The notes under the pieces were generated by a model. The model did not search any database, had not been told where the DNA came from, and saw only the letters and a program-made list of their open reading frames with translations. From Sulfurospirillum sp. (GTDB lineage Bacteria > Campylobacterota > Campylobacteria > Campylobacterales > Sulfurospirillaceae), in the NCBI GenBank assembly GCA_014859685.1, contig JACUTU010000004.1, forward strand, positions 124,001 to 188,000: DNA of 64,000 nt, given 5' to 3'. Shown piece by piece: positions 1-64,000 of this stretch; position 1 is the first letter of the stretch; every line of letters starts with the position of its first letter. Both the position numbers and the translations under genes were made by a program.

Positions 1-2
1 TC

Positions 3-1904
3 AGACTTGGTACTTATGTTGTTGTAAATCAGACGATGGCAAAGTTTTTAGTGATTGATTTAGATAAAGCAAGTTTTACAGAGGATGTAAGAGCAATCAA
101 ACAAATATCATTATCTCTTGGACTAAAGCCACTTTTTGAGCTTTCAAAATCTGGTAACGGTATTCATATATGGTATTTCTTTGAACTTCCAATAAAAGCT
201 AAAGATGCAAGAAAACTAGGTGATATTATTATCACAAAAGCTATGGATGCAAGTAGTGGAATCGACATGACAAGCTATGATAGGATGTTTCCAAATCAAG
301 ATTTTGTAGCTCCCGATGCACTTGGCAATCTTGTAGCATTTCCACTGCATTATGGCTCAAGAAATGAAAATAAAACGGTTTTTATAGATATAGATACCAT
401 GCAGCCATTTCCAAATCAATGGGAAGTCTTACAAAACATTTATAAAATATCAATCTACCAAGTTGCAGCGATTTTAAGGGAGCATTTACTGGGTTCAAAT
501 AATGATGAAAATCTAATGCCATGGGAAATTAAGCAAGATAAGCCTCTGAATTTCTGCAAAACTACAAAAGCAGTACTATATGATGCTTTGTATATTGAAA
601 AACAAAACCTCTCTAAAGGTGTGTTAAATCACCTTCAAAGACTCTCAAGCTTTTCAAACCCAGAGTTTTTTGTATTGCAAAATTTACGAAAGTCAACCTT
701 TAACACTCCAAGAATCATCACATCATTTGATAACAATGAAAGATATATCATAGTTCTAAGAGGGCTTACAAGCAAAGTTTTAAACCTTTTCAATTCTCAT
801 AAAGCAAAACTTTTTATTGAAGATAAGCGATTTGTAAAACCTATAGATAAACTAAATTTCACTCTTATTTTAAAAGATGAGCAGCAAATAGCACTTGAGA
901 AAATTTTAAATCAAGACTATTCAGTTTTAATAGCACCTCCAGGATTTGGAAAAACAGCAGTTGCCGCAGCTGTTATTGAAAAAAGAGGTGTCAATACACT
1001 GATATTAGTAAATAAAAGCAATCTTCTTGATCAATGGGTTGAGCGACTTTGTGAATATTTTCAACTTGATATTAAAACTATTGGAAAACTTGGCAATGGA
1101 AAGAAAAAGTTAAACTCAAATTTAGATATAGCTACTTTGCAATCGCTAAAAAATAGACCTGAACTCATTGAAGAGTATTCACAAATCATCATCGATGAAG
1201 TGCATCATATTCCAGCCGTTTCATTTGAGATACCTCTTAGAAAATTCAAAGGCAAATATGTTTTGGGACTTAGTGCAACGCCTGCTAGACAAGATGGAAT
1301 GCATCCGATTATGTTTATGCAGTGTGGTGAAATTGCATATGAGTCAAAAAAAGAGATTAGAAAAATTCATACTTTAAAAACTGTTGTATCGCCATTTGAA
1401 GCAATCAGCAATGATTTTGGGCTTATTTTAAATGAGATGGTGGAAGACTTTGACAAAAACAATCTGATTATCTCTGAAATAGAGAAGCTCAAAGATAGAA
1501 ATATCTTGGTGCTTAGTGAGAGAATCGAGCATTTGAATATTCTGTATCATCTACTTGATGCCAAAGGTTTAAAATCTATTCTTATACATGGTGGACTCAA
1601 ATCAAAAATGAAAAAAGAGTTTTTAAAAGAAGCAAATAATTCATCAATTATCTTATCTACAAGCAGTTTTATTGGAGAAGGAATCGATTTTTCTCATCTT
1701 GATACTATTGTGCTTACTATGCCAGTATCATATTGGGGAAGAATAGTTCAATATCTTGGACGAATTGGAAGAAATGGACAGGAATGCATTGCGGTTGATT
1801 TTTTTGATGAGAACACTCCTATGCTTAGGTCAAGTTTTCATAAACAGCAAAGAGGGTATAAAAAGATGGGTTATGTGCCGTTAGATGAGAAGGGATTATT
1901 TTAA
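3..1904 (+). CDS. Primase-helicase fusion of the TOTE conflict-system type (5' end outside window)
   Basis: The frame is open to the left edge, so the ATG at 36 is internal and the gene is partial. Just after it, FLVIDLDK (nt 45-68) looks like the catalytic acidic motif of an archaeo-eukaryotic primase (AEP), followed by SGNGIHIWYFF (about nt 153-185), the family's second motif. A linker containing SNPEF and PRII leads into a superfamily 2 helicase: GFGKT Walker A (about nt 945), DEVHH box (about nt 1195), SATPAR motif III and QYLGRIGR motif VI. Such AEP-SF2 fusions are known from the TOTE conflict systems, thought to act against invading nucleic acid. The gene stands alone here; any partner genes would lie to the left. 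The family call is strong, the biological role is inferred. Confidence 0.8.
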   Translation, partial: RLGTYVVVNQTMAKFLVIDLDKASFTEDVRAIKQISLSLGLKPLFELSKSGNGIHIWYFFELPIKAKDARKLGDIIITKAMDASSGIDMTSYDRMFPNQDFVAPDALGNLVAFPLHYGSRNENKTVFIDIDTMQPFPNQWEVLQNIYKISIYQVAAILREHLLGSNNDENLMPWEIKQDKPLNFCKTTKAVLYDALYIEKQNLSKGVLNHLQRLSSFSNPEFFVLQNLRKSTFNTPRIITSFDNNERYIIVLRGLTSKVLNLFNSHKAKLFIEDKRFVKPIDKLNFTLILKDEQQIALEKILNQDYSVLIAPPGFGKTAVAAAVIEKRGVNTLILVNKSNLLDQWVERLCEYFQLDIKTIGKLGNGKKKLNSNLDIATLQSLKNRPELIEEYSQIIIDEVHHIPAVSFEIPLRKFKGKYVLGLSATPARQDGMHPIMFMQCGEIAYESKKEIRKIHTLKTVVSPFEAISNDFGLILNEMVEDFDKNNLIISEIEKLKDRNILVLSERIEHLNILYHLLDAKGLKSILIHGGLKSKMKKEFLKEANNSSIILSTSSFIGEGIDFSHLDTIVLTMPVSYWGRIVQYLGRIGRNGQECIAVDFFDENTPMLRSSFHKQQRGYKKMGYVPLDEKGLF

Positions 1905-2005
1905 CTATCCCTCCTCAAACTATCAATTAAAGTGCTTCTTTTAACATCAAAAGTTCTGCAAATTACAGCTTTATTCATGCCACTTGACAATGTGATATAG
2001 TTTTC
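1901..2005 (-). pseudogene. Scar of a serine-recombinase-like C-terminal helix-turn-helix
   Basis: Read on the minus strand, 34 codons end in a stop that overlaps the stop of the helicase gene. They include SSGMNKAVICRTFDV followed by KRSTLIDSLRR, the shape of the C-terminal helix-turn-helix of resolvase/invertase recombinases. A stop lies directly upstream, and another frame over about 2000-2120 is open without a convincing start. The catalytic domain is absent. I read it as debris from an earlier mobile element; it is too short for a firm family call. Confidence 0.35.
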
Positions 2006-2259
2006 TTATATTTATTTTGTAGGTGTTGTTTTATATCTCTTAAACTATATCCAGTATTATGAAGTGCCAAAATCACAGAGTGAATAGATAAAAGCATTTG
2101 AAGCTTTTGTTTTCTCTTTTTTTAGTTTTAGATATGAAAACGATTACTCAAAATACAGCCCCTTTTATAAAAATAAATTAACTTTTCCTCTTTGTTTCTA
2201 AAATTACTACTTTTATAAACTAATATTTTACAAAAAGATATGAATTTAAAACTAACCTC
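2006..2259. other. AT-rich gap before the AbiE operon
   Basis: No intact gene is seen. The left part may be decayed transposase or recombinase sequence: a minus-strand frame across about 1979-2118 contains NTGYSLRDI, but it has no usable start and runs to a stop. The rest is AT-rich leader up to the AbiE promoter. Confidence 0.4.
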
Positions 2260-2288
2260 TTGCTTTTGTTTTAAAAAATAGCTAAAAT
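2260..2288 (+). promoter_or_regulatory. Sigma70-type promoter of the AbiE operon
   Basis: TTGCTT (2260-2265), a 17-bp spacer and TAAAAT (2283-2288) make a good promoter. The -10 ends only 7 bp before the ATG at 2296 and no Shine-Dalgarno sequence lies between, so the transcript is predicted to be leaderless or nearly so. Confidence 0.55.
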
Positions 2289-2295
2289 ATAAACT

Positions 2296-3066
2296 ATGAA
2301 TTTACAAAATGATATAAAAATACTACAACTTTATCAAATGTTACCAGAGGGGGTAATCGCTCCAGCTTCTTGGCTTGCAGAGCAGGGCTATTCTATGCAA
2401 CTACTTTATCAGTACACTAAAAGCGGTTGGCTCAAAAAAACTTCAAGAGGCTCATACATAAGAGGCGATGCGAAGCCATCTTGGCAGGGAGCTGTTTTAG
2501 GACTGCAAAAACTTAGCAATCAGCCATTTCACATAGGTGGTGTAACATCTCTTAATCTTCAAGGTTATGCTCATTATCTTCCATTGAACAACTCACAAAC
2601 AATATATCTGTACGGCACTCAAAAACTTCCAGCATGGTTTAAAAATATAAAACTTGAACAAGAGTTTTATGTGATGAAAAAGCCCTATTTTAAGACAATA
2701 GGTCTGAAAAGCATACCATCAAATATAAAAGATTGGGAAATGGTAGTCTCATCTCCTGAGAGAGCTATCATGGAGCTTCTTTATCAAGTAAAACCCGATG
2801 GACTTAGCTTTGAGTTTGCAGCAGAGATATTTGAGGGATTAACAACTCTTCGACCATCTTTAGTCAATGAACTTTTAACTATGTGTGAAAATATAAAAGT
2901 CAAACGCCTTTTTCTTTTTTTGACAAGCTACTTTAACCACCCTTGGGCAAAGCATATAAAAAAAGAGGGTTTAAAACTGGGAACTGGCAGAATGCAAATA
3001 GTAAAAAACGGTGTCTTTGACAACGAGTTTTTAATAACAGTACCAAAGGAGTACCATGCTAGATAA
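2296..3066 (+). CDS. abiEi: AbiEi-family antitoxin, type IV toxin-antitoxin
   Basis: This 256-residue protein has an N-terminal winged helix (about residues 15-60, with GVIAPASWLAEQGYS and KSGWLKKTSRGSYIRGD) followed by the AbiEi C-terminal domain. AbiEi proteins bind their own promoter and neutralise the AbiEii toxin. The reading frame overlaps the toxin gene by 11 bp, and the toxin's AAGGAG ribosome site lies inside the antitoxin's last codons, so the pair is translationally linked. The ATG at 2296 sits directly behind a -10 element without a ribosome site. The family call rests on domain pattern and on the partner gene. Confidence 0.85.
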   Translation: MNLQNDIKILQLYQMLPEGVIAPASWLAEQGYSMQLLYQYTKSGWLKKTSRGSYIRGDAKPSWQGAVLGLQKLSNQPFHIGGVTSLNLQGYAHYLPLNNSQTIYLYGTQKLPAWFKNIKLEQEFYVMKKPYFKTIGLKSIPSNIKDWEMVVSSPERAIMELLYQVKPDGLSFEFAAEIFEGLTTLRPSLVNELLTMCENIKVKRLFLFLTSYFNHPWAKHIKKEGLKLGTGRMQIVKNGVFDNEFLITVPKEYHAR

Positions 3067-3976
3067 AAATTCTATTTATTATAAACAAGTGCAGCTACTT
3101 TTGGAAGTATTGCCTTATGTCTCAAAAGAGGAGTGCTTTGCTCTCAAAGGCGGTACGGCTATCAATATGTTTGTCAGAGATATGCCACGACTCTCGGTTG
3201 ATATAGATTTGATGTACTTACCTGTAGAAGATCGACAAACAAGCCTTCAAAATATTGCCGAATCGTTTGAAAGAATTGCTCAGACAATAGAATCTTCAAT
3301 GCGAGGTACAAAAGTACATAGGCTAGATCAACAAGGAGATGGAATACTTTCTAAACTTCAAGTTGAAAAAAACGGTGTACGAATCAAAATAGAGGCATCG
3401 CCAGTAATAAGAGGAACAGTGAGAGAACCGAGCGTTCTAAGCGTATCGGTAAAGGTGGAAGAGGAGTTTGGTTTTGCGGAGACTAGCGTAGTTCACTTGG
3501 ACGATCTGTATGCTGGAAAACTCTGCGCTGCACTTGATAGACAACACCCTAGAGACTTTTTTGATGTCAGAGGACTGCTTGACAATGAGGGTATAAGCGA
3601 TACTCTTATGGATGTTTTTATAGTGTACTTGATAAGCAGTAATCAACCTATATCAAAACTACTGCAACCAAACTTGATAGACATCAAAAGAATTTACGCC
3701 CAACAGTTTGTCGGGATGCCCATAGTTCCAATGCCATTGGAAGTTTTAGAAGAAACTAGAGTAGAGCTTGTTAGCACAATTCATTCTAAACTTACTCAAA
3801 ATCATCGTGATTTTTTGATAGGCTTTAAAGAGGGTAATCCTGACTGGAGTTTGCTTCCTTTTGAGAACATAAAAGAACTTCCATCTGTAAAGTGGAAAAT
3901 GCTCAACCTTAAGAAAATGCCAAAAGTCAAAAAAGTTGAAGCTATACAGAAGCTAAAAGATACACTAAAGATCTAA
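3056..3976 (+). CDS. abiEii: AbiEii/AbiGii-family nucleotidyltransferase toxin
   Basis: The 306-residue protein carries the nucleotidyltransferase signature of the family: LKGGTAINMF followed by LSVDIDLMYL, with the paired aspartates of the metal site. Downstream are the AGKLCAALDRQHPRDFFDV helix and a long C-terminal helical region, as in AbiEii toxins. Members act as toxins that arrest growth, in at least some cases by adding nucleotides to tRNA, and the AbiE pair is known for abortive infection. The gene starts 4 nt after AAGGAG inside abiEi. All visible active-site residues are present, so the toxin looks intact. Confidence 0.88.
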   Translation: MLDKNSIYYKQVQLLLEVLPYVSKEECFALKGGTAINMFVRDMPRLSVDIDLMYLPVEDRQTSLQNIAESFERIAQTIESSMRGTKVHRLDQQGDGILSKLQVEKNGVRIKIEASPVIRGTVREPSVLSVSVKVEEEFGFAETSVVHLDDLYAGKLCAALDRQHPRDFFDVRGLLDNEGISDTLMDVFIVYLISSNQPISKLLQPNLIDIKRIYAQQFVGMPIVPMPLEVLEETRVELVSTIHSKLTQNHRDFLIGFKEGNPDWSLLPFENIKELPSVKWKMLNLKKMPKVKKVEAIQKLKDTLKI

Positions 3977-3993
3977 GATAAGGAGAATAAATA

Positions 3994-4218
3994 ATGGAAC
4001 AAGTTAAAACTGTAATGCAAGAAGAGTTTACAAAAAACTATGATTTTTACAAAGATTATGATGATATGGTTATCGACAAAGAGACAGAGCAGATCTTCAA
4101 AACTAACTTCATCAACGGTATAGTTCAGTTAGTTCCAGTGAGTAACAATACTGCTATGGAAAAGATTGAGCAAGGGCTTAGTGAGTTTGCAAAAGAGTTG
4201 AAAAGACAGGGGTTTTAG
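3994..4218 (+). CDS. Small acidic protein in the AbiE operon, unknown function
   Basis: This 74-residue protein starts at an ATG 8 nt after AAGGAG and follows the toxin gene by 17 bp, so it is probably cotranscribed with it. It is rich in Asp, Glu and Lys, with no cysteine, signal peptide or membrane segment; the C-terminal third is predicted to be helical. I do not recognise a family. It could be an accessory of the toxin-antitoxin pair or an unrelated cargo gene. Confidence 0.6.
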   Translation: MEQVKTVMQEEFTKNYDFYKDYDDMVIDKETEQIFKTNFINGIVQLVPVSNNTAMEKIEQGLSEFAKELKRQGF

Positions 4219-4276
4219 AAGTAATAAATCAATGAATAATTTTTTATAAATATTAATTATGATATTATAAGTTGAT

Positions 4277-4282
4277 TATAAT
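4277..4282 (+). promoter_or_regulatory. -10 element of the methyltransferase/MORC operon
   Basis: A perfect TATAAT lies 22 bp before the ATG at 4304, preceded by AT-rich DNA with near-repeats of GATTATA. No consensus -35 is visible. Confidence 0.45.
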
Positions 4283-4303
4283 GAATATATATTAAGGGTG
4301 AGT

Positions 4304-5329
4304 ATGTCATATAAAGTAGGAAGCTTGTTCGCTGGAGTTGGAGGAGTATGTCAAGCTTTTAAAAATTCAGGATGTCAGGTTATTTGGGCTAACGAAATTG
4401 ATGAAAAGGCATGTACAACTTACCAATTAAACCATAAAGATACAGAACTAATAAAAGGTGATATAAAAAAACTTTCGAAAGAAAATTTGGAAAAAATAGA
4501 TATTTTGACAGCAGGATTTCCTTGCCAACCGTTTTCTCAAGCTGGACATGGTAAAGGATTTGAAGATGAGAGAGGGCAGTTGTTTTTTGATGTTATAAGA
4601 CTACTAAAAGATTTAGAGCCAAAAGCTTATTTTCTTGAAAATGTAAAAACATTAGCATCACATAATGATGGTGAAACTTTTAAAGTTGTAAAAAAAGAAT
4701 TAAAAAAAGCAGGATATTCATTTATCCCTTTTATTTTAAATGCAGCAGAACATACCTATATACCTCAAGGGAGAGAACGTATTTATATAGTTGGTTTTAA
4801 AGATGAATGTGAATATACTTTTGATAAGCCGATAAAAATTAATAAAATTGATGATATAGAACAACAATTATTGTCAAAATTGTTTGAAATACCTCCAAAA
4901 TTAAATAAAAGTCCTAAAAAAGTAAAAGAATTTTTAGATAAATCCACAGTTTTAGCAAATGATATTTATAATAATTTTGATAATAAGATACACCAAAGAG
5001 TAATGGAGGCAGTAAAAGATACAGATACAGTATATCAATATAGACGATATTATGTAAGAGAAAATAAATCAAGTGTCTGTCCAACATTAACAGCTAATAT
5101 GGGCGGCGGTGGACATAACATACCTATTATTTTAGATAATGATACACCGAGAAGATTAACTCCAAAAGAGTGTTTCAACTTACAAGGATTTCCTAAAACT
5201 TTTAAATTACCTGATAATATTGCAAGAGGACAATTATATAAACAAGCTGGAAATTCAGTAGTGGTTCCAATGGTTCAACAAATTGCAGAAGAGATGGTAA
5301 GAGTTCTTAATGAAAACCAACTTAGTTAA
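4304..5329 (+). CDS. DNA (cytosine-5) methyltransferase
   Basis: The 341-residue protein has the C5 methyltransferase motifs in order: SLFAGVGG (motif I, SAM binding), GFPCQPFSQAG (motif IV with the catalytic cysteine), ENVK (motif VI), a QGRERIYIVGF stretch (motif VIII region) and the C-terminal QAGNSVVVPM (motif X). The target-recognition region lies between about residues 190 and 270. The ATG at 4304 is chosen over the in-frame GTG at 4298 because AAGGG ends 5 nt upstream of it. The stop overlaps the next gene by 20 bp. It is the modification arm of the five-gene system; the recognition sequence cannot be read from the protein. Confidence 0.92.
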   Translation: MSYKVGSLFAGVGGVCQAFKNSGCQVIWANEIDEKACTTYQLNHKDTELIKGDIKKLSKENLEKIDILTAGFPCQPFSQAGHGKGFEDERGQLFFDVIRLLKDLEPKAYFLENVKTLASHNDGETFKVVKKELKKAGYSFIPFILNAAEHTYIPQGRERIYIVGFKDECEYTFDKPIKINKIDDIEQQLLSKLFEIPPKLNKSPKKVKEFLDKSTVLANDIYNNFDNKIHQRVMEAVKDTDTVYQYRRYYVRENKSSVCPTLTANMGGGGHNIPIILDNDTPRRLTPKECFNLQGFPKTFKLPDNIARGQLYKQAGNSVVVPMVQQIAEEMVRVLNENQLS

Positions 5330-6737
5330 ACCTAATCTAAAAAACTTTATAAAATCATTAAGAGATGTTGGGTATACATTTGAAATTGCAGTAGCAGACA
5401 TTTTAGACAATAGTATTTCAGCAAATGCTACTGAAGTTAAAATTTATACTGTACCAAAACCTGAGTTAGTATTTTATATGCTTGATAACGGTAGTGGTAT
5501 GTATGATAATGAATTATTAGAAGCTATGAGGCTTGCAACAAAAAATCCTGATGATGAAAGAGATAAAAAAGATTTAGGAAGATTTGGCTTAGGATTAAAA
5601 ACAGCATCTTTTTCTCAATGTAAAAAACTTACTGTAATTTCTAAAAAAGATAATCAACTATCAATAAAACAATGGGATTTAGATTATATTTCAGAAGTAA
5701 ATGAATGGGAATTAATTACTCCTGAATTAAACACATATCAAGATATTCCTTTTTTTAATGAACTTTCAAATAGTAAAAGTGGTACATTAGTTATTTGGGA
5801 GAAAATTGATAAATACAAACAGGATACCTTTTCACATAAGGTTGAAAAGCTAAATAGTCATTTGTCTTTAGTATTTCACAGATTTTTAGAAGGAGCTGAT
5901 AGTTTTACAAGACTAAAAATTTCTGTAAATAGTAATTATTTAAAACCCTTTGATCCTTTTAATTCCAATCACGATGCAACATTTGAACAATCTCCTGAGA
6001 TTATAAACTTTTATGGTTCAAATATAAAAATTACATCGTTTATACTTCCTCATCATAAAAATCTATCTCGAGAAGAATGGGATAGATTTGGAACAGAAGA
6101 TGGTTATATAAAATCACAAGGATTTTATCTTTATAGAGCTAATAGATTATTGATATATGGTACTTGGTGGGGTTTACATAAAGCAAGTGATGCACATAAA
6201 TTAGTAAGAATTAAAATCGATATATCAAATAATCAAGATGGTTATTGGGGAATCGATATTAAAAAATCAACTGCAAACCCATTGCCAGAATTAAAAAAAG
6301 ATTTAAAAAGAATCATACAAAAAGTAACTAAAGATGGATTTAAACCTTTTTCTACAAGAGGTAGAAAAATAAATGATAAAACAACTACAAGGTTTTGGAC
6401 TATAGTTCCAGATCAAGATGGATTTCATTTTGGAGTGAATAAAAAGCATCCAATTTATATTAAACTTATTGAATCATTACTAGAAGAAAATAAAGACCTA
6501 TTTAATAGTTATCTTAAAGGCTTGCAGGCTTATCTTCCTTTAGAATCAATACAACATCAATTACAACAAAATCCTCATCACATAAAACAAGAAAATTTAC
6601 TTACAAATAATGATAAAAAAGAATTATTTATAAAATTGAAAAATTTAGGTTTTGATAAAGAATATATAGAAAGTTTATTGAAGACTGAATTATATAAAAA
6701 CCATGAGGAGTTATTTGATGCAAATGAATTTATATGA
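5310..6737 (+). CDS. MORC/MutL-like GHKL ATPase of the restriction system
   Basis: This 475-residue protein has a GHKL nucleotide-binding fold at its N terminus: EIAVADILDNSI (N box, about residues 25-36), MLDNGSGM (G1), GRFGLGLKTASFS (G2) and SGTLVIWEKI. These are the motifs of Hsp90, MutL and MORC ATPases; they bind ATP and dimerise through the N-terminal domains. A second domain with the S5-like fold usually follows. Iyer and colleagues (2008) described MutL/MORC homologues next to C5 methylases, Z1 proteins and nucleases as a distinct restriction system, which is the context here. It overlaps the genes on both sides by 20 bp. DNA clamping or loading of the effector is inferred. Confidence 0.85.
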   Translation: MKTNLVKPNLKNFIKSLRDVGYTFEIAVADILDNSISANATEVKIYTVPKPELVFYMLDNGSGMYDNELLEAMRLATKNPDDERDKKDLGRFGLGLKTASFSQCKKLTVISKKDNQLSIKQWDLDYISEVNEWELITPELNTYQDIPFFNELSNSKSGTLVIWEKIDKYKQDTFSHKVEKLNSHLSLVFHRFLEGADSFTRLKISVNSNYLKPFDPFNSNHDATFEQSPEIINFYGSNIKITSFILPHHKNLSREEWDRFGTEDGYIKSQGFYLYRANRLLIYGTWWGLHKASDAHKLVRIKIDISNNQDGYWGIDIKKSTANPLPELKKDLKRIIQKVTKDGFKPFSTRGRKINDKTTTRFWTIVPDQDGFHFGVNKKHPIYIKLIESLLEENKDLFNSYLKGLQAYLPLESIQHQLQQNPHHIKQENLLTNNDKKELFIKLKNLGFDKEYIESLLKTELYKNHEELFDANEFI

Positions 6738-9414
6738 AGAAGTTAAAGAGTTTTTATTAAATAAACTAAACAAACAATATAAGCTTCAAGAAGAAAATTT
6801 AGAAGTATCTGATATAGAAAAAGAAATTAATAATATAAAAACAATACTTTCCTCTGATATGAAAAGTCATTTCTTTATTAATTTTATAGAAAATTTAATA
6901 GATAAAGATTTTATCCAGCTAAGAATCGAAGTTGAGAAACATTTTGATGTTAAAATGGAAGAAGGGATAATAATAAAAGGAGAGGAGCAACAAAAAAGAG
7001 ATACAACATGGTGGAGTAATAAAACTAAACTAGAACAAGAAAAAAGTAATTACAATTATTATTGGAATAGATTAAAAAAATACCATGAAAAATCTTTACC
7101 TCCAGAAGTAATAAAAACAATAGATGAAGATACTGATGTGGTAATGGATAATATTGGCAATCCTAATTTAGAAGAATTTGATATATATGGGATGGTCGTT
7201 GGTCATGTTCAATCTGGAAAAACTGCAAACTATTCATCACTTCTTTGTAAAGCAGCAGATGCTGGGTATAGATTTATAGTAGTTATTGCTGGGGATAAAA
7301 ATAATTTAAGAGATCAAACTCAAGAAAGAATCAACGAAGCATTTTTAGGAAAAAATACTTCAAAGTTAGTTGGTGTAGGATTAATAGATTCTAAAAAAGA
7401 TAAATTACCAATTAGTTTAACAACTATTGAAAAAGACTTTAATGCAAGGGATGCAGACAAAAATTCACAAGGGACAAATTTTGATAATATTAATACGCCA
7501 ATTTTATTAGTAATTAAAAAAAACACATCAACATTAACAAGTGTTATCTCATGGATAAAAAATCAATATAAAAACAAAATATACAAGCATTCAATGCTTG
7601 TAATTGATGACGAATCAGACTATGCTTCAATAAATACCAAAGAACAAGAAGACCCAACAACAATAAACAAAAAAATCAGGGCGTTACTTGGTTTATTTCA
7701 TAAAAGTAGCTATGTTGCATATACTGCAACACCATATGCAAATATTTTTATAGACCATGAAGTAGAAGAAACAAAAAATATTTATCTTGATAATAAGAAT
7801 AAAGAAAGTGATATAGCTAAAGATTTATTTCCAAGAGATTTTATTTATGCGCTTGATGCTCCGACAAACTATTTTGGTGCAAGAAAAATATTTATAAATA
7901 ATACAGAAAAATATATTATTAATATAAATGACTATCAGGACATTATACCAACAAACCATAAAAAAGATGATGACTTGACAACTCTGCCAGACTCTTTGTA
8001 TGAGGCAATTAACTTATATATTTTAAATATAGCAATTAGATATTTAAGAAAACAAGAGAATAAACACAATAGTATGCTCATTCATATTAGTAGGTTTTCA
8101 GATATGCATTCTAAAATTGCTTTTTTAGTAAATAGTCATTTACAAATTATTAAAGCAGATATAAAATCTTATGGAAAATTAGCAAATGCAAAAAATCAAA
8201 GTTTTGTAATTCAAGAATTTTATGATTTATTTCTTGAAAAGCTTAGCTTTATTGAATTTGAGTGGGAAAATGTTCTTGGTAAACTAGTGGATATTATTGA
8301 TACTGTTGTGGTGAGAGAAGAACATCAAAAAAGCAAATTAAGAATAGAATATCGTAAAGATATAACCTCAAATATTATAGCAATTGGTGGCATGAGTTTA
8401 GCAAGAGGTTTTACTCTCGAAGGTTTGAGTGTAAGCTATTTTATAAGAAGTACAATTTTTTATGATACATTAATGCAAATGGGTAGATGGTTTGGATACA
8501 GAGCAGGCTATGAAGATTTATGTAAAATATATATGCCTTTAGAAGTTGAAAATTATTTTAGACAAATAATTGAAGCAACTGAGGAGTTAATGTTAGACTT
8601 TAAAGAGATTGCAAAAGAAAAGAAAACTCCTCTGGATTTTGGTTTAGCTGTTAAACAGCATCCAGATAGCTTATTGCAAGTAACTGCAAAAAATAAACGC
8701 AAGAATACCCAAGTATTACCTCATAAAATGAATTTAAATGGAGTTTTAAAAGAAACTGTTAGATTTTCTAAAGATCAAAAAGTCCACGAACAAAATTTAA
8801 GTGTACTTATAGATTTAGTTAAGAATTTAGATTACAAGTTATCAGATAACAAATCTCCTTTTATTTTTAGGGAAATTGAAAGAGAAACTATAGAAAATTT
8901 TTTAAATAATTTTATTATTTACAAGAGAAGTGTAATTGATAATTTGATGCCTATTAAGTTTATTCAAGAATATGTTAAAAATATAGACACAAAATGGGAT
9001 ATAGTATTATATAGTGGCAAGCAACAAGAAATAGCTGTTGGACCAATTATCACACAAGCCCAATTAAGAAATAATCCTAATGACAAAGGTGATTATATTG
9101 AACTTGCTAGAAGAAAAGCTTCATCTGGTACTCCTGAGCTAATATTATTAGATAAAGACTTACAAAAAGAGATAAATGCTAAAGATTTTCTAAAAGGCGA
9201 AAAGTCAAGGTATATCAGAAAAAGATTAAAAAATCCAGTATTAATGCTTCACATATTGGATATTCCAGAATTTTGTAAAATATTACCTGCTTTTGGAGTT
9301 TGTTTTCCAGATAACGGTTTTGGACATTCTCAAACAGTTGAATATATTATAAATAGTGTATATATTAAAGAGCTTGAAGAACAAATGAGATATGGAGAGG
9401 AATATGATGATTAA
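6718..9414 (+). CDS. Z1-domain helicase-like ATPase
   Basis: The 898-residue protein has GHVQSGKT (Walker A, about residue 161), MLVIDDESDYA (Walker B), YTATPYANIF (motif III-like) and the Z1 hallmark around nt 8385-8530: GGMSLARGFTLEG followed by QMGRWFGYRAGY. Z1 proteins are superfamily 2-like ATPases that occur with MORC-type restriction systems. GAGGAG at 6705-6710 favours the ATG at 6718 over the one at 6703. The N-terminal 150 residues are helical and charged, and the C-terminal 250 residues may contact DNA or partners. The coding sequence is very AT-rich, like its neighbours. Role in the complex (motor for DNA inspection or cleavage) is inferred. Confidence 0.88.
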   Translation: MQMNLYEEVKEFLLNKLNKQYKLQEENLEVSDIEKEINNIKTILSSDMKSHFFINFIENLIDKDFIQLRIEVEKHFDVKMEEGIIIKGEEQQKRDTTWWSNKTKLEQEKSNYNYYWNRLKKYHEKSLPPEVIKTIDEDTDVVMDNIGNPNLEEFDIYGMVVGHVQSGKTANYSSLLCKAADAGYRFIVVIAGDKNNLRDQTQERINEAFLGKNTSKLVGVGLIDSKKDKLPISLTTIEKDFNARDADKNSQGTNFDNINTPILLVIKKNTSTLTSVISWIKNQYKNKIYKHSMLVIDDESDYASINTKEQEDPTTINKKIRALLGLFHKSSYVAYTATPYANIFIDHEVEETKNIYLDNKNKESDIAKDLFPRDFIYALDAPTNYFGARKIFINNTEKYIININDYQDIIPTNHKKDDDLTTLPDSLYEAINLYILNIAIRYLRKQENKHNSMLIHISRFSDMHSKIAFLVNSHLQIIKADIKSYGKLANAKNQSFVIQEFYDLFLEKLSFIEFEWENVLGKLVDIIDTVVVREEHQKSKLRIEYRKDITSNIIAIGGMSLARGFTLEGLSVSYFIRSTIFYDTLMQMGRWFGYRAGYEDLCKIYMPLEVENYFRQIIEATEELMLDFKEIAKEKKTPLDFGLAVKQHPDSLLQVTAKNKRKNTQVLPHKMNLNGVLKETVRFSKDQKVHEQNLSVLIDLVKNLDYKLSDNKSPFIFREIERETIENFLNNFIIYKRSVIDNLMPIKFIQEYVKNIDTKWDIVLYSGKQQEIAVGPIITQAQLRNNPNDKGDYIELARRKASSGTPELILLDKDLQKEINAKDFLKGEKSRYIRKRLKNPVLMLHILDIPEFCKILPAFGVCFPDNGFGHSQTVEYIINSVYIKELEEQMRYGEEYDD

Positions 9415-10342
9415 TCCTTGGAAAGATATGAAAAAAAGTACCCAAAGAAGGGTTAAAGAAAATATCAATCATGACATTTTTTGGATTATTGATTTAGAAG
9501 GTAAATATGGATTATATATTAAAATAAAATCAATATATGATAATAATATAGATATATTAAAGTTAAAAGGTTTATCGATATTAAAAAGAAATGAAGAAAA
9601 TACTACAGAACTATTCATAGCTTTAAATAGTAACCAAGATTGGGAAATATTTTTAACTCTATGTAAAGATTTGATATTAATAGCAAAAAAATATAGTGAT
9701 GATATAACTATGTTTAATGCAATTGAAAATAGACTAAAAAGATGGCAACAATTTCTCTTAAAAAATAAAAGTATAGACTTCCCACTACATAAGCAAATGG
9801 GCTTGTTTAGTGAACTAATGTGTTTAAAAGAGATAATTGCTAATAATATTGGTATTAAAAATGCAATTTATTCATGGGTTGGTGCTGATTTTGATAAACA
9901 AGACTTTTTATTAGAAGATATGATTATTGAAGTCAAATCATATAAAACATCAAAAACACCAATTGTATCAATATCTTCTGCCGCACAACTGTATAGTGAT
10001 AAACAACCTATATATTTAATTTCTTATGGATTAACTCCTACAGATAATGGAATTTCTATTGATGATTTAATTTTAGATATTGAAAAACAAATAGAGAATG
10101 AATCTTTTGAATTTTTTGAGATATTTCATAATAAACTTTTTGAATATGGATATATGATAGATTTAGATATAAAAAAATATAAATTTATTATAGATAAAAA
10201 TAGGATATTCCATGTTAGTACATTATTCCCAAAAATTACACCATTAGATATTGATAGTAGAATTTTAAATTTGAACTATTCTATTGATTTATTACAGTGT
10301 AAAGAATTTGAAATAGAAAGAATTCAATTCAAAGGTAGATAA
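9407..10342 (+). CDS. DUF4420-type PD-(D/E)XK nuclease-like protein
   Basis: The 311-residue protein contains a PD-(D/E)XK-like core: a helix with LFSELMCLKEII (about nt 9805-9840), then GADFDKQDFLLED and MIIEVKSYKT, giving the D...E-x-K triad. This matches DUF4420, the predicted nuclease component of MORC/Z1 restriction clusters. GGAGAGG at 9394-9400 sets the start at the ATG at 9407, with 9404 as an alternative, so it overlaps the Z1 gene by 8 bp. Its stop touches the next start. It is the best candidate for the cutting subunit. Nuclease activity is predicted, not shown. Confidence 0.8.
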   Translation: MINPWKDMKKSTQRRVKENINHDIFWIIDLEGKYGLYIKIKSIYDNNIDILKLKGLSILKRNEENTTELFIALNSNQDWEIFLTLCKDLILIAKKYSDDITMFNAIENRLKRWQQFLLKNKSIDFPLHKQMGLFSELMCLKEIIANNIGIKNAIYSWVGADFDKQDFLLEDMIIEVKSYKTSKTPIVSISSAAQLYSDKQPIYLISYGLTPTDNGISIDDLILDIEKQIENESFEFFEIFHNKLFEYGYMIDLDIKKYKFIIDKNRIFHVSTLFPKITPLDIDSRILNLNYSIDLLQCKEFEIERIQFKGR

Positions 10343-12387
10343 TGATTACACTACAAGAGTTTCATCAAGATTTTTTACAATCAATTTTATCAGATACACA
10401 AAGCAGAGGAATTCCAAAGCCTCAAGCTTTTTTTGAAAATGTATGTGAAGAGCTAATAACAACTGGAGATCTTTCAAATAATTATACAGAAGCTGAATAT
10501 ACAAAAAAAAGTATGGAAGTTTATGGGTACGATTATGATGAGGAAAGAGAAATATTAACTTTACTAGCGCATCAATTTTTTCAAGAAGAAGAAATCCAAA
10601 CATTAACAAAAAGTCATATTGATACAAAATTTAAAAGACTAAAAACATTTTTTATAAAATCTAGTCAAGCACTTTATGAAAATATGGAGCAAGGATTTGA
10701 ACATTATTCTATGGCATTTAATATATATAACTACTTAAATAAAAATGCAATCAAAAAAGTTAGACTTATGTTGATTTCTGATGGTAAAGCTACTAGAAAT
10801 TTATTAGATATAGATACTGAATATATGAACACTAATTTAGAAATTGAATTTCGAGTTGTTGATATAGAATATTTGTACAAAGTGTATTTATCAGAAAATA
10901 CTGGTGGCGACTTTGAAATAGATGTTAATATTCCAACTTTACAAGTTGATTCAATTTCAAATGAGTACAAATCATTTTTAACTATATTAGATGGTAATAA
11001 ACTTGTTGATATCTATCATAAATATGGGCAAAAATTGCTTGAACAAAATGTTAGAACTTTTTTACAATTTAGAGGTAATGTAAATAAAGGACTAAGAAAT
11101 ACAATCGAATATAATCCAGAAATGTTCTTTGCTTATAATAATGGCATAACTGCTATAGCTACGGATGTAGAAGTGGATGATAAAAATAACATAACAAAAA
11201 TAGTTAATTTTCAAATTGTGAATGGTGGTCAAACTACATCAGCAATTTATGCTGCAAATAAAACTTCAAACTTGGATGTTTCAAGTATTTATGTTCAGAT
11301 GAAACTTTCAGTAGTTAAGGATAAAGAAAAACAAAATGAGTTTGTATCAAATGTTTCAGAGTATGCAAATACTCAAAATAAAATTAATAAATCAGACTTT
11401 TTTTCTAATAGTCCTTTTCATAAAGAGTTTAAAAACTATTCTAAAAGAATATGGGTTACTGCAGTTGGTGGTTCACAAAGAAGAACACATTGGTTTTATG
11501 AAAGAGTTAGGGGCGAATATTTAAATGAACAAGCATACTTAACAAAGTCACAAAAAAAACAATTTCAATTAGAAAATCCAAAATTACAATTAATTGATAA
11601 AACTTTTTTATCAAAAAGTGAGAATGTGTGGTTACAAAAACCAGATATAGTGTCTAAAGGTGCACAATATAGTTTTGCAGATTTTGCAAAAACAATAACA
11701 GATAAATTAGAAGAGGATAATTTAGCAATAACTGAACAATATTTTAAAGACAGTATATCTCGTGTTATAATGTTTAAAGAAGTTGAAAGATTAATCTCAA
11801 AATCTGAGTGGTATCAATTACATAAGGCCTACAGAGCACAGACTGCTGCGTATACAATTGCATATTTAGCTCATCATATTCAAGAAAAAAAACAATATTT
11901 AAATTTTAATTTAATTTGGGAATCACAGAAGCTACCAAACTCATTATACAACATACTTGAAATAATAGCTGAAGCAGTATTTAAAGACATTACAAATCCT
12001 CCGGAAGGTAACACAAATGTTGGACAATGGTGTAAAAAAACAAAATGTTGGGATAGGGTAAAAAAGTTAGATTTAAAAATTGAAATAAATGATGAGTTGT
12101 TAACTGACAGAGAAGAAGAAAAATATAATAAAAGAGAAGCTAAAAAAGGAAAGAAGTTAGATTCAAGCATAGAAACTGAATCATTTGTAATCAATTTAGA
12201 AAAAGAAAAATGGAAACAATTATTAGAGTATTATCAAAAAGATGAAATAAAGCTTCACATTTCTATGATGCAATTAGATATTTTAACAAAATATACTAAT
12301 GGATTGATGATATTACCATCTCCCAAACAATCTAAAATATTGTATCAACTATATGAAAATGCACTTAATGAAGGTGTTATATTATGA
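10342..12387 (+). CDS. AIPR-family abortive-infection protein
   Basis: This 681-residue protein carries the AIPR domain: a run from NVRTFLQFRGNVNKG through EMFFAYNNGITAIA to NFQIVNGGQTTSAIYAA (about nt 11045-11260). AIPR proteins were named for abortive-infection phage resistance and are recurrent partners of Z1 and DUF4420 genes. The start codon shares bases with the preceding stop. The charged C-terminal third contains lysine-rich segments. It is the last intact gene of the operon, so the five-gene set is complete and all its key motifs are intact. Its biochemical activity is unknown; effector or sensor are both possible. Confidence 0.85.
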   Translation: MITLQEFHQDFLQSILSDTQSRGIPKPQAFFENVCEELITTGDLSNNYTEAEYTKKSMEVYGYDYDEEREILTLLAHQFFQEEEIQTLTKSHIDTKFKRLKTFFIKSSQALYENMEQGFEHYSMAFNIYNYLNKNAIKKVRLMLISDGKATRNLLDIDTEYMNTNLEIEFRVVDIEYLYKVYLSENTGGDFEIDVNIPTLQVDSISNEYKSFLTILDGNKLVDIYHKYGQKLLEQNVRTFLQFRGNVNKGLRNTIEYNPEMFFAYNNGITAIATDVEVDDKNNITKIVNFQIVNGGQTTSAIYAANKTSNLDVSSIYVQMKLSVVKDKEKQNEFVSNVSEYANTQNKINKSDFFSNSPFHKEFKNYSKRIWVTAVGGSQRRTHWFYERVRGEYLNEQAYLTKSQKKQFQLENPKLQLIDKTFLSKSENVWLQKPDIVSKGAQYSFADFAKTITDKLEEDNLAITEQYFKDSISRVIMFKEVERLISKSEWYQLHKAYRAQTAAYTIAYLAHHIQEKKQYLNFNLIWESQKLPNSLYNILEIIAEAVFKDITNPPEGNTNVGQWCKKTKCWDRVKKLDLKIEINDELLTDREEEKYNKREAKKGKKLDSSIETESFVINLEKEKWKQLLEYYQKDEIKLHISMMQLDILTKYTNGLMILPSPKQSKILYQLYENALNEGVIL

Positions 12388-12855
12388 TATATGCAAAAAA
12401 TTTAAAAAGTTTGTCAACAACAGTGGTTGACAAGTGGTGTTCACTTAAGCAAAATCTAAAAAAATATACTTTAAAATTTGACCGTTGATGACCTTTGTAG
12501 GACATCACAAGCACGAGCTGGAAAAGCTAGAAAAACGATGACACTAGGTTTAGAAAGGGTTGCCTTTTGTCATATTATTTATATATACAAGTATGTAGTA
12601 TGTGATGAATTATTTGATGAAGTTCAAAAATAGTAGTAGTATCTACGATGTGCGCGCAAAAATTAAGATTAAAAAGAATGTAAATACCTCGGGTACGGTA
12701 GTGGAGTGCCCGCTTTGATAGGTTTATTGAAAAGGTGTTGATAAAACTCCTTTAGATAAATTTTTACTAACCCTTCAAATCAAAGACTTAATGGAAATAT
12801 GGAAGAAATGAAAATTTAAGTTTTTTCAGCTCCTAATTAAATTTAGGAGTTATCC
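12388..12855. other. Gene-poor, probably decayed stretch between defence operon and integration genes
   Basis: No intact gene of credible length is found. A 34-codon frame (12384-12488) starts inside the AIPR stop codon, and a second frame carries an open stretch of about 50 codons up to about 12632 (containing SQARAGKARKTMTLGLERV) without a start. This looks like a decayed small gene. No repeat of the tRNA fragment at 15447-15501 is seen here. Confidence 0.4.
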
Positions 12856-13092
12856 ATGTCTAACAATATTTATAAGTCTCTTTATCTCGACTACGGCTAT
12901 ATGTTGAGTAAAACAGACTTGGCAGAAGTTCTTAAGGTGAGCCTCTCTACGATAAACAGAAGGCTTAAAAACGGTAAACTACCACCTCATGCAAACATTG
13001 GCGATAGAGTACTATTTCCGACTGAGGGTGTAGCAGTATTCCTTACTCAGATGGGTGGTTGTCAGCTTGAAGTTGTAGGAGGTGAACTTTGA
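12856..13092 (+). CDS. Excisionase-like helix-turn-helix protein
   Basis: The 78-residue protein contains a helix-turn-helix of the excisionase/AlpA type: LSKTDLAEVLKVSLSTINRRLKNGKLPP, then a basic wing. An AGGAG-containing leader precedes the ATG. Such genes sit beside integrases in Campylobacterota islands and act in excision or in control of island genes. Its stop overlaps the TTG start of the next gene by 4 bases. It looks intact. Confidence 0.7.
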   Translation: MSNNIYKSLYLDYGYMLSKTDLAEVLKVSLSTINRRLKNGKLPPHANIGDRVLFPTEGVAVFLTQMGGCQLEVVGGEL

Positions 13093-13952
13093 AGTCCCTC
13101 CAAAAAGCAAAAACAAGAATCTTTATGATCGACGGTGATATGAACCAAACCAAGATCAAAGAGAGCGAAGCTTCACACTTGCTTGAGAGATTTCCCGAGA
13201 GATTTTTCTATGTAGGTAAGCAAACAGGCGGCGATTTTTCAGAGTCGGTTCAAGAACTCTTAGCTGAGATAGTTGAAGAGCAGATCAAGCATTCAGATCG
13301 AGAGTACTTTGTCATCCAAGACTCACTGATGCTTACTGTCCCTAAGAAACGAGGTTTTGTGGATACACAAAAGCTTTATTTTTATGAGAAAATATTGCGA
13401 AGTGTGGGTGGGAGTACGCTCTTTATCCATCACCTGAATAAAGATGGAAACTTTGCAGACTCTCAGCAGATCATTAATTATGCGGATTATTCGTTTTCTA
13501 TTACGAGAAATGACTTTAACTCTACGATACTTTTGCATCCGCAAAAAGCTAGTAGGTACGCTATAGAGGGTAAAGCATTTCTTACAGAAGACAGAAAAAT
13601 AGTCAAAGAGGTTGAGTATGAAGCGGTAAACATAGAGCCTCGTGAGTCAAAATTTGTAAGTTATGTACTAGAAGCACTTGAAGATGGAGAGATGAACCAA
13701 AGCGAGATCATCTCACACCTTGAAAAAATGCGATTTTTTAGTGAGTATAAAGTTGGTCAGAAAAAGGCTACAAGGTGGTTTACGACTTGGGGTGATAAGG
13801 GTAAATGGAACTATGAGCGACGACCAGATCAAAAAAATGCCATCTATTTTTGGATAGAGCAAAAACAGCCTGAAAAAGTGGAAAACTTGCAGAACTTGAA
13901 AAACTGCAAAACTACTTTGAGCGACTCAGCAAAAGGAGTTTGTGATGAGTGA
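13089..13952 (+). CDS. Island ATPase of the RepA/AAA_25-like type, lacking its P-loop
   Basis: The 287-residue product resembles RecA-fold ATPases that follow HTH genes in islands of this phylum. Visible are a beta strand RIFMIDGDMNQTK, a Walker B-like YFVIQDSL and the sensor-like TLFIHHLNKDG, then a C-terminal winged helix (about residues 195-260). The N-terminal strand and the GxxGxGKS Walker A loop that should come first are absent: the frame starts with KS directly at the TTG, and a stop lies just upstream. It therefore looks truncated at the 5' end, perhaps by a deletion that joined it to the HTH gene, and is probably unable to bind ATP normally. Confidence 0.6.
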   Translation: MKSLQKAKTRIFMIDGDMNQTKIKESEASHLLERFPERFFYVGKQTGGDFSESVQELLAEIVEEQIKHSDREYFVIQDSLMLTVPKKRGFVDTQKLYFYEKILRSVGGSTLFIHHLNKDGNFADSQQIINYADYSFSITRNDFNSTILLHPQKASRYAIEGKAFLTEDRKIVKEVEYEAVNIEPRESKFVSYVLEALEDGEMNQSEIISHLEKMRFFSEYKVGQKKATRWFTTWGDKGKWNYERRPDQKNAIYFWIEQKQPEKVENLQNLKNCKTTLSDSAKGVCDE

Positions 13953-14202
13953 AATGCACTATTTGGAGTTAAAAACTTTGCTATTAGAGCAAAGAGAGAT
14001 GTTTTTGTCACTTTTCCCTAAAAAAGTTCCTATTTCGTTTATTACAGAAAGAACAGGCTTAACAAGGCAAGCCATAAGGATGAAACTTCTCAACAACTAT
14101 GAGCCAGAAGTTGATTTTTGGAAAGAAGATGGTAAAATAATTATTGCAAGAACTACTGCTTTACAGCTACTAAAGTTTGGTAAAGGAGTAGAGAATGAAT
14201 AA
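13945..14202 (+). CDS. Small helix-turn-helix protein of the integration module
   Basis: This 85-residue protein carries a helix-turn-helix (VPISFITERTGLTRQAIRMKL). AAAGGAG ends 6 nt before the ATG at 13945, which is preferred to the GTG at 13942. It overlaps the ATPase gene by 8 bp and the integrase gene by 8 bp, so HTH, ATPase, HTH and integrase form one compact transcript. It may regulate the integrase or assist recombination; the exact family is not clear. Confidence 0.6.
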   Translation: MSEMHYLELKTLLLEQREMFLSLFPKKVPISFITERTGLTRQAIRMKLLNNYEPEVDFWKEDGKIIIARTTALQLLKFGKGVENE

Positions 14203-15349
14203 TAATTTTATATGTTCAGACGGTTCTTTTTACGTTAGAAAAGATACAAATATGATCTATGTACAAGGTACCGTAAACGGCAAACATTATAAGAAAAGCA
14301 TAGGCAAAAAAGCGACTCCACTAAATAAAAAATGGGTGGAGCGGCAAAACCCTATGCAGGTTCTTTTGAAATTAATCGGTGTTGATATAAACGAAACTAA
14401 AAAAACTTCGTTTGAGAGTTTTGGATTGAGGGTTCTTAGGTCAAATTCTGAGTATCGAGGGGAAGAGACCCAGAAAGACTACGAAAGTATCTTTAATAGG
14501 TTAATTCTACCATATTTTGAGAAGATTGAGTTTCATGAGATCAGTGCTTTAGATGTCACTGAGTTCCTAGGAACCTTGCAGAGTAAGCATGGATATTGTT
14601 ACGATAGATGCATCAGAGTCAAGCGGGTTCTAGTAAATATTTTAAAAGCTGCTTTTGATGAGTAGCTAATGCCTCACAATGTGATGAGTATGCAATTGGT
14701 CGAAAAGTTTAAGTTCAAACAAACTCCAAGAAAAACAAAAGTCTATAAGGTGTCTGAGGCACAACAAATCTTGAGCTTATCGAAAGGATGGCTCAAGATT
14801 TTTTTAGAACTTTCCTTAAAATATGGACTTCGTACGGGTGAAGCTATAGGTCTTAAATGGTCTGACTTTGATTTGGAACGAGGATATTTGCAAATTCATA
14901 GAAGTATCTCAAAAGGTAGAATTAGCGATGTATCGGCAATAGCCCACGAGAATAAAAATCATAATCGGGAAATATTCTTATTTCCCGAGACCATTGAACT
15001 TTTGAAATCTTATGCAAATTTTCGTCCAGATGATGAGTGGCTCTTCGTTTCAAAAGATGGAAAGCCATTCAAAAACGCGAAAACTATTGTCGATTTTCAT
15101 TTTAGACCGTTTCTTGAGGAGATAGGTGTTGAGTATAAAACACTCTATGCTACAAGACGGACTTATGTCTCAATGATGAACCAATCTTCAAAAGTTTCAC
15201 TTGAGGATATTCAAGAAGTGGTAGGACATGTGAAAGGTTCAAGTGTAACAACTAAGCATTATGACTTGGATTGTCTCGAAGATGTTCATAAACAGAAAAA
15301 AGCAGAGGAAAAATCTAAGATCTTCAATGCGTTGCTACATATAGCTTAA
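14195..15349 (+). pseudogene. Tyrosine integrase interrupted by an in-frame TAG
   Basis: Two open stretches, 14195-14665 and 14669-15349, lie in the same frame and are separated only by TAG (14663-14665) and one CTA codon. The first half has the N-terminal arm-binding and core-binding (SAM-like) domains. The second has the catalytic domain: LRTGEAIGLKWSD (first Arg), NREIFLFPE (beta-hairpin region), YATRRTYVSM (second Arg), VGHVKGSSVTTKHY (His and the nucleophile Tyr). Joined, the protein would be about 384 residues, normal for island integrases. A single nonsense change is the simplest explanation; suppression of TAG or a sequencing error cannot be excluded. It is followed by a terminator and by the tRNA fragment. 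Confidence 0.8.
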
Positions 15350-15391
15350 GTCAATATTTAGTTTCGTTTTCTCGGATTTTTCTCGGTTTAT

Positions 15392-15420
15392 AAAAATGGA
15401 GTTTTCAAAGCTCCATTTTT
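15392..15420 (+). terminator. Terminator after the integrase
   Basis: AAAAATGGAG and CTCCATTTTT form a perfect 10-bp stem with a 9-nt loop and a T-run. Just upstream, TCTCGG occurs twice within 20 bp and could be an integrase arm site. Confidence 0.75.
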
Positions 15421-15446
15421 AGGGCTATCTTGGTCTCCCACGTTGT

Positions 15447-15501
15447 CTTGAGGGGGTAGTGCCTTATTGGTGTAGGAGTTCGACTCTCCTTCGTCGCACC
15501 A
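15447..15501 (+). other. 3' tRNA fragment (probably tRNA-Leu), likely island attachment site attR
   Basis: AGGAG-TTCGACT-CTCCT is a T arm, followed by TCGTCGC, the discriminator A and CCA (ending at 15501). Before it, GTGCCTTATTGGTGT resembles the long variable arm of tRNA-Leu or tRNA-Ser, and CTTGAGG resembles an anticodon loop with GAG. The matching 5' acceptor GCGACGA is not found in the preceding 110 bp, so this is not a complete tRNA. A partial tRNA beside an integrase is the usual mark of an attachment site; the intact gene would lie beyond the left edge. The start of the duplicated core is uncertain. Confidence 0.6.
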
Positions 15502-15583
15502 TACTTTTTTTATTCTTTTTTATAAATCTTCATAAATTTACTTTTTCAGATAAGCCACTTTTCATTTTTATGCTACAATGACG

Positions 15584-15861
15584 ATGCTTTCTAATGCAAA
15601 GCAATATGCTTCCTTTGTAACATTTGGAAATAAAGAATTCTTTGATATACTAGACATTGCAAGCTCTTCTATTCTTTTGCCGCTTGGTGGAATTTTGATT
15701 GCTATCTTTGTGGGTTTTGTTATGTAAAAAGAACGAGTGCGTTCATTGATGGAAGAAAGTATGGGAAAAAGTATTTTAAAGTTTGGTATTTTTCAGTACG
15801 ATTTTTTATTCCTATTGCTGTGTTAATTGTGATGATCAATAAGATAAGAGAGTTATTTTAA
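15584..15861 (+). pseudogene. C-terminal remnant of a sodium-dependent (NSS/SNF) transporter
   Basis: The first 46 codons (FFDILDIASSSILLPLGGILIAIFVGF) match the end of the penultimate helices of neurotransmitter:sodium symporter family proteins. A TAA follows, and after a frameshift the reading continues with YFKVWYFSVRFFIPIAVLIV, the family's last helix, ending at 15861. The rest of the gene (about 400 codons) is missing. The fragment begins about 80 bp beyond the tRNA end, so the deletion may date from the island insertion. A -10-like TATGCTACAAT upstream is probably fortuitous. Confidence 0.65.
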
Positions 15862-15870
15862 AGGAAAAAT

Positions 15871-16131
15871 GTGAGAGATTTAGAGTTAAAAAATATACTG
15901 AAAATTGGAGCAAAGGAATTTTTAGTATCTACTATCAGTATGCATGTAAGGCACTCATTTTTTGATGGAGATAATGCAAAAATAGTATATGAAACAATGG
16001 TGTTTGAAATAGTTGATGGTGATGTGGCGTATCATAAAACTATTTTTAATGAAAGATACAATATGAAAGAGGAAGCTATAGCAGAACACGGAGCAATTTT
16101 AAAAAACCCAGAAGCTTTTTTTATAGTGTAA
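15871..16131 (+). CDS. Small conserved-looking protein, unknown function
   Basis: The 86-residue protein starts with GTG 5 nt after AAAGGA and directly follows the transporter remnant. It is predicted to be mainly beta (VYETMVFEIVDGDVAYHKTIF) with a helical end, and has no signal or membrane segment. I do not recognise the family. It may have been the downstream partner of the lost transporter. A terminator hairpin follows it. Confidence 0.5.
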   Translation: MRDLELKNILKIGAKEFLVSTISMHVRHSFFDGDNAKIVYETMVFEIVDGDVAYHKTIFNERYNMKEEAIAEHGAILKNPEAFFIV

Positions 16132-16133
16132 AA

Positions 16134-16160
16134 AAAGGAGCAGATAATTACTGCCCCTTT
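16134..16160 (+). terminator. Hairpin terminator after the 86-residue gene
   Basis: AAAGGAGCAG and CTGCCCCTTT pair over 10 positions with one A-C mismatch and a 7-nt loop, ending in TTT. It may also help to end the convergent lactate permease transcript. Confidence 0.5.
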
Positions 16161-16163
16161 GAG

Positions 16164-16216
16164 TGATTAACTGACCTTACGCACTTTTTCAAAAAATGTG
16201 GAAGGTCAGTAATTAA
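16164..16216. repeat. MITE derivative, copy C (39-bp body)
   Basis: CTGACCTTACGCAC... to ...GGTCAG (16171-16209) is almost entirely inverted repeat and shares its first 30 bp with the 141-bp copies at 24.2 and 51.6 kb. It is flanked by TGATTAA (16164-16170) and TAATTAA (16210-16216), a 7-bp target duplication with one mismatch. The interior of the longer copies is missing. It lies just past the 3' end of the lactate permease gene and may serve as its terminator. Confidence 0.55.
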
Positions 16217-16227
16217 ATCTTGTAAAC

Positions 16228-17934
16228 TTATTTAACCAATCCCATAAGTGGATCAGTTATTCCTAGTGAATACATACCAATAAGTCCTAATATACCCGCA
16301 AATAAACAGTAGTAAATTGTAGGAAGGATAGTCTTTCTGAGTGTTTCACCTTCTTGTCCAAGCAAACCAACAGTAGCTGAAGCTGCAACCACATTGTGTA
16401 TAGCTATCATATTACCAGCAGCTGCACCAACTGCTTGCAAGGCAACCATAAGTGCGGTTGAAAGACCAAGAGTATCAGCAACACTGAATTGATATTGAGA
16501 AAGCATCATATTTGAAACAGTATTGCTTCCTGCTATAAATGCACCAAGCGCACCAATTGCAGGGGCAAAAATAGGATAAATGTTACCTACAGATTCAGCA
16601 ACAAATTTAGCCATTGTAACAGGCATTGAAGCAAGTTCAGCACCATTTACGCCAGAGTTTATCATGATACGAACAAGTGGAATTGTAAAGATAAGCACAA
16701 AACCAGCACCTAAAAGTACTTTTGCACTTTCACCCACAGCAGCGCTCATCTCTTTAGCTTTCATACCATGAAGAAAATATGTAATCAAAACAACAAAAAC
16801 AATGATGCCACCTGGAAGATAAAGTGGTTGCAATGCACCGCTTACACCTTTTTCACCCAAAATATCAACAAATGCAATTTTAAATGAAAGAAGGAATTTT
16901 TTCAATTCAGGACTTACGCGAGTAAGGACTAGGATACCTGCAACTAAAACATACGGCAACCATGCTGTGATTAAAGACATTTGTTTTGTTTTTGCAGTAA
17001 GTGTTTCAAGTTTGATCTCGATACTACCTATCCATTTTGCTGGCCATTCGCTAGCAGGTGGAAAATCCCAAGAGTTTTTTGGAACCAAAAATCCACTTTT
17101 TGCACCCAATACAACGATAGGAAGACCAACAAGAGCACCTATGATAGAAGGAAATTCTGGTCCGAGAAATATGCCGGTAAGCGCATAAGGTATAACAAAT
17201 GCCAAACCACCAAAGATAGCAAATGGAACAGCCGCTAGTCCTTCAGACCAAGAAGCGTTTTTTCCAAAAAATCTTGTAAGCATCATAACCATAAGTGTTG
17301 GAATGAAAACACCAACGATTGCATGTGTTATTGCAGCTTGTGCGGTAATTGTTTGTAGATAAACATCCCAGCTTGAACCAGCTGATGTAAGTTGTGCACT
17401 AATTGTTGCTTTATCTAAACCACTGTTTACACCGATAAGGATTGGAGTACCAACAGCACCAAATGTTACCGGTGTACTTTGTACCATCATACCAATCATA
17501 ACAGCCGCAGCTGCTGGAAAACCGAGTGCAACCATAAGTGGTGCTGCAATCGCAGCTGGAGTACCAAAACCTGACGCACCTTCTATAAATGCACCAAACA
17601 ACCAACAAACGATGATGAGCTGGATGCGTCTATCGGCACTGACATTGTTAAAGCCATTTCTGATAACAGCAATAGCACCTGAGTGTTTAAGAGTATTAAG
17701 AAGCAAAATAGCTCCAAAAATAATCCAAAGAACAGCTAGGGTGATCACAACCCCTTGTAGTGTGGAAGCAATAACACGGTTAAATGAAACCCCCCAAACA
17801 AATAACGCAACGAGCGCTGTCAATATATAGACAATCGGCATCGCTTTCTTGGCTGGCATTCGAAGCCCAACCAATAAAATGCCCGCACTGATGATAGGCA
17901 GTGCAGCAAACAGAGCTTGTAAACCTAAACTCAT
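16228..17934 (-). CDS. lctP: L-lactate permease (LctP/LldP family)
   Basis: This 568-residue integral membrane protein has about 14 hydrophobic segments and the family's conserved stretch FGAFIEGASGFGTPAAIAAPL with a following PVTFGAVGTPI. LctP carriers import lactate (and glycolate) with protons or sodium at the inner membrane. The start is the ATG at 17934, since AAGGAG lies 6 nt upstream; an ATG 33 bp further upstream has no ribosome site. The gene is divergent from the sensor kinase gene, and the shared 160-bp region holds a TTACATGTAA palindrome. With the flavoprotein at 24.4 kb it makes a lactate uptake and oxidation route. Confidence 0.92.
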   Translation of the reverse strand: MSLGLQALFAALPIISAGILLVGLRMPAKKAMPIVYILTALVALFVWGVSFNRVIASTLQGVVITLAVLWIIFGAILLLNTLKHSGAIAVIRNGFNNVSADRRIQLIIVCWLFGAFIEGASGFGTPAAIAAPLMVALGFPAAAAVMIGMMVQSTPVTFGAVGTPILIGVNSGLDKATISAQLTSAGSSWDVYLQTITAQAAITHAIVGVFIPTLMVMMLTRFFGKNASWSEGLAAVPFAIFGGLAFVIPYALTGIFLGPEFPSIIGALVGLPIVVLGAKSGFLVPKNSWDFPPASEWPAKWIGSIEIKLETLTAKTKQMSLITAWLPYVLVAGILVLTRVSPELKKFLLSFKIAFVDILGEKGVSGALQPLYLPGGIIVFVVLITYFLHGMKAKEMSAAVGESAKVLLGAGFVLIFTIPLVRIMINSGVNGAELASMPVTMAKFVAESVGNIYPIFAPAIGALGAFIAGSNTVSNMMLSQYQFSVADTLGLSTALMVALQAVGAAAGNMIAIHNVVAASATVGLLGQEGETLRKTILPTIYYCLFAGILGLIGMYSLGITDPLMGLVK

Positions 17935-18054
17935 GTAAGTCTCCTTTTTGAAATTTTCAATGTCCACATCATAAACGATAGAAATGACAAAAGTATGATC
18001 TAAAATTGCTTACATGTAATGTTCATCTACAAGATGAGCCATAGGAAATTAGTG

Positions 18055-18060
18055 TATAAT
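18055..18060 (+). promoter_or_regulatory. Extended -10 promoter of the sensor kinase gene
   Basis: TGTATAAT places the transcript start near 18067. This is downstream of the ATG codons at 18019 and 18034, which rules them out as starts and supports the TTG at 18094. Confidence 0.6.
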
Positions 18061-18093
18061 ATCTCTGTTTTTCTAAAACCTAAAGGAATTTTG

Positions 18094-20328
18094 TTGCGAA
18101 TAAAATATTTTTTCTTGAGTATCATTTTGCTTTGTTTGCATGGATTTGCATATGCTGCTACAACTAAAGAAGTTTTGCTCATACATTCTTATCATCAAGG
18201 CTACAAATGGAGCGATGATATGTCAGATGTTATAGAGCAAAAGTTTCAGGAAGATGAAAATATTTTATTGACAATAGCCTATATGGATACCAAGCGAATT
18301 GCGACAAATTCATACTTTGAAAAGCTTTTTGTGCTGTATGAAGAGCAATTTAAAAATAGAACATTTGATCTTGTTATGCTTGCGGATAACAATGCTTTAG
18401 AGTTTTATCTGCACTATGGAAAAACACTTTTTGATACAACTCCTTTTATATTTTTAGGTATCAATAATTTTGATGAAAAACTCTTGAGAGAGTACAATAT
18501 GCGTTTTTATGGAACAGGTGTCGTAGAGCAAGTTGATGTGGAAAAAAACATAGAACTCATTATGCAATTACAGCCAAGCACAAAGAAAATTTTAATCATA
18601 AATGATCGCTCAAACACAGGTTTGGCGATGAAGAAAGATATTTTCAAAGTGTTACCAAAATACTCAAAAAAAATGGAATTTGAGTATGTTGATGACATCA
18701 GTATCGATAATTTGGCAAATAAGGTAAAGACACTTCCAGACAATACAGTTATCCTTTGGGTGCTTCTCTTTAAAGATAGCACAGGCAAATATTTCACACA
18801 CAAGGAAAGTTTAAAACAAATCCGCAAAATAGCACGCGTGCCGATCTATGGGCTTTGGGACTTTTATCTAGGAGAGGGTATTGTTGGAGGAGTGCTTACA
18901 AGTGCAAAAGCGCAAGCAAGTGCTGCTGCAAAAATGGCAGACATGATTTTGAAAGGAACTATGCCCATAAATCTACCTATACTTATGGAGAGTCCAAACA
19001 AATACCTTTTTGACTATAAAGAACTCAAAAGATTTGATATAGCAATTCCAAAATCACTCATCAAATACGAAATGATCAATGAGCCTTTTTCATTTTATAA
19101 AGAGTACAAAGAGTTTGTTTGGTCGGCATCGGTTTCTTTTGTTATGCTCATGATTGTTTTGGTGATACTTTTGATCAACACATCAAAGAGAATCAGCAGC
19201 GAACAAGCACTTAAAAATCAACTACAATTTATCCGTGTATTGCTAGATAGCATTCCTAATCCTATTAATTATAAAAATCTCAAAGGAGAGTACATAGGTT
19301 GCAATAGGGCTTTTGCAAATTTGCTGGGGTGTAAACCAAAAGAGATTATAGGCAAAACTGTGTATGATTTTTTTGCTTTTGATTGGGCAGAATTACAAAC
19401 AAAAAAGGAAAGAGAATTAATAAAAACAGAAGGAACTGATCATTTTGAACAAACATTGCATCTACAAGATGGGAGTCAAAAAGTGATGACTTACTCCAAA
19501 ACCGTGTATAAAAATAGCGATGGAAAGCTCGGAGGAGTTGTGAGCGTTATGGATGACATAACGCAGCGAAACCAACAAAAACAATTTTTAATTCAACAAG
19601 CAAAACTTGCCGAAATGGGAGAAATGATATCGGCTATAGCGCATCAATGGAACGAACCGCTTGTTGAACTTTCAGCTATCTTACAAGATTTAGAATTTAG
19701 CTATAAAAATAATGATTTAAGTGAAGAGCAGATGCAAGAATTTGTAAAAGATTCTATGATTCAGATACAATACATGTCCCAAACAATTAAAGATTTTAGA
19801 AGTTTTTTAAAGCCATCTGTAAAAAAAGTACTTTTTAGTGCGCAAAAGGCTATAGATGAAGTTATAGAAATCATAGGAAAACATATCTTTTATTCCTATA
19901 TTGATTTACATGTAGAGCAAAATGACGCAAATATTATGGTGTATGGCTATAATAACGAGTTTAAACAAGTACTCTTAAATATCATCAACAATGCGAAGCT
20001 GAAAATTATCAACAGTAAGAAAAAAGGCAATATTTTTATAAGTGTGGAGAAAAAAAACGATAAAACTCGTTTTAAAATTATGGATGATGCAGGTCCTATT
20101 GATGATAGTATTAAAAAATTTATTTTTGATCCCTACTTTACAACCAATAAAAATGGAACAGGACTGGGATTGTATATTGCTAAAGTTATTATAGAAGATA
20201 AAATGGGCGGTCGGATTTATGCTCGCAATTTTGCAAACAATGTTATTTTTTATTTAGATGTACCAAATAAGCCAGAAGAAAATTATCAAGGGGAATCACA
20301 TGAGGATATTGTTGTTAGAAGACAATGA
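18094..20328 (+). CDS. Sensor histidine kinase with periplasmic ABC-substrate-binding-like sensor
   Basis: About 744 residues. A signal segment (LRIKYFFLSIILLCLHGFAYA) is followed by a periplasmic domain of about 300 residues resembling ABC_sub_bind (KEVLLIHSYHQGYKWSD ... IYGLWDFYLGEGIVGG). Then come a membrane helix (SASVSFVMLMIVLVILLI), a PAS domain (SIPNPINYKNLKGEYIGCN) and a kinase core: AIAHQWNEPL H box, NIINNAK N box and FTTNKNGTGLGLYIAK G box. The kinase presumably senses an external solute and phosphorylates the regulator encoded next. AAAGGA (18082-18087) supports the TTG at 18094. It lies between lctP and the TRAP genes, so lactate or a related acid is a reasonable, unproven ligand. 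Confidence 0.85.
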   Translation: MRIKYFFLSIILLCLHGFAYAATTKEVLLIHSYHQGYKWSDDMSDVIEQKFQEDENILLTIAYMDTKRIATNSYFEKLFVLYEEQFKNRTFDLVMLADNNALEFYLHYGKTLFDTTPFIFLGINNFDEKLLREYNMRFYGTGVVEQVDVEKNIELIMQLQPSTKKILIINDRSNTGLAMKKDIFKVLPKYSKKMEFEYVDDISIDNLANKVKTLPDNTVILWVLLFKDSTGKYFTHKESLKQIRKIARVPIYGLWDFYLGEGIVGGVLTSAKAQASAAAKMADMILKGTMPINLPILMESPNKYLFDYKELKRFDIAIPKSLIKYEMINEPFSFYKEYKEFVWSASVSFVMLMIVLVILLINTSKRISSEQALKNQLQFIRVLLDSIPNPINYKNLKGEYIGCNRAFANLLGCKPKEIIGKTVYDFFAFDWAELQTKKERELIKTEGTDHFEQTLHLQDGSQKVMTYSKTVYKNSDGKLGGVVSVMDDITQRNQQKQFLIQQAKLAEMGEMISAIAHQWNEPLVELSAILQDLEFSYKNNDLSEEQMQEFVKDSMIQIQYMSQTIKDFRSFLKPSVKKVLFSAQKAIDEVIEIIGKHIFYSYIDLHVEQNDANIMVYGYNNEFKQVLLNIINNAKLKIINSKKKGNIFISVEKKNDKTRFKIMDDAGPIDDSIKKFIFDPYFTTNKNGTGLGLYIAKVIIEDKMGGRIYARNFANNVIFYLDVPNKPEENYQGESHEDIVVRRQ

Positions 20329-20962
20329 AAGACTTAATAAAACTATAATAAAGCGACTCGAGTCCAAGGGATTTGTGGTTGATAGTTTTATGGATGGGCA
20401 AGAAGCTTTCGATTCGGTTGATAATGGCTACACTTGTTATGTTCTTGATATCAATGTGCCTTCCCTTGATGGCATAGAAATACTCAAGCGAATTCGAGAG
20501 TTCAATGAAGATACTCCTGTGATTATTATCAGTTCAAACATCGAACTCGATATCATCCGCAATTCTTACAATTATGGATGTAGCGATTATCTTAAAAAAC
20601 CATTTTTTATCGACGAACTCGAGATAAAGATTGAGAAATTGTGCCATTTTGATAAAGATGTTATTGAAATATCGCCTACATGTAAGTTTTTTTTCAAAGA
20701 TAGTATTCTTGAGGTGAACGGAATTGCTGATCATCTCTCAAGAAAAGAGCGATTGCTACTCAACACATTGCTTGCTCAAAGAGGTAAAGTAGTTTCTTTT
20801 GATGCGATTCAAGCTATAGTGTGGGAAGGAAATTTTGCTAGTATAGATTCTATCCGTTCTCTTGTACGACGGCTCCGTAAAAAAATTCCACTCGATTGTA
20901 TCGAAACGGCTGTGGATGTCGGCTATCTGTTTAGGCATTTTAACAACTGTAACAAATTGTAA
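20300..20962 (+). CDS. OmpR-type response regulator
   Basis: The 220-residue protein has a receiver domain with acidic pocket LLLEDNE, the phospho-acceptor Asp50 in YVLDINVPSLDG and the KKPF lysine. A C-terminal winged-helix domain follows (LSRKERLLLNTLL ... SIDSIRSLVRRLRKKI). It should bind DNA as a dimer and control the lactate/TRAP genes. The start is the ATG at 20300 (AAGGGG 6 nt upstream), so it overlaps the kinase gene by 29 bp. The partner kinase is certain by position; the targets are inferred. Confidence 0.9.
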   Translation: MRILLLEDNERLNKTIIKRLESKGFVVDSFMDGQEAFDSVDNGYTCYVLDINVPSLDGIEILKRIREFNEDTPVIIISSNIELDIIRNSYNYGCSDYLKKPFFIDELEIKIEKLCHFDKDVIEISPTCKFFFKDSILEVNGIADHLSRKERLLLNTLLAQRGKVVSFDAIQAIVWEGNFASIDSIRSLVRRLRKKIPLDCIETAVDVGYLFRHFNNCNKL

Positions 20963-21055
20963 CGCACCTTATGTACAAAAATAGTGCATTTTATCTCTAT
21001 TTTAATTCCATTAAGATACGATGAGATGATTAAAAATTTAGTACAAGGGGTAAAC

Positions 21056-22117
21056 ATGAAGATTTTAAAAGTACTTGGTACTTTTGCTCTTGCAGCAGTA
21101 CTTGCAATCAGTGCAAATGCAGCTGAGAAGAAAGTGAAGTGGAAACTAGCAATGACATGGGGACAAACTCTCTCGCCATTTACTGATGCTGTTCATGGTA
21201 TGGCAGATATGGTAAACAAAATGAGTGGTGGCGATTTTGTTATCACAATCGATGCTGCAAATAAACACAAGGCACCTTTTGGTGTTTTTGATATGGTAAA
21301 ACTCGGTCAATATGACATGGCACATTCGGCATCTTATTATTGGAAAGGAAAAGATATCAATACACTTCCTTTTACAACGATGCCTTTTGGTATGACAGCT
21401 CCTGAACAGTATGCTTGGTTCTACTATGGTGGCGGCATGGAACTTATGCAAGAGGCGTATGCGCCACACGGAATTCTTGCATTTCCTGGCGGTAACACTG
21501 GTAATCAGATGGGTGGTTGGTTTAGAAAAGAGATCAATTCTCTTGAAGATTTAAAAGGTCTCAAGATGCGAATTCCAGGATTTGCTGGGGAAGTATTGGC
21601 AAAACTAGGACTCACCGTAACTAACATTGCTCCAGGTGAACTCTACACTTCACTCGAGCGAGGTACTATCGATGCACTTGAATGGGTTGGGCCGGGAATG
21701 GATATAAAAATGGGCTTTCATAAAGTAGCCCCATATTACTATACAGGATGGCATGAGCCTGCAACAGAGTTGCAATTTATGGTTAATCAAAAGAATTTTG
21801 ATAAACTTAGCGATAGGAACAAAGAGATTTTACGAGTTGCTATGAGAACAGCTGCTTATGATATGTATATCCAAAATTATCATATGAGTGGTGATGCTTG
21901 GGCTACGATGGCAACTGAATATCCAAACATCAAAATCAAAACTTTTCCAAAAGAAGTTATGGATGCAATGAAAAAAGCAAACGAAGATTTATTGAGTGAT
22001 TATGCTAAAGATAAACCTTTGCTTAAAAAAGTATTGGATTCTCAAAAAGCATATATGCTAAAATCAAGAGTTTGGACACAAATGTCTGATTATCTTTATC
22101 TCAAAGACAATCTTTAA
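21056..22117 (+). CDS. dctP: TRAP transporter substrate-binding protein (DctP family)
   Basis: This 353-residue periplasmic protein has a clear signal peptide (MKILKVLGTFALAAVLAISANA) and the DctP fold with LEDLKGLKMRIPGFAGEVL, where the arginine binds the substrate carboxylate, and DALEWVGPGMDI. The last motif groups it with TakP-like binders of 2-oxo acids and lactate rather than with C4-dicarboxylate DctP. AAGGGG precedes the ATG at 21056. It is the first gene of dctP-dctQ-dctM, and a double hairpin separates it from dctQ. Substrate is inferred as lactate, pyruvate or another 2-oxo or hydroxy acid. Confidence 0.88.
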   Translation: MKILKVLGTFALAAVLAISANAAEKKVKWKLAMTWGQTLSPFTDAVHGMADMVNKMSGGDFVITIDAANKHKAPFGVFDMVKLGQYDMAHSASYYWKGKDINTLPFTTMPFGMTAPEQYAWFYYGGGMELMQEAYAPHGILAFPGGNTGNQMGGWFRKEINSLEDLKGLKMRIPGFAGEVLAKLGLTVTNIAPGELYTSLERGTIDALEWVGPGMDIKMGFHKVAPYYYTGWHEPATELQFMVNQKNFDKLSDRNKEILRVAMRTAAYDMYIQNYHMSGDAWATMATEYPNIKIKTFPKEVMDAMKKANEDLLSDYAKDKPLLKKVLDSQKAYMLKSRVWTQMSDYLYLKDNL

Positions 22118-22125
22118 GATAAATC

Positions 22126-22195
22126 CCCTTAGCCATAGTGGCTAAGGGTTCTAAAAGTGAGCTTAGTAAAGAGTTGCTTTGCTAAGCTCACTTTT
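22126..22195 (+). terminator. Double hairpin (attenuator) between dctP and dctQ
   Basis: Stem one is CCCTTAGCC/GGCTAAGGG (22126-22148, 9 bp). Stem two is AAAAGTGAGCTTAG/CTAAGCTCACTTTT (22153-22195, 14 bp perfect) with a further AAAG/CTTT inside its loop. Such hairpins would protect the dctP message and reduce read-through into the membrane subunits, giving excess binding protein. Confidence 0.7.
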
Positions 22196-22224
22196 AATAT
22201 ATATATAAAAAAAGAAGGATAGAT

Positions 22225-22764
22225 ATGTTGCTAAAAGTAGAGCATTTTTTTAATAAAATAGCTGATTTTATAGGCTTTATAACAGCTATATTGATGATTG
22301 CTATGATGTTGAATGTTTTTTACGATGTCATTATGCGCTATTTTTTTAACTCGGGTTCAATTGCCATGCAAGAGATGGAGTGGCATCTTTTTTCTGTTGT
22401 TATTCTCCTAGGAGTCTCTTATGCACTCAAAGAAGATGGACATGTGCGAGTTGATATCATCTACGATAACTTACATGTAAAGAAAAAAGCATGGATCAAC
22501 ATCATAGGTTGCATAGTATTTTTAATTCCTTTTTCACTTTTTATAGGAACAGGTTCTTATGATTTTGTGATGGAAGCTTTCACAAGCCATGAGATCAGTG
22601 GTGATCCAGGGGGACTTACAAATAGATGGATTATCAAAGCATTTATACCGGCTTCTTTTTATCTGCTTGTTTTTGTGAGTATTGGATTTGTTGTAAAAAA
22701 CATCAATCTTTATAGAGGCGCCCATGACTTGCACCAAAAAAATATAAAAGGAGCAAGCAAATGA
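22225..22764 (+). CDS. dctQ: TRAP transporter small membrane subunit (DctQ)
   Basis: A 179-residue protein with four hydrophobic segments and the DctQ pattern NVFYDVIMRYFFNSG and MQEMEWHLF. DctQ anchors the large subunit and contributes to the transport domain of TRAP carriers at the inner membrane. The ATG follows AAGAAGGA. Its stop overlaps the dctM start as ATGA, so the two subunits are translationally coupled. Confidence 0.9.
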   Translation: MLLKVEHFFNKIADFIGFITAILMIAMMLNVFYDVIMRYFFNSGSIAMQEMEWHLFSVVILLGVSYALKEDGHVRVDIIYDNLHVKKKAWINIIGCIVFLIPFSLFIGTGSYDFVMEAFTSHEISGDPGGLTNRWIIKAFIPASFYLLVFVSIGFVVKNINLYRGAHDLHQKNIKGASK

Positions 22765-24110
22765 TAGGGATTGTTATGTTTTTTGTTGCTCTTGCTGCAC
22801 TTTTATTTGGTTTTCCAGTAGCATTTACTTTTGGGGCAGTTTCAGTTGTTTTCGGTCTCATTGCCGGTGTTTTAGAAGCGATATCCTATGATCAAAGTAT
22901 TATGGACGGGTTGTATGAGGGGATGCATATGTTTGCTTTTATGCCGCATCGCATTTTTTCAATTATGAATAATACTATTTTGATGGCAGTTCCTCTTTTT
23001 ATTTTTATGGGTATCATTTTGCAAAAGACAAAGCTGGCTGAAAAACTTTTGGAATCTATGGGGTTTTTATTTGGCGAGATAAGGGGCGGTATCGCTATAA
23101 GTACAGTTTTGGTTGGTGCTTTGCTTGCTGCTTCTACGGGTGTTGTTGGAGCAAGTGTTGTAGCTATGGGTGTTATCTCACTTCCTGTAATGCTTAAGTA
23201 CAATTATGATAAAAAATTGGCAACCGGAACCATCTGTGCTGCTGGCACACTTGGGCAAATCATCCCTCCATCAATCGTGCTTATCATCTTAGGTGATGTT
23301 TTTCAAGTACCTGTTGGTGATCTTTTTCAAGCAGCATTTTGGCCGGGAATTTCACTTGTTGGTGCCTATATTTTCTATATTCTTATACTGGCATTTTTTA
23401 GTAAAACCGCAGCGCCAGCAATTGAACTTGAAGACAATGCAGGCACAAAAAAACAACAAGTTGCACGAGCGTTATTTGCTATTATTCCTCCGCTTGTTTT
23501 GATTATTCTTGTTTTGGGATCTATATTTGCAGGAGTTGCTACACCAACAGAATCAGCAGCAGTTGGCGGCATTGGTGCTATTGTTTTAGCTTTAATTTAT
23601 AGAGAATTTTCATTTCAAATGGTATATGATGCCTCTTTGGAAACAGTAAAAATCACAGCTATGGTTTTTGGTATTTTGATTGGTGCAACTGCATTTTCTA
23701 TGGTTTTTTCTTACACGGGTGGTGATGCAATAGTTGAAGAATTTATGTTAGGATTACCGGGCGAGAAATGGGGATTTATAATCCTTTCTATGCTTGCTAT
23801 TATGGTGCTAGGATTTTTTATAGATTTTATTGAGATATCATATATCATTGTTCCTATTCTCATACCTATATCCGAAGCGATAGGTTTAAATCCAGTCTGG
23901 TTTGCAATTTTGATTGCTATGAACTTGCAAACATCTTTTTTAACGCCACCATTTGGCTTTAGTCTTTTTTACCTCAAAGGCGTTGCTCCTCCTGAGGTCT
24001 CTACGATGGATATTTACAAAGGTGTTGTTCCTTTTATAGCTATCCAAATTCTTATTCTTATGATACTCACAGTTTATCCAGAATTTTTTGGACTTACTGC
24101 TTTTCATTAG
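22761..24110 (+). CDS. dctM: TRAP transporter large permease subunit (DctM)
   Basis: A 449-residue polytopic protein with about 12 membrane segments and the DctM pattern FGFPVAFTFG, GLIAGVLEA, GQIIPPSIVLIILGD and ATPTESAAVGGIGA. It forms the sodium-coupled transport channel that receives substrate from the DctP protein. It starts in the ATGA overlap with dctQ and ends just before an 11-bp hairpin terminator. The length is typical and nothing appears missing. Confidence 0.92.
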   Translation: MIGIVMFFVALAALLFGFPVAFTFGAVSVVFGLIAGVLEAISYDQSIMDGLYEGMHMFAFMPHRIFSIMNNTILMAVPLFIFMGIILQKTKLAEKLLESMGFLFGEIRGGIAISTVLVGALLAASTGVVGASVVAMGVISLPVMLKYNYDKKLATGTICAAGTLGQIIPPSIVLIILGDVFQVPVGDLFQAAFWPGISLVGAYIFYILILAFFSKTAAPAIELEDNAGTKKQQVARALFAIIPPLVLIILVLGSIFAGVATPTESAAVGGIGAIVLALIYREFSFQMVYDASLETVKITAMVFGILIGATAFSMVFSYTGGDAIVEEFMLGLPGEKWGFIILSMLAIMVLGFFIDFIEISYIIVPILIPISEAIGLNPVWFAILIAMNLQTSFLTPPFGFSLFYLKGVAPPEVSTMDIYKGVVPFIAIQILILMILTVYPEFFGLTAFH

Positions 24111-24118
24111 AAAAATTT

Positions 24119-24146
24119 GTAAGGGCTAACACAATTTAGCCCTTAC
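24119..24146 (+). terminator. Terminator of the TRAP operon
   Basis: GTAAGGGCTAA and TTAGCCCTTAC form a perfect 11-bp stem with a 6-nt loop, 9 bp after the dctM stop. Confidence 0.8.
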
Positions 24147-24186
24147 AATATCATATCAATTTTATTTGTATGTGTTAAAATCTTGA

Positions 24187-24343
24187 AATGAATTACTGAT
24201 CTTACGAATTTTTGCAAAAAAGTTCGTAAATACCTCTCATTCTCTCGAAAAGTACTCTTTTCGTAGCTTAGGAGGCTGTAGGAACATTTGTCTCTCCCAC
24301 TAAAACGAATGCGCTCGTTTTAGTGGGTAACATCAATGAATTA
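24187..24343. repeat. MITE-like element, copy A (141-bp body)
   Basis: AATGAATTA occurs at 24187-24195 and 24335-24343, a 7-9 bp target duplication. The body begins CTGATCTTACG and ends in GTAACATCAA, imperfect inverted termini. Inside are three hairpins: TTACGAA/TTCGTAA, CGAAAAG/CTTTTCG and CCACTAAAACGA/TCGTTTTAGTGG (12 bp). The body is nearly collinear with copy B at 51571-51727. No reading frame is carried. The right end lies 4 bp before the ribosome site of the flavoprotein gene, so its transcript probably starts in or runs through the element. Confidence 0.7.
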
Positions 24344-24358
24344 TACAAAGGATACTCC

Positions 24359-27205
24359 ATGAACGCACTAAGCGGAAAATACCTAGAATTTTATGGTGAG
24401 CTTTTAAAACTTATTCCTCAAAAAAGAGTCTTTACGGATCCATTACATACTTTAGCATATGGCACTGACGCTTCTTTTTACAGACTTATTCCAAAAGTCG
24501 TCATTTGGGCAGAAGATGCAAATGAGGTAAGTGAGATCTTGAAACTCTCAGATAAACTCTCTTTGCCAGTTGTGTTTAGAGCTGCTGGTACTTCGCTTTC
24601 TGGTCAAGCTATCACTGATTCTATTTTGATCGTAACTTCGCGTGATTGGAGAAAAGTTGAAATTAGCAAAGATGCTTCTTTTGTTACAATGGAGCCATCT
24701 GTAATTGGTGCTGATGTAAATGCAAAATTGCTCCCACTTGGAAGAAAAATCGGTCCTGATCCAGCAAGTATAGGTGCTGCGATGATCGCTGGAATTGCGG
24801 CTAACAATGCTAGTGGTATGTGTTGTGGGACTTCTGATAACTCCTATAAAACACTTAAATTTATGAAGATTATTTTTCATGATGGCACTGAACTTGATAC
24901 AGCTGATAAAAAAAGTATTGAAAATTTTGCACAAACGCATGGAAGCATACTTGAGGGTATAAAATCTTTGATGCACAAAGTGCGTGAAAATAAAACTTTG
25001 CACGATAAAATCGTAAGAAAATTTAAGATTAAAAATACTTGTGGATATTCGCTCAACGCGCTAGTGGATTTTGATGATCCTATTGAGGTTTTACAACATC
25101 TTATCATTGGTAGCGAGGGAACACTCGGATTTATCAAAGATATTACTTTTGCAACCGTAGCCGAATATAAAGATAAAGCCAGTTCTTTGATGCTCTTTAA
25201 AAATGTAAAAGATGCGTGTGATGCTGTTGCAACCTTGCGAACAAAATGCCGTACAAGAATGGCAAATGCAGAAGTTGATGCTGCTGAAATCATGGATAGA
25301 GCAGCGCTTAAAAGTGTTCAAGACCTTGAGGGAATGCCAGATTTTCTCAAAACTCTTGGCGACACAGTCACAGCTGTACTTGTAGAAACAAGAGCTCCAA
25401 GTCCAGAAATACTTGATAGCAATATAGAAAAAATTCTCAAAGAATTAGCATATATAGAACCAGAAATGCCACTACACTTTACAAAAGTTGTTGCAGAATA
25501 TACAAAATATTGGAAAATTAGAAAAGGTCTTTTTCCAGCAGTTGGTGCCGCTAGAGAAACAGGTACTACATGTATAATCGAAGATGTTGCTTATCCTATC
25601 GAATCGCTTGCAGATGGTACGCTTGAGTTGCAAGAGTTATTCAAAAAATATGGTTATAACGAAGCTATTATTTTTGGCCATTCACTTGATGGTAATCTTC
25701 ACTTTGTATTTAATCAAAAATTTGACAACCCAAAAGAGATTGAAAGATATGAAAATTTTATGGCAGAAATCGCAAGTCAAGTAGCAACAAAATACAAAGG
25801 AAGCTTAAAAGCTGAACATGGTACTGGTCGTAATATGGCTCCATTTGTAGCTCTTGAATGGGGTGAAGATGCGTATGAGCTTATGAAAGAGATCAAGCAT
25901 ATTTTTGATCCTCGAGGACTTATCAATCCAGGTGTTATTCTCAATGTTGACCCAAAAGTGCATTTAAAAAATTTCAAACCAATGCCAAAAACCGATGATT
26001 TTATTGATAAATGTATAGAATGCGGTTTTTGTGAGCCAAAATGTCCATCAAATGCACTCACGCTCACCCCAAGACAAAGAATTGTTTCTAATCGTTATAT
26101 GACAACGCTAAAAGAAAATAACAATATGCAAACTTATGAAGCAGTCAAAAAGCTCTATCAATATGATGGAATTGAAACTTGTGCCACATGTTCATTATGT
26201 TCACTCACCTGTCCAGTTGGCATAGACACAGGAGCATTGACAAAAAAAATTAGATCACACCAAATCACACCATCACAGCATAAAACAGCTTCTTTCATAG
26301 TAAACAACTATGCGGGGCTTTTGGGCTTTGGTAGTGGCGTATTGAGTGTTGTAAAAACAATTACAAATATCATTCCACACAGTGCGGTTCAAGCCATGAG
26401 TTCGGGAGTGACTGCATTAAGTGGTGGAAAACTTCCAATGTGGACTGCAAGTCTCCCCTCTGGTCATACTTTTAAAGATACTAGAACAAAATTTGGACGC
26501 GATGAAAAAGTTGTTTATTTCTCCTCTTGTCTCAACCGAACTATGGGCAATCCACGACCTGTAAGTGGTGAAAAAGAGTTAGATACGCTAATTATCGAAA
26601 TTTTGGAAAAAGCTGGCTATGAAGTGATCATACCAAATAATCTCAAACCACTTTGCTGCGGTATGCCATTTTCAAGCAAGGGATATATCGAAGAGGGTCA
26701 CAAAAAATCACACGAACTTGAAATTGCACTCAATGAAGCTAGCGAAAATGGGAAATATCCAGTAATTTGTGATATGAGTTCTTGCTCAAAAACAATGGCA
26801 ACATATTTTGAAAGCGGGCTTAAAGTGTATGATCCGGTTGAATTTATCCACGATATACTCTTAAAACGCATCAAAATAAAACAGATAAATGAACCAATCG
26901 TGATCCACACAATTTGTAGCACAAGAAAAGCGGGACTTGCTGAAAAATTGGAAGCTATTGCAAAAATGTGTAGTTCAAATGTTATCATTCCACCAGATGT
27001 TAGCTGTTGCGGATTTGCAGGTGATCGAGGTTTTAATTACCCTGAACTCAATCACTCAGCCTTAAGACATCTTAATGAATCTATACCAAAAGGTACAAAA
27101 CTTGCATTTTCAACAGGCAAGCCTTGCGAAATTGGACTCAGTGAAAATACAGGTTTAGGCTACCGTTCAATCTACTATTTGCTCGATCTTTGTATGGAAC
27201 AATAA
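24359..27205 (+). CDS. FAD/Fe-S D-lactate dehydrogenase-like oxidoreductase
   Basis: A 948-residue fusion. Residues about 30-230 form an FAD_binding_4 domain (VVFRAAGTSLSGQA, IGADVNAKLLPLGRKIGPDPAS), then the FAD-oxidase C-terminal domain with AEHGTGRNMAP. Two 4Fe-4S motifs follow (CIECGFCEPKCP and CATCSLCSLTCPVG), then two cysteine-rich CCG domains (LCCGMPF, SCCGFAGDRG). The layout matches the quinone-linked D-lactate dehydrogenases (Dld-II; Cj1585c of C. jejuni is similar). AAAGGA supports the ATG at 24359. It is a peripheral inner-membrane enzyme that would feed lactate electrons to menaquinone. Glycolate or 2-hydroxyglutarate are other possible substrates. Confidence 0.85.
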   Translation: MNALSGKYLEFYGELLKLIPQKRVFTDPLHTLAYGTDASFYRLIPKVVIWAEDANEVSEILKLSDKLSLPVVFRAAGTSLSGQAITDSILIVTSRDWRKVEISKDASFVTMEPSVIGADVNAKLLPLGRKIGPDPASIGAAMIAGIAANNASGMCCGTSDNSYKTLKFMKIIFHDGTELDTADKKSIENFAQTHGSILEGIKSLMHKVRENKTLHDKIVRKFKIKNTCGYSLNALVDFDDPIEVLQHLIIGSEGTLGFIKDITFATVAEYKDKASSLMLFKNVKDACDAVATLRTKCRTRMANAEVDAAEIMDRAALKSVQDLEGMPDFLKTLGDTVTAVLVETRAPSPEILDSNIEKILKELAYIEPEMPLHFTKVVAEYTKYWKIRKGLFPAVGAARETGTTCIIEDVAYPIESLADGTLELQELFKKYGYNEAIIFGHSLDGNLHFVFNQKFDNPKEIERYENFMAEIASQVATKYKGSLKAEHGTGRNMAPFVALEWGEDAYELMKEIKHIFDPRGLINPGVILNVDPKVHLKNFKPMPKTDDFIDKCIECGFCEPKCPSNALTLTPRQRIVSNRYMTTLKENNNMQTYEAVKKLYQYDGIETCATCSLCSLTCPVGIDTGALTKKIRSHQITPSQHKTASFIVNNYAGLLGFGSGVLSVVKTITNIIPHSAVQAMSSGVTALSGGKLPMWTASLPSGHTFKDTRTKFGRDEKVVYFSSCLNRTMGNPRPVSGEKELDTLIIEILEKAGYEVIIPNNLKPLCCGMPFSSKGYIEEGHKKSHELEIALNEASENGKYPVICDMSSCSKTMATYFESGLKVYDPVEFIHDILLKRIKIKQINEPIVIHTICSTRKAGLAEKLEAIAKMCSSNVIIPPDVSCCGFAGDRGFNYPELNHSALRHLNESIPKGTKLAFSTGKPCEIGLSENTGLGYRSIYYLLDLCMEQ

Positions 27206-27210
27206 GCACA

Positions 27211-27236
27211 TAAGTCACCACACTTGTGGTGACTTA
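27211..27236 (+). terminator. Terminator after the flavoprotein gene
   Basis: TAAGTCACCAC and GTGGTGACTTA form a perfect 11-bp stem with a 4-nt loop, 5 bp after the stop codon, followed by TTCT. Confidence 0.8.
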
Positions 27237-27338
27237 TTCTATACATTTACTAAATTACTCACTTATTTGTTTCTATTTTTAGCTTGCTTTAAACTATGGT
27301 TTCTTTAATAAAAGAAATGGTAGAATAATTTGTTTTTC

Positions 27339-27344
27339 TATAAT
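27339..27344 (+). promoter_or_regulatory. -10 element upstream of oadG
   Basis: CTATAATAAT contains TATAAT, 61 bp before oadG, with no clear -35. A TTACATGTAG (27363-27372, one mismatch to the iterated palindrome) lies in the predicted leader. Confidence 0.4.
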
Positions 27345-27405
27345 AATTAAATTACAATTTGATTACATGTAGAAAAAATATCTCAACATATCAAGGGTTC
27401 TCTCT

Positions 27406-27642
27406 ATGGAAGTCAATCTCGTAGTAGAAGGTTTAAAGTTCATGGTTTTAGGCATGGGAACTGTATTTTTATTTTTGATTCTTATGGTATTTGTTTTGCA
27501 ATTGCAAGCGATAGTGATTACTAAATTTTTTCCTCAAAAAATCCCCCCAACACCTCTAAATCAATCTGCAAAAAAAACAGACAACAAAGCACTTGTAGCC
27601 GCAATTACCGCAGCGATTCAAACATATAAAAATTCTAAATAA
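27406..27642 (+). CDS. oadG: Oxaloacetate decarboxylase-like gamma subunit (OadG)
   Basis: A 78-residue protein with one N-terminal membrane helix (MVLGMGTVFLFLILMVFVLQL), a Pro-rich linker and a C-terminal helix ALVAAITAAIQTYK. OadG holds the alpha and beta subunits together at the membrane. AAGGG lies upstream of the ATG; oadA follows 16 bp later behind AAGGAG. Confidence 0.82.
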   Translation: MEVNLVVEGLKFMVLGMGTVFLFLILMVFVLQLQAIVITKFFPQKIPPTPLNQSAKKTDNKALVAAITAAIQTYKNSK

Positions 27643-27658
27643 TCCAAGGAGTTCTTTC

Positions 27659-29452
27659 ATGGCAAAAAAGTATATCGATATTATGGATACAACTTTTCGA
27701 GATGGTTTCCAATCAGTGTTCGGTGGACGAGTTCTTATGGACGATTTTTTACCAGCAGTTGCGGCGGCAAAAGAAGCCGGTATAACACATTTTGAATTTG
27801 GTGGTGGCGCAAGATTCCAAAGTCTTTATTTTTATCTTAATGAAGATGCGTTTGTGATGATGGACAAATTTAGACAAATCGCAGGTGAAGATGCAAACTT
27901 GCAAACGCTCGCAAGAGGTGTTAATACCGTTATGCTAGATACCGGAAGTAGAGAACTTATCGATTTGCATGCAAAAATGTTTAAAAAACATGGTACAACA
28001 ACGATCAGAAATTTTGACGCCCTCAATGATGTTGAAAATCTCAAATATTCGGCACAACGCATCGTACATCATGGCTTAAAACACGAAGCTGTTGTAACTA
28101 TGATGGATCTACCTCCTGGATGTAGCGGGGCACATGATGTGGCATTTTACGAAAAAACTTTACGCAATATTTTAGACTCAGGTCTGCCATATGATAGCAT
28201 TTGTTTTAAAGATGCTAGTGGTACTTCAAGTCCACAAAAAGTATATGAAACAATTAAAATGGCAAAAAAACTCATCCCAGAAGGTGTACATGTAAGGCTA
28301 CATACACATGAAACAGCCGGCGTTAGCGTTGCTTGCTATCTTGCTGCGCTTGAAGCAGGAATTGATGGAATTGATCTTGCAGCAAGTCCTGTGAGTGGGG
28401 GTACAAGTCAGCCAGATATCCTTACGCTTTTGCATGCAACAAAAGGAAAAAACTTTGATCTTGGCGGTTTGGAACTTGAAAAAATTCTTACTTATGAAGA
28501 GGTCTTGCAAGATTGTTTGAAAGATTATTTTATGCCTCCTGAGGCAACACAAGTTTCTCCACTTATCCCATTTTCACCAATGCCAGGCGGTGCATTAACT
28601 GCTAATACACAAATGATGCGTGACAACAATATCCTTGAAAAATTTCCAGAAGTAATCAAAGCTATGCGAGAAGTTGTTGAAAAAGGTGGCTATGGTACAA
28701 GCGTAACGCCTGTAAGCCAATTTTATTTTCAACAAGCTTTTAATAATGTAATATTTGGTCCATGGAAAAAAATAGCCGAAGGTTATGGAAAGATGGTTTT
28801 GGGCTATTTTGGTCATACACCAGTTCAGCCAGATGCACAAATAATCGCATTGGCAAGTGAGCAGTTAAAACTCCAGCCAACACAAGAAAATGCAGTTGAT
28901 ATAGCCGATGCAGATCCTACGAAATCATTTTTACATGTAAAAGATATTTTATTGCGTGAAAATATCGAAGCTACGGATGAGCATATATTTATAGCAGCAT
29001 CTTGCAAAGAAAAAGGGATTGAATTTTTAAAAGGCGAAGCTCAAGTAAATGTGAGAAAAAATCAAATAACACCAAAACAGGAGAAATGCACAGTGGCAAG
29101 TTCAAATGGGGAATACACAGTCATCGTCAATGGAGAAAAATTTAATGTTCAAGTGAGTGAAGGATTGGATGCGAGTGTAGAAGTTAAAACTATAACACCA
29201 GCAACCACACCACAAGCCCCATCAGCACCGCAAAGTAGTGGTACAACCGAGATAACAGCCTCTCTACCGGGTTCTGTATTTAAGCTTATATCGAGCGTTG
29301 GAGCAAGTGTCAAAGAGGGCGAAGTAATCTTAGTTTTGGAAGCTATGAAAATGGAGATAGAGATCGTAGCGCCTTGCGATGGTGTAATTAAATCTATCAA
29401 TGTACAAAAAGGTCAAAGTGTAGAAAATGGCCAAGTTTTAGCCACACTGTAA
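27659..29452 (+). CDS. oadA: Biotin carboxyltransferase alpha subunit (OadA/PycB)
   Basis: A 597-residue protein. The N-terminal TIM-barrel carboxyltransferase has the metal ligands in [18 protein letters not shown] and the lysine in CFKDASG. A PYC/OAD-type conserved domain follows, then a Pro/Thr-rich linker (about residues 508-525) and a biotinyl domain with the biotin lysine in [10 protein letters not shown]. With OadB and OadG it would form a sodium-pumping oxaloacetate decarboxylase. The same subunit type serves as PycB of pyruvate carboxylase in Campylobacter, but no PycA is present in this window. The direction of flux is therefore open. Confidence 0.88.
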
Positions 29453-29463
29453 GGAAGAACTTC

Positions 29464-30774
29464 ATGAAGCATTTGATGTTATTTTTTGTAGCCATACTTT
29501 TTTTTACGCTTACACCAATAAGTGCATCGCAGCAAGAAAATGTAAACAAGCCACATGTACAAAAAGAGTATCACACAAAAAGCATTACCGAACTCTTGGG
29601 TAAATTTTACAAATCAACAGGCATAAATGCTTTTTTGAACCCCGTAGAGGGTTTGGTGTTTCACGGTAAAGAAATGTCCACATTTTCTCAAACCGGTGGA
29701 AGAATTGTGATGATTTTTATAGTTTTTGTGCTTTTTTATCTTGCAATTGCGAAAGGTTTTGAACCACTACTGCTTATACCTATCGCTTTTGGTGGACTTT
29801 TGGCAAATATACCTATAGCCGATATCGCAGGTCCACATGGATTTCTGGGCATTTTATTTGATATTGGAATTTCAAATGGACTTTTTCCGCTCATTATATT
29901 TATGGGTGTTGGTGCTATGACTGATTTTGGACCGCTTTTAGCAAATCCAAAAACAGCACTCTTGGGCGGAGCTGCACAATTTGGTATATTTGGTACTTTG
30001 GTGGGGGCAGCCGCCCTAAGCCAGTATACATCTATCCTTGATTTTTCTTTGCAAGATGCAGCAGCCATTGGAATCATAGGAGGTGCAGATGGTCCAACTT
30101 CTATATTTGTAGCCTCAAAATTAGCTCCTGATTTGCTTGGAGCTATTGCGGTTGCGGCATATTCCTATATGGCACTTGTACCGATTATTCAACCTCCTAT
30201 TATGCGGTTTTTGACTACAAAAGAGGAGAGGAAGATTAAGATGCAGCAGCTGCGTGTAGTGTCTAAACTTGAGAAAATTATATTTCCTATTACGATTTTA
30301 ATACTTTCAATTTTACTTTTACCAGAATCAACCCCACTTATTGGAGCACTTGCTTTTGGAAATTTAGTAAAAGAATCAGGTGTCGTTGAAAGACTTTCAG
30401 ACACTCTACAAAATTCACTTGTCAATATCATAACGATATTTTTAGGCTTAGCTGTAGGCTCTAAGCTTGCTGCTGAAAAGTTTTTGATACCAGAAACACT
30501 AGGAATTTTACTTTTAGGCCTGATTGCATTTAGTATTGGAACGGCAGCAGGAATTATGATGGCAAAAATCATGAACAAATTTAGTAAAACAAAAATAAAT
30601 CCTTTGCTAGGCTCTGCTGGAGTAAGTGCTGTGCCTATGGCAGCACGGGTTGCAAACAAGGAAGGAATGAGAGAGGATCCTACAAATATGCTGCTTATGC
30701 ATGCTATGGGTCCAAATGTTGCCGGCGTTATAGGCTCTGCAGTAGCGGCTGGCGTATTGTTATCTATATTTTAA
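29464..30774 (+). CDS. oadB: Sodium-pumping decarboxylase beta subunit (OadB)
   Basis: A 436-residue membrane protein with an N-terminal hydrophobic segment and about ten more. It has [15 protein letters not shown], whose Asp corresponds to the essential Asp203 of the Klebsiella enzyme, and [18 protein letters not shown] with the conserved Asn, Gly and Ser of the last sodium-site helix. It decarboxylates carboxybiotin while exporting Na+. AAGGAAG precedes the ATG. The presence of this subunit favours a true sodium pump over a pyruvate carboxylase. Confidence 0.9.
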
Positions 30775-30801
30775 TTATTTATGAAAGTGGGGAAAGAATT
30801 T

Positions 30802-32379
30802 ATGTCACATGTTCAAGGACTAGATGCGCTTGGTCTTGAAAATATCAAAGAAATATTTCATAACTTAGATTATGATGCTTTGTATGCACATGAGGTGAAA
30901 AAAAATGAAGGTAAAACTACAGACAATGGAACTTTTGCCGTGGATACTGGTATTTTTACGGGAAGAAGTCCAAAAGATAAATACTTTGTAAAACAAGATC
31001 CATCTGCAAAATATATCTCTTGGGGCAATATAAATCAAGAGGTTTCAAAAGAAATTTTTGATGAACTTTTTACGCAAGTAAAACAAGAGTTATCAAACAA
31101 ATCCATCTATATTCAAGATGCATTTTGCGGCGGAAGTATCAACAGTAGAAAAAGTATCAGAGTTGTAAGTGAAGTTGCATGGCAAGCACATTTTGTTAAA
31201 AATATGTTTATCCGTCCAAGCAAAGAGGAGCTAAAAAACTTTACGCCAGATTTTACACTCTACAATGCTTGCAAAACAACAGATACAAAGTATAAAGAAC
31301 ACGGCTTACATTCAGATGTATTTGTGCTTTTTAATGTGGAAGAAAATATAGCTATCATCGGCGGTACTTGGTATGGTGGAGAGATTAAAAAAGGGATTTT
31401 CTCCATGATGAACTACTGGCTACCACTTGAGGGTAAACTCTCTATGCACTGTTCTGCAAATGTTGGTGAATCAGGAGATAGCGCACTTTTCTTTGGTCTG
31501 AGCGGGACTGGAAAAACAACACTTTCAACAGATCCAAAACGCAAATTGATAGGTGATGATGAACATGGTTGGGATGATGATGGTATATTTAACTTTGAGG
31601 GTGGATGCTATGCAAAGTGTATCGATCTTGATCCAAAAAGCGAGCCTGAAATTTTCGCAGCTATAAAAAGAGATGCGTTGCTTGAAAATGTCGTGATGGA
31701 TGCGAATGGAAAGGTTGATTATAGCGATAGTTCAAAAACAGAAAATACTCGTGTGTCCTATCCAATCTATCATATAGCCAACCATCAAACATCCTTGCAA
31801 GGCGCACATCCAAAGAAAATTATCTTTTTAAGTGCTGATGCGTTTGGTGTTTTGCCCCCTGTTTCAAAACTCACTAAAGAACAAGCAATGTATTATTTTA
31901 TGAGTGGCTACACTGCTAAAGTTGCTGGAACTGAGAGAGGAATCACAGAGCCTGTTGCAACATTTAGTTCCTGTTTCGGGGAAGCATTTTTGCCATTACA
32001 TCCAACAGTATATGCAAAGCTTCTAGGAGAAAAGATAGAAAAACACAGTGTTGAAGTTTATCTTGTAAATACAGGCTGGAGTGGTGGAAGTTATGGTGTT
32101 GGAAAGCGTATGAGTATAAAAGCTACGAGGGCGTGTATCAATGCTATCTTAGATGGCAGCATCAATAACGCAACATTTGAGCAAACACCTCTTTTTGCAC
32201 TCAGCGTGCCAAAAACACTCGAAGGCGTGGATGCAAATATCCTCAATCCTCGAAACACTTGGGAAGATAAAGAAAAATTTGATGCAACACTCAAAGAACT
32301 TGCTTCAATGTTTATCAAAAATTTTAAAAAATACATCACAGCAGAGTCAGATTTCTCACAAGCTGGCCCAAAACTCTAA
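30802..32379 (+). CDS. pckA: Phosphoenolpyruvate carboxykinase (ATP)
   Basis: A 525-residue enzyme with [15 protein letters not shown] (substrate), [11 protein letters not shown] (P-loop), [21 protein letters not shown] (Mn2+ and nucleotide) and [15 protein letters not shown]. It interconverts oxaloacetate plus ATP with PEP, CO2 and ADP, the entry to gluconeogenesis from lactate and pyruvate. The ATG at 30802 follows GGGGAAAG; the ATG at 30781 has no ribosome site. It lies directly behind oadB in the same operon, so both enzymes share the oxaloacetate pool. Confidence 0.93.
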
Positions 32380-32462
32380 TCCACTAGCAAAAAATAGTTA
32401 CCGTATTTGTAGCTATTTTTTGCTAAAATTCTCCACCATAAATATGACAAAAAGGATCTACT

Positions 32463-33851
32463 GTGCCAAAAGTTGCCTCTGGGAAAACAACAGCACCAAA
32501 AGCAAAGTTGCTTGATGCGTTCAATGCTTCTATCACATTTGACAAAGAACTCTATGAGGAAGATATTCAAGGCTCAATCGCACATGTAAAGATGCTCGCA
32601 AAACAAAATATCATTACAGATACATCAAAAGAGAAGATTATCAGTGGTTTGAAACTTATCTTGCAAGAGATCCATGAGGGCAAGTATGCGTTTGATATAG
32701 GTGATGAAGACATTCACATGTCGATAGAAAGTCGTTTGGGTAAACTTATCGGAGATGATGCAAAAAGAATGCACACAGCAAGAAGCAGAAATGACCAAGT
32801 TGCACTTGATTTTAGAATGTTTGTTTTGAAAAATAATAAAAAATTAGTCACACTGCTCACAACACTTATAAAAACTCTCTTAAATATCGCAAAAAAACAC
32901 ACAACAACATTGCTTCCTGGTATGACACATCTACAACATGCACAGCCTATAAATTTTGCTTATCATATGCTCGCATATGTATCCATGTTTCAAAGAGATA
33001 TCCAAAGATTTGAAGACTCATTTACAAGAAATAATGTCTCACCTATCGGTTGTGCTGCACTTGCTGGTACACCTTATGAAACTGATAGGGAATATGAAGC
33101 GAAATTGTTAGGATTTGATGGAGTGAGCATCAATTGTTTGGATACTGTGAGTGATAGAGATTTTGCTCTTGAGATACTTTTCAATATCGCTACTATGATG
33201 ATGCACATTTCTAGATTTGCTGAAGAGATTATTCTTTGGAGTAGCAGTGAGTTTCGTTTTGTGGAATTAAGTGATGCGTATAGTACCAGCAGTTCTATCA
33301 TGCCACAAAAGAAAAATCCGGATGTGCCTGAGCTTCTTCGTGGTAAAACAGGAAGAGTCAATGGGAATCTCATCGCTTTGCTCACAGTTTTAAAAGGCTT
33401 ACCGTTAGCTTACAATAAAGATATGCAAGAAGATAAAGAGGGCGTATTTGATAGCGTACAAACTGCTACTATATCTTTGCAAATTCTCTCGCAAGCTCTT
33501 GAGAGTATGTCTATCAACAAAAAAGCGATGTTGCAAGCAACCAAAAAAGGACATTTGAGTGCAACTGATCTGGCTGATTATCTCACGACAAAATGCGGAT
33601 ATGCTTTTCGTGATGCGTATAAACTCACAGGCGAAATCGTAGCATATGCCGACACAAAAGCAACAGATGTGAGTGAGTTGTGCTTAGAAGAATTGCAAAA
33701 ATTTGAGCCGGCTATCAAGTCAGATATCATCAAAACATTGCAACTAGAAACCTCTATGAATGCTAGAAATTCGCAAGGTGGTACGGCTACATGTAGCACG
33801 CTTAAGCAATTAGAATATTTTGAAAATTGGCTAAGTGAGCGTGATGGGTAG
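32463..33851 (+). CDS. argH: Argininosuccinate lyase
   Basis: The 462-residue enzyme carries the fumarase/aspartase-superfamily signature SSIMPQKKNPD and HTARSRNDQV, typical of ArgH. It splits argininosuccinate into arginine and fumarate, the last step of arginine synthesis. The start is GTG with AAAGGA 7 nt upstream. It stands alone between pckA and a convergent HIT gene, and its stop codon lies in the terminator hairpin. Confidence 0.95.
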   Translation: MPKVASGKTTAPKAKLLDAFNASITFDKELYEEDIQGSIAHVKMLAKQNIITDTSKEKIISGLKLILQEIHEGKYAFDIGDEDIHMSIESRLGKLIGDDAKRMHTARSRNDQVALDFRMFVLKNNKKLVTLLTTLIKTLLNIAKKHTTTLLPGMTHLQHAQPINFAYHMLAYVSMFQRDIQRFEDSFTRNNVSPIGCAALAGTPYETDREYEAKLLGFDGVSINCLDTVSDRDFALEILFNIATMMMHISRFAEEIILWSSSEFRFVELSDAYSTSSSIMPQKKNPDVPELLRGKTGRVNGNLIALLTVLKGLPLAYNKDMQEDKEGVFDSVQTATISLQILSQALESMSINKKAMLQATKKGHLSATDLADYLTTKCGYAFRDAYKLTGEIVAYADTKATDVSELCLEELQKFEPAIKSDIIKTLQLETSMNARNSQGGTATCSTLKQLEYFENWLSERDG

Positions 33852-33866
33852 GTGTCTAGCCTACCC
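33846..33866. terminator. Bidirectional hairpin between argH and the HIT gene
   Basis: GGGTAGG and CCTACCC form a 7-bp stem with a 7-nt loop. It contains the argH stop and precedes the convergent HIT gene by 7 bp. Confidence 0.55.
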
Positions 33867-33873
33867 TTCAAGC

Positions 33874-34230
33874 TTAGAGAAAGTTTTTAGAATCGCTATC
33901 GCTGAGATGATTCCAGCTGAGTTTTGCACCACCTAAAAGATGAAAATGCAGGTGCATAACTTCTTGCCCACCATCGTTGCCATTGTTTGTGATGAGTCGA
34001 TAGCCACTTTGGTCTAAACCTAAGAGTTTTGCAACTTCATGGATAAATGTAGTCATACCTACCATAGTTTCAGGACTTACTTCTTGAAAATTTGCTACCG
34101 TCACTTTTGGAATGATGAGAATATGAACAGGGGCTTTTGGATTGATATCGTGAAACGCTAAAAAGTTGTCATTTTCTAAGACTTTATTGCAAGGAATTTC
34201 TCCGCTTATAATTTTACTAAAAATAGTCAT
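33874..34230 (-). CDS. HIT-family nucleotide-binding protein (HinT-like)
   Basis: A 118-residue protein with the histidine triad HLHFHLLGG at the C terminus and IFSKIISGEIPCNKV at the N terminus, as in HinT purine nucleoside phosphoramidases. AGGAGC lies upstream of the ATG. It is transcribed away from pheS; the 144-bp region between them holds -10 elements for both directions. A HIT gene beside pheS is also known in Campylobacter. Confidence 0.92.
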   Translation of the reverse strand: MTIFSKIISGEIPCNKVLENDNFLAFHDINPKAPVHILIIPKVTVANFQEVSPETMVGMTTFIHEVAKLLGLDQSGYRLITNNGNDGGQEVMHLHFHLLGGAKLSWNHLSDSDSKNFL

Positions 34231-34283
34231 TTTTTTGCTCCTAAATTTTTTTATAATTATAGTTCAAATCGACTTACACGAGC

Positions 34284-34360
34284 TATAATTCAAGCATTTA
34301 ACTCTTTTATAATCAACTTTTCAATAAAATACTAAAAATTGTATTGTTGTTTACATGTAA
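34284..34360 (+). promoter_or_regulatory. pheS leader: two -10 elements and a TTACATGTAA palindrome
   Basis: TATAAT occurs at 34284-34289 and TTATAAT up to 34313, upstream of pheS. The palindrome TTACATGTAA (34351-34360) overlaps the AAAGGA ribosome site region 15 bp before the start. No PheM-like leader peptide or T-box is visible. Confidence 0.4.
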
Positions 34361-34374
34361 AGGAAAATAAAAAG

Positions 34375-35367
34375 ATGAAAGATATTGAGAAATCGATAGG
34401 TTCTTGTGATGATTTAAAAGAACTTGAGAACTTGCGAGTTTCACTTTTCGGGAAAAAAGGGTATTTTGCAGACGCTTTTGCAAAAATGAGAACGATGGGT
34501 GATGAAGAGAAAAAACAATTTGCCCAAGATATAAATGTCGATAAAGAAAAATTTTTAAATCTTTTGGCACACAAAAAATTGGCGCTAGAAGCAGACGCTA
34601 TAGCATATGAAATGCAAAAAGATGGTGTTGATGTAACTCTTTTCAATAGTGATACAGGAGTTGGCGCATTGCATCCTGTTATGCAGACTATGGATAAAAT
34701 TATCGAATATTTTGTAAGCATGAATTTTTCCATCGAAGAGGGCCCGTTAGTAGAGGATGATTTTCACAATTTTGAAGCACTGAATTTACCAAAATACCAT
34801 CCAGCTCGTGATATGCAAGATACTTTTTATTTTGAAGATAGCATGCTACTTCGAACACATACAAGTCCTGTGCAAATAAGAACAATGCTTAAAGCAAAAC
34901 CGCCTATTCGTATGATTTGTCCAGGTGCGGTATTTCGCAGAGATTATGATTTGACGCATACACCCATGTTTCATCAAGTAGAGGGTTTGGTAGTGCAAAA
35001 ATCAGGCGAGGTTTCTTTTGCAAATCTCAAATTTATTCTCGAGGATTTTTTAAAGTATATGTTTGGCGATGTGCAAGTGCGTTTTAGACCAAGCTTTTTC
35101 CCTTTTACAGAGCCAAGTGCTGAAGTAGATATAAGCTGTATATTTTGTAAGGGCAAGGGGTGTCGTGTGTGTTCGCACACAGGTTGGCTTGAAGTGTTAG
35201 GGAGCGGGTATGTTGATCCAAATGTGTTCCAAGCTGTTGGCTATGAAGATGTGAGCGGTTATGCCTTTGGACTTGGTGTTGAGCGATTTGCGATGCTTTT
35301 ACACAAGATACCAGATCTCCGTTCTTTATTTGAAGGTGATTTAAGATTATTGGAGCAATTTAGATGA
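34375..35367 (+). CDS. pheS: Phenylalanyl-tRNA synthetase alpha subunit
   Basis: A 330-residue class II synthetase subunit. It has an N-terminal coiled-coil arm (about residues 1-80), motif 2 ([25 protein letters not shown]) and motif 3 ([12 protein letters not shown]-like, [13 protein letters not shown]). With PheT it forms the alpha2beta2 enzyme that charges tRNA-Phe. The ATG at 34375 was chosen since the frame upstream lies in the leader. It overlaps pheT by 4 bp. Confidence 0.95.
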
Positions 35368-37700
35368 TTATTACAAGACAATGGCTAAATGAATGGATTG
35401 ATGTCTCAAAGATATCGAGTGAAAAAATTTGCAAAACACTTAATGAGATCGGACTAGAAGTAGATAGTCTACATCACATAAAAATTCCTCAAAATATTGT
35501 AGTTGCGAAAGTGATTACATGTGAAAAACATCCCGATGCTGATAAACTTAATGTGTGTCAGGTTGATTTGGGTGAACAGAGTGTGCAAATAGTATGTGGT
35601 GCCAAAAATGTTCGTGCAGGACAATTTGTGGCAGTTTCAAAAGTTGGTGCTACTTTGCCAAATGGGATGGAGATAAAATCAACCAAACTGCGTGGACTTG
35701 AATCAAATGGCATGATCTGTTCTGCAGCAGAACTTGGACTGCCAAACCTTGAAGATGGCATTATGGTGCTTGATGAGAGTATAGGCAAACTTGTTTTAGG
35801 TAAAGAATTGAGCGAATATCCGCTCTTTAATGACGATGTGATAGAGATCGAACTTACCGCAAATCGTGGGGATTGTTTGAGTATCTATGGCATTGCACGA
35901 GATTTGAGCGTTCCTTTTGGCTTGCAAATTATCGAGCAGACGCAAATAAAAGAAGATGAAAATCAATTAGGAATTGGCAGAGTCTTACATGTAAACGCTC
36001 ACGAGAAAGTAGATGCTTCCTTGTTGTATAAAGTGATAGATCAAAAAGAGTTACGAACAAATTTACTTATTGATTTAAGACTCGCATTTGCAGGACTTTA
36101 TGAAGCAGACGCACTTGTAAAACTTTTACAATATGCCTCATACGCTACGGGTGTTTTATTGCGAGCGTACGCACTCAAGTGTTTTGCAAAAGAAGATAAG
36201 GCGACCATCAAAATAGAAAAACACAAAAACACCCTTGATGCAATCTATGGCAATAAAAATACACCATTGGCCTTTGTAGGTGTTTCACAAGATGATACAT
36301 GTAAACCACATAGCGATGATAAGCTCATCATACTAGAAGCAAACTATACCCCTCCCGCTACTATCTCACTCAATAACGCTTCAGCAAATATACAAGCAGA
36401 TAAGCACTTGTATCGCTCAAGTAGAGGTAGTGAGCCCGAACTTGCATTTGGGATGCATTATTTGGTGTATATTTTAGAGCAAACTTCAGATCTTCTCGTG
36501 TATGCAGGTGAACAAGAAGTTATTCAAGATATAGAGCCTACAACTATAACGCTCAATCTCGATGATCTTGCACTTATGATAGGTGAAGAGATTGAAAAAA
36601 ATAAAATTATAAAAATCTTACAGCAACTCGGTTTTGAAGTTGGATTTAAAAATGAACAAAATGTGATGCACCTCAAAGTGCCACAATCAAGAAAAGATAT
36701 CCTCAATATCCAAGATGTGTGTGAAGAGATAGTGCGTATGGTTGGTATCGACAATATCAAATCAAAGCCACTTGCATTTAGTGAAGCTGGCAGAAATAAC
36801 CTTGCCTATGAAAATTTTAAAAAGCGACAAGCGTTGCGACATCGAGCAGCCAGCGTTGGGTTTTATGAAGTCTTGCATTTCGTTTTTGATGATGCTACTC
36901 GTATGGAGCGATATGGCCTCAAAACACTCTATAAAAAAAGAGATCTAGCCAATCCGATAACCAATGAACTCAATACGCTCCGCACTTCACTCATTCCAAA
37001 TTTAATCGAATCAGTAGCACGCAATGTCAAGTTTGGCAAAAAAAGTGTTCGACTTTTTGAGGCAGGCACTGTTTTTGATAAAGCCAGAGATGAAACTGCA
37101 AAAATTGCTTTTGTTTTTAGTGGCGATTGTGAAAATGAAAATATAGCAAACCATGGCAAGCCAGCAATTATAGACTTTTTTACTTTTGCAAAACGCGTGA
37201 GTAATGTGGTCGGAGTTATGGAGTTGCAAAATGCAGAGCCACAGGATAATTTAAGCAGTCCGTATGAATATGCACAAATTTTGATCGAAGGCAAAGAGGT
37301 TGGATTTATCGCACGATTGCATTTAAGCATTCAAAGAGAGCTTGAAATTCCTGCAACTTATATCTGTGAAATTGATTTAAATGCTCTTACATGTAAGCAG
37401 CAAGTTGCTCAAGAGTATTCAAAATTTCAAGCAAGCACGAGAGATTTGAGCTTGATGGTGGACAAGGATTTGCGTTACAGTATTTTACAAGAACACATCA
37501 CATCAATCGCACCAAAAGAACTCATAAAATTTTATCCTATTGATATTTATAATAGCGAAGAATTCGGAGCAAAGATGAGTTTGACATTGAAATTCCATTT
37601 TCAATCGCATACGAGAACACTTGAAGAGGCTGATATAAACAGTTCGCTTGAAGAGATTTTACATTCTTTGCAAGAGACTTTTGGGATTAACATACGATGA
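35364..37700 (+). CDS. pheT: Phenylalanyl-tRNA synthetase beta subunit
   Basis: A 778-residue subunit with an N-terminal tRNA-binding OB fold ([18 protein letters not shown]), B3/B4 editing domains, B5 (about residues 395-470) and the C-terminal ferredoxin-like anticodon-binding domain. It starts in the ATGA overlap with pheS and ends in an ATGA overlap with aroA. It contains two exact TTACATGTAA palindromes (35985, 37387). Length is normal for the phylum. Confidence 0.95.
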
Positions 37701-38980
37701 ATTTGAGTGTTTTTCCGTGCAACTCATTTAATTTTGTGAGCGATAAAATAGCAAGTGACAAATCCATCTCTCATCGTTGTGCACTTTTTTCACTCTTGAG
37801 TCCTCAGCCCTCAGTTATTAGAAATTATTTGCAAGCTGAAGATACTTTGTGTACCTTAGATATTGTGCAAGCACTCGGAGCTAGCGTTACATACAAAGAT
37901 GATGCGATGTACATCACACCACCCCACAAGATAGTTGAACCACCTTGTATTTTAGATTGCGGTAACTCAGGTACTGCCATTCGTTTGCTCATGGGTTTCT
38001 TGGCGGGAATTGATGGATTTTTTGTACTTTTTGGTGATAAATACCTCGCACAAAGACCTATGCGTCGCATTGCAAATCCTCTTCGAAGCATAGGCGCTAG
38101 TATTGATGGTAGATGCGATGGTGAATACGCGCCACTTAGCATTAGAGGTCAAAAGCTCAAAGCATTTCACTACGAAAGTCCGATAGCTTCTGCACAAGTT
38201 AAGAGCGCTCTTTTATTGGCCGGTTTACATAGTGATGGTACATGTAGCTTTGTAGAACCCCATTTGAGTCGAGATCATAGTGAAAATATGCTCAAAGGCA
38301 TGGGGCTTGCTATCCAAAGAGAAGGCACAAAGATAACTTTTCAAGCTCCCATGCAAAGCCTTAAACCATTGGATATCACTGTACCAAATGATCCATCTAG
38401 TGGCTTTTTCTTTGCCCTTGCTGCGGCCATCGTGCCAAATGCACAAGTTACACTTAAAAATATGCTACTCAATCCAACACGCATAGAGGCGTATAAAATC
38501 TTGCAAAAAATGGGTACGCATATCGAGTTTATCACAACAAGCAAGAACTATGAGGAAGTTGGAGATATAGTTGTGCGTAACGCACCGCTTAAGAGCGTGC
38601 AAGTAAGTGAAAATATTGCGTGGCTCATCGATGAGTTGCCAGCACTTTCTATTGCTTTTGCCTGTGCAAATGGTGTGAGTATTGTAAAAAATGCAGCAGA
38701 ATTGCGCGTAAAAGAGAGTGATCGCATCGCTTCAGTTGTGAAAAATTTACAATTATGTGGTATAAATGTACGAGAGTTTGAGGATGGATATGAGATCCAA
38801 GGGGGAGCGTTACGCAGCGCCACTATAGAAAGTTTTGGAGACCACCGCATTGCTATGAGTTTTGCAATAGCTGGACTTATAGTTCCGATGCAAATCCAAA
38901 ATGTAGCGTGTGTGCAGACCTCCTTTCCAAATTTCATAGATTTACTTGCTCAAATAACAACAGTAAAAAGCTACATGTAA
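37697..38980 (+). CDS. aroA: 3-phosphoshikimate 1-carboxyvinyltransferase (EPSP synthase)
   Basis: The 427-residue enzyme has SDKSISHRCALF (Lys and Ser of the substrate site), LDCGNSGTAIRLLMG, RPMRRI and RVKESDRI (here LRVKESDRIASV), all family landmarks. It joins PEP to shikimate-3-phosphate in aromatic amino acid synthesis. It starts in a 4-bp overlap with pheT. The linkage of phenylalanine charging and synthesis genes is the one known in Campylobacter. Confidence 0.95.
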   Translation: MNLSVFPCNSFNFVSDKIASDKSISHRCALFSLLSPQPSVIRNYLQAEDTLCTLDIVQALGASVTYKDDAMYITPPHKIVEPPCILDCGNSGTAIRLLMGFLAGIDGFFVLFGDKYLAQRPMRRIANPLRSIGASIDGRCDGEYAPLSIRGQKLKAFHYESPIASAQVKSALLLAGLHSDGTCSFVEPHLSRDHSENMLKGMGLAIQREGTKITFQAPMQSLKPLDITVPNDPSSGFFFALAAAIVPNAQVTLKNMLLNPTRIEAYKILQKMGTHIEFITTSKNYEEVGDIVVRNAPLKSVQVSENIAWLIDELPALSIAFACANGVSIVKNAAELRVKESDRIASVVKNLQLCGINVREFEDGYEIQGGALRSATIESFGDHRIAMSFAIAGLIVPMQIQNVACVQTSFPNFIDLLAQITTVKSYM

Positions 38981-39000
38981 GCTACAAAGGAGCATTGTCA

Positions 39001-39831
39001 GTGAAAATCAAGCTAGCAAAAAGTTATGGTTTTTGTTTTGGTGTCAAAAGAGCTATAAAGATAGCAGAAGATTCTATAGATGCCTCTACGATAGGACCAC
39101 TTATCCATAACAATGAAGAGATACAACGCTTAAAAGAAAATTTCAATGTCCAAACGCTACACTCCATAGAAGAAGCCAAGGGCATCAAAAAAGCAATCAT
39201 ACGAACGCACGGAATTCCAAAAAATGACTTAAAAATTCTCGAAGATCAAAAAATTGATATAGTTGATGCTACTTGTCCTTTTGTTACAAAACCACAGCAG
39301 ATTTGTGAACAGATGAGTGGTGAGGGTTATGAAGTTATTATTTTTGGAGATGCTACACATCCTGAAGTAAGAAGTGTAAAAAGCTACGCACATAATGGTG
39401 CAAAAGTTGTTTTAGATGTTGCACAAGTGAAAGAATTAAAACTTTCAAATAAGATAGCAATAGTTTCACAAACAACGCGTAGAGTCGAAGAATTTTTAAA
39501 AGTAGTGGATTATTTGGTTGCAAATTTTAAAGAAGTGCGTGTTTTCAATACAATCTGTAATGCAACATTCGAAAATCAAGATGCCGCAAGAGAACTTGCA
39601 AAAGAAGCGGATGTAATGGTAGTAATCGGAGGCAAAAATTCCTCAAATACCAAGCAGCTTTTCTCTATCGCACAACAACACTGTGAACATAGTTTCTTGA
39701 TAGAAAATGAAAATGAACTTCAAAAAGAGTGGTTTGCGAATAAAAAATTGTGTGGTGTAACCGCTGGCGCATCAACTCCTGATTGGATTATTGAAAAAAT
39801 TATTGGCAAAATAAGCAAAATTAAAGTATAA
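39001..39831 (+). CDS. ispH: 4-hydroxy-3-methylbut-2-enyl diphosphate reductase
   Basis: This 276-residue enzyme of the MEP isoprenoid pathway has three conserved cysteines for its Fe-S cluster: KSYGFCFGVKRAI (Cys12), VDATCPFV (about 96) and NTICNAT (about 193). It also has THGIP and the C-terminal GGKNSSNTKQL and TAGASTPDW. The GTG at 39001 follows AAAGGAG by 8 nt; the frame upstream of it overlaps the aroA end and lacks family similarity. It is cotranscribed with aroA. Confidence 0.95.
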   Translation: MKIKLAKSYGFCFGVKRAIKIAEDSIDASTIGPLIHNNEEIQRLKENFNVQTLHSIEEAKGIKKAIIRTHGIPKNDLKILEDQKIDIVDATCPFVTKPQQICEQMSGEGYEVIIFGDATHPEVRSVKSYAHNGAKVVLDVAQVKELKLSNKIAIVSQTTRRVEEFLKVVDYLVANFKEVRVFNTICNATFENQDAARELAKEADVMVVIGGKNSSNTKQLFSIAQQHCEHSFLIENENELQKEWFANKKLCGVTAGASTPDWIIEKIIGKISKIKV

Positions 39832-39935
39832 TTAGTTACTTTTTATACCATACTTAAATATAACTTAAATTAAAAGAGTTTTATCACTTTGTTTTGGTGT
39901 AATCAAAGACAAAAAATCAAAAAAAAGGGAATGCA

Positions 39936-41615
39936 ATGGTGAATGAGGCGAACGGGGTTGTTCAAAATGAAGCCGCGGGTGAGTTAGAGGAGATGGATTT
40001 TGCGGCTATGCTAGAGGAATCCTTCAAAAAAGATTCTGGAAGAGACGCACTAATTGATGGTGTTATTGTGGAGATAAAAGACGATGTCGCTTTAGTTGAT
40101 GTAGGTAAAAAACTAGAGGGTCGTTTGAATGTATCTGAAATAACTGATGAAAATGGAAATCTTAAATTTTCTGTTGGAGATCCTATCAAAGTAGTTATAT
40201 CTGGCTTTAGAAGTGAACGACCAAGCGTTTCTTACAAAAAAGCACTTCGCAAAGAACGCGTAAAAGAGTTTATTGCAAATTATAAAGAAGACGAAGAACA
40301 GGTTCTTGATATAAAAATTATTGGTAAAAACAAAGGTGGTTTTATTGCTGAAGATGAAAATGAGATAGAATTTTTTCTCCCTCGTTCACAAGCCGCTGTT
40401 AAAGATGTCAATTCTCTTGTAGGAAAATCACTAAAAGTTAAAATTATAAAAATAGACGAAGAGAGTGAATCTATCATAGTTTCTCGCAAAAAATTTCTTG
40501 ACGATGAACGCAAAAAGAAAAAAGAGATCGTACAAGAGTTGATGGACTCTGACACAACTATAGATGGTGTTATTAAAAAAATTACCACTTATGGTATGTT
40601 TGTTGATGTAGGTGGTATCGATGGACTCGTACACTACAGTGAAATTAGCTACAAAGGACCAGTAAATCCAAGTACGATTTACAAAGAGGGTGAAATTGTT
40701 TCTGTTAAGGCTATCAAATATGACAAGGATAAAAGACACCTTTCGCTTTCGATCCGTGCTGCTATGCCAGATCCTTGGGAAGAGATAAAAGATGAATTAG
40801 AAGTAGGCGATGCTATTTCCGTTACTATTAGCAACATTGAACCATATGGTGCTTTTGTTGATTTAGGCAATGATATAGAAGGTTTTTTACACATCTCTGA
40901 AATTTCTTGGGATAAAAACATCAAACATCCAAAAGACTATATAAAAGAGGGTCAAGAAGTAGATGTTGAAGTAATTGAAATCGATGCGAAGGATCGAAGA
41001 CTCAGAGTATCTTTAAAAAATGTTCTTCCAAAACCTTTTGAAGAATTTAAAAAATCATACAAAATTGGTAGTAATGCAAAAGGTGTTATCACAACAATTA
41101 CAAATTTTGGTGCATTCGTAAAAATAGGAAGCGTAGAGGGATTGTTACACAATGAAGATGCTTCATGGAATAGAAGTGAAAAATGTAAAGATCTTTTCAA
41201 TGTAGGCGATGAAGTTGAAATAATTATCATTAAGATTGATGAAGAAAATGAAAAAATTTCTTTAAGTAAAAAAGAGTTGCAAGATAGTCCTATTCAAAGT
41301 TATGCAAAAAAACATGCAAATGGTGATATCGTAACAGGAGTTATCCGAGACATCAAAGATTTCGGTATTTTTGTTGAGCTTGAAGACAATGTAGATGCGT
41401 TAATTCGCAAAGAAGATTTGGGCGATATCAATGAAGCAGACTTAAAAGTAGGTGATAGTATCGAATCAGCTATTGCTTTTATTGATGATAAAAAGAATCG
41501 CATTAGATTGTCTATTCGAAGACTTTCAAAACTAAAAGAACGAGAAGCTCTTAAAGAGATCAATAAAGAAGAAAAAATGACTCTTGGAGATATAATCAAA
41601 GATCAATTGAAGTAG
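39936..41615 (+). CDS. rpsA: 30S ribosomal protein S1
   Basis: A 559-residue protein made of six S1 RNA-binding repeats, each with the pattern G-x-(3)-D-x-FGxFV-x-(3)-GxxGLLH, as in KITTYGMFVDVGGIDGLVHYSEIS and NIEPYGAFVDLGNDIEGFLHISEIS. It binds mRNA at the ribosome for initiation. AAAGGGA lies before the ATG. A 104-bp AT-rich leader separates it from ispH and may hold its own promoter (GTGTAAT near 39898). Confidence 0.95.
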   Translation: MVNEANGVVQNEAAGELEEMDFAAMLEESFKKDSGRDALIDGVIVEIKDDVALVDVGKKLEGRLNVSEITDENGNLKFSVGDPIKVVISGFRSERPSVSYKKALRKERVKEFIANYKEDEEQVLDIKIIGKNKGGFIAEDENEIEFFLPRSQAAVKDVNSLVGKSLKVKIIKIDEESESIIVSRKKFLDDERKKKKEIVQELMDSDTTIDGVIKKITTYGMFVDVGGIDGLVHYSEISYKGPVNPSTIYKEGEIVSVKAIKYDKDKRHLSLSIRAAMPDPWEEIKDELEVGDAISVTISNIEPYGAFVDLGNDIEGFLHISEISWDKNIKHPKDYIKEGQEVDVEVIEIDAKDRRLRVSLKNVLPKPFEEFKKSYKIGSNAKGVITTITNFGAFVKIGSVEGLLHNEDASWNRSEKCKDLFNVGDEVEIIIIKIDEENEKISLSKKELQDSPIQSYAKKHANGDIVTGVIRDIKDFGIFVELEDNVDALIRKEDLGDINEADLKVGDSIESAIAFIDDKKNRIRLSIRRLSKLKEREALKEINKEEKMTLGDIIKDQLK

Positions 41616-41618
41616 TCA

Positions 41619-42098
41619 ATGCAAAAAAAGGTACTTCTTGCACTTTTTAGTATTTTGACGCTTGTTATAGTGGGCTTGCTTGCAAGTCTACTACAACATG
41701 AAGAGCTGATATTTCAAACCAGCAAAGAGTACCCGACTCCGGTACAGCCGCAACCAAATTCTTTACTTACTCCGCAAGGTTGGGTTAAGGATTTTGCTAT
41801 CGCAAATACAAATACTTATCAATTTGCTGTAAATGAGCTCTCATTGCAAATAGATCTCAAGTCTTTTATTCCGCCTAAAGTAAAATCTTTTAGGTTAGTT
41901 ATAGACAAAACAGATAGATATTCTCTTTTTTGCATAGCACAAACACTCGCTTCTTTTGATTTGCCATTTGTTATCGAAGAAAAATCAAAAAATCCAGATA
42001 TTTATATAACTACGCAAGATTCTGTGATTCTTAAAGATATAGTAAAACGCTTAAATGAATATGATATAGACTCAAAAATGACTGAAATTTGGCTCTGA
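41619..42098 (+). CDS. Single-pass membrane protein between rpsA and serA, unknown function
   Basis: The 159-residue protein starts 3 bp after the rpsA stop. It has one N-terminal membrane helix (VLLALFSILTLVIVGLLASLL), a Pro/Gln-rich linker and an alpha/beta periplasmic domain of about 100 residues. A small protein at this position is also found in C. jejuni (I recall Cj0892c). No enzymatic motif is visible. Confidence 0.7.
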   Translation: MQKKVLLALFSILTLVIVGLLASLLQHEELIFQTSKEYPTPVQPQPNSLLTPQGWVKDFAIANTNTYQFAVNELSLQIDLKSFIPPKVKSFRLVIDKTDRYSLFCIAQTLASFDLPFVIEEKSKNPDIYITTQDSVILKDIVKRLNEYDIDSKMTEIWL

Positions 42099-42139
42099 TT
42101 GGTGCTAAATTTGAGTTATGCTAAAAATTTGGAGAAATT

Positions 42140-43726
42140 ATGAAAAGAAAAAAGATAATAGTTTGTGATGCAATCCATCAAAAAGGTTTTGAACTTTTAC
42201 GAAGTGAAAAGGATATTGAAGTCATTGATGCTGTAAAAATTCCAAAAGATGAATTATTGCATATGTTGGGCGATGTAGATGTTGCAATAACACGCAGTTC
42301 AACTGATGTGGATGAGGCTTTTTTGCAGAATGCAAAATCACTCAAAGCAATAGTGAGGGCTGGTGTTGGAGTTGACAATGTTGATCAAGAGGGCTGTAGT
42401 AGGCGCGGGATAATAGCTATGAATGTTCCAACTGCAAACACAATAGCTGCTGTTGAACTTACAATGGCGCATCTTTTAAGCACCGCAAGAAGTTTTGTAA
42501 ATGCCAATAATCATCTTAAAGAGCAAAGAATTTGGAAGCGAGAAAAATGGTATGGTGTTGAATTGTGTGGTAAAAAACTTGGTATTATTGGCTTTGGTAA
42601 CATTGGAAGCAGAGTAGGTGTAAGGGCGAAAGCTTTTGAAATGGATGTTATTGCTTATGATCCTTACATTGCAGCTTCAAAAGCAACCGACTTGGGTGTC
42701 TCTTATACACAAAATTTTGATGACATACTTGCTTGCGATTTTATTACTATCCACACTCCAAAAAATAAAGAAACTATAGATATTATTTCTTATGATGAAA
42801 TTGCTAAAATGAAAGATGGCGTAAGACTTGTAAACTGTGCAAGAGGTGGCTTGTATAATGAAAAAGCCCTGTTTGACGGTATTCAAAGTGGAAAAATAGC
42901 GTTTGCTGGTATTGATGTTTTCTCTTATGAGCCAGCAACCGACCATTTTTTACTTGATTTGGAGCATATTTGCGTGACACCACATTTAGGAGCAAATACA
43001 CTTGAATCACAAGAAAAGATAGCTTTGCAAGCTGCTGAAAATGCAATAAGCGCAGCAAGAGGCATTGCATATCCAAATGCATTGAATTTACCGATTAAAG
43101 CAGAAGATTTGCCACCATTTCTTGTTCCATATCTTGAATTAGTGCAAAAAATGGGATTTATGGCAGCACAAATCAATAAATCTTCAATAAAATCAGTCTG
43201 TATTGAAGCTGAGGGCGATGTAAAAAATTATTTACAATCACTTGTGACATTTGCACTTGTTGGCTGTTTGAAAGAGTCTTTGGGCGAAAAAATCAATTAT
43301 GTGAATGCCGAATTTGTTGCAAAAGAAAAAAATATTGAAACAAGATCGCAAACCAAAGAAAATGCTCTAGGGTATAAAAATAAAATAACAGTTAAAATCA
43401 CAACAGAAAAAAATGTTACTGCTTTAAGTGGAACAGTATTTGGAGAAGATGAGCAGAGAATCGTTGCAATTGATGGATTTAAATTTGACTTTAAACCAAA
43501 AGGAAAGATGATAGTCTTTAAAAACTCTGATGTCCCTGGTGTTATCGCAGATATCGCTACAATGCTTGCAAAAGCTGGAGTTAATATAGCTGATTTTAGA
43601 CTTTCAAGAGGTTGCGATGGTATTGCTATGGCTGTTATTTTAGTAGATGAAGATATATCCAAAAAAATTATTAGTGATCTGAATAATCTCCCGACATGTA
43701 TTTGGGCAAACTACGCTGTCGTATAA
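42140..43726 (+). CDS. serA: D-3-phosphoglycerate dehydrogenase
   Basis: The 528-residue enzyme is the long type. A catalytic/NAD domain has GKKLGIIGFGNIGSRVG (dinucleotide loop), NCARGGLYNEKAL (catalytic Arg) and CVTPHLGANTLESQ (His). An ASB domain and a C-terminal ACT domain (GVIADIATMLAKAGVNIADFRLSRG) follow. It oxidises 3-phosphoglycerate in serine synthesis; the ACT domain usually binds serine as inhibitor. GGAGAAAT precedes the ATG, and a strong hairpin follows the stop. Confidence 0.95.
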   Translation: MKRKKIIVCDAIHQKGFELLRSEKDIEVIDAVKIPKDELLHMLGDVDVAITRSSTDVDEAFLQNAKSLKAIVRAGVGVDNVDQEGCSRRGIIAMNVPTANTIAAVELTMAHLLSTARSFVNANNHLKEQRIWKREKWYGVELCGKKLGIIGFGNIGSRVGVRAKAFEMDVIAYDPYIAASKATDLGVSYTQNFDDILACDFITIHTPKNKETIDIISYDEIAKMKDGVRLVNCARGGLYNEKALFDGIQSGKIAFAGIDVFSYEPATDHFLLDLEHICVTPHLGANTLESQEKIALQAAENAISAARGIAYPNALNLPIKAEDLPPFLVPYLELVQKMGFMAAQINKSSIKSVCIEAEGDVKNYLQSLVTFALVGCLKESLGEKINYVNAEFVAKEKNIETRSQTKENALGYKNKITVKITTEKNVTALSGTVFGEDEQRIVAIDGFKFDFKPKGKMIVFKNSDVPGVIADIATMLAKAGVNIADFRLSRGCDGIAMAVILVDEDISKKIISDLNNLPTCIWANYAVV

Positions 43727-43733
43727 ATTTTAA

Positions 43734-43772
43734 TATCACTTTGGCTTTTACCTGTAAATAGCCAAAGTGATA
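43734..43772 (+). terminator. Terminator after serA
   Basis: TATCACTTTGGC and GCCAAAGTGATA form a perfect 12-bp stem; the loop itself contains TTTAC/GTAAA. It lies 7 bp past the stop and ends the pheS-serA block. Confidence 0.75.
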
Positions 43773-43904
43773 CAAAATTACTCTCTTTTAGCAAAAAAAC
43801 AAAAATATTTTACTAATCTCATACAATAATAGTTTATTTTTTAAAATTTAATATATAATAAAAAACTATGATAAGAATATCTAATAAACTACAAGGAGTA
43901 TGTA

Positions 43905-45371
43905 ATGGCAAGAGTTTTGGTTTTAGGTGGTGGTATCTCAGGACATACAGCAGCTACTTTTTTAAAAAAGTGGTTAGGTAGAAGTCATGAGGTTGTTGTA
44001 GTTACCCCAAATAGTAAATGGAATTGGATACCATCAAATGTCTGGGTGGGTGTTGGCGGTATGAGCCGCGAAGATGTCGTGTTTGAACTCGCACCTGTAT
44101 ATAAAAAAGCGGGTATCGATTACAGACAAGCAAAAGCTATCTCTATCAATCCTGAAGGTTCTGCAACGAGTGCATTGCCTTTTGTTAGTGTAGAATACAC
44201 AGGAACTGCAAATGCAGGCTCCAAAGAAGATATAACTTATGATTATCTCATCAATGCAACAGGTCCTCGTTTGAATTTTGCAGCAACTGAGGGTTTGGGA
44301 CCTGATTGTGGCAATACTGTTTCTATCTGTACAGCTGATCACGCAGTTGAAGCGTATGAAAAATTAGCACAGGTTATTGAGGAGATGAAAAAAGGTGAAA
44401 AGAAAAAATTTCTCATAGGCACAGGACATGGTATGTGTACATGCCAAGGTGCTGCTTTCGAATTTACCTTCAATGTTGAACATAAGCTTAAAGAAGCTGG
44501 AGTTCGAGATAATGCGCAAATCACATATATTTCAAATGAGTATGAACTTGGTGATTTTGGTGTTGGCGGTATGCACCTGAAGATGGGTGGCTATATAACT
44601 AGTGGTAAAGTTTTTGCTGAGTCATTATACACAGAGCGAGGTGTGCGATGGATTACAAGAGCACATGTAAAGAAAGTAAGCAAGGGCAAAATAGATTATG
44701 AAACTCTTAATGGAGATATGAAAGAAGAAGAGTTTGACTATGCAATGCTCATTCCTCCTTTTGCGGGTGCTGGAATGAAAGCTTATGATAAAAATGGTGA
44801 AGATATTACTAGTAAGATATTTAACCCTGGTGGTTTTATGTTTGTTGATGCTGATTATTCAAAGGGCGCTGCTCCATTTGAGGATTATCGTGCTGAAGAT
44901 TGGCCAAAGTATTGTCAAAACCAAACTTACAAAAATATGTTTGCAGTAGGGATAGCTTTTGCTCCGCCGCATCTTATCTCTAAACCTATGAAAAGTCCCA
45001 ATGGAACCCCTATCAACCCGACGCCTCCACGAACTGGTATGCCAAGTGCTATGATGGGAAAAGCAGTTGCTTATAATATCAAAGATATGATTCAAAAAGG
45101 AGCAACAGAACCAACGCATAGTGCAAGGATGAGTGAAATGGGTGCTGCTTGTGTTGCAAGTGCTGGGAAGGGATTTTTTAGTGGTAGTGCTGCTGCGATG
45201 ACGATGTACCCTATTGTGCCTGATTATCAAAAATACCCAGATTATGGACGAGATCTTAACGGCACATTTGGAGAGATTGGACTTGCTGGACATTGGATTA
45301 AACACTTTTTGCATTACTCATTTTTGTGGAAAGCAAAATTGAAACCATTTTGGACAATTATTCCAGAATAA
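43905..45371 (+). CDS. sqr: Sulfide:quinone oxidoreductase-family flavoprotein
   Basis: A 488-residue flavoprotein with an N-terminal FAD loop (LVLGGGISGHTAATFLKK), INATGPRLNF and the sulfide:quinone reductase cysteines: Cys178 and Cys180 in GMCTCQGA and Cys416 in AACVASAG. The C-terminal helices HWIKHFLHYSFLW suit membrane attachment. The enzyme oxidises sulfide and passes electrons to the quinone pool. The subtype cannot be set by eye. AAGGAG lies before the ATG. It is followed by a 49-residue gene. Confidence 0.85.
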   Translation: MARVLVLGGGISGHTAATFLKKWLGRSHEVVVVTPNSKWNWIPSNVWVGVGGMSREDVVFELAPVYKKAGIDYRQAKAISINPEGSATSALPFVSVEYTGTANAGSKEDITYDYLINATGPRLNFAATEGLGPDCGNTVSICTADHAVEAYEKLAQVIEEMKKGEKKKFLIGTGHGMCTCQGAAFEFTFNVEHKLKEAGVRDNAQITYISNEYELGDFGVGGMHLKMGGYITSGKVFAESLYTERGVRWITRAHVKKVSKGKIDYETLNGDMKEEEFDYAMLIPPFAGAGMKAYDKNGEDITSKIFNPGGFMFVDADYSKGAAPFEDYRAEDWPKYCQNQTYKNMFAVGIAFAPPHLISKPMKSPNGTPINPTPPRTGMPSAMMGKAVAYNIKDMIQKGATEPTHSARMSEMGAACVASAGKGFFSGSAAAMTMYPIVPDYQKYPDYGRDLNGTFGEIGLAGHWIKHFLHYSFLWKAKLKPFWTIIPE

Positions 45372-45487
45372 GTTTATGATACCAAGCTAAATATGATAGA
45401 GTAAAATGAAGTAAAAATATTTTTTAATCAAACTTTGGTTATAATTAACATTTTTATAAATTATGAAAATTTTTTAAAGGAAACACA

Positions 45488-45637
45488 ATGAAACTTACAC
45501 CTTATAGTCAAAATGCTTATACACCTGTTCCATCAGGATTTACAAAATTTAGAAGAAACTGTGTACCGTGGCAGATCGTTCGATTTATTGCTATAAATAT
45601 CAAGATGACTATGCTCATCTTGAAATCTCACCACTAA
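45488..45637 (+). CDS. 49-residue basic protein with a C-terminal hydrophobic segment
   Basis: An ATG 7 nt after AAAGGA opens a frame of 49 codons (MKLTPYSQNAYTPVPSGFTK, then FRRNCVPWQIVRFIAINIKM). The N terminus is polar and Pro-rich; the C terminus could be a short membrane-associated helix. A GCATGGGA/TCCCATGC hairpin follows 5 bp after the stop. Start, ribosome site and hairpin together support a real gene. Its place after sqr suggests a link to sulfide oxidation or the quinone pool, which is only inference. Confidence 0.6.
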   Translation: MKLTPYSQNAYTPVPSGFTKFRRNCVPWQIVRFIAINIKMTMLILKSHH

Positions 45638-45642
45638 AAATT

Positions 45643-45662
45643 GCATGGGATTTTTCCCATGC
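45643..45662 (+). terminator. Hairpin after the 49-residue gene
   Basis: An 8-bp GCATGGGA/TCCCATGC stem with a TTTT loop. No T-run follows, so it may be a weak terminator or a processing site before the efflux operon. Confidence 0.45.
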
Positions 45663-45692
45663 ATACAAGATAACAAAACAGGAGCGAATTGG

Positions 45693-47111
45693 ATGAAAAT
45701 GTTATTTTGGCTTACATGTACTCTCAACTTTCTTTTTGCATCATCAGTGACTTATACAAATCTTCCTTTGGAAGAGGCATTACAGATAGTGAAAAAAGAA
45801 AATTTAGAATTACGCGTAGCCTTGTTTAACGAACAAATAAAAGAGTTTGAGTACCAAATAGCCAAAGGTTACAATTATGGAAAGCTCGATCTTACCCAGC
45901 TAGCATTGCGTTCAAACGATGCGGGTAATGTTTTTGGTTTCAAACTCCAAAGCAGAGAAGCAAGCTTTGCAGATTTTGGTTTTGCAGAGTTTTTGGCGCC
46001 TTTGGGTCAGGTTCTTGAAGGGGCAAATCAAAACGCCTTACCAGCTGGATTTTCATCCAATTTAGGCACTATTTTAGATATTCAACCAAAAGATCTCAAT
46101 TATCCAGATGCGAGAAACCATTTTCAAACAAAACTGAGCTATCAAGTGCCACTATATACTGGTGGAAAGCTTGAGCAGTATGGCAAAATCACGCAAGCAC
46201 TCATAAAACTTTCAAAACTTGATACAAAGCAAATTTTGAATGAAAAGATTTTTCAGGTAAAAAAAAGTTATTTTGATATTTTTTTACTTGATGCATACCT
46301 CAAAAATCTCACTCTTATTGATGAAAATATACGCCAGCTTGAAGACATGGCACAAAATATGATCGCAGAAGGTTATGCAAAAAAAGTGGATCTGCTCGAG
46401 GTGCAATCAAAAAGAGCCAATGTTACAAGGATGATCAATAAAGCACATGCAAACAAAGAGTTGGTGTATCAATTTCTCTCATTTTTACTCAATGTGCAGG
46501 TACAATCCATCGCAGGAACTTATGCGAATCTACAAGCAAGAGATGTTGTTGCACAAAGTGATTTGCAAAACAATATTGACATACAAAAAGCAAAGCAAGG
46601 TTTGGCAATAACTAAAATGGCTATAGACTTGCAAAAAGCATCTAATCTCCCAGAAATAGGAGCTTTTGCGGAGTATGGAAGTAGCGATAATCAGTTTTTA
46701 AATAATTTTGCAAAGCACGATGCTTACACAGTAGGTGTGCAACTTAAATGGAACCTTTTTAATGGTGGTATCGATAAAAACAACATAGAAAAAGCACGGG
46801 TTGAAAATCTCAAAGTCCAAACACAACTCAATCTTGCTCAAAATGGCATAGCCTTACATGTAGCGAAAATCCGAACTGAGATAAAAAGCTTTGATTTTGA
46901 CATAGAATCCTTACACAGAGAGTTAGAACTCACTCGAGTGATTTATAAAAATTATCTTGGTCGTTATCAAGAAAAATTGGTATCAATCAACGATGTTATC
47001 ATCAAACAATCTATGGAGATAGAAAATATTTTAAAACTCAAAGAGTTGCAAAATGCCAGAAGTAGTAAAATTTTAGAGTTAGAAAAAATAGTAAATGGAG
47101 ATGAGGTATGA
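45693..47111 (+). CDS. TolC-family outer-membrane efflux protein
   Basis: A 472-residue protein with a signal peptide (MKMLFWLTCTLNFLFASS) and two TolC repeats of long amphipathic helices (about residues 20-240 and 270-465). These contain LPLEEALQIVKKENLEL and YTVGVQLKWNLFNGG. It forms the outer-membrane duct of the pump encoded downstream. AGGAG lies 8 nt before the ATG at 45693; an upstream in-frame ATG falls inside the preceding hairpin. The stop overlaps the next gene as ATGA. Confidence 0.87.
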   Translation: MKMLFWLTCTLNFLFASSVTYTNLPLEEALQIVKKENLELRVALFNEQIKEFEYQIAKGYNYGKLDLTQLALRSNDAGNVFGFKLQSREASFADFGFAEFLAPLGQVLEGANQNALPAGFSSNLGTILDIQPKDLNYPDARNHFQTKLSYQVPLYTGGKLEQYGKITQALIKLSKLDTKQILNEKIFQVKKSYFDIFLLDAYLKNLTLIDENIRQLEDMAQNMIAEGYAKKVDLLEVQSKRANVTRMINKAHANKELVYQFLSFLLNVQVQSIAGTYANLQARDVVAQSDLQNNIDIQKAKQGLAITKMAIDLQKASNLPEIGAFAEYGSSDNQFLNNFAKHDAYTVGVQLKWNLFNGGIDKNNIEKARVENLKVQTQLNLAQNGIALHVAKIRTEIKSFDFDIESLHRELELTRVIYKNYLGRYQEKLVSINDVIIKQSMEIENILKLKELQNARSSKILELEKIVNGDEV

Positions 47112-47917
47112 TAAAAAAAGCGATAAAAATTGTGAGTATTTGTGTGACTTTGCTCGCAACAAATTCTCTTTTTGCGAGTGAATTAAAGCTGAGCGGTAGT
47201 GTGATATCTGACAATCAAAAAATGATTACTAGTAGATACATGGGCTTTGTCAAAGAGGTTGGTGTGAGTGATGGTGCAAAAGTGAAAAAAGGTGAACTGC
47301 TCTACAGTATCGATTCAAAAGAGATAGATAGTGCCAAGGCACAGGTTGAACTTGCTATTTCACAAGCAAAACTAGCTTCTAGTATGTATGAAAACCAGTA
47401 CCAAAATGTACAATTAAACCTAGAGAGAAATAGAAGATTACTTGCCAAAGATATGGTTTCAAAATTTGATGTAGAAAATCTTGAACTTGCTAGTAAAAAT
47501 TTAGCAACTATGGTTAGCATATCAAAAAAACAGATAGAACAAGCACAATCAAAATTGCAAGAAGTGATGAATCAGTACAAATATCTCCGCATACAAGCAC
47601 CAAATGATGGCGTTGTTATCGCAAAAAATATAAAAGTAGGAGAAATGGCAATGCCAGGAATGCCTGCTATTGTTCTTTCAGATTTGAGCGATTTGAAAAT
47701 TTCTGCTGAAATTTCTGAAGCCAATCTTGCCGACATTAGTATTGGTACAGAAGTTGCCGTTTCAATTCCCTCTGTCTCTTATGATTCTAAAGGTCGCATT
47801 GCAAGTATTATTCCTAGCTCAAATCCTTTGACACACACATTCCAGATAAAAATTTCATTTGACAAGATGGGCAAAGAGATATATCCTGGTATGTATGCTG
47901 TTATAAGTGTAAAGTAG
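47108..47917 (+). CDS. RND periplasmic adaptor (membrane fusion protein)
   Basis: A 269-residue protein with a signal peptide, a biotinyl-lipoyl-like hairpin (GFVKEVGVSDGAKVKKGELLYSID), a coiled coil (about residues 75-155) and a second lipoyl half with RIQAPNDGVVIAKNIKVGEM. A beta-barrel region follows. It is shorter than most adaptors and lacks most of the membrane-proximal domain. It links the inner-membrane pump to the TolC-like duct. Confidence 0.87.
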   Translation: MIKKAIKIVSICVTLLATNSLFASELKLSGSVISDNQKMITSRYMGFVKEVGVSDGAKVKKGELLYSIDSKEIDSAKAQVELAISQAKLASSMYENQYQNVQLNLERNRRLLAKDMVSKFDVENLELASKNLATMVSISKKQIEQAQSKLQEVMNQYKYLRIQAPNDGVVIAKNIKVGEMAMPGMPAIVLSDLSDLKISAEISEANLADISIGTEVAVSIPSVSYDSKGRIASIIPSSNPLTHTFQIKISFDKMGKEIYPGMYAVISVK

Positions 47918-47923
47918 GGCGAT

Positions 47924-49519
47924 ATGCAAAAATCAGAATATCAAGTAACAGATATTGCTGGCAAACTTGCAAAAGCATTTTTGCACAGTCCTCTAACGCC
48001 ATTGCTCGGGGTATTTCTTCTTGCGATTGGGTATTTGGCTTTGATCATCACACCACGAGAGGAAGATCCACAGATACAAATAAGTGGCGGTACAATTATG
48101 GCGATACTCCCTGGAGCAACACCTAAAGAGATCGAAAATATTATCATTAAACCACTTGAAAAAAAGATCAAAGAGATCAAGGGAGTTGAGCATATTTATG
48201 GGATGTCTACTGAAAATGTCGGCATCGTAAATGTTATGTATTATATAGGGGAAAATCGAGAAGAATCAAACCTTAAACTCTATGATAAAGTGATGCAAAA
48301 TATGGATCAACTGCCAAAGGGGACTTTGCCGCCACTTGTAAAACCTTTTGATATAGATATAGATGTTCCGATAATTTCAGTTGCATTTTATGCAAAAGAT
48401 ACATCAAAGACAAATCAAATTAAACTTTATCAAAAAGTAAAAGAGATACAAACAAGACTCAATACCATAAAAAATGTCGCTAAAAGTGAAATCAAAGGCG
48501 GACACAAAAAACAATACAATATCGAAGTAGATCTTGATAAACTCTCAGGCTTTCATCTATCGATGGGTCAAATTGTAACTGCATTAAAATCACTTGCTAT
48601 CAATGTTCCAGATGTTACTAACAGAACACATGATGGAAAACTTGTGGTTTTTGGCATTAAAAATGCGATTGAAAGTGTGAAGGATGTGCAAAATCTTATC
48701 ATCGCACAATATATGGGCTCAGTTATTTATCTCAAAGATATTGCAAGTGTTTATGCTGGAGAGGATATTCAAAATCACAAATCAGCCTCAATAGTCTTTA
48801 AACAAGGCGAGAATTTTACACAGACCACGCCACAAGTAACGCTCACACTCTCAAAACTCAAAGGTACAAACGCTGTTTTTATTGCTGAAGATATAAAAAA
48901 TTCCTTACAGCAAATGCAACAAGAACTAGACAAAGAAGCAATTGGATATATTATCACTAGAAATTATGGAGAAAGGGCAGATGAGGCTGTGAATGAACTT
49001 GTTTTTCATCTTTTAATTTCTATTGTGATTATTGCTATTTTATTGATGTTCGTATTGGGTTGGCGAGAATCTTTGATTGTCACTTTTACGGTTCCTGCGA
49101 TTTTAGCAGTAACAATTTTTGTAGCATATCTCAGCGGACAAACCATTAATCGCATCACGCTTTTTGCGTTTCTACTCTCTTTAGGGCTTTTAGTAGATGC
49201 TGCTATCATTGTTATAGAAAATATCCACAGGCACTTACATGTAAGCGAAAGTGAACATAAAACAATGGATGAGATTTTGATAGAAGCAACCGATGAAATA
49301 GGAGCTCCAACAAATATAGCAACTATTGCGATCATCCTAACGATGGTTCCTATGGCATTTGTTGGTCAAATGATGGGGCAGTTTATGACGCCAATTCCAG
49401 CAAATGTTCCTGTAGCGCTTTTTGCTTCACTTGTTATAGCATATATTTTTACACCGTATTTAGCAAGAAGACTTTTAAAAAAACCGCAGCATAAGCACAG
49501 CCTCAAGGAGGAATTATGA
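47924..49519 (+). CDS. RND efflux pump, N-terminal half as a separate subunit
   Basis: A 531-residue protein equal to the first half of an RND pump. It has TM1 (FLLAIGYLALIITP), a large periplasmic porter loop beginning REEDPQI, then TM2-TM6 with GLLVDAAIIVIENIHRH, where Asp is the TM4 proton-relay residue. It ends in IFTPYLARRLLKK just where the linker to TM7 begins. The next gene supplies the second half. The division matches the internal duplication of RND proteins and is set by a proper stop and ribosome site. Confidence 0.85.
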   Translation: MQKSEYQVTDIAGKLAKAFLHSPLTPLLGVFLLAIGYLALIITPREEDPQIQISGGTIMAILPGATPKEIENIIIKPLEKKIKEIKGVEHIYGMSTENVGIVNVMYYIGENREESNLKLYDKVMQNMDQLPKGTLPPLVKPFDIDIDVPIISVAFYAKDTSKTNQIKLYQKVKEIQTRLNTIKNVAKSEIKGGHKKQYNIEVDLDKLSGFHLSMGQIVTALKSLAINVPDVTNRTHDGKLVVFGIKNAIESVKDVQNLIIAQYMGSVIYLKDIASVYAGEDIQNHKSASIVFKQGENFTQTTPQVTLTLSKLKGTNAVFIAEDIKNSLQQMQQELDKEAIGYIITRNYGERADEAVNELVFHLLISIVIIAILLMFVLGWRESLIVTFTVPAILAVTIFVAYLSGQTINRITLFAFLLSLGLLVDAAIIVIENIHRHLHVSESEHKTMDEILIEATDEIGAPTNIATIAIILTMVPMAFVGQMMGQFMTPIPANVPVALFASLVIAYIFTPYLARRLLKKPQHKHSLKEEL

Positions 49520-51171
49520 AATTTTTTGAAAATCTTATTTATACAATACTTGAAAGTAAAATGAAAAAATTTCTTGTCATTTTTCTTATCGCTTTAGCAT
49601 TTATCGGCTCTGTGATGATGTTTCCTAGTAAAATTGTTTTAGCAAAAATGCTTCCTGGGAAAAGTGCCAATACATTTTCTATCTATGTGGATACCCCAAG
49701 TGGCAGTTCCTTTTTACAAACAACTCAGATAAACGAGTGCGTTGTGGATGTATTGAAAAAAGAAGAAAGTGTAAAAGATATTGAAATTTATAACGGTATG
49801 GGTTCGCCTCTTGATTATGCAGGGTTGGTAAAAGGGTCTTCGTTTAAGATGGGCGAAAATGTCGCAGAGATTGTTATCAACCTTACAGATAAGCACCATA
49901 GAAGTGAAACTTCTTACAATATGGTGCATAGATTACGACCGTTGATTCAAAGTAGTTGTGAGCCAATCATACAAGGTACATCTATTAAAATGATAGAGCA
50001 ACCCTCAGGTCCTCCAACATTAGCAGCCATAGCGATAGAACTTTATGGAGAAAATCAAGATAAATTGCGTGAAATATCCGTTTCGATAAAACAGATTTTG
50101 CAAAATACGCAAGGTTTGGTTGATGTGGATGTGATGCAAGATGAGATATATAAAAAGTTTGAACTTGTGATTGATAAAGAAAAAATGATTCGCTCAGGAG
50201 TTTCTATCGAACAGGCCAATCAGATTATTTATCTCGCATTTGAGGGCATGGATATAGCGGTAAAAAATAGTGAAAATTCACTCGAACAGATTGCTTTACA
50301 TCTTGTATTGAGTGATGCAACAAAGAATCTGCATGAATTTTCCAAAGATGCTTTACAAAAAAAGCTATCTTCACTCAGACTTATGAATCCACAAGGCATG
50401 ATGATTCCGCTCAATGAAATAGTAACAATTCAAGAAGTTGATTCTAACCCTATGATTATGAGTAAAAACATCAAAAGAATGGTAACTATCATCGCAGAAA
50501 CCGACCTTGTATCACAGGTATATCCATTGCTTGAAGCACGAACTATGATCAAAGAAAAATTGAGTGATAGATATATCATAAATTCTTCTCATTTGTTTGA
50601 TTATACGCTCAAAGATAAACAAACGGGTGAAGTATATGAGTTAGTTTGGGATGGTGAGATGAAAGTCAGTATGGATACTTTTAGAGATCTTGGCGGTGCT
50701 TTTATCGCAGCTTTAATACTTATATTTTTATTGATGGTGATCTATTACAAAAGTTTTGCACTTAGTGGTATCATCTTGCTTGGAAGTTTTCTCTCTATCA
50801 TCGGTGTTATCGTTGGCCATTGGATTATGGATCTATTTACGCAGGATACATTTTTCCTTACAGCAACATCACTGATAGGTTTTATTGCGCTTATGGGGAT
50901 AAGTTCAAGAAACTCTTTACTGCTTATTGATTTTGCTATGTCGCTCATCAAAAATGGTATGCAAAAAAGAAAAGCTATAGCAGTTGCCACCGCAACAAGG
51001 GCAAAGCCGATATTTTTAACAGCAGTGGCTATCATACTTGCAAGTACACTTTTAGCTTCAGATCCGATATTTGGAGGGCTTGGTGTGGCACTTATTTTTG
51101 GCACAATCGTCGCGGTTATTGTATCTTTGATTTTTGTTCCAATTTTGATGGATAATACAAAAGCTATCTAA
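49516..51171 (+). CDS. RND efflux pump, C-terminal half as a separate subunit
   Basis: A 551-residue protein equal to the second half of an RND pump: TM7 (FLVIFLIALAFIGSVMM), a porter/docking loop, and TM8-TM12 with ALMGISSRNSLLLIDF and ATRAKPIFLTAVAIIL. It starts in an ATGA overlap with the N-terminal half and has its own AAGGAGG site 8 nt upstream, so it is translated as a separate chain. Both chains would have to assemble as a heteromer. Substrate is unknown; the pattern is closer to drug/solvent pumps than to metal pumps. Confidence 0.85.
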   Translation: MKFFENLIYTILESKMKKFLVIFLIALAFIGSVMMFPSKIVLAKMLPGKSANTFSIYVDTPSGSSFLQTTQINECVVDVLKKEESVKDIEIYNGMGSPLDYAGLVKGSSFKMGENVAEIVINLTDKHHRSETSYNMVHRLRPLIQSSCEPIIQGTSIKMIEQPSGPPTLAAIAIELYGENQDKLREISVSIKQILQNTQGLVDVDVMQDEIYKKFELVIDKEKMIRSGVSIEQANQIIYLAFEGMDIAVKNSENSLEQIALHLVLSDATKNLHEFSKDALQKKLSSLRLMNPQGMMIPLNEIVTIQEVDSNPMIMSKNIKRMVTIIAETDLVSQVYPLLEARTMIKEKLSDRYIINSSHLFDYTLKDKQTGEVYELVWDGEMKVSMDTFRDLGGAFIAALILIFLLMVIYYKSFALSGIILLGSFLSIIGVIVGHWIMDLFTQDTFFLTATSLIGFIALMGISSRNSLLLIDFAMSLIKNGMQKRKAIAVATATRAKPIFLTAVAIILASTLLASDPIFGGLGVALIFGTIVAVIVSLIFVPILMDNTKAI

Positions 51172-51346
51172 ACTCGTAGCTCCTTCTGATTTCAATGAGA
51201 GGGAGCAACTTTTTCATTGTTAAACAGTATCGTTTTTTAGCAAGAAAAAAATACTTTTTTACCAAATACTTCTTTTTTTCACACTCACTAAGACAGAGAA
51301 AGACATCTTCAAGTGCTTTTTTTTCAGCAATGCTTACATGTGTCAT
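51164..51346 (-). CDS. 60-residue basic protein, unknown function
   Basis: On the minus strand a perfect TGTATAAT (-10 at 51384-51389) is followed by AAGGAG and, 8 nt later, an ATG that opens 60 codons (MTHVSIAEKKALEDVFLCLS, then ECEKKKYLVKKYFFLAKKRY). The protein is rich in Lys, with three cysteines and no signal. Its 3' end overlaps the RND gene by 8 bp and the terminator hairpin. The promoter and ribosome site are better than chance would give. I know no family. Confidence 0.5.
   Translation of the reverse strand: MTHVSIAEKKALEDVFLCLSECEKKKYLVKKYFFLAKKRYCLTMKKLLPLIEIRRSYEFR
51179..51206. terminator. Terminator after the RND operon
   Basis: GCTCCTTCT and AGAGGGAGC form a 9-bp stem with one G-T pair and a 10-nt loop, followed by AACTTTTT. 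It lies 8 bp past the RND stop. Confidence 0.6.
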
Positions 51347-51389
51347 AATGATTTGCTCCTTGAAGTTTGATTTGATATAAAAAATTATA

Positions 51390-51570
51390 CATAATTACTT
51401 ATTAAATAAACTTAAATTAGATAATAAACACAGTAAAAAATGCAAAAAAATAGTAAAAACTTATAAAAAATACATATATAATCATAAAAAAATAAATATA
51501 AAATCAATAAAGTATTTAAAAAGTATAAAATATACGAAATAATGTATAAAAACATCTTCCTTATTTCTCA
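51390..51570. other. Extremely AT-rich gap
   Basis: About 180 bp with runs of A and ATA, and no gene. It lies between the minus-strand promoter at 51384 and MITE copy B. It could act as an upstream promoter element or a nucleoid-protein site, but nothing specific is seen. Confidence 0.5.
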
Positions 51571-51727
51571 TAAGTATTTGACCTTACGCACTTTTGTAAA
51601 AAAGTTCGTAAATACCTCTCATTTTCTCGAAAAGTACCCTTTTTGTAGCTTTAGGGGGTTGTAGAGACATTTGTCCTTGCCACTAAAACAGACGAGTTCG
51701 TTTGGTGCGCAACATCAGTAAGTATTT
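51571..51727. repeat. MITE-like element, copy B (141-bp body)
   Basis: TAAGTATTT flanks the element at 51571-51579 and 51719-51727, a 7-9 bp target duplication. The body starts (T)TGACCTTACGCAC and ends in GTGCGCAACATCAG, an inverted terminus matching at 10 of 14 positions. The interior is nearly collinear with copy A (shared runs AAAAAAGTTCGTAAATACC and TCTCGAAAAGTAC) but its hairpins have more mismatches. It lies 22 bp upstream of the efp -10. Confidence 0.7.
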
Positions 51728-51748
51728 TTTCTTTAATTTGAATTTAGC

Positions 51749-51754
51749 TATAAT
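51749..51754 (+). promoter_or_regulatory. -10 element of efp
   Basis: TATAAT ends 25 bp before the efp ATG; TAGGAG follows as ribosome site. It lies just outside MITE copy B. Confidence 0.55.
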
Positions 51755-51779
51755 CACAAAAAAAATTAGGAGTGATTGA

Positions 51780-52343
51780 ATGGCAAGCATTAGCATGGGC
51801 GATTTGAAAAAAGGCCTCAAGATAGAACTTGCGGGTGTACCGTATAAAATAGTTGAGTATCAACATGTAAAACCTGGGAAGGGTGCCGCATTTGTGCGTG
51901 TAAAAATCAAATCGTATGCAAATGGCAAACTCATAGAGAAAACTTTTCACGCGGGTGATAAGTGTGAAACGCCAGATTTGCAAGACAAAGTGATGCAATT
52001 TTTATATGATGATGGAGAGTTTTTACAGTTTATGGATTCTGAAACTTATGACCAAATAGGTCTTACTCGTGATCAAGTTGGTGAAGCTGCAAATTGGATC
52101 ATAGACGGTATGAGCGTGGATATGCTTTTTCATAATGGTAAACCAATAGGCGTAGATGCGCCAGCAGTAGTTGAGCTTAAAATCGTAGAAACTCCGCCAA
52201 ATTTCAAAGGCGACTCACAAGGTGGTAAAAAACCAGCTACGCTAGAGAGCGGCGCTGTTGTACAGATTCCTTTTCATGTGCTTGAGGGCGATGTGATTAA
52301 GGTGGATACAATCAAGGGCGAATACATAGAAAAAGTAAAATAA
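51780..52343 (+). CDS. efp: Elongation factor P
   Basis: A 187-residue three-barrel protein with the domain I loop [12 protein letters not shown], whose lysine in PGKG is the modified residue of lysine-type EF-P, and the C-terminal barrel with [10 protein letters not shown]-like [14 protein letters not shown]. It relieves ribosome stalling at proline runs. TAGGAG lies before the ATG. The modification genes are not in this window. Confidence 0.95.
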
Positions 52344-52362
52344 TTCTAAAAAAGGTTACAAG

Positions 52363-52911
52363 ATGGCAAAAGTTTTAGTTCCTTTAGCAACTGGTTTTGA
52401 AGAAATAGAGGCGATTACTATCATTGATGTTTTGCGTAGAGCAGATATAGAGGTAGTGAGTGTATGTCTTGAACGCAGACGCGTTATGGGAGCGCATGGT
52501 ATCAGAGTTTTGAGCGATCGGCATATAGCTGATGTTGATTATAAAGAATTTGATATGATCGTACTTCCAGGTGGACTTCCTGGTGCTACGAATTTACGAG
52601 ACAATGCGCAAGTGAAACAATTATTGGAAAATTTTGATGCAGATCATAAATATATCGCAGCAATTTGTGCCGCACCGATAGCGTTAGACCGTGCAAAAGT
52701 TTTAAAAAAGGCCTTTACATGTTATCCTTCTTTTGAAAATCAGATAGATCATAAAGGATATTTTAGCGAGGAAAGCGTTGTGAGTGATCAAAACATCATC
52801 ACATCCAAAGGTCCAGCAACTGCTATGGAATTTGCTATCTTTTTAGTTGAAAAATTGCAATCGAAAACAGCAGCAGATGCTATAGCACAAGGCTTACTGC
52901 TTCGTCCGTAA
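52363..52911 (+). CDS. DJ-1/PfpI-family protein
   Basis: A 182-residue protein of the class I amidotransferase-like superfamily with GFEEIEAI (the conserved Glu), PGGLPGATNL and the nucleophile Cys in AAICAAPIAL. This is the DJ-1/YajL pattern. Family members act in protection against oxidative or carbonyl damage; the true substrate is not settled. It follows efp by 19 bp and is probably cotranscribed. Confidence 0.88.
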   Translation: MAKVLVPLATGFEEIEAITIIDVLRRADIEVVSVCLERRRVMGAHGIRVLSDRHIADVDYKEFDMIVLPGGLPGATNLRDNAQVKQLLENFDADHKYIAAICAAPIALDRAKVLKKAFTCYPSFENQIDHKGYFSEESVVSDQNIITSKGPATAMEFAIFLVEKLQSKTAADAIAQGLLLRP

Positions 52912-52975
52912 ACTTCTTATGTAAAGTGCAGAAATCTATTCTGTACTTTTATCTACAAAAAATGAATAGGTTATT

Positions 52976-54805
52976 ATGATACAACTTACAAATATTTCAA
53001 AAAGTTATATTAAGCAAGAGCTTTTTAGCGATCTCAATCTCAAACTCAATAGTAAATATAGAGTGGGATTAGTTGGTAGAAATGGCAGTGGTAAATCCAC
53101 TCTTTTTAAACTTATACTAGCAGAAGAACAACCAGATACTGGTGAGATCGCGATTCCAAAAGGGTATCGTATAGGTGCTTTGAAGCAACACTTGCACTTT
53201 AGTGAAAAAACACTCACACAAGAAGTAGCACAAGCTTTGCACGAAGATATGAAATGGGATATTTATAGAGTGGAAAAGATTCTCTTTGGTTTGGGTTTTA
53301 GCAAAGAAGACCTTGAAAAGTCGCCATTGAGTTTTTCAGGCGGATACCAAATTCGCATCAACCTTGCAAAACTACTCATAACCGAGCCAAATATGCTTTT
53401 GCTTGATGAACCAACCAACTATCTTGATATCGTTTCTTTGCGGTGGTTACGAACTTTTTTGCGAAGTTTTGATGGCGAAGTGATTCTTATCACTCATGAT
53501 CGAGAGTTTATGGACAGCGTGTGTACGCATACGATGGGAATTGTGCGAAAAAATCTAGCTTTCATCGAGGGCGATACGCATAAATTTTATGAGCAACTCA
53601 AAGCAAATGATGAGCAACATGAAAAATCAAAAGTAGCACAAGATAGAAAGATAAAGGAGCTTGAAGAGTTTATCGCAAAAAACAAAGCAAGAGCTGCCAC
53701 AGCGACACTTGCCCAATCAAAAATCAAACAACTTGATAAGATAAAAAGGCTCGATGACCTCAGCTTTGATAATACTTTGGATTTTGATTTTAATTACAAG
53801 CAAACACCCGCAAAGATTCTTTTGGAAGTTCAGAAACTCAGCTTTGGTTATGAGGATGATAAGATTCTTTTCAAAGATATTGGTTTTCATCTCAAAAAAG
53901 GTGAATGCCTCGCGATCATCGGTAAAAATGGCAAAGGAAAATCAACACTTTTAAATGTGCTAGCGGGGGAATTGAAACCGCTTAGTGGAAAAGTGGACTT
54001 ACATGTAAGCACAGTTTTGGGGCATTTTGGACAAACAAATATCAACCATCTCAACTTACAAAATAGTGTTTTTGAGGAGATTTATGAATCCAATGTCAAG
54101 CTTGCTTTGCCAAAAGCAAAAGCTATTTGTGGGGCAATGATGTTTAGTGGGGATTTGATGGATAAAAAGATCTCCTTGCTATCAGGCGGTGAGCGAAGTC
54201 GTGTGATGCTTGGAAAGATTTTGGCACAAGATGTCAATCTACTATTTTTGGACGAGCCAACAAATCACCTCGATATGGATTCCATCGAGTCACTTAAAGC
54301 CGCAATTCAAAATTTTGAAGGCTCAAGCATTATCGTTACACACTCTGAAGATCTTTTGCGGAGCATCGCACACAGATTGATTGTTTTTTCACATGCAGGT
54401 GCAGAGATTTTTGATGGAACTTATGATGAATTTTTGGAAAAAATTGGCTGGGAAGATGAAGAGGAAACAAAAAAAGTAAAAAAAATCATTACAAATGAAC
54501 ATTTTGTCAATAAAAAATACAGAGCTAGTCTTATGAAAGCACGCAACAAATTGCTCGCACCATTAAAGATGGCAATTGACAAACTTGAAAAAGAAATTAT
54601 AAACACCGAAGAAAAACTTAAAAAAAATCAAGATGAACTCATTAGACTTTCCGCAAGTGGACAAAATGGTGAAATCTCAATTTTATATAAAGAAGTAGCA
54701 TTGCAAGAAAAAACACTTGAAGATGGATTTGATGCTTTGCAAAAAGTTCAAGATGAACATGATGCAATCGTGCAAGAATATGCCCAAAAGATTGGCGAGG
54801 AATAA
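52976..54805 (+). CDS. ABC-F family ATPase (Uup-like)
   Basis: A 609-residue soluble protein with two ABC domains. The first has GRNGSGKST, LSFSGGYQIR and LLLDEPTNYLD; the second has GKNGKGKST, LLSGGERSR and LFLDEPTNHLD. A linker helix pair of the ABC-F type lies between, and a C-terminal coiled coil (about residues 530-605) resembles Uup. ABC-F proteins work on the ribosome. There are no membrane segments, so it is not an exporter. Confidence 0.92.
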   Translation: MIQLTNISKSYIKQELFSDLNLKLNSKYRVGLVGRNGSGKSTLFKLILAEEQPDTGEIAIPKGYRIGALKQHLHFSEKTLTQEVAQALHEDMKWDIYRVEKILFGLGFSKEDLEKSPLSFSGGYQIRINLAKLLITEPNMLLLDEPTNYLDIVSLRWLRTFLRSFDGEVILITHDREFMDSVCTHTMGIVRKNLAFIEGDTHKFYEQLKANDEQHEKSKVAQDRKIKELEEFIAKNKARAATATLAQSKIKQLDKIKRLDDLSFDNTLDFDFNYKQTPAKILLEVQKLSFGYEDDKILFKDIGFHLKKGECLAIIGKNGKGKSTLLNVLAGELKPLSGKVDLHVSTVLGHFGQTNINHLNLQNSVFEEIYESNVKLALPKAKAICGAMMFSGDLMDKKISLLSGGERSRVMLGKILAQDVNLLFLDEPTNHLDMDSIESLKAAIQNFEGSSIIVTHSEDLLRSIAHRLIVFSHAGAEIFDGTYDEFLEKIGWEDEEETKKVKKIITNEHFVNKKYRASLMKARNKLLAPLKMAIDKLEKEIINTEEKLKKNQDELIRLSASGQNGEISILYKEVALQEKTLEDGFDALQKVQDEHDAIVQEYAQKIGEE

Positions 54806-54808
54806 AAA

Positions 54809-55648
54809 TTGAACGAAACGATACAGCTCGGTGTACTCAATACCTTAAAAATTGAGCGAGATAGTGATCATGGATTTTATCTAGTTGCACTTGATGGTGA
54901 TGATGTGCTTTTACCTAAGGCGTATGTCAATGATTCTATGCAACTAGGCGATGAAATAGAAGTTTTTATCTATACAGATTCTGAGGATAGATTTGTTGCT
55001 ACCACGCAAAAACCAAAAGCAATGCTCGGAGAATTTGGTTATTTTGAAGTGGTTGATGTTACCCCTTTTGGAGCTTTTGTTGATTGGGGTTTGCCAAAAC
55101 ATCTTTTTGTTCCAAAAGCGTTTCAAAAAATTGCCCTTGAAATAGGTATGAAATTTGTATTTCGGGTGTGTTTAGATGAAAAAACAGATAGACTTTTTGC
55201 AGCACACAAATTTAAAAAATTTATTCAAAATGATATAAGTGAACTTAAAGTCAATCAAAAAGTAGCCATCATCATTCGCGAAAAAACGCCTTTGGGCTTT
55301 AAGGTGATTGTAGAAAACAGATACGAGGCGATGATTTTTCACAATGAAATCTTTGAAGATATTTGGATTGGACAAAAAAAAGTAGCCTATATAAAGAAAA
55401 TTCGCCCTGATCATAAGATGGATATCTCCTTGCAGCCTATCGGCAAAGAGTTGCAAGATGTTGCCGCGCATAGGGTGCAAAAAGTTTTAAAATCCCACGG
55501 TGGAGTGCTTACATGTAACTATAAAACAAGCCCAGAAGAGATCAAAAAACTTTTTAATCTTAGTCGTAAAAACTACAAAAAAGCACTCACTCAACTAATA
55601 GAAGCAGGCGAGATCCGCTTAGATGAGCATGGGATTTCATCTCAGTGA
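54809..55648 (+). CDS. CvfB-like S1 RNA-binding protein
   Basis: A 279-residue protein with two to three S1-type barrels (VDVTPFGAFVDWGLPKHLFVP) and a C-terminal winged helix (SPEEIKKLFNLSRKNYKKALTQL), the layout of CvfB/YitL. The start is TTG with GAGGA upstream, 3 bp after the ABC-F stop. Its stop overlaps the next gene by 4 bp (GTGA). It contains an exact TTACATGTAA at 55509. Confidence 0.85.
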   Translation: MNETIQLGVLNTLKIERDSDHGFYLVALDGDDVLLPKAYVNDSMQLGDEIEVFIYTDSEDRFVATTQKPKAMLGEFGYFEVVDVTPFGAFVDWGLPKHLFVPKAFQKIALEIGMKFVFRVCLDEKTDRLFAAHKFKKFIQNDISELKVNQKVAIIIREKTPLGFKVIVENRYEAMIFHNEIFEDIWIGQKKVAYIKKIRPDHKMDISLQPIGKELQDVAAHRVQKVLKSHGGVLTCNYKTSPEEIKKLFNLSRKNYKKALTQLIEAGEIRLDEHGISSQ

Positions 55649-56847
55649 TAGCCATCATTGGAGCCGGCGCTTCAGGCTTAACAGCTGCAATAGTTGCAGC
55701 AAGAGCTGGAGCAAAAGTTGTTATCTTTGAAAAAAATACTAAGGTCGGCAAAAAAATACTCGCCAGCGGTAATGGCAGATGTAATGTCACCAATGAAAAT
55801 ATAAAAACCGCTCACTACCACGGAGAAAACCCCTCTTTTGTGACTTACGCTATCAGCCAATTTAATACGCTTACATGTAAGCGATTTTTTGAAGAACTCG
55901 GTGTTGTGTTGGTTGAGGGAAACAAAGGTAGGTTGTATCCAAAAAGTGGTCAATCTTCTAGTGTTTCTAGTGTTTTGGCGTATGAATGTGAACGCCTTGG
56001 CGTGACAATCAAGCTCAATGCGCTGGTACAAGATATACAAAGTGATGCAAGCGGATTTAGTTTACTTGTAAACGCAAATTGGCTACATGTAAGGGCGGTT
56101 TTGATAGCTACAGGTTCGCTTGCAATGCCAACTTTAGGAGGTTGTGAAAGCGGCTATCTATTTGCTAAAAAACTAGGTCACAAAATCATTTCCCCGTACG
56201 CCTCGCTTGTGCAACTTATGAGTTTTGAAGATTTTAGTAGTATAAGTGGTGTGAAATGTGTTGGAGGTGTTGAAGTTTATATTGATAATAAACTTGCAAC
56301 AAATGCTTTTGGAGATATACTGTTCACAAATTATGGTATCTCAGGTTCTGCGATATTAGATATAAGTCGTGTCGTTTCACTTGGCATTGAACAAAAAAGA
56401 GAGGTCAAACTCAAGCTGGATTTAGCAAGTGAATACAGCAAAGAACAGCTTAAAAAATTATTGCAATCGCGTTTAAAATATGCCAACGACAAGGGCGTCG
56501 ATTTTTGGTTAGAGGGCTTTGTCCACTCAAAACTCGCCCGTTTTATCACAAAAGATTTTCACAGCAAAAGAGCAAAAGATTTGAGTCCAAAAGAGCTCAA
56601 CGCACTTGTATTTGCTTTGAAATATTTTTTCTTACATGTAAAGCAAACACTCGGACTCAAAAGTGCCGAAGTAAGTGCCGGAGGCGTTGATACGAGCCAA
56701 ATAAATCCAACTTCTCTATCCTCAAAACTTATTCCAAATCTCTATTTTAGCGGTGAAGTGCTAGATGTAGATGGAGATTGCGGAGGCTTTAACCTGCACT
56801 GGGCATGGGCAAGCGGTTATGTGGTTGGTAAAAGTATGATAAAATAA
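55645..56847 (+). CDS. BaiN/HI0933-family flavoprotein
   Basis: A 400-residue protein with an N-terminal FAD loop (IAIIGAGASGLTAAIVAARAG), GKKILASGNGRCNVTN and the C-terminal SGEVLDVDGDCGGFNLHWAWASG. These define the HI0933/YhiN family of NAD(P)/FAD oxidoreductases, whose substrate in most bacteria is not known. It starts with GTG in a GTGA overlap. Two exact TTACATGTAA sites lie in it (55871, 56632). Confidence 0.9.
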   Translation: MIAIIGAGASGLTAAIVAARAGAKVVIFEKNTKVGKKILASGNGRCNVTNENIKTAHYHGENPSFVTYAISQFNTLTCKRFFEELGVVLVEGNKGRLYPKSGQSSSVSSVLAYECERLGVTIKLNALVQDIQSDASGFSLLVNANWLHVRAVLIATGSLAMPTLGGCESGYLFAKKLGHKIISPYASLVQLMSFEDFSSISGVKCVGGVEVYIDNKLATNAFGDILFTNYGISGSAILDISRVVSLGIEQKREVKLKLDLASEYSKEQLKKLLQSRLKYANDKGVDFWLEGFVHSKLARFITKDFHSKRAKDLSPKELNALVFALKYFFLHVKQTLGLKSAEVSAGGVDTSQINPTSLSSKLIPNLYFSGEVLDVDGDCGGFNLHWAWASGYVVGKSMIK

Positions 56848-56872
56848 AAAAAATACAACAAAAGAAGATTTG

Positions 56873-59800
56873 ATGAGTACTTTAGATTTTACACATATTC
56901 ATTTGCACACGGAATATTCACTGCTTGATGGGGCAAACAAGATAGATAAATTGGCTGATATCCTCAAAGCACAAGGCGTAAAAGCTGTGGCGATTACTGA
57001 CCATGGAAATATGTTTGGAGCGATTGATTTTTACAAAACAATGCGTAAAAATGGGATCAAGCCACTTATTGGAATGGAGGCATATATACACAATCAAGAA
57101 GCGCTCGATGATAAAACTACGAGACAAAGGTTTCATCTTTGTTTAATTGCAAAAAATGAGATAGGTTATAAAAATCTCATGTTTCTCTCGAGTCAAAGTT
57201 ACATCCACGGTTTTTATTATTACCCACGCATTAACAAAAATTTACTCAAAAAACACGCTCAAGGGCTGATTTGTTCAAGTGCGTGTTTGCAGGGTGAAGT
57301 AAACTGGCATCTCAATACCAATAACCCTAAAAATGTCCAATATGGTGCGGGCGGATATGAGAGGGCAAAAGAGATAGCGCTTGAATATAAAGCGATTTTT
57401 AAAGATGATTTTTATCTTGAACTTATGCGTCACGGCATTGAGGATCAGTATCATATTGACAACCAGATATTGCAAATCTCAAAAGAAACAGGTATTAAAG
57501 TAATCGCAACAAACGATACACACTATCCTTTTAGAGAAAATGCAGATGCGCATGAAGCGTTTATGTGTATCGCCATGAATAAAGAGTTTGATGATCCAAA
57601 CCGCTTGCGACACTCTGTGCATGAATTTTATATCAAATCGCCCCAACAAATCAGTGAACTTTTTGCAGATATTCCAGAAGCTATCGCAAACACTCAAGAG
57701 ATCGTAGAAAAATGTAATTTAGAGATAAAACTCGGCGATCCAACACCGCCAAAATTTAAATTTACTAAAGAGTATGCCAAGCAAGAGGGTTTAGATATAG
57801 ACCATGATGATGAGTATTTTCGTTATAAATGCCACGAGGGCTTAGAGGAACGATTGAAGCTTGTGCCAAAGCATAAACACGAAGAGTATCAAGCAAGGCT
57901 AGAGCGGGAGATGGATATCATTTGTGATATGAAATTTCCTGGCTATATGCTTATCGTTTGGGATTTCATCCGAGAATCCAAACAAAGAGGTGTGCCTGTT
58001 GGCCCAGGAAGAGGTTCGGCTGCTGGAAGTTTGGTTGCTTTTTCACTCAAAATAACAGATATAGATCCTATGCCTTACAATCTGCTCTTTGAGCGATTTT
58101 TGAATCCAGAACGGATCAGTATGCCAGATATTGATATCGACTTTTGTCAAAGCAGACGAGGCGAGATTATTGATTATGTGGTACAAAAATATGGCAGATA
58201 CAATGTCGCTCAAGTCATCACTTTTGGTAAACTTTTGGCAAAAGGTGTTATCCGAGATGTTGCACGCGTTTTGGGAGTTCCTTACGCTGAAGCTGATAGG
58301 ATGGCAAAACTTGTTCCAGATGAACTCGGCATCACGCTTAATGGAAAAGGTAAAGAGGGAGAAGAGGGATATAAAGCCGGAGCATTCCAAAAAGAGGAAA
58401 AATTACGAAAACTTATCGAAGAAGATCCAAAGATAGCGAGGGTTTGGAAATTTGCTCTTGCGCTTGAGGGACTCAATCGCAACTCTGGTATGCATGCAGC
58501 TGGCGTTGTTATAAGCGATGAGGAGCTTTGGTGCAAAACACCATTGTACAAACCATCTGGTGAAGAGCATCTTGTGACACAGTATTCGCTCAATTATCTT
58601 GAAGATGTAGATCTTATCAAATTCGACTTTTTGGGATTGAAAACGCTAACTGTGATAGACAATGCACTCAAACTTATCAAACGAAGATACAATAAAGAGA
58701 TCAATTTTAATGCCATCGATGTAAATGATTCAGCTGTGTATGAACTTATTCAAAGTGGGCATACGATTGGATTGTTTCAGATAGAATCAAGTGGTATGCA
58801 ATCACTTAACGAGAGGCTTAAACCAAGTGGCTTTGAAGATCTGATAGCTGTGCTTGCACTCTACCGTCCAGGTCCTATGGAATCTGGTATGCTTGATGAT
58901 TTTATTGATAGAAAAAATGGCAAAAAACCTGTGGAATATTTTTTTGATGAATTTACGAAACCACTTGAGCCTATACTTAAACCAACTTACGGTGTTATCG
59001 TGTATCAAGAGCAAGTTATGCAAATCGTCCAAAGTATCGGTGGATTTAGCTTAGGTGAAGCAGATCTTATCCGTCGTGCAATGGGAAAGAAAAAGATAGA
59101 TTATATGAAGCAAAAAGCCGAAGAGTTCGCAAATGGCGCTGTGAAACAAGGCTTAGATAGATCACATGCAATTGAACTGTTTGGGCTTATTGAAAAATTT
59201 GCAGGCTATGGTTTCAACAAATCCCACTCAGCAGCATATGCTATGATCACTTTTCAAACGGCTTATCTGAAATGCTACTATCCACAAGAATTTATGGCAG
59301 CACTTTTAACAAGTGAGCAAGATAATACCGATAAGATTGTCAAATACATCGATGAGGTCAAAAGGCTTGGACTTTCACTGATGCCTCCATCGATAAATCA
59401 AAGCTTGATTGAGTTTTCAGCTATAAAAAATAGTGATGATAAAGAAGCTATTTTGTTTGGTTTAGGAGCCATCAAGGGTGCTGGAAGTTCAGCCATAGGC
59501 AAGATTTTAGAAGCAAGAGTGCAAGGTGAATTTGCAAGTATCAATGATTTTATATCACGCATAGATACTTCAAAAGTCAATAAAAAAGTGATAGAATCAC
59601 TCATAAAAGCAGGTGCTTTTGATGATTTTGGGCATACAAGAAGAGCGTTGCTTGAGAGTTTAGAAAAAATTGTTGAGGCAGCTAGCGAGTGTGTGAGAGC
59701 TAAAAAAATGGCAGAAAACTCTTTGTTTGGAGATACGCAAGAGATGGTGAGTGTATCTGTAAACATAGAAGATATAGCTGAGTTTGATGCAAAAAAGATT

Positions 59801-60418
59801 TTAGAGTTTGAAAAAGAGATTGTTGGTTTTTACATCTCTGGTCATCCGCTCGATGCTTTTCGTACTCAGATAGAAGCTATGCCGCATACTCTCTCTTCCG
59901 ATCTTGAAAATCTTGATTCGGGCGAGGCCTTACTGATAGGAAAAGTTGAAAGTATTACAGAAAAAATCAGCAAAAAAGGCAATAAATTTGCGATAGTTTC
60001 ACTTATGGATTTTCATGGAAGCGTAGAGTTTATGATTTTTCAAAAAACACTTCAAATGGTTGGAAATTTTGATCTTGATTTGCCAATAGCCTTTAAGCTC
60101 AAAGTTACGCGAGACGATACAGGTATGAAAATTTTGGGTGAGAAAGTGATGAGTCTTGAAGATGTTAAAAAAGAAAAAGTAGAGACAAAAATTATGCAAA
60201 TGCCTCTTGCTCCAACGCTTATTCGCATCGATATATCACAAAACGAGGAGGCTATCGAGCAGTTATACGCTCTAACAAAAGGCAATCATGGCAGATCAAG
60301 TGTTGAACTTATGATTACTTCTAAGCTTGTAGATATCAAAATGAGTACAAATATTAGTATAGATCCGGCTATCACGCATCAAATTGAGCAGATTGTAGGG
60401 GTAGAAGTTATTGCATAA
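56873..60418 (+). CDS. dnaE: DNA polymerase III alpha subunit
   Basis: The 1181-residue replicative polymerase has the PHP domain (THIHLHTEYSLLDGANKI), the palm with catalytic aspartates in PDIDIDFCQSRRGEI, fingers (NRNSGMHAAGVVIS, FAGYGFNKSHSAAYA), tandem HhH and an OB fold (LLIGKVESITEKISKKGNKF). The ATG at 56873 is preferred to the TTG just before it. Length is normal for DnaE1 of the phylum. No TTACATGTAA occurs in its 3.5 kb. Confidence 0.96.
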   Translation: MSTLDFTHIHLHTEYSLLDGANKIDKLADILKAQGVKAVAITDHGNMFGAIDFYKTMRKNGIKPLIGMEAYIHNQEALDDKTTRQRFHLCLIAKNEIGYKNLMFLSSQSYIHGFYYYPRINKNLLKKHAQGLICSSACLQGEVNWHLNTNNPKNVQYGAGGYERAKEIALEYKAIFKDDFYLELMRHGIEDQYHIDNQILQISKETGIKVIATNDTHYPFRENADAHEAFMCIAMNKEFDDPNRLRHSVHEFYIKSPQQISELFADIPEAIANTQEIVEKCNLEIKLGDPTPPKFKFTKEYAKQEGLDIDHDDEYFRYKCHEGLEERLKLVPKHKHEEYQARLEREMDIICDMKFPGYMLIVWDFIRESKQRGVPVGPGRGSAAGSLVAFSLKITDIDPMPYNLLFERFLNPERISMPDIDIDFCQSRRGEIIDYVVQKYGRYNVAQVITFGKLLAKGVIRDVARVLGVPYAEADRMAKLVPDELGITLNGKGKEGEEGYKAGAFQKEEKLRKLIEEDPKIARVWKFALALEGLNRNSGMHAAGVVISDEELWCKTPLYKPSGEEHLVTQYSLNYLEDVDLIKFDFLGLKTLTVIDNALKLIKRRYNKEINFNAIDVNDSAVYELIQSGHTIGLFQIESSGMQSLNERLKPSGFEDLIAVLALYRPGPMESGMLDDFIDRKNGKKPVEYFFDEFTKPLEPILKPTYGVIVYQEQVMQIVQSIGGFSLGEADLIRRAMGKKKIDYMKQKAEEFANGAVKQGLDRSHAIELFGLIEKFAGYGFNKSHSAAYAMITFQTAYLKCYYPQEFMAALLTSEQDNTDKIVKYIDEVKRLGLSLMPPSINQSLIEFSAIKNSDDKEAILFGLGAIKGAGSSAIGKILEARVQGEFASINDFISRIDTSKVNKKVIESLIKAGAFDDFGHTRRALLESLEKIVEAASECVRAKKMAENSLFGDTQEMVSVSVNIEDIAEFDAKKILEFEKEIVGFYISGHPLDAFRTQIEAMPHTLSSDLENLDSGEALLIGKVESITEKISKKGNKFAIVSLMDFHGSVEFMIFQKTLQMVGNFDLDLPIAFKLKVTRDDTGMKILGEKVMSLEDVKKEKVETKIMQMPLAPTLIRIDISQNEEAIEQLYALTKGNHGRSSVELMITSKLVDIKMSTNISIDPAITHQIEQIVGVEVIA

Positions 60419-60448
60419 GTGAGTAGGGGATTATTCCTGCTCACTTAT
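60415..60448. terminator. Bidirectional terminator between dnaE and the SulP gene
   Basis: ATAAGTGAG and CTCACTTAT form a 9-bp stem, extended by AGG/CCT inside. It overlaps the stop codons of both convergent genes. Confidence 0.65.
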
Positions 60449-62128
60449 AATTTCCCTTGATCTTTGTAGGGCTTTGTCTATATTTGAAGTGATATTGCTT
60501 AAGCCTATTTTATTTTCAAATCCTGTTTTGTGCATCTTTGTTTTTATCTTTAAACCAACCCCCGAAAGTACAAGCGTTGTGCTTGATTCCATACACAAAT
60601 CAAGAAATTCTTCCAGTGCATGTAACCCAGTAGCGTCGATCATCGGCACATGTCGCATTCGTAAGATAAATACTTTTGGAGGATTTTCAACCATATCAAG
60701 TATGCTTTTAAGCCTGTCTGCTACACCAAAGAAAAATGGTCCGTTGATTTCAAATACTTCAACACTTTGAGGCACAGCTCGCAAAGAGAGTGCGTCTGGA
60801 TCTTTTCCCTCATCTTCTTCGTCTTCATCACCAAATGAGATGAAGTTGGATTCTTTTCTGCTTTGAATATCTGTTACATCAATCATCCTTTTGATAAAAA
60901 GCAGACCAGCGAGCATAATCCCTGTTTGTACACCTGTGTTAAGATCTACTAAAACTGTAAGAAAAAAAGTCATCAGCAATACTATCTTGTCGTTTCGCTC
61001 TGATTTAAGTGTGATGGCTTTGAAATGGTGAAATTCACTCATATTCCAAGAAACCACAACAAGTACGGCAGCAAGTGTCGCAAGTGGTATAAGTAAGATA
61101 AGTTTTGAAAACAGAAACATAAAAATTAAAAGCATAAATGCATGAATGATACCCGAGAGCGGACTAAATGCACCTGCTTTTATATTTGTAGCTGTTCTTG
61201 CGATTGCACCAGTTGCAGCAATACCCCCGAAAAATACACAGGCTATATTTGCCGTTCCTTGTGCTATGAGTTCTTTGTTCGAGTGGTGTTTGTCTCCTGT
61301 CATACCATCAGCTACTACGCATGAAAGCAAAGATTCAATAGCACCAAGCAACGCAATAGTAATCGCATCTGGAAAAACCGCTCGTATCTTGTCAAATGAA
61401 AGTGTTGGAAACTCTGGAAAAGGTAATGTGGAAGGCAGAGAACCAAATTTTGAGCCAATCGTTTCAACAGGCAAGTTGAACACAGCAACTATAAGGGAAC
61501 TCAAAACAATTACAACGATAGGCGCTGGAACTTTTGGATAGAGTGATTTGAGTTTAAAAAGTAAAACCAAACACACAGAAGCAATTGCCAATGTATAAAA
61601 ATTTACTCCAGAAAAATGTTCCCCATAAACACTCCATTGTTCCACAAATTCTGCTGGCATTTTTTCTATAGAAAGTCCAAAAAAATCTTTTATTTGAGAA
61701 GTAAAGATGATAAGTGCAATTGCTGAAGTGAAGCCAACAGTCACAGGATAGGGGATAAATTTGATGATATTGCCAAGTTTGAAAGCACCCATTAAAATGA
61801 GTAAGATACCAGCTATGAGTGTGGCTATGAGCAAACCATCAAAGCCGTGTTTGAGTATCACCGTATAAAGTACAACTACAAAAGCACCAGTTGGACCACC
61901 TATTTGATATTTGCTACCACCCAAAAGTGAGATGAGAAATCCTGCGATGATGGCGGTAAAAATTCCTTTTTCAGGACTAACACCACTAGCAATTGCAAAT
62001 GCCATAGCAAGTGGCAATGCAATGATAGCAACTGTGATGCCAGAGACAGTGTCTGCATAAAGATTTTTAAAAGTGTAGCCATATTTAAATATAGTTACAC
62101 TTCGTGGAAGATAATGTGATAAATTCAT
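60431..62128 (-). CDS. SulP-family anion transporter with STAS domain
   Basis: A 565-residue protein with about 12 membrane segments, the SulP signature around ALPLAMAFAIASGVSPEKGIFTAI, and a C-terminal STAS domain (about residues 440-560) with MRHVPMIDATGLHALEEF. SulP carriers move sulfate, bicarbonate or other anions. An acidic insert (DEDEEDEGKDPD) precedes the STAS domain. TTAGGA lies before the ATG. Substrate is not determined; bicarbonate or sulfate are the usual candidates. Confidence 0.9.
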   Translation of the reverse strand: MNLSHYLPRSVTIFKYGYTFKNLYADTVSGITVAIIALPLAMAFAIASGVSPEKGIFTAIIAGFLISLLGGSKYQIGGPTGAFVVVLYTVILKHGFDGLLIATLIAGILLILMGAFKLGNIIKFIPYPVTVGFTSAIALIIFTSQIKDFFGLSIEKMPAEFVEQWSVYGEHFSGVNFYTLAIASVCLVLLFKLKSLYPKVPAPIVVIVLSSLIVAVFNLPVETIGSKFGSLPSTLPFPEFPTLSFDKIRAVFPDAITIALLGAIESLLSCVVADGMTGDKHHSNKELIAQGTANIACVFFGGIAATGAIARTATNIKAGAFSPLSGIIHAFMLLIFMFLFSKLILLIPLATLAAVLVVVSWNMSEFHHFKAITLKSERNDKIVLLMTFFLTVLVDLNTGVQTGIMLAGLLFIKRMIDVTDIQSRKESNFISFGDEDEEDEGKDPDALSLRAVPQSVEVFEINGPFFFGVADRLKSILDMVENPPKVFILRMRHVPMIDATGLHALEEFLDLCMESSTTLVLSGVGLKIKTKMHKTGFENKIGLSNITSNIDKALQRSREIISEQE

Positions 62129-62236
62129 AGAAATATCCTAAGGAGAGTCAATTCAAAGGCGAAATTATACTCTTGTTATCTTGCATAGTCAATGAAAAAT
62201 TTAGAATAAATTTTATTATTAAAAATTGATTTTACA

Positions 62237-62641
62237 TCACTCTTGCGCTTCTTTTACGCTTTGCAGTAAAACCCCCAAAATATCACTCATAGTCAAGATG
62301 CCCTCTAGCTCGTTGTTGTCGATTACTAAAAGTCTTTTCACGCCACTTTTTACCATTACTTGTGCCGCATATTTTACATCAAGTTCTTCTGAGATTTGAA
62401 ATGCCGGTTTTGAGTGGATATCATAGACTCGTAGCAGATCTATATCTCCATCATTTGCCACGATAGATTGCAAGATGTTTTTATAGGTGAGCATACCATA
62501 AGCATCGTGCGGCTTAGTTTTATCGACTACAAGAGACTTGACTTTCATCTGTCGCATAATGTTGAGTGCTTCTCTTATGGGAAGCATTGGCGAAACTTTT
62601 ACTATTTTGTCAGTTGGTACCATTATATCTTTGACTAACAT
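62237..62641 (-). CDS. CBS-pair protein
   Basis: A 134-residue protein that is a single Bateman module: two CBS repeats (VKDIMVPTDKIVKVSPMLPIREAL and SEELDVKYAAQVMVKSGVKRLLVID). Such modules bind adenine nucleotides or S-adenosylmethionine. It is the last gene of the DUF1538 set, 1 bp after the PII-like gene, and probably senses energy state for the transporter. It is separated from the SulP gene by about 100 bp without a clear terminator. Confidence 0.85.
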   Translation of the reverse strand: MLVKDIMVPTDKIVKVSPMLPIREALNIMRQMKVKSLVVDKTKPHDAYGMLTYKNILQSIVANDGDIDLLRVYDIHSKPAFQISEELDVKYAAQVMVKSGVKRLLVIDNNELEGILTMSDILGVLLQSVKEAQE

Positions 62642-62642
62642 T

Positions 62643-62996
62643 TTATAACTCCTCTAATATTTCTTGTTCAAATAATTTAACTTCTTTGCTCTCCATGCCA
62701 GAGAGATGTGTAAGTGGAAAAGTGAAAACAATTCCATTTGTATTGTTTTCATTGTTTAGTTGTAACTCCTTACGAAATGCTTTGAGTATTTTCATGCTTA
62801 ACCTTTGCGGTAGAATAAAAAGAAGCACAGAGACATTTTCCTCTAAAGTGAGTCCGAAAAAGACTTTTTTTTCTTCAAGTCCTATATTTTTTCCATGCAG
62901 TATCGTAACACCGCCTGCGCCTGCTTTTTTTGCTATGCCTATAGCTTCTTCCTCTTTGTTATCTGGAACGATAGCCGCAAGAACTACAAATCTCAT
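62643..62996 (-). CDS. PII-like regulatory protein
   Basis: A 117-residue protein with a ferredoxin-like beta-alpha-beta pattern (FVVLAAIVPDNKEEEAIGIAKKAGAGGVTILHG) and the central loop region LEEKKVFFGLTLEENVSVLLFILP, as in PII-like proteins. The classical GlnB T-loop sequence and its uridylylated tyrosine are not seen, so nitrogen sensing of the standard type is not implied. It overlaps the DUF1538 gene as ATGA and is followed at once by the CBS gene. Confidence 0.7.
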   Translation of the reverse strand: MRFVVLAAIVPDNKEEEAIGIAKKAGAGGVTILHGKNIGLEEKKVFFGLTLEENVSVLLFILPQRLSMKILKAFRKELQLNNENNTNGIVFTFPLTHLSGMESKEVKLFEQEILEEL

Positions 62997-64000
62997 CTGT
63001 TATTTCTCCTTTGAGCGATAATTTCTACAATGATGCCATATCCCATAACGGTAATCATGGGAAATAAAGATGCAAAAGCGATCAAGCCAAATCCATCAAT
63101 AAGCGGGTTTCTTCCATCTATATTTTCAGCCAATCCAAGCCCGAGAGCTGCGACAAGTGGAACGGTCACGGTCGATGTCGTAACGCCTCCACTATCATAC
63201 GCGATAGGGATGATATAGCGAGGTGCAAAATAAGTGATGATGATAACAAAAATATACCCCACGATGATAAAATAATGCAACGCCATGCCACTTATAAGCC
63301 TAAAACATCCCAAAGCTATTCCTATGGCAACACCAAAAGCTACGGCTGTTCGTAGTGTATTTTGGTTGATATTGCCCTCACTTATTTCACTTGCTTTGAT
63401 AGCGATAGCTATGAGTGCAGGTTCTGCCATGGTTGTGGCAAAGCCTATCAAAAAACCAAAAGCATATACAAGCCAGTTGTTGTTCATGCGCGTTAGTTCA
63501 TAAGCGATACTCTCACCGATTGGAAAAAGTCCAAGCTCAAGTCCAACGATGAAAGCATCCAATCCGATGATCACCAAGATAATACCCGTGATCACTTTTG
63601 GTAAGTGTGCGATCGGTTTTTTGATGATGAGGTATTGGAAAAACGAGATAACCAATAGTATAGGCAAAACATCTTTTATAACGCCAAGTAGTTCTAAAAA
63701 AAGATTATACACACTAAAGCGATGAAGGAGCGGTGCATTTTGTGCCACTTCGCTAACAAGCACTCCTATATCTGTGGATGTGTTGAAATTATATACGACG
63801 ATACCAAAAATTTGTACAAAGATCATCGGCGTTAGCGAGGCAAAAGCTATCAGACCAAATCCATCAATCATCGGATTGCGTCCTTTGATTGAAGAACTCA
63901 GTCCAATGCCAAGAGCAGCTACAAGTGGCACAGTCACAGTCGATGTCGTAACGCCACCACTATCATATGCAAGCCCTATGATCTGCTCGGGTGCAAAAAA
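62993..64000 (-). CDS. DUF1538-family membrane protein with internal duplication (5' end outside window)
   Basis: The frame is open to the right edge, so the start at 63937 is internal and only the C-terminal 335 residues are seen. About nine membrane segments are present. The segment TSTVTVPLVAALGIGL...GRNPMIDGFGLIAFASL recurs about 270 residues later as TSTVTVPLVAALGLGL...GRNPLIDGFGLIAFASL, each after YDSGGV, which shows two DUF1538 units in one protein. The fold suggests a transporter of inverted or tandem repeats. Function is not known. PII-like and CBS genes follow without gaps. Confidence 0.75.
   Translation of the reverse strand, partial: FFAPEQIIGLAYDSGGVTTSTVTVPLVAALGIGLSSSIKGRNPMIDGFGLIAFASLTPMIFVQIFGIVVYNFNTSTDIGVLVSEVAQNAPLLHRFSVYNLFLELLGVIKDVLPILLVISFFQYLIIKKPIAHLPKVITGIILVIIGLDAFIVGLELGLFPIGESIAYELTRMNNNWLVYAFGFLIGFATTMAEPALIAIAIKASEISEGNINQNTLRTAVAFGVAIGIALGCFRLISGMALHYFIIVGYIFVIIITYFAPRYIIPIAYDSGGVTTSTVTVPLVAALGLGLAENIDGRNPLIDGFGLIAFASLFPMITVMGYGIIVEIIAQRRNNR

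Follow-up and report, generated by a model that had tools for sequence, protein, structure and literature searches.

The DNA analysed here, a stretch of 64,000 nucleotides from Sulfurospirillum sp. (G000:C21:124001-188000, hereafter the window), belongs to a genome of 2.1 Mb in 23 contigs and carries a gene-less repeat of 141 bp, which raises the questions of what kind of element this is, what moved it, and why its interior has been kept. The initial annotation had proposed a new MITE-like family with two 141-bp copies and one 39-bp derivative in the window. All three copies were found, with refined boundaries. The 141-bp repeat is a MITE. Its family is new but of a familiar kind, and what sets it apart is a structured interior that is conserved to an unusual degree. 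With a probability of about 93%, it is the MITE of an insertion sequence (IS) of the ISAba11 group (IS701 family) that makes 7-bp target duplications.

Copies, termini and insertion sites

Copy 1 (24196..24336, plus strand), which was recognized by its terminal repeats and hairpin folding, ends in CTGATCTTACGAAT and CATCAA (3 and 2 mismatches to the consensus, respectively) and is flanked by the duplication TGAATTA at 24189..24195 and 24337..24343; the gene downstream starts with an ATG at 24359. Copy 2 (51578..51718, plus strand), recognized by its terminal repeats, ends in TTGACCTTACGCAC and GTGCGCAACATCAG with one mismatch each, has the duplication TAAGTAT at 51571..51577 and 51719..51725, and lies upstream of efp, which starts at 51780. 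The flanking direct repeats had been taken as 9 bp; they consist of a 7-bp duplication and two terminal bases that match by chance. The 39-bp minimal derivative (16171..16209, plus strand) is flanked by two convergent ORFs. Its 7-bp duplication is present but imperfect (TGATTAA at 16164..16170, TAATTAA at 16210-16216), and it does not retain one of each terminus but is a near-perfect palindrome of two left-type ends. The genome has four other 40-bp copies, two of them with exact 7-bp duplications (C5:6908 and C7:13135).

A genome-wide search, which the initial annotation had recommended, recovered many further copies outside the window through BLAST and a terminal-repeat scan. BLAST gave 66 pieces at ~40 loci, and 108 genome sites match the terminal pattern CTGAYVTTACGCAC when up to one mismatch is allowed, vs. 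one for the reversed control. As in other MITEs, the terminal inverted repeats are defined, here as 14-bp ends (left, CTGACCTTACGCAC; right, GTGCGTAACATCAG, which inverted reads CTGATGTTACGCAC), and the elements are short, at 39-161 bp below the limit of ~600 bp, and without a transposase gene. At least 46 elements were delimited in this genome, from stretches around the copies and from contig starts, and they fall into length classes of 39-40 (n = 5), 65-79, 90 (n = 10), 100-108, 140-143 (n = 15, the main class) and 149-161 bp. Among 44 elements collected blind to their flanks, 18 have an exact 7-bp duplication and none has one of 8 bp or more, where shuffled flanks give a mean of 0.68 and a maximum of 4. 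Exact 7-bp duplications also flank 14 of 20 elements in a second, closed genome (G027) and 9 of 34 in other genomes, each far above shuffles. This constant length is likewise typical of a MITE; about half of the copies have no recognizable duplication. Insertion favors targets resembling TTATTAA. Since copies of many short classes have duplications of their own (e.g., GTATGAA at C15:194553, ATTTTAA at C5:3340, TTAAGAT at C5:6908), deletion derivatives must have moved once they had formed, and nothing beyond the termini seems to be needed for movement.

Conserved presence at the same sites in distant relatives would speak against a mobile element. The copy upstream of efp is absent from all five relatives compared (0/5) and from a sixth, more distant one, and the efp upstream sequence (ATATACG..ATGTATAAA) is recognizable in several relatives without the copy. 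Neither of two congeners (G001 and G002) has a credible BLAST match to the family (best E 0.17), and G002 has no covariance-model match either. These absences, together with the target duplications and with nested insertions, refute the view that the copies are intergenic repeats passed on by vertical descent and multiplied by recombination instead of transposition, which is very improbable even though some copies lack a duplication and the distribution spans an order.

The initial annotation had also suggested that the copies near the two downstream genes may supply or block promoters, which finds partial support. Upon removal of copy 1 and one duplication, the sequence reads TTAAAAT-29 nt-ATG, and G001 has TTAAAAT-27 nt-ATG; this similar spacing places copy 1 between an AT-rich, promoter-like box, assigned by inspection only, and the ribosome-binding site. 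The efp copy, on the other hand, lies upstream of a -10-like box. By a simple ORF test, 40 of 46 copies in this genome lie outside long ORFs, and 89 elements in other genomes occupy convergent gaps more often than divergent ones (28 vs. 11). The strand of the element relative to co-directional flanking genes has no significant bias (18 versus 29, p = 0.14). The gap preference fits tolerated insertion downstream of genes and does not suggest that the elements generally act as promoters, though the two genes in the window may be affected locally. In another genus (G008, L318:1300-1500), an independent family member lies upstream of a homolog of the gene at 24359-27205 of the window.

A second, separate repeat was observed in the window. 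The 10-bp palindrome TTACATGTAA occurs 11 times (at 18010, 22471, 28931, 34351, 35985, 37387, 49235, 53999, 55509, 55871 and 56632; 0.13 expected) and 446 times in the genome, vs. one for the reversed control. It exceeds 1000 occurrences in several genomes of one genus of the same family (g2), is nearly absent from genus g4 and from outside the family, and resembles the highly iterated palindrome HIP1 of cyanobacteria.

The partner insertion sequence

Elements without a gene need a transposase from elsewhere, as the initial annotation had pointed out in proposing a search for an IS with the same termini. Such an IS exists in other genomes, with remnants in this one: an IS701-family element of the ISAba11 group (NF049921), ~1.1 kb long, with identical termini and 7-bp duplications. 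A family search with NF049921 across 249 Campylobacterales genomes gave matches in 33, two of them above the cut-off. For instance, a 1102-bp IS in another Campylobacterales genome (L267 in G219) has CTGACCTTACGCAC at both ends and encodes a transposase of 350 aa with the Pfam domains DDE_5 and DDE_Tnp_1, which scores 329.8 bits against the NF049921 cut-off of 250 and is thereby assigned to the ISAba11 group of IS701. This copy is intact, as are those on plasmids of Polaromonas, Acinetobacter and Cyanobacterium. Both ends read CTGATGTTACGCA or CTGACCTTACGCA in the plasmid copies from Polaromonas, Acinetobacter schindleri, Thiothrix, Stanieria and Cyanobacterium, and three of these, two from Polaromonas and one from Acinetobacter schindleri, have exact 7-bp duplications (TTACTAA, TATTTAA and TTATTTA). 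The homology between MITE and IS is confined to the 13-15 bp ends. For ISAba11 itself, duplications of 5 bp have been reported (PMC7885321), and the partner ISs make 7-bp ones instead, so they represent a 7-bp subset of the ISAba11 group.

In the Sulfurospirillum genome, a search for long terminal-repeat pairs over the collected loci led to a remnant at C7:330.6 kb, which has an IS-like left end, the start of a transposase (MKTDYIELYTDYLISNN), a frame disruption and the peptide SHDQITRFLS, and is interrupted by a MITE. Its fragment matches NF049921 weakly (E 3e-4) and also matches plasmid transposases, one of which is annotated 'group ISAba11'. A second remnant, at C15:194.5 kb, has a 90-bp MITE nested inside it. 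One contig (G000:C18:6339-6390, L110), which also has an IS-like 3' end, breaks off 37 bases into a terminus similar to the partner's right end, and an intact copy may lie in the assembly gap there. No intact IS was seen in the assembled genome, and the closed genome G027 has no detectable IS copy though it contains the structured MITE; the current activity of the IS is therefore unproven. In G027, no terminal-repeat pairs at IS spacing were found among the sites listed, and a 43-aa query assembled from two reading frames linked by an X matched nothing in 43 genomes of the family except its own. PF01609 transposases were rejected as the partner, as none of five matches in 12 genomes has MITE termini.

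Further elements with similar organization were observed. Another MITE in G027 is 269 bp long; it shares the termini and has 7-bp duplications too, encloses an unrelated GC-rich interior, and occurs in both orientations (L126-L133 and L141; e.g., L127:263-531). The Sulfurospirillum genome contains a different DDE_Tnp_1 IS (L124:1268-2204, G000:C23) with the terminal repeats AACTTTCGCACCTAA; in many Campylobacterales, IS701/IS4-like transposases lie between ends that resemble these (CTCAACTTTCGCACAT).

In terms of sequence, the link to this transposase rests on the shared termini, the equal length of duplication, the homology restricted to the ends, the remnants, and amplified derivatives down to 40 bp. 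An ISAba11-group DDE transposase would recognize the 14-bp MITE termini and insert the element at AT-rich targets similar to TTATTAA, with duplication of 7 bp; such an IS, formerly active in this genome, presumably moved the copies. A REP/REPIN-type element, for which single-stranded hairpins are the substrate of a RAYT (Y1) transposase, would also be small, palindromic, mostly intergenic and present in many copies. However, RAYT and IS200-type elements are not known to leave a target duplication. Exact 7-bp duplications are abundant here, and the ends are shared with an IS of the DDE type, which refutes membership in the REP/RAYT (IS200/IS605-like) elements and leaves that origin scarcely credible.

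A conserved interior and its spread

When GTDB species genomes were scanned for exact matches, at least 118 stretches came up, and the 80 listed are all from Campylobacterota (Sulfurimonas, Sulfuricurvum, Sulfurovum, Hydrogenimonas and others). A covariance model, with no more than 12 matches counted per genome, matched 49 of 249 genomes of the order, in 18 of 73 genera, with a patchy distribution. Sulfurimonas sp. KA11 has a copy with 98.6% identity to the consensus from the Sulfurospirillum genome, and the latter genome's own copies fall below this value, with 76-97% identity to the same consensus. The patchiness and the 98.6% identity between families imply horizontal spread. The element would have passed horizontally among Campylobacterota, and a plasmid is one possible vehicle, as a Sulfuricurvum kujiense plasmid has a partial match to the MITE; no match was found in viral contigs (exact pattern) or in phages (blastn). 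No prior description of the element in Sulfurimonas or Epsilonproteobacteria was found among the open papers searched.

In other genera the interior is conserved as a hairpin (H2), a linker (AGCTTTAGGGGGNTGNAGGG) and two further hairpins (H3 and H4). The linker AGCTTTAGGGGG is invariant across families, and it persists with the strongly covarying H2 and H4 and the conserved H3 in the 18 of 73 genera sampled. Because MAFFT misaligns H2, pairing was assessed on arms whose anchors lie for the most part outside the stems. H4 pairs in 93.2% of cells (44 distinct arm pairs) vs. 62% with shuffled arms (maximum 73.5% over 5000 shuffles), and H2 in 84.5% vs. 62%, figures that overstate independence since the arm shuffles ignore relatedness. 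H3 varies too little in sequence to show covariation. RNAalifold independently recovers H3 and H4, with both sides of four H4 pairs changed in 13-22 of 48 sequences. The plainest evidence for pairing is the contrast in sequence between clades (e.g., CACTAAAAC..GTTTTAGTG, CAAAGCTTG..CAAGCTTTG and CAAATTGCGGG..CCCGGAATTTG). In line with the earlier statement that the elements fold into hairpins, six of seven copies have folding z-scores of -4.6 to -9 against shuffles (-6.4 for copy 1 as RNA); the efp copy reaches only -1.6. Among non-Watson-Crick cells, G-U is not clearly favored over A-C, so RNA and single-stranded DNA are indistinguishable.

This pairing, the invariant linker, the folding of six of seven copies, and one window copy placed for transcription as a 5' leader would agree with a repeat that serves the host chiefly as a structured RNA, or as a signal for RNA processing, and is merely carried by the transposase. 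Several observations make this improbable. A structured RNA gene had been named as a finding that would overturn the MITE interpretation, and Rfam 15 gave no match in the window and only sub-threshold ones for the element itself, so that no known RNA family was found. The absence of the family from congeners argues against an essential host role, the strand bias relative to co-directional flanking genes is not significant, and ten 90-bp copies have spread despite missing H3 and most of H4. The G-U count does not favor RNA over single-stranded DNA.

Under the preferred interpretation, a MITE mobilized by the 7-bp ISAba11-group transposase, the interior is not derived from the known IS and was putatively kept, most likely, since its single-stranded fold favors the persistence or mobility of the element; alternatively, the fold may limit the harm done by transcription of the element. 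Rather tentatively, and with the odds against it, the linker AGCTTTAGGGGG and H2-H4 could constitute a functional nucleic-acid device behind the success of the MITE. For instance, an RNA or single-stranded DNA fold may insulate neighboring genes, or it may recruit a host factor or the transposase. If true, this would explain why the interior has lasted longer than the intact copies of the IS and why it shows covariation in many genera.

Relation to known systems

The family is a large, taxonomically wide bacterial MITE in which the interior, and not just the ends, is structurally conserved over many genera, and it is paired with a defined transposase family. It accounts for dozens of intergenic repeats, offers a marker for horizontal exchange among Campylobacterota, and makes two questions testable: the role of a MITE interior, and the persistence of gene-less elements in genomes where searches reveal no intact transposase.

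ERIC, BOX and Correia/NEMIS elements are ~100-160 bp long, intergenic and folded, with deletion derivatives, as is the case here. They differ, in a comparison made by description, in their bacterial hosts and in their termini. ISs of the IS701 family/ISAba11 group (NF049921) have identical 13-14 bp termini (CTGACCTTACGCA and CTGATGTTACGCA) and, in several members, 7-bp duplications; unlike the MITE, they are ~1.1 kb long and carry a transposase, and only the termini are common to both. REP sequences, for which the RepRanger survey lists Sulfurimonas gotlandica (PMC12306157), are palindromic, lie between genes and occur in the same phylum, but lack flanking target duplications. A similar pairing of MITE and IS is described for Acinetobacter: MITEAba12, gene-less, 113 bp long and spread across a bacterial family, resembles its IS at the termini only and shares its duplication length (PMC6382973). 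Its partner, on the other hand, is ISAba12, with 9-bp duplications, and the available part of that account does not describe a covarying multi-hairpin interior (PMC6382973) like the one that the family described here has kept.
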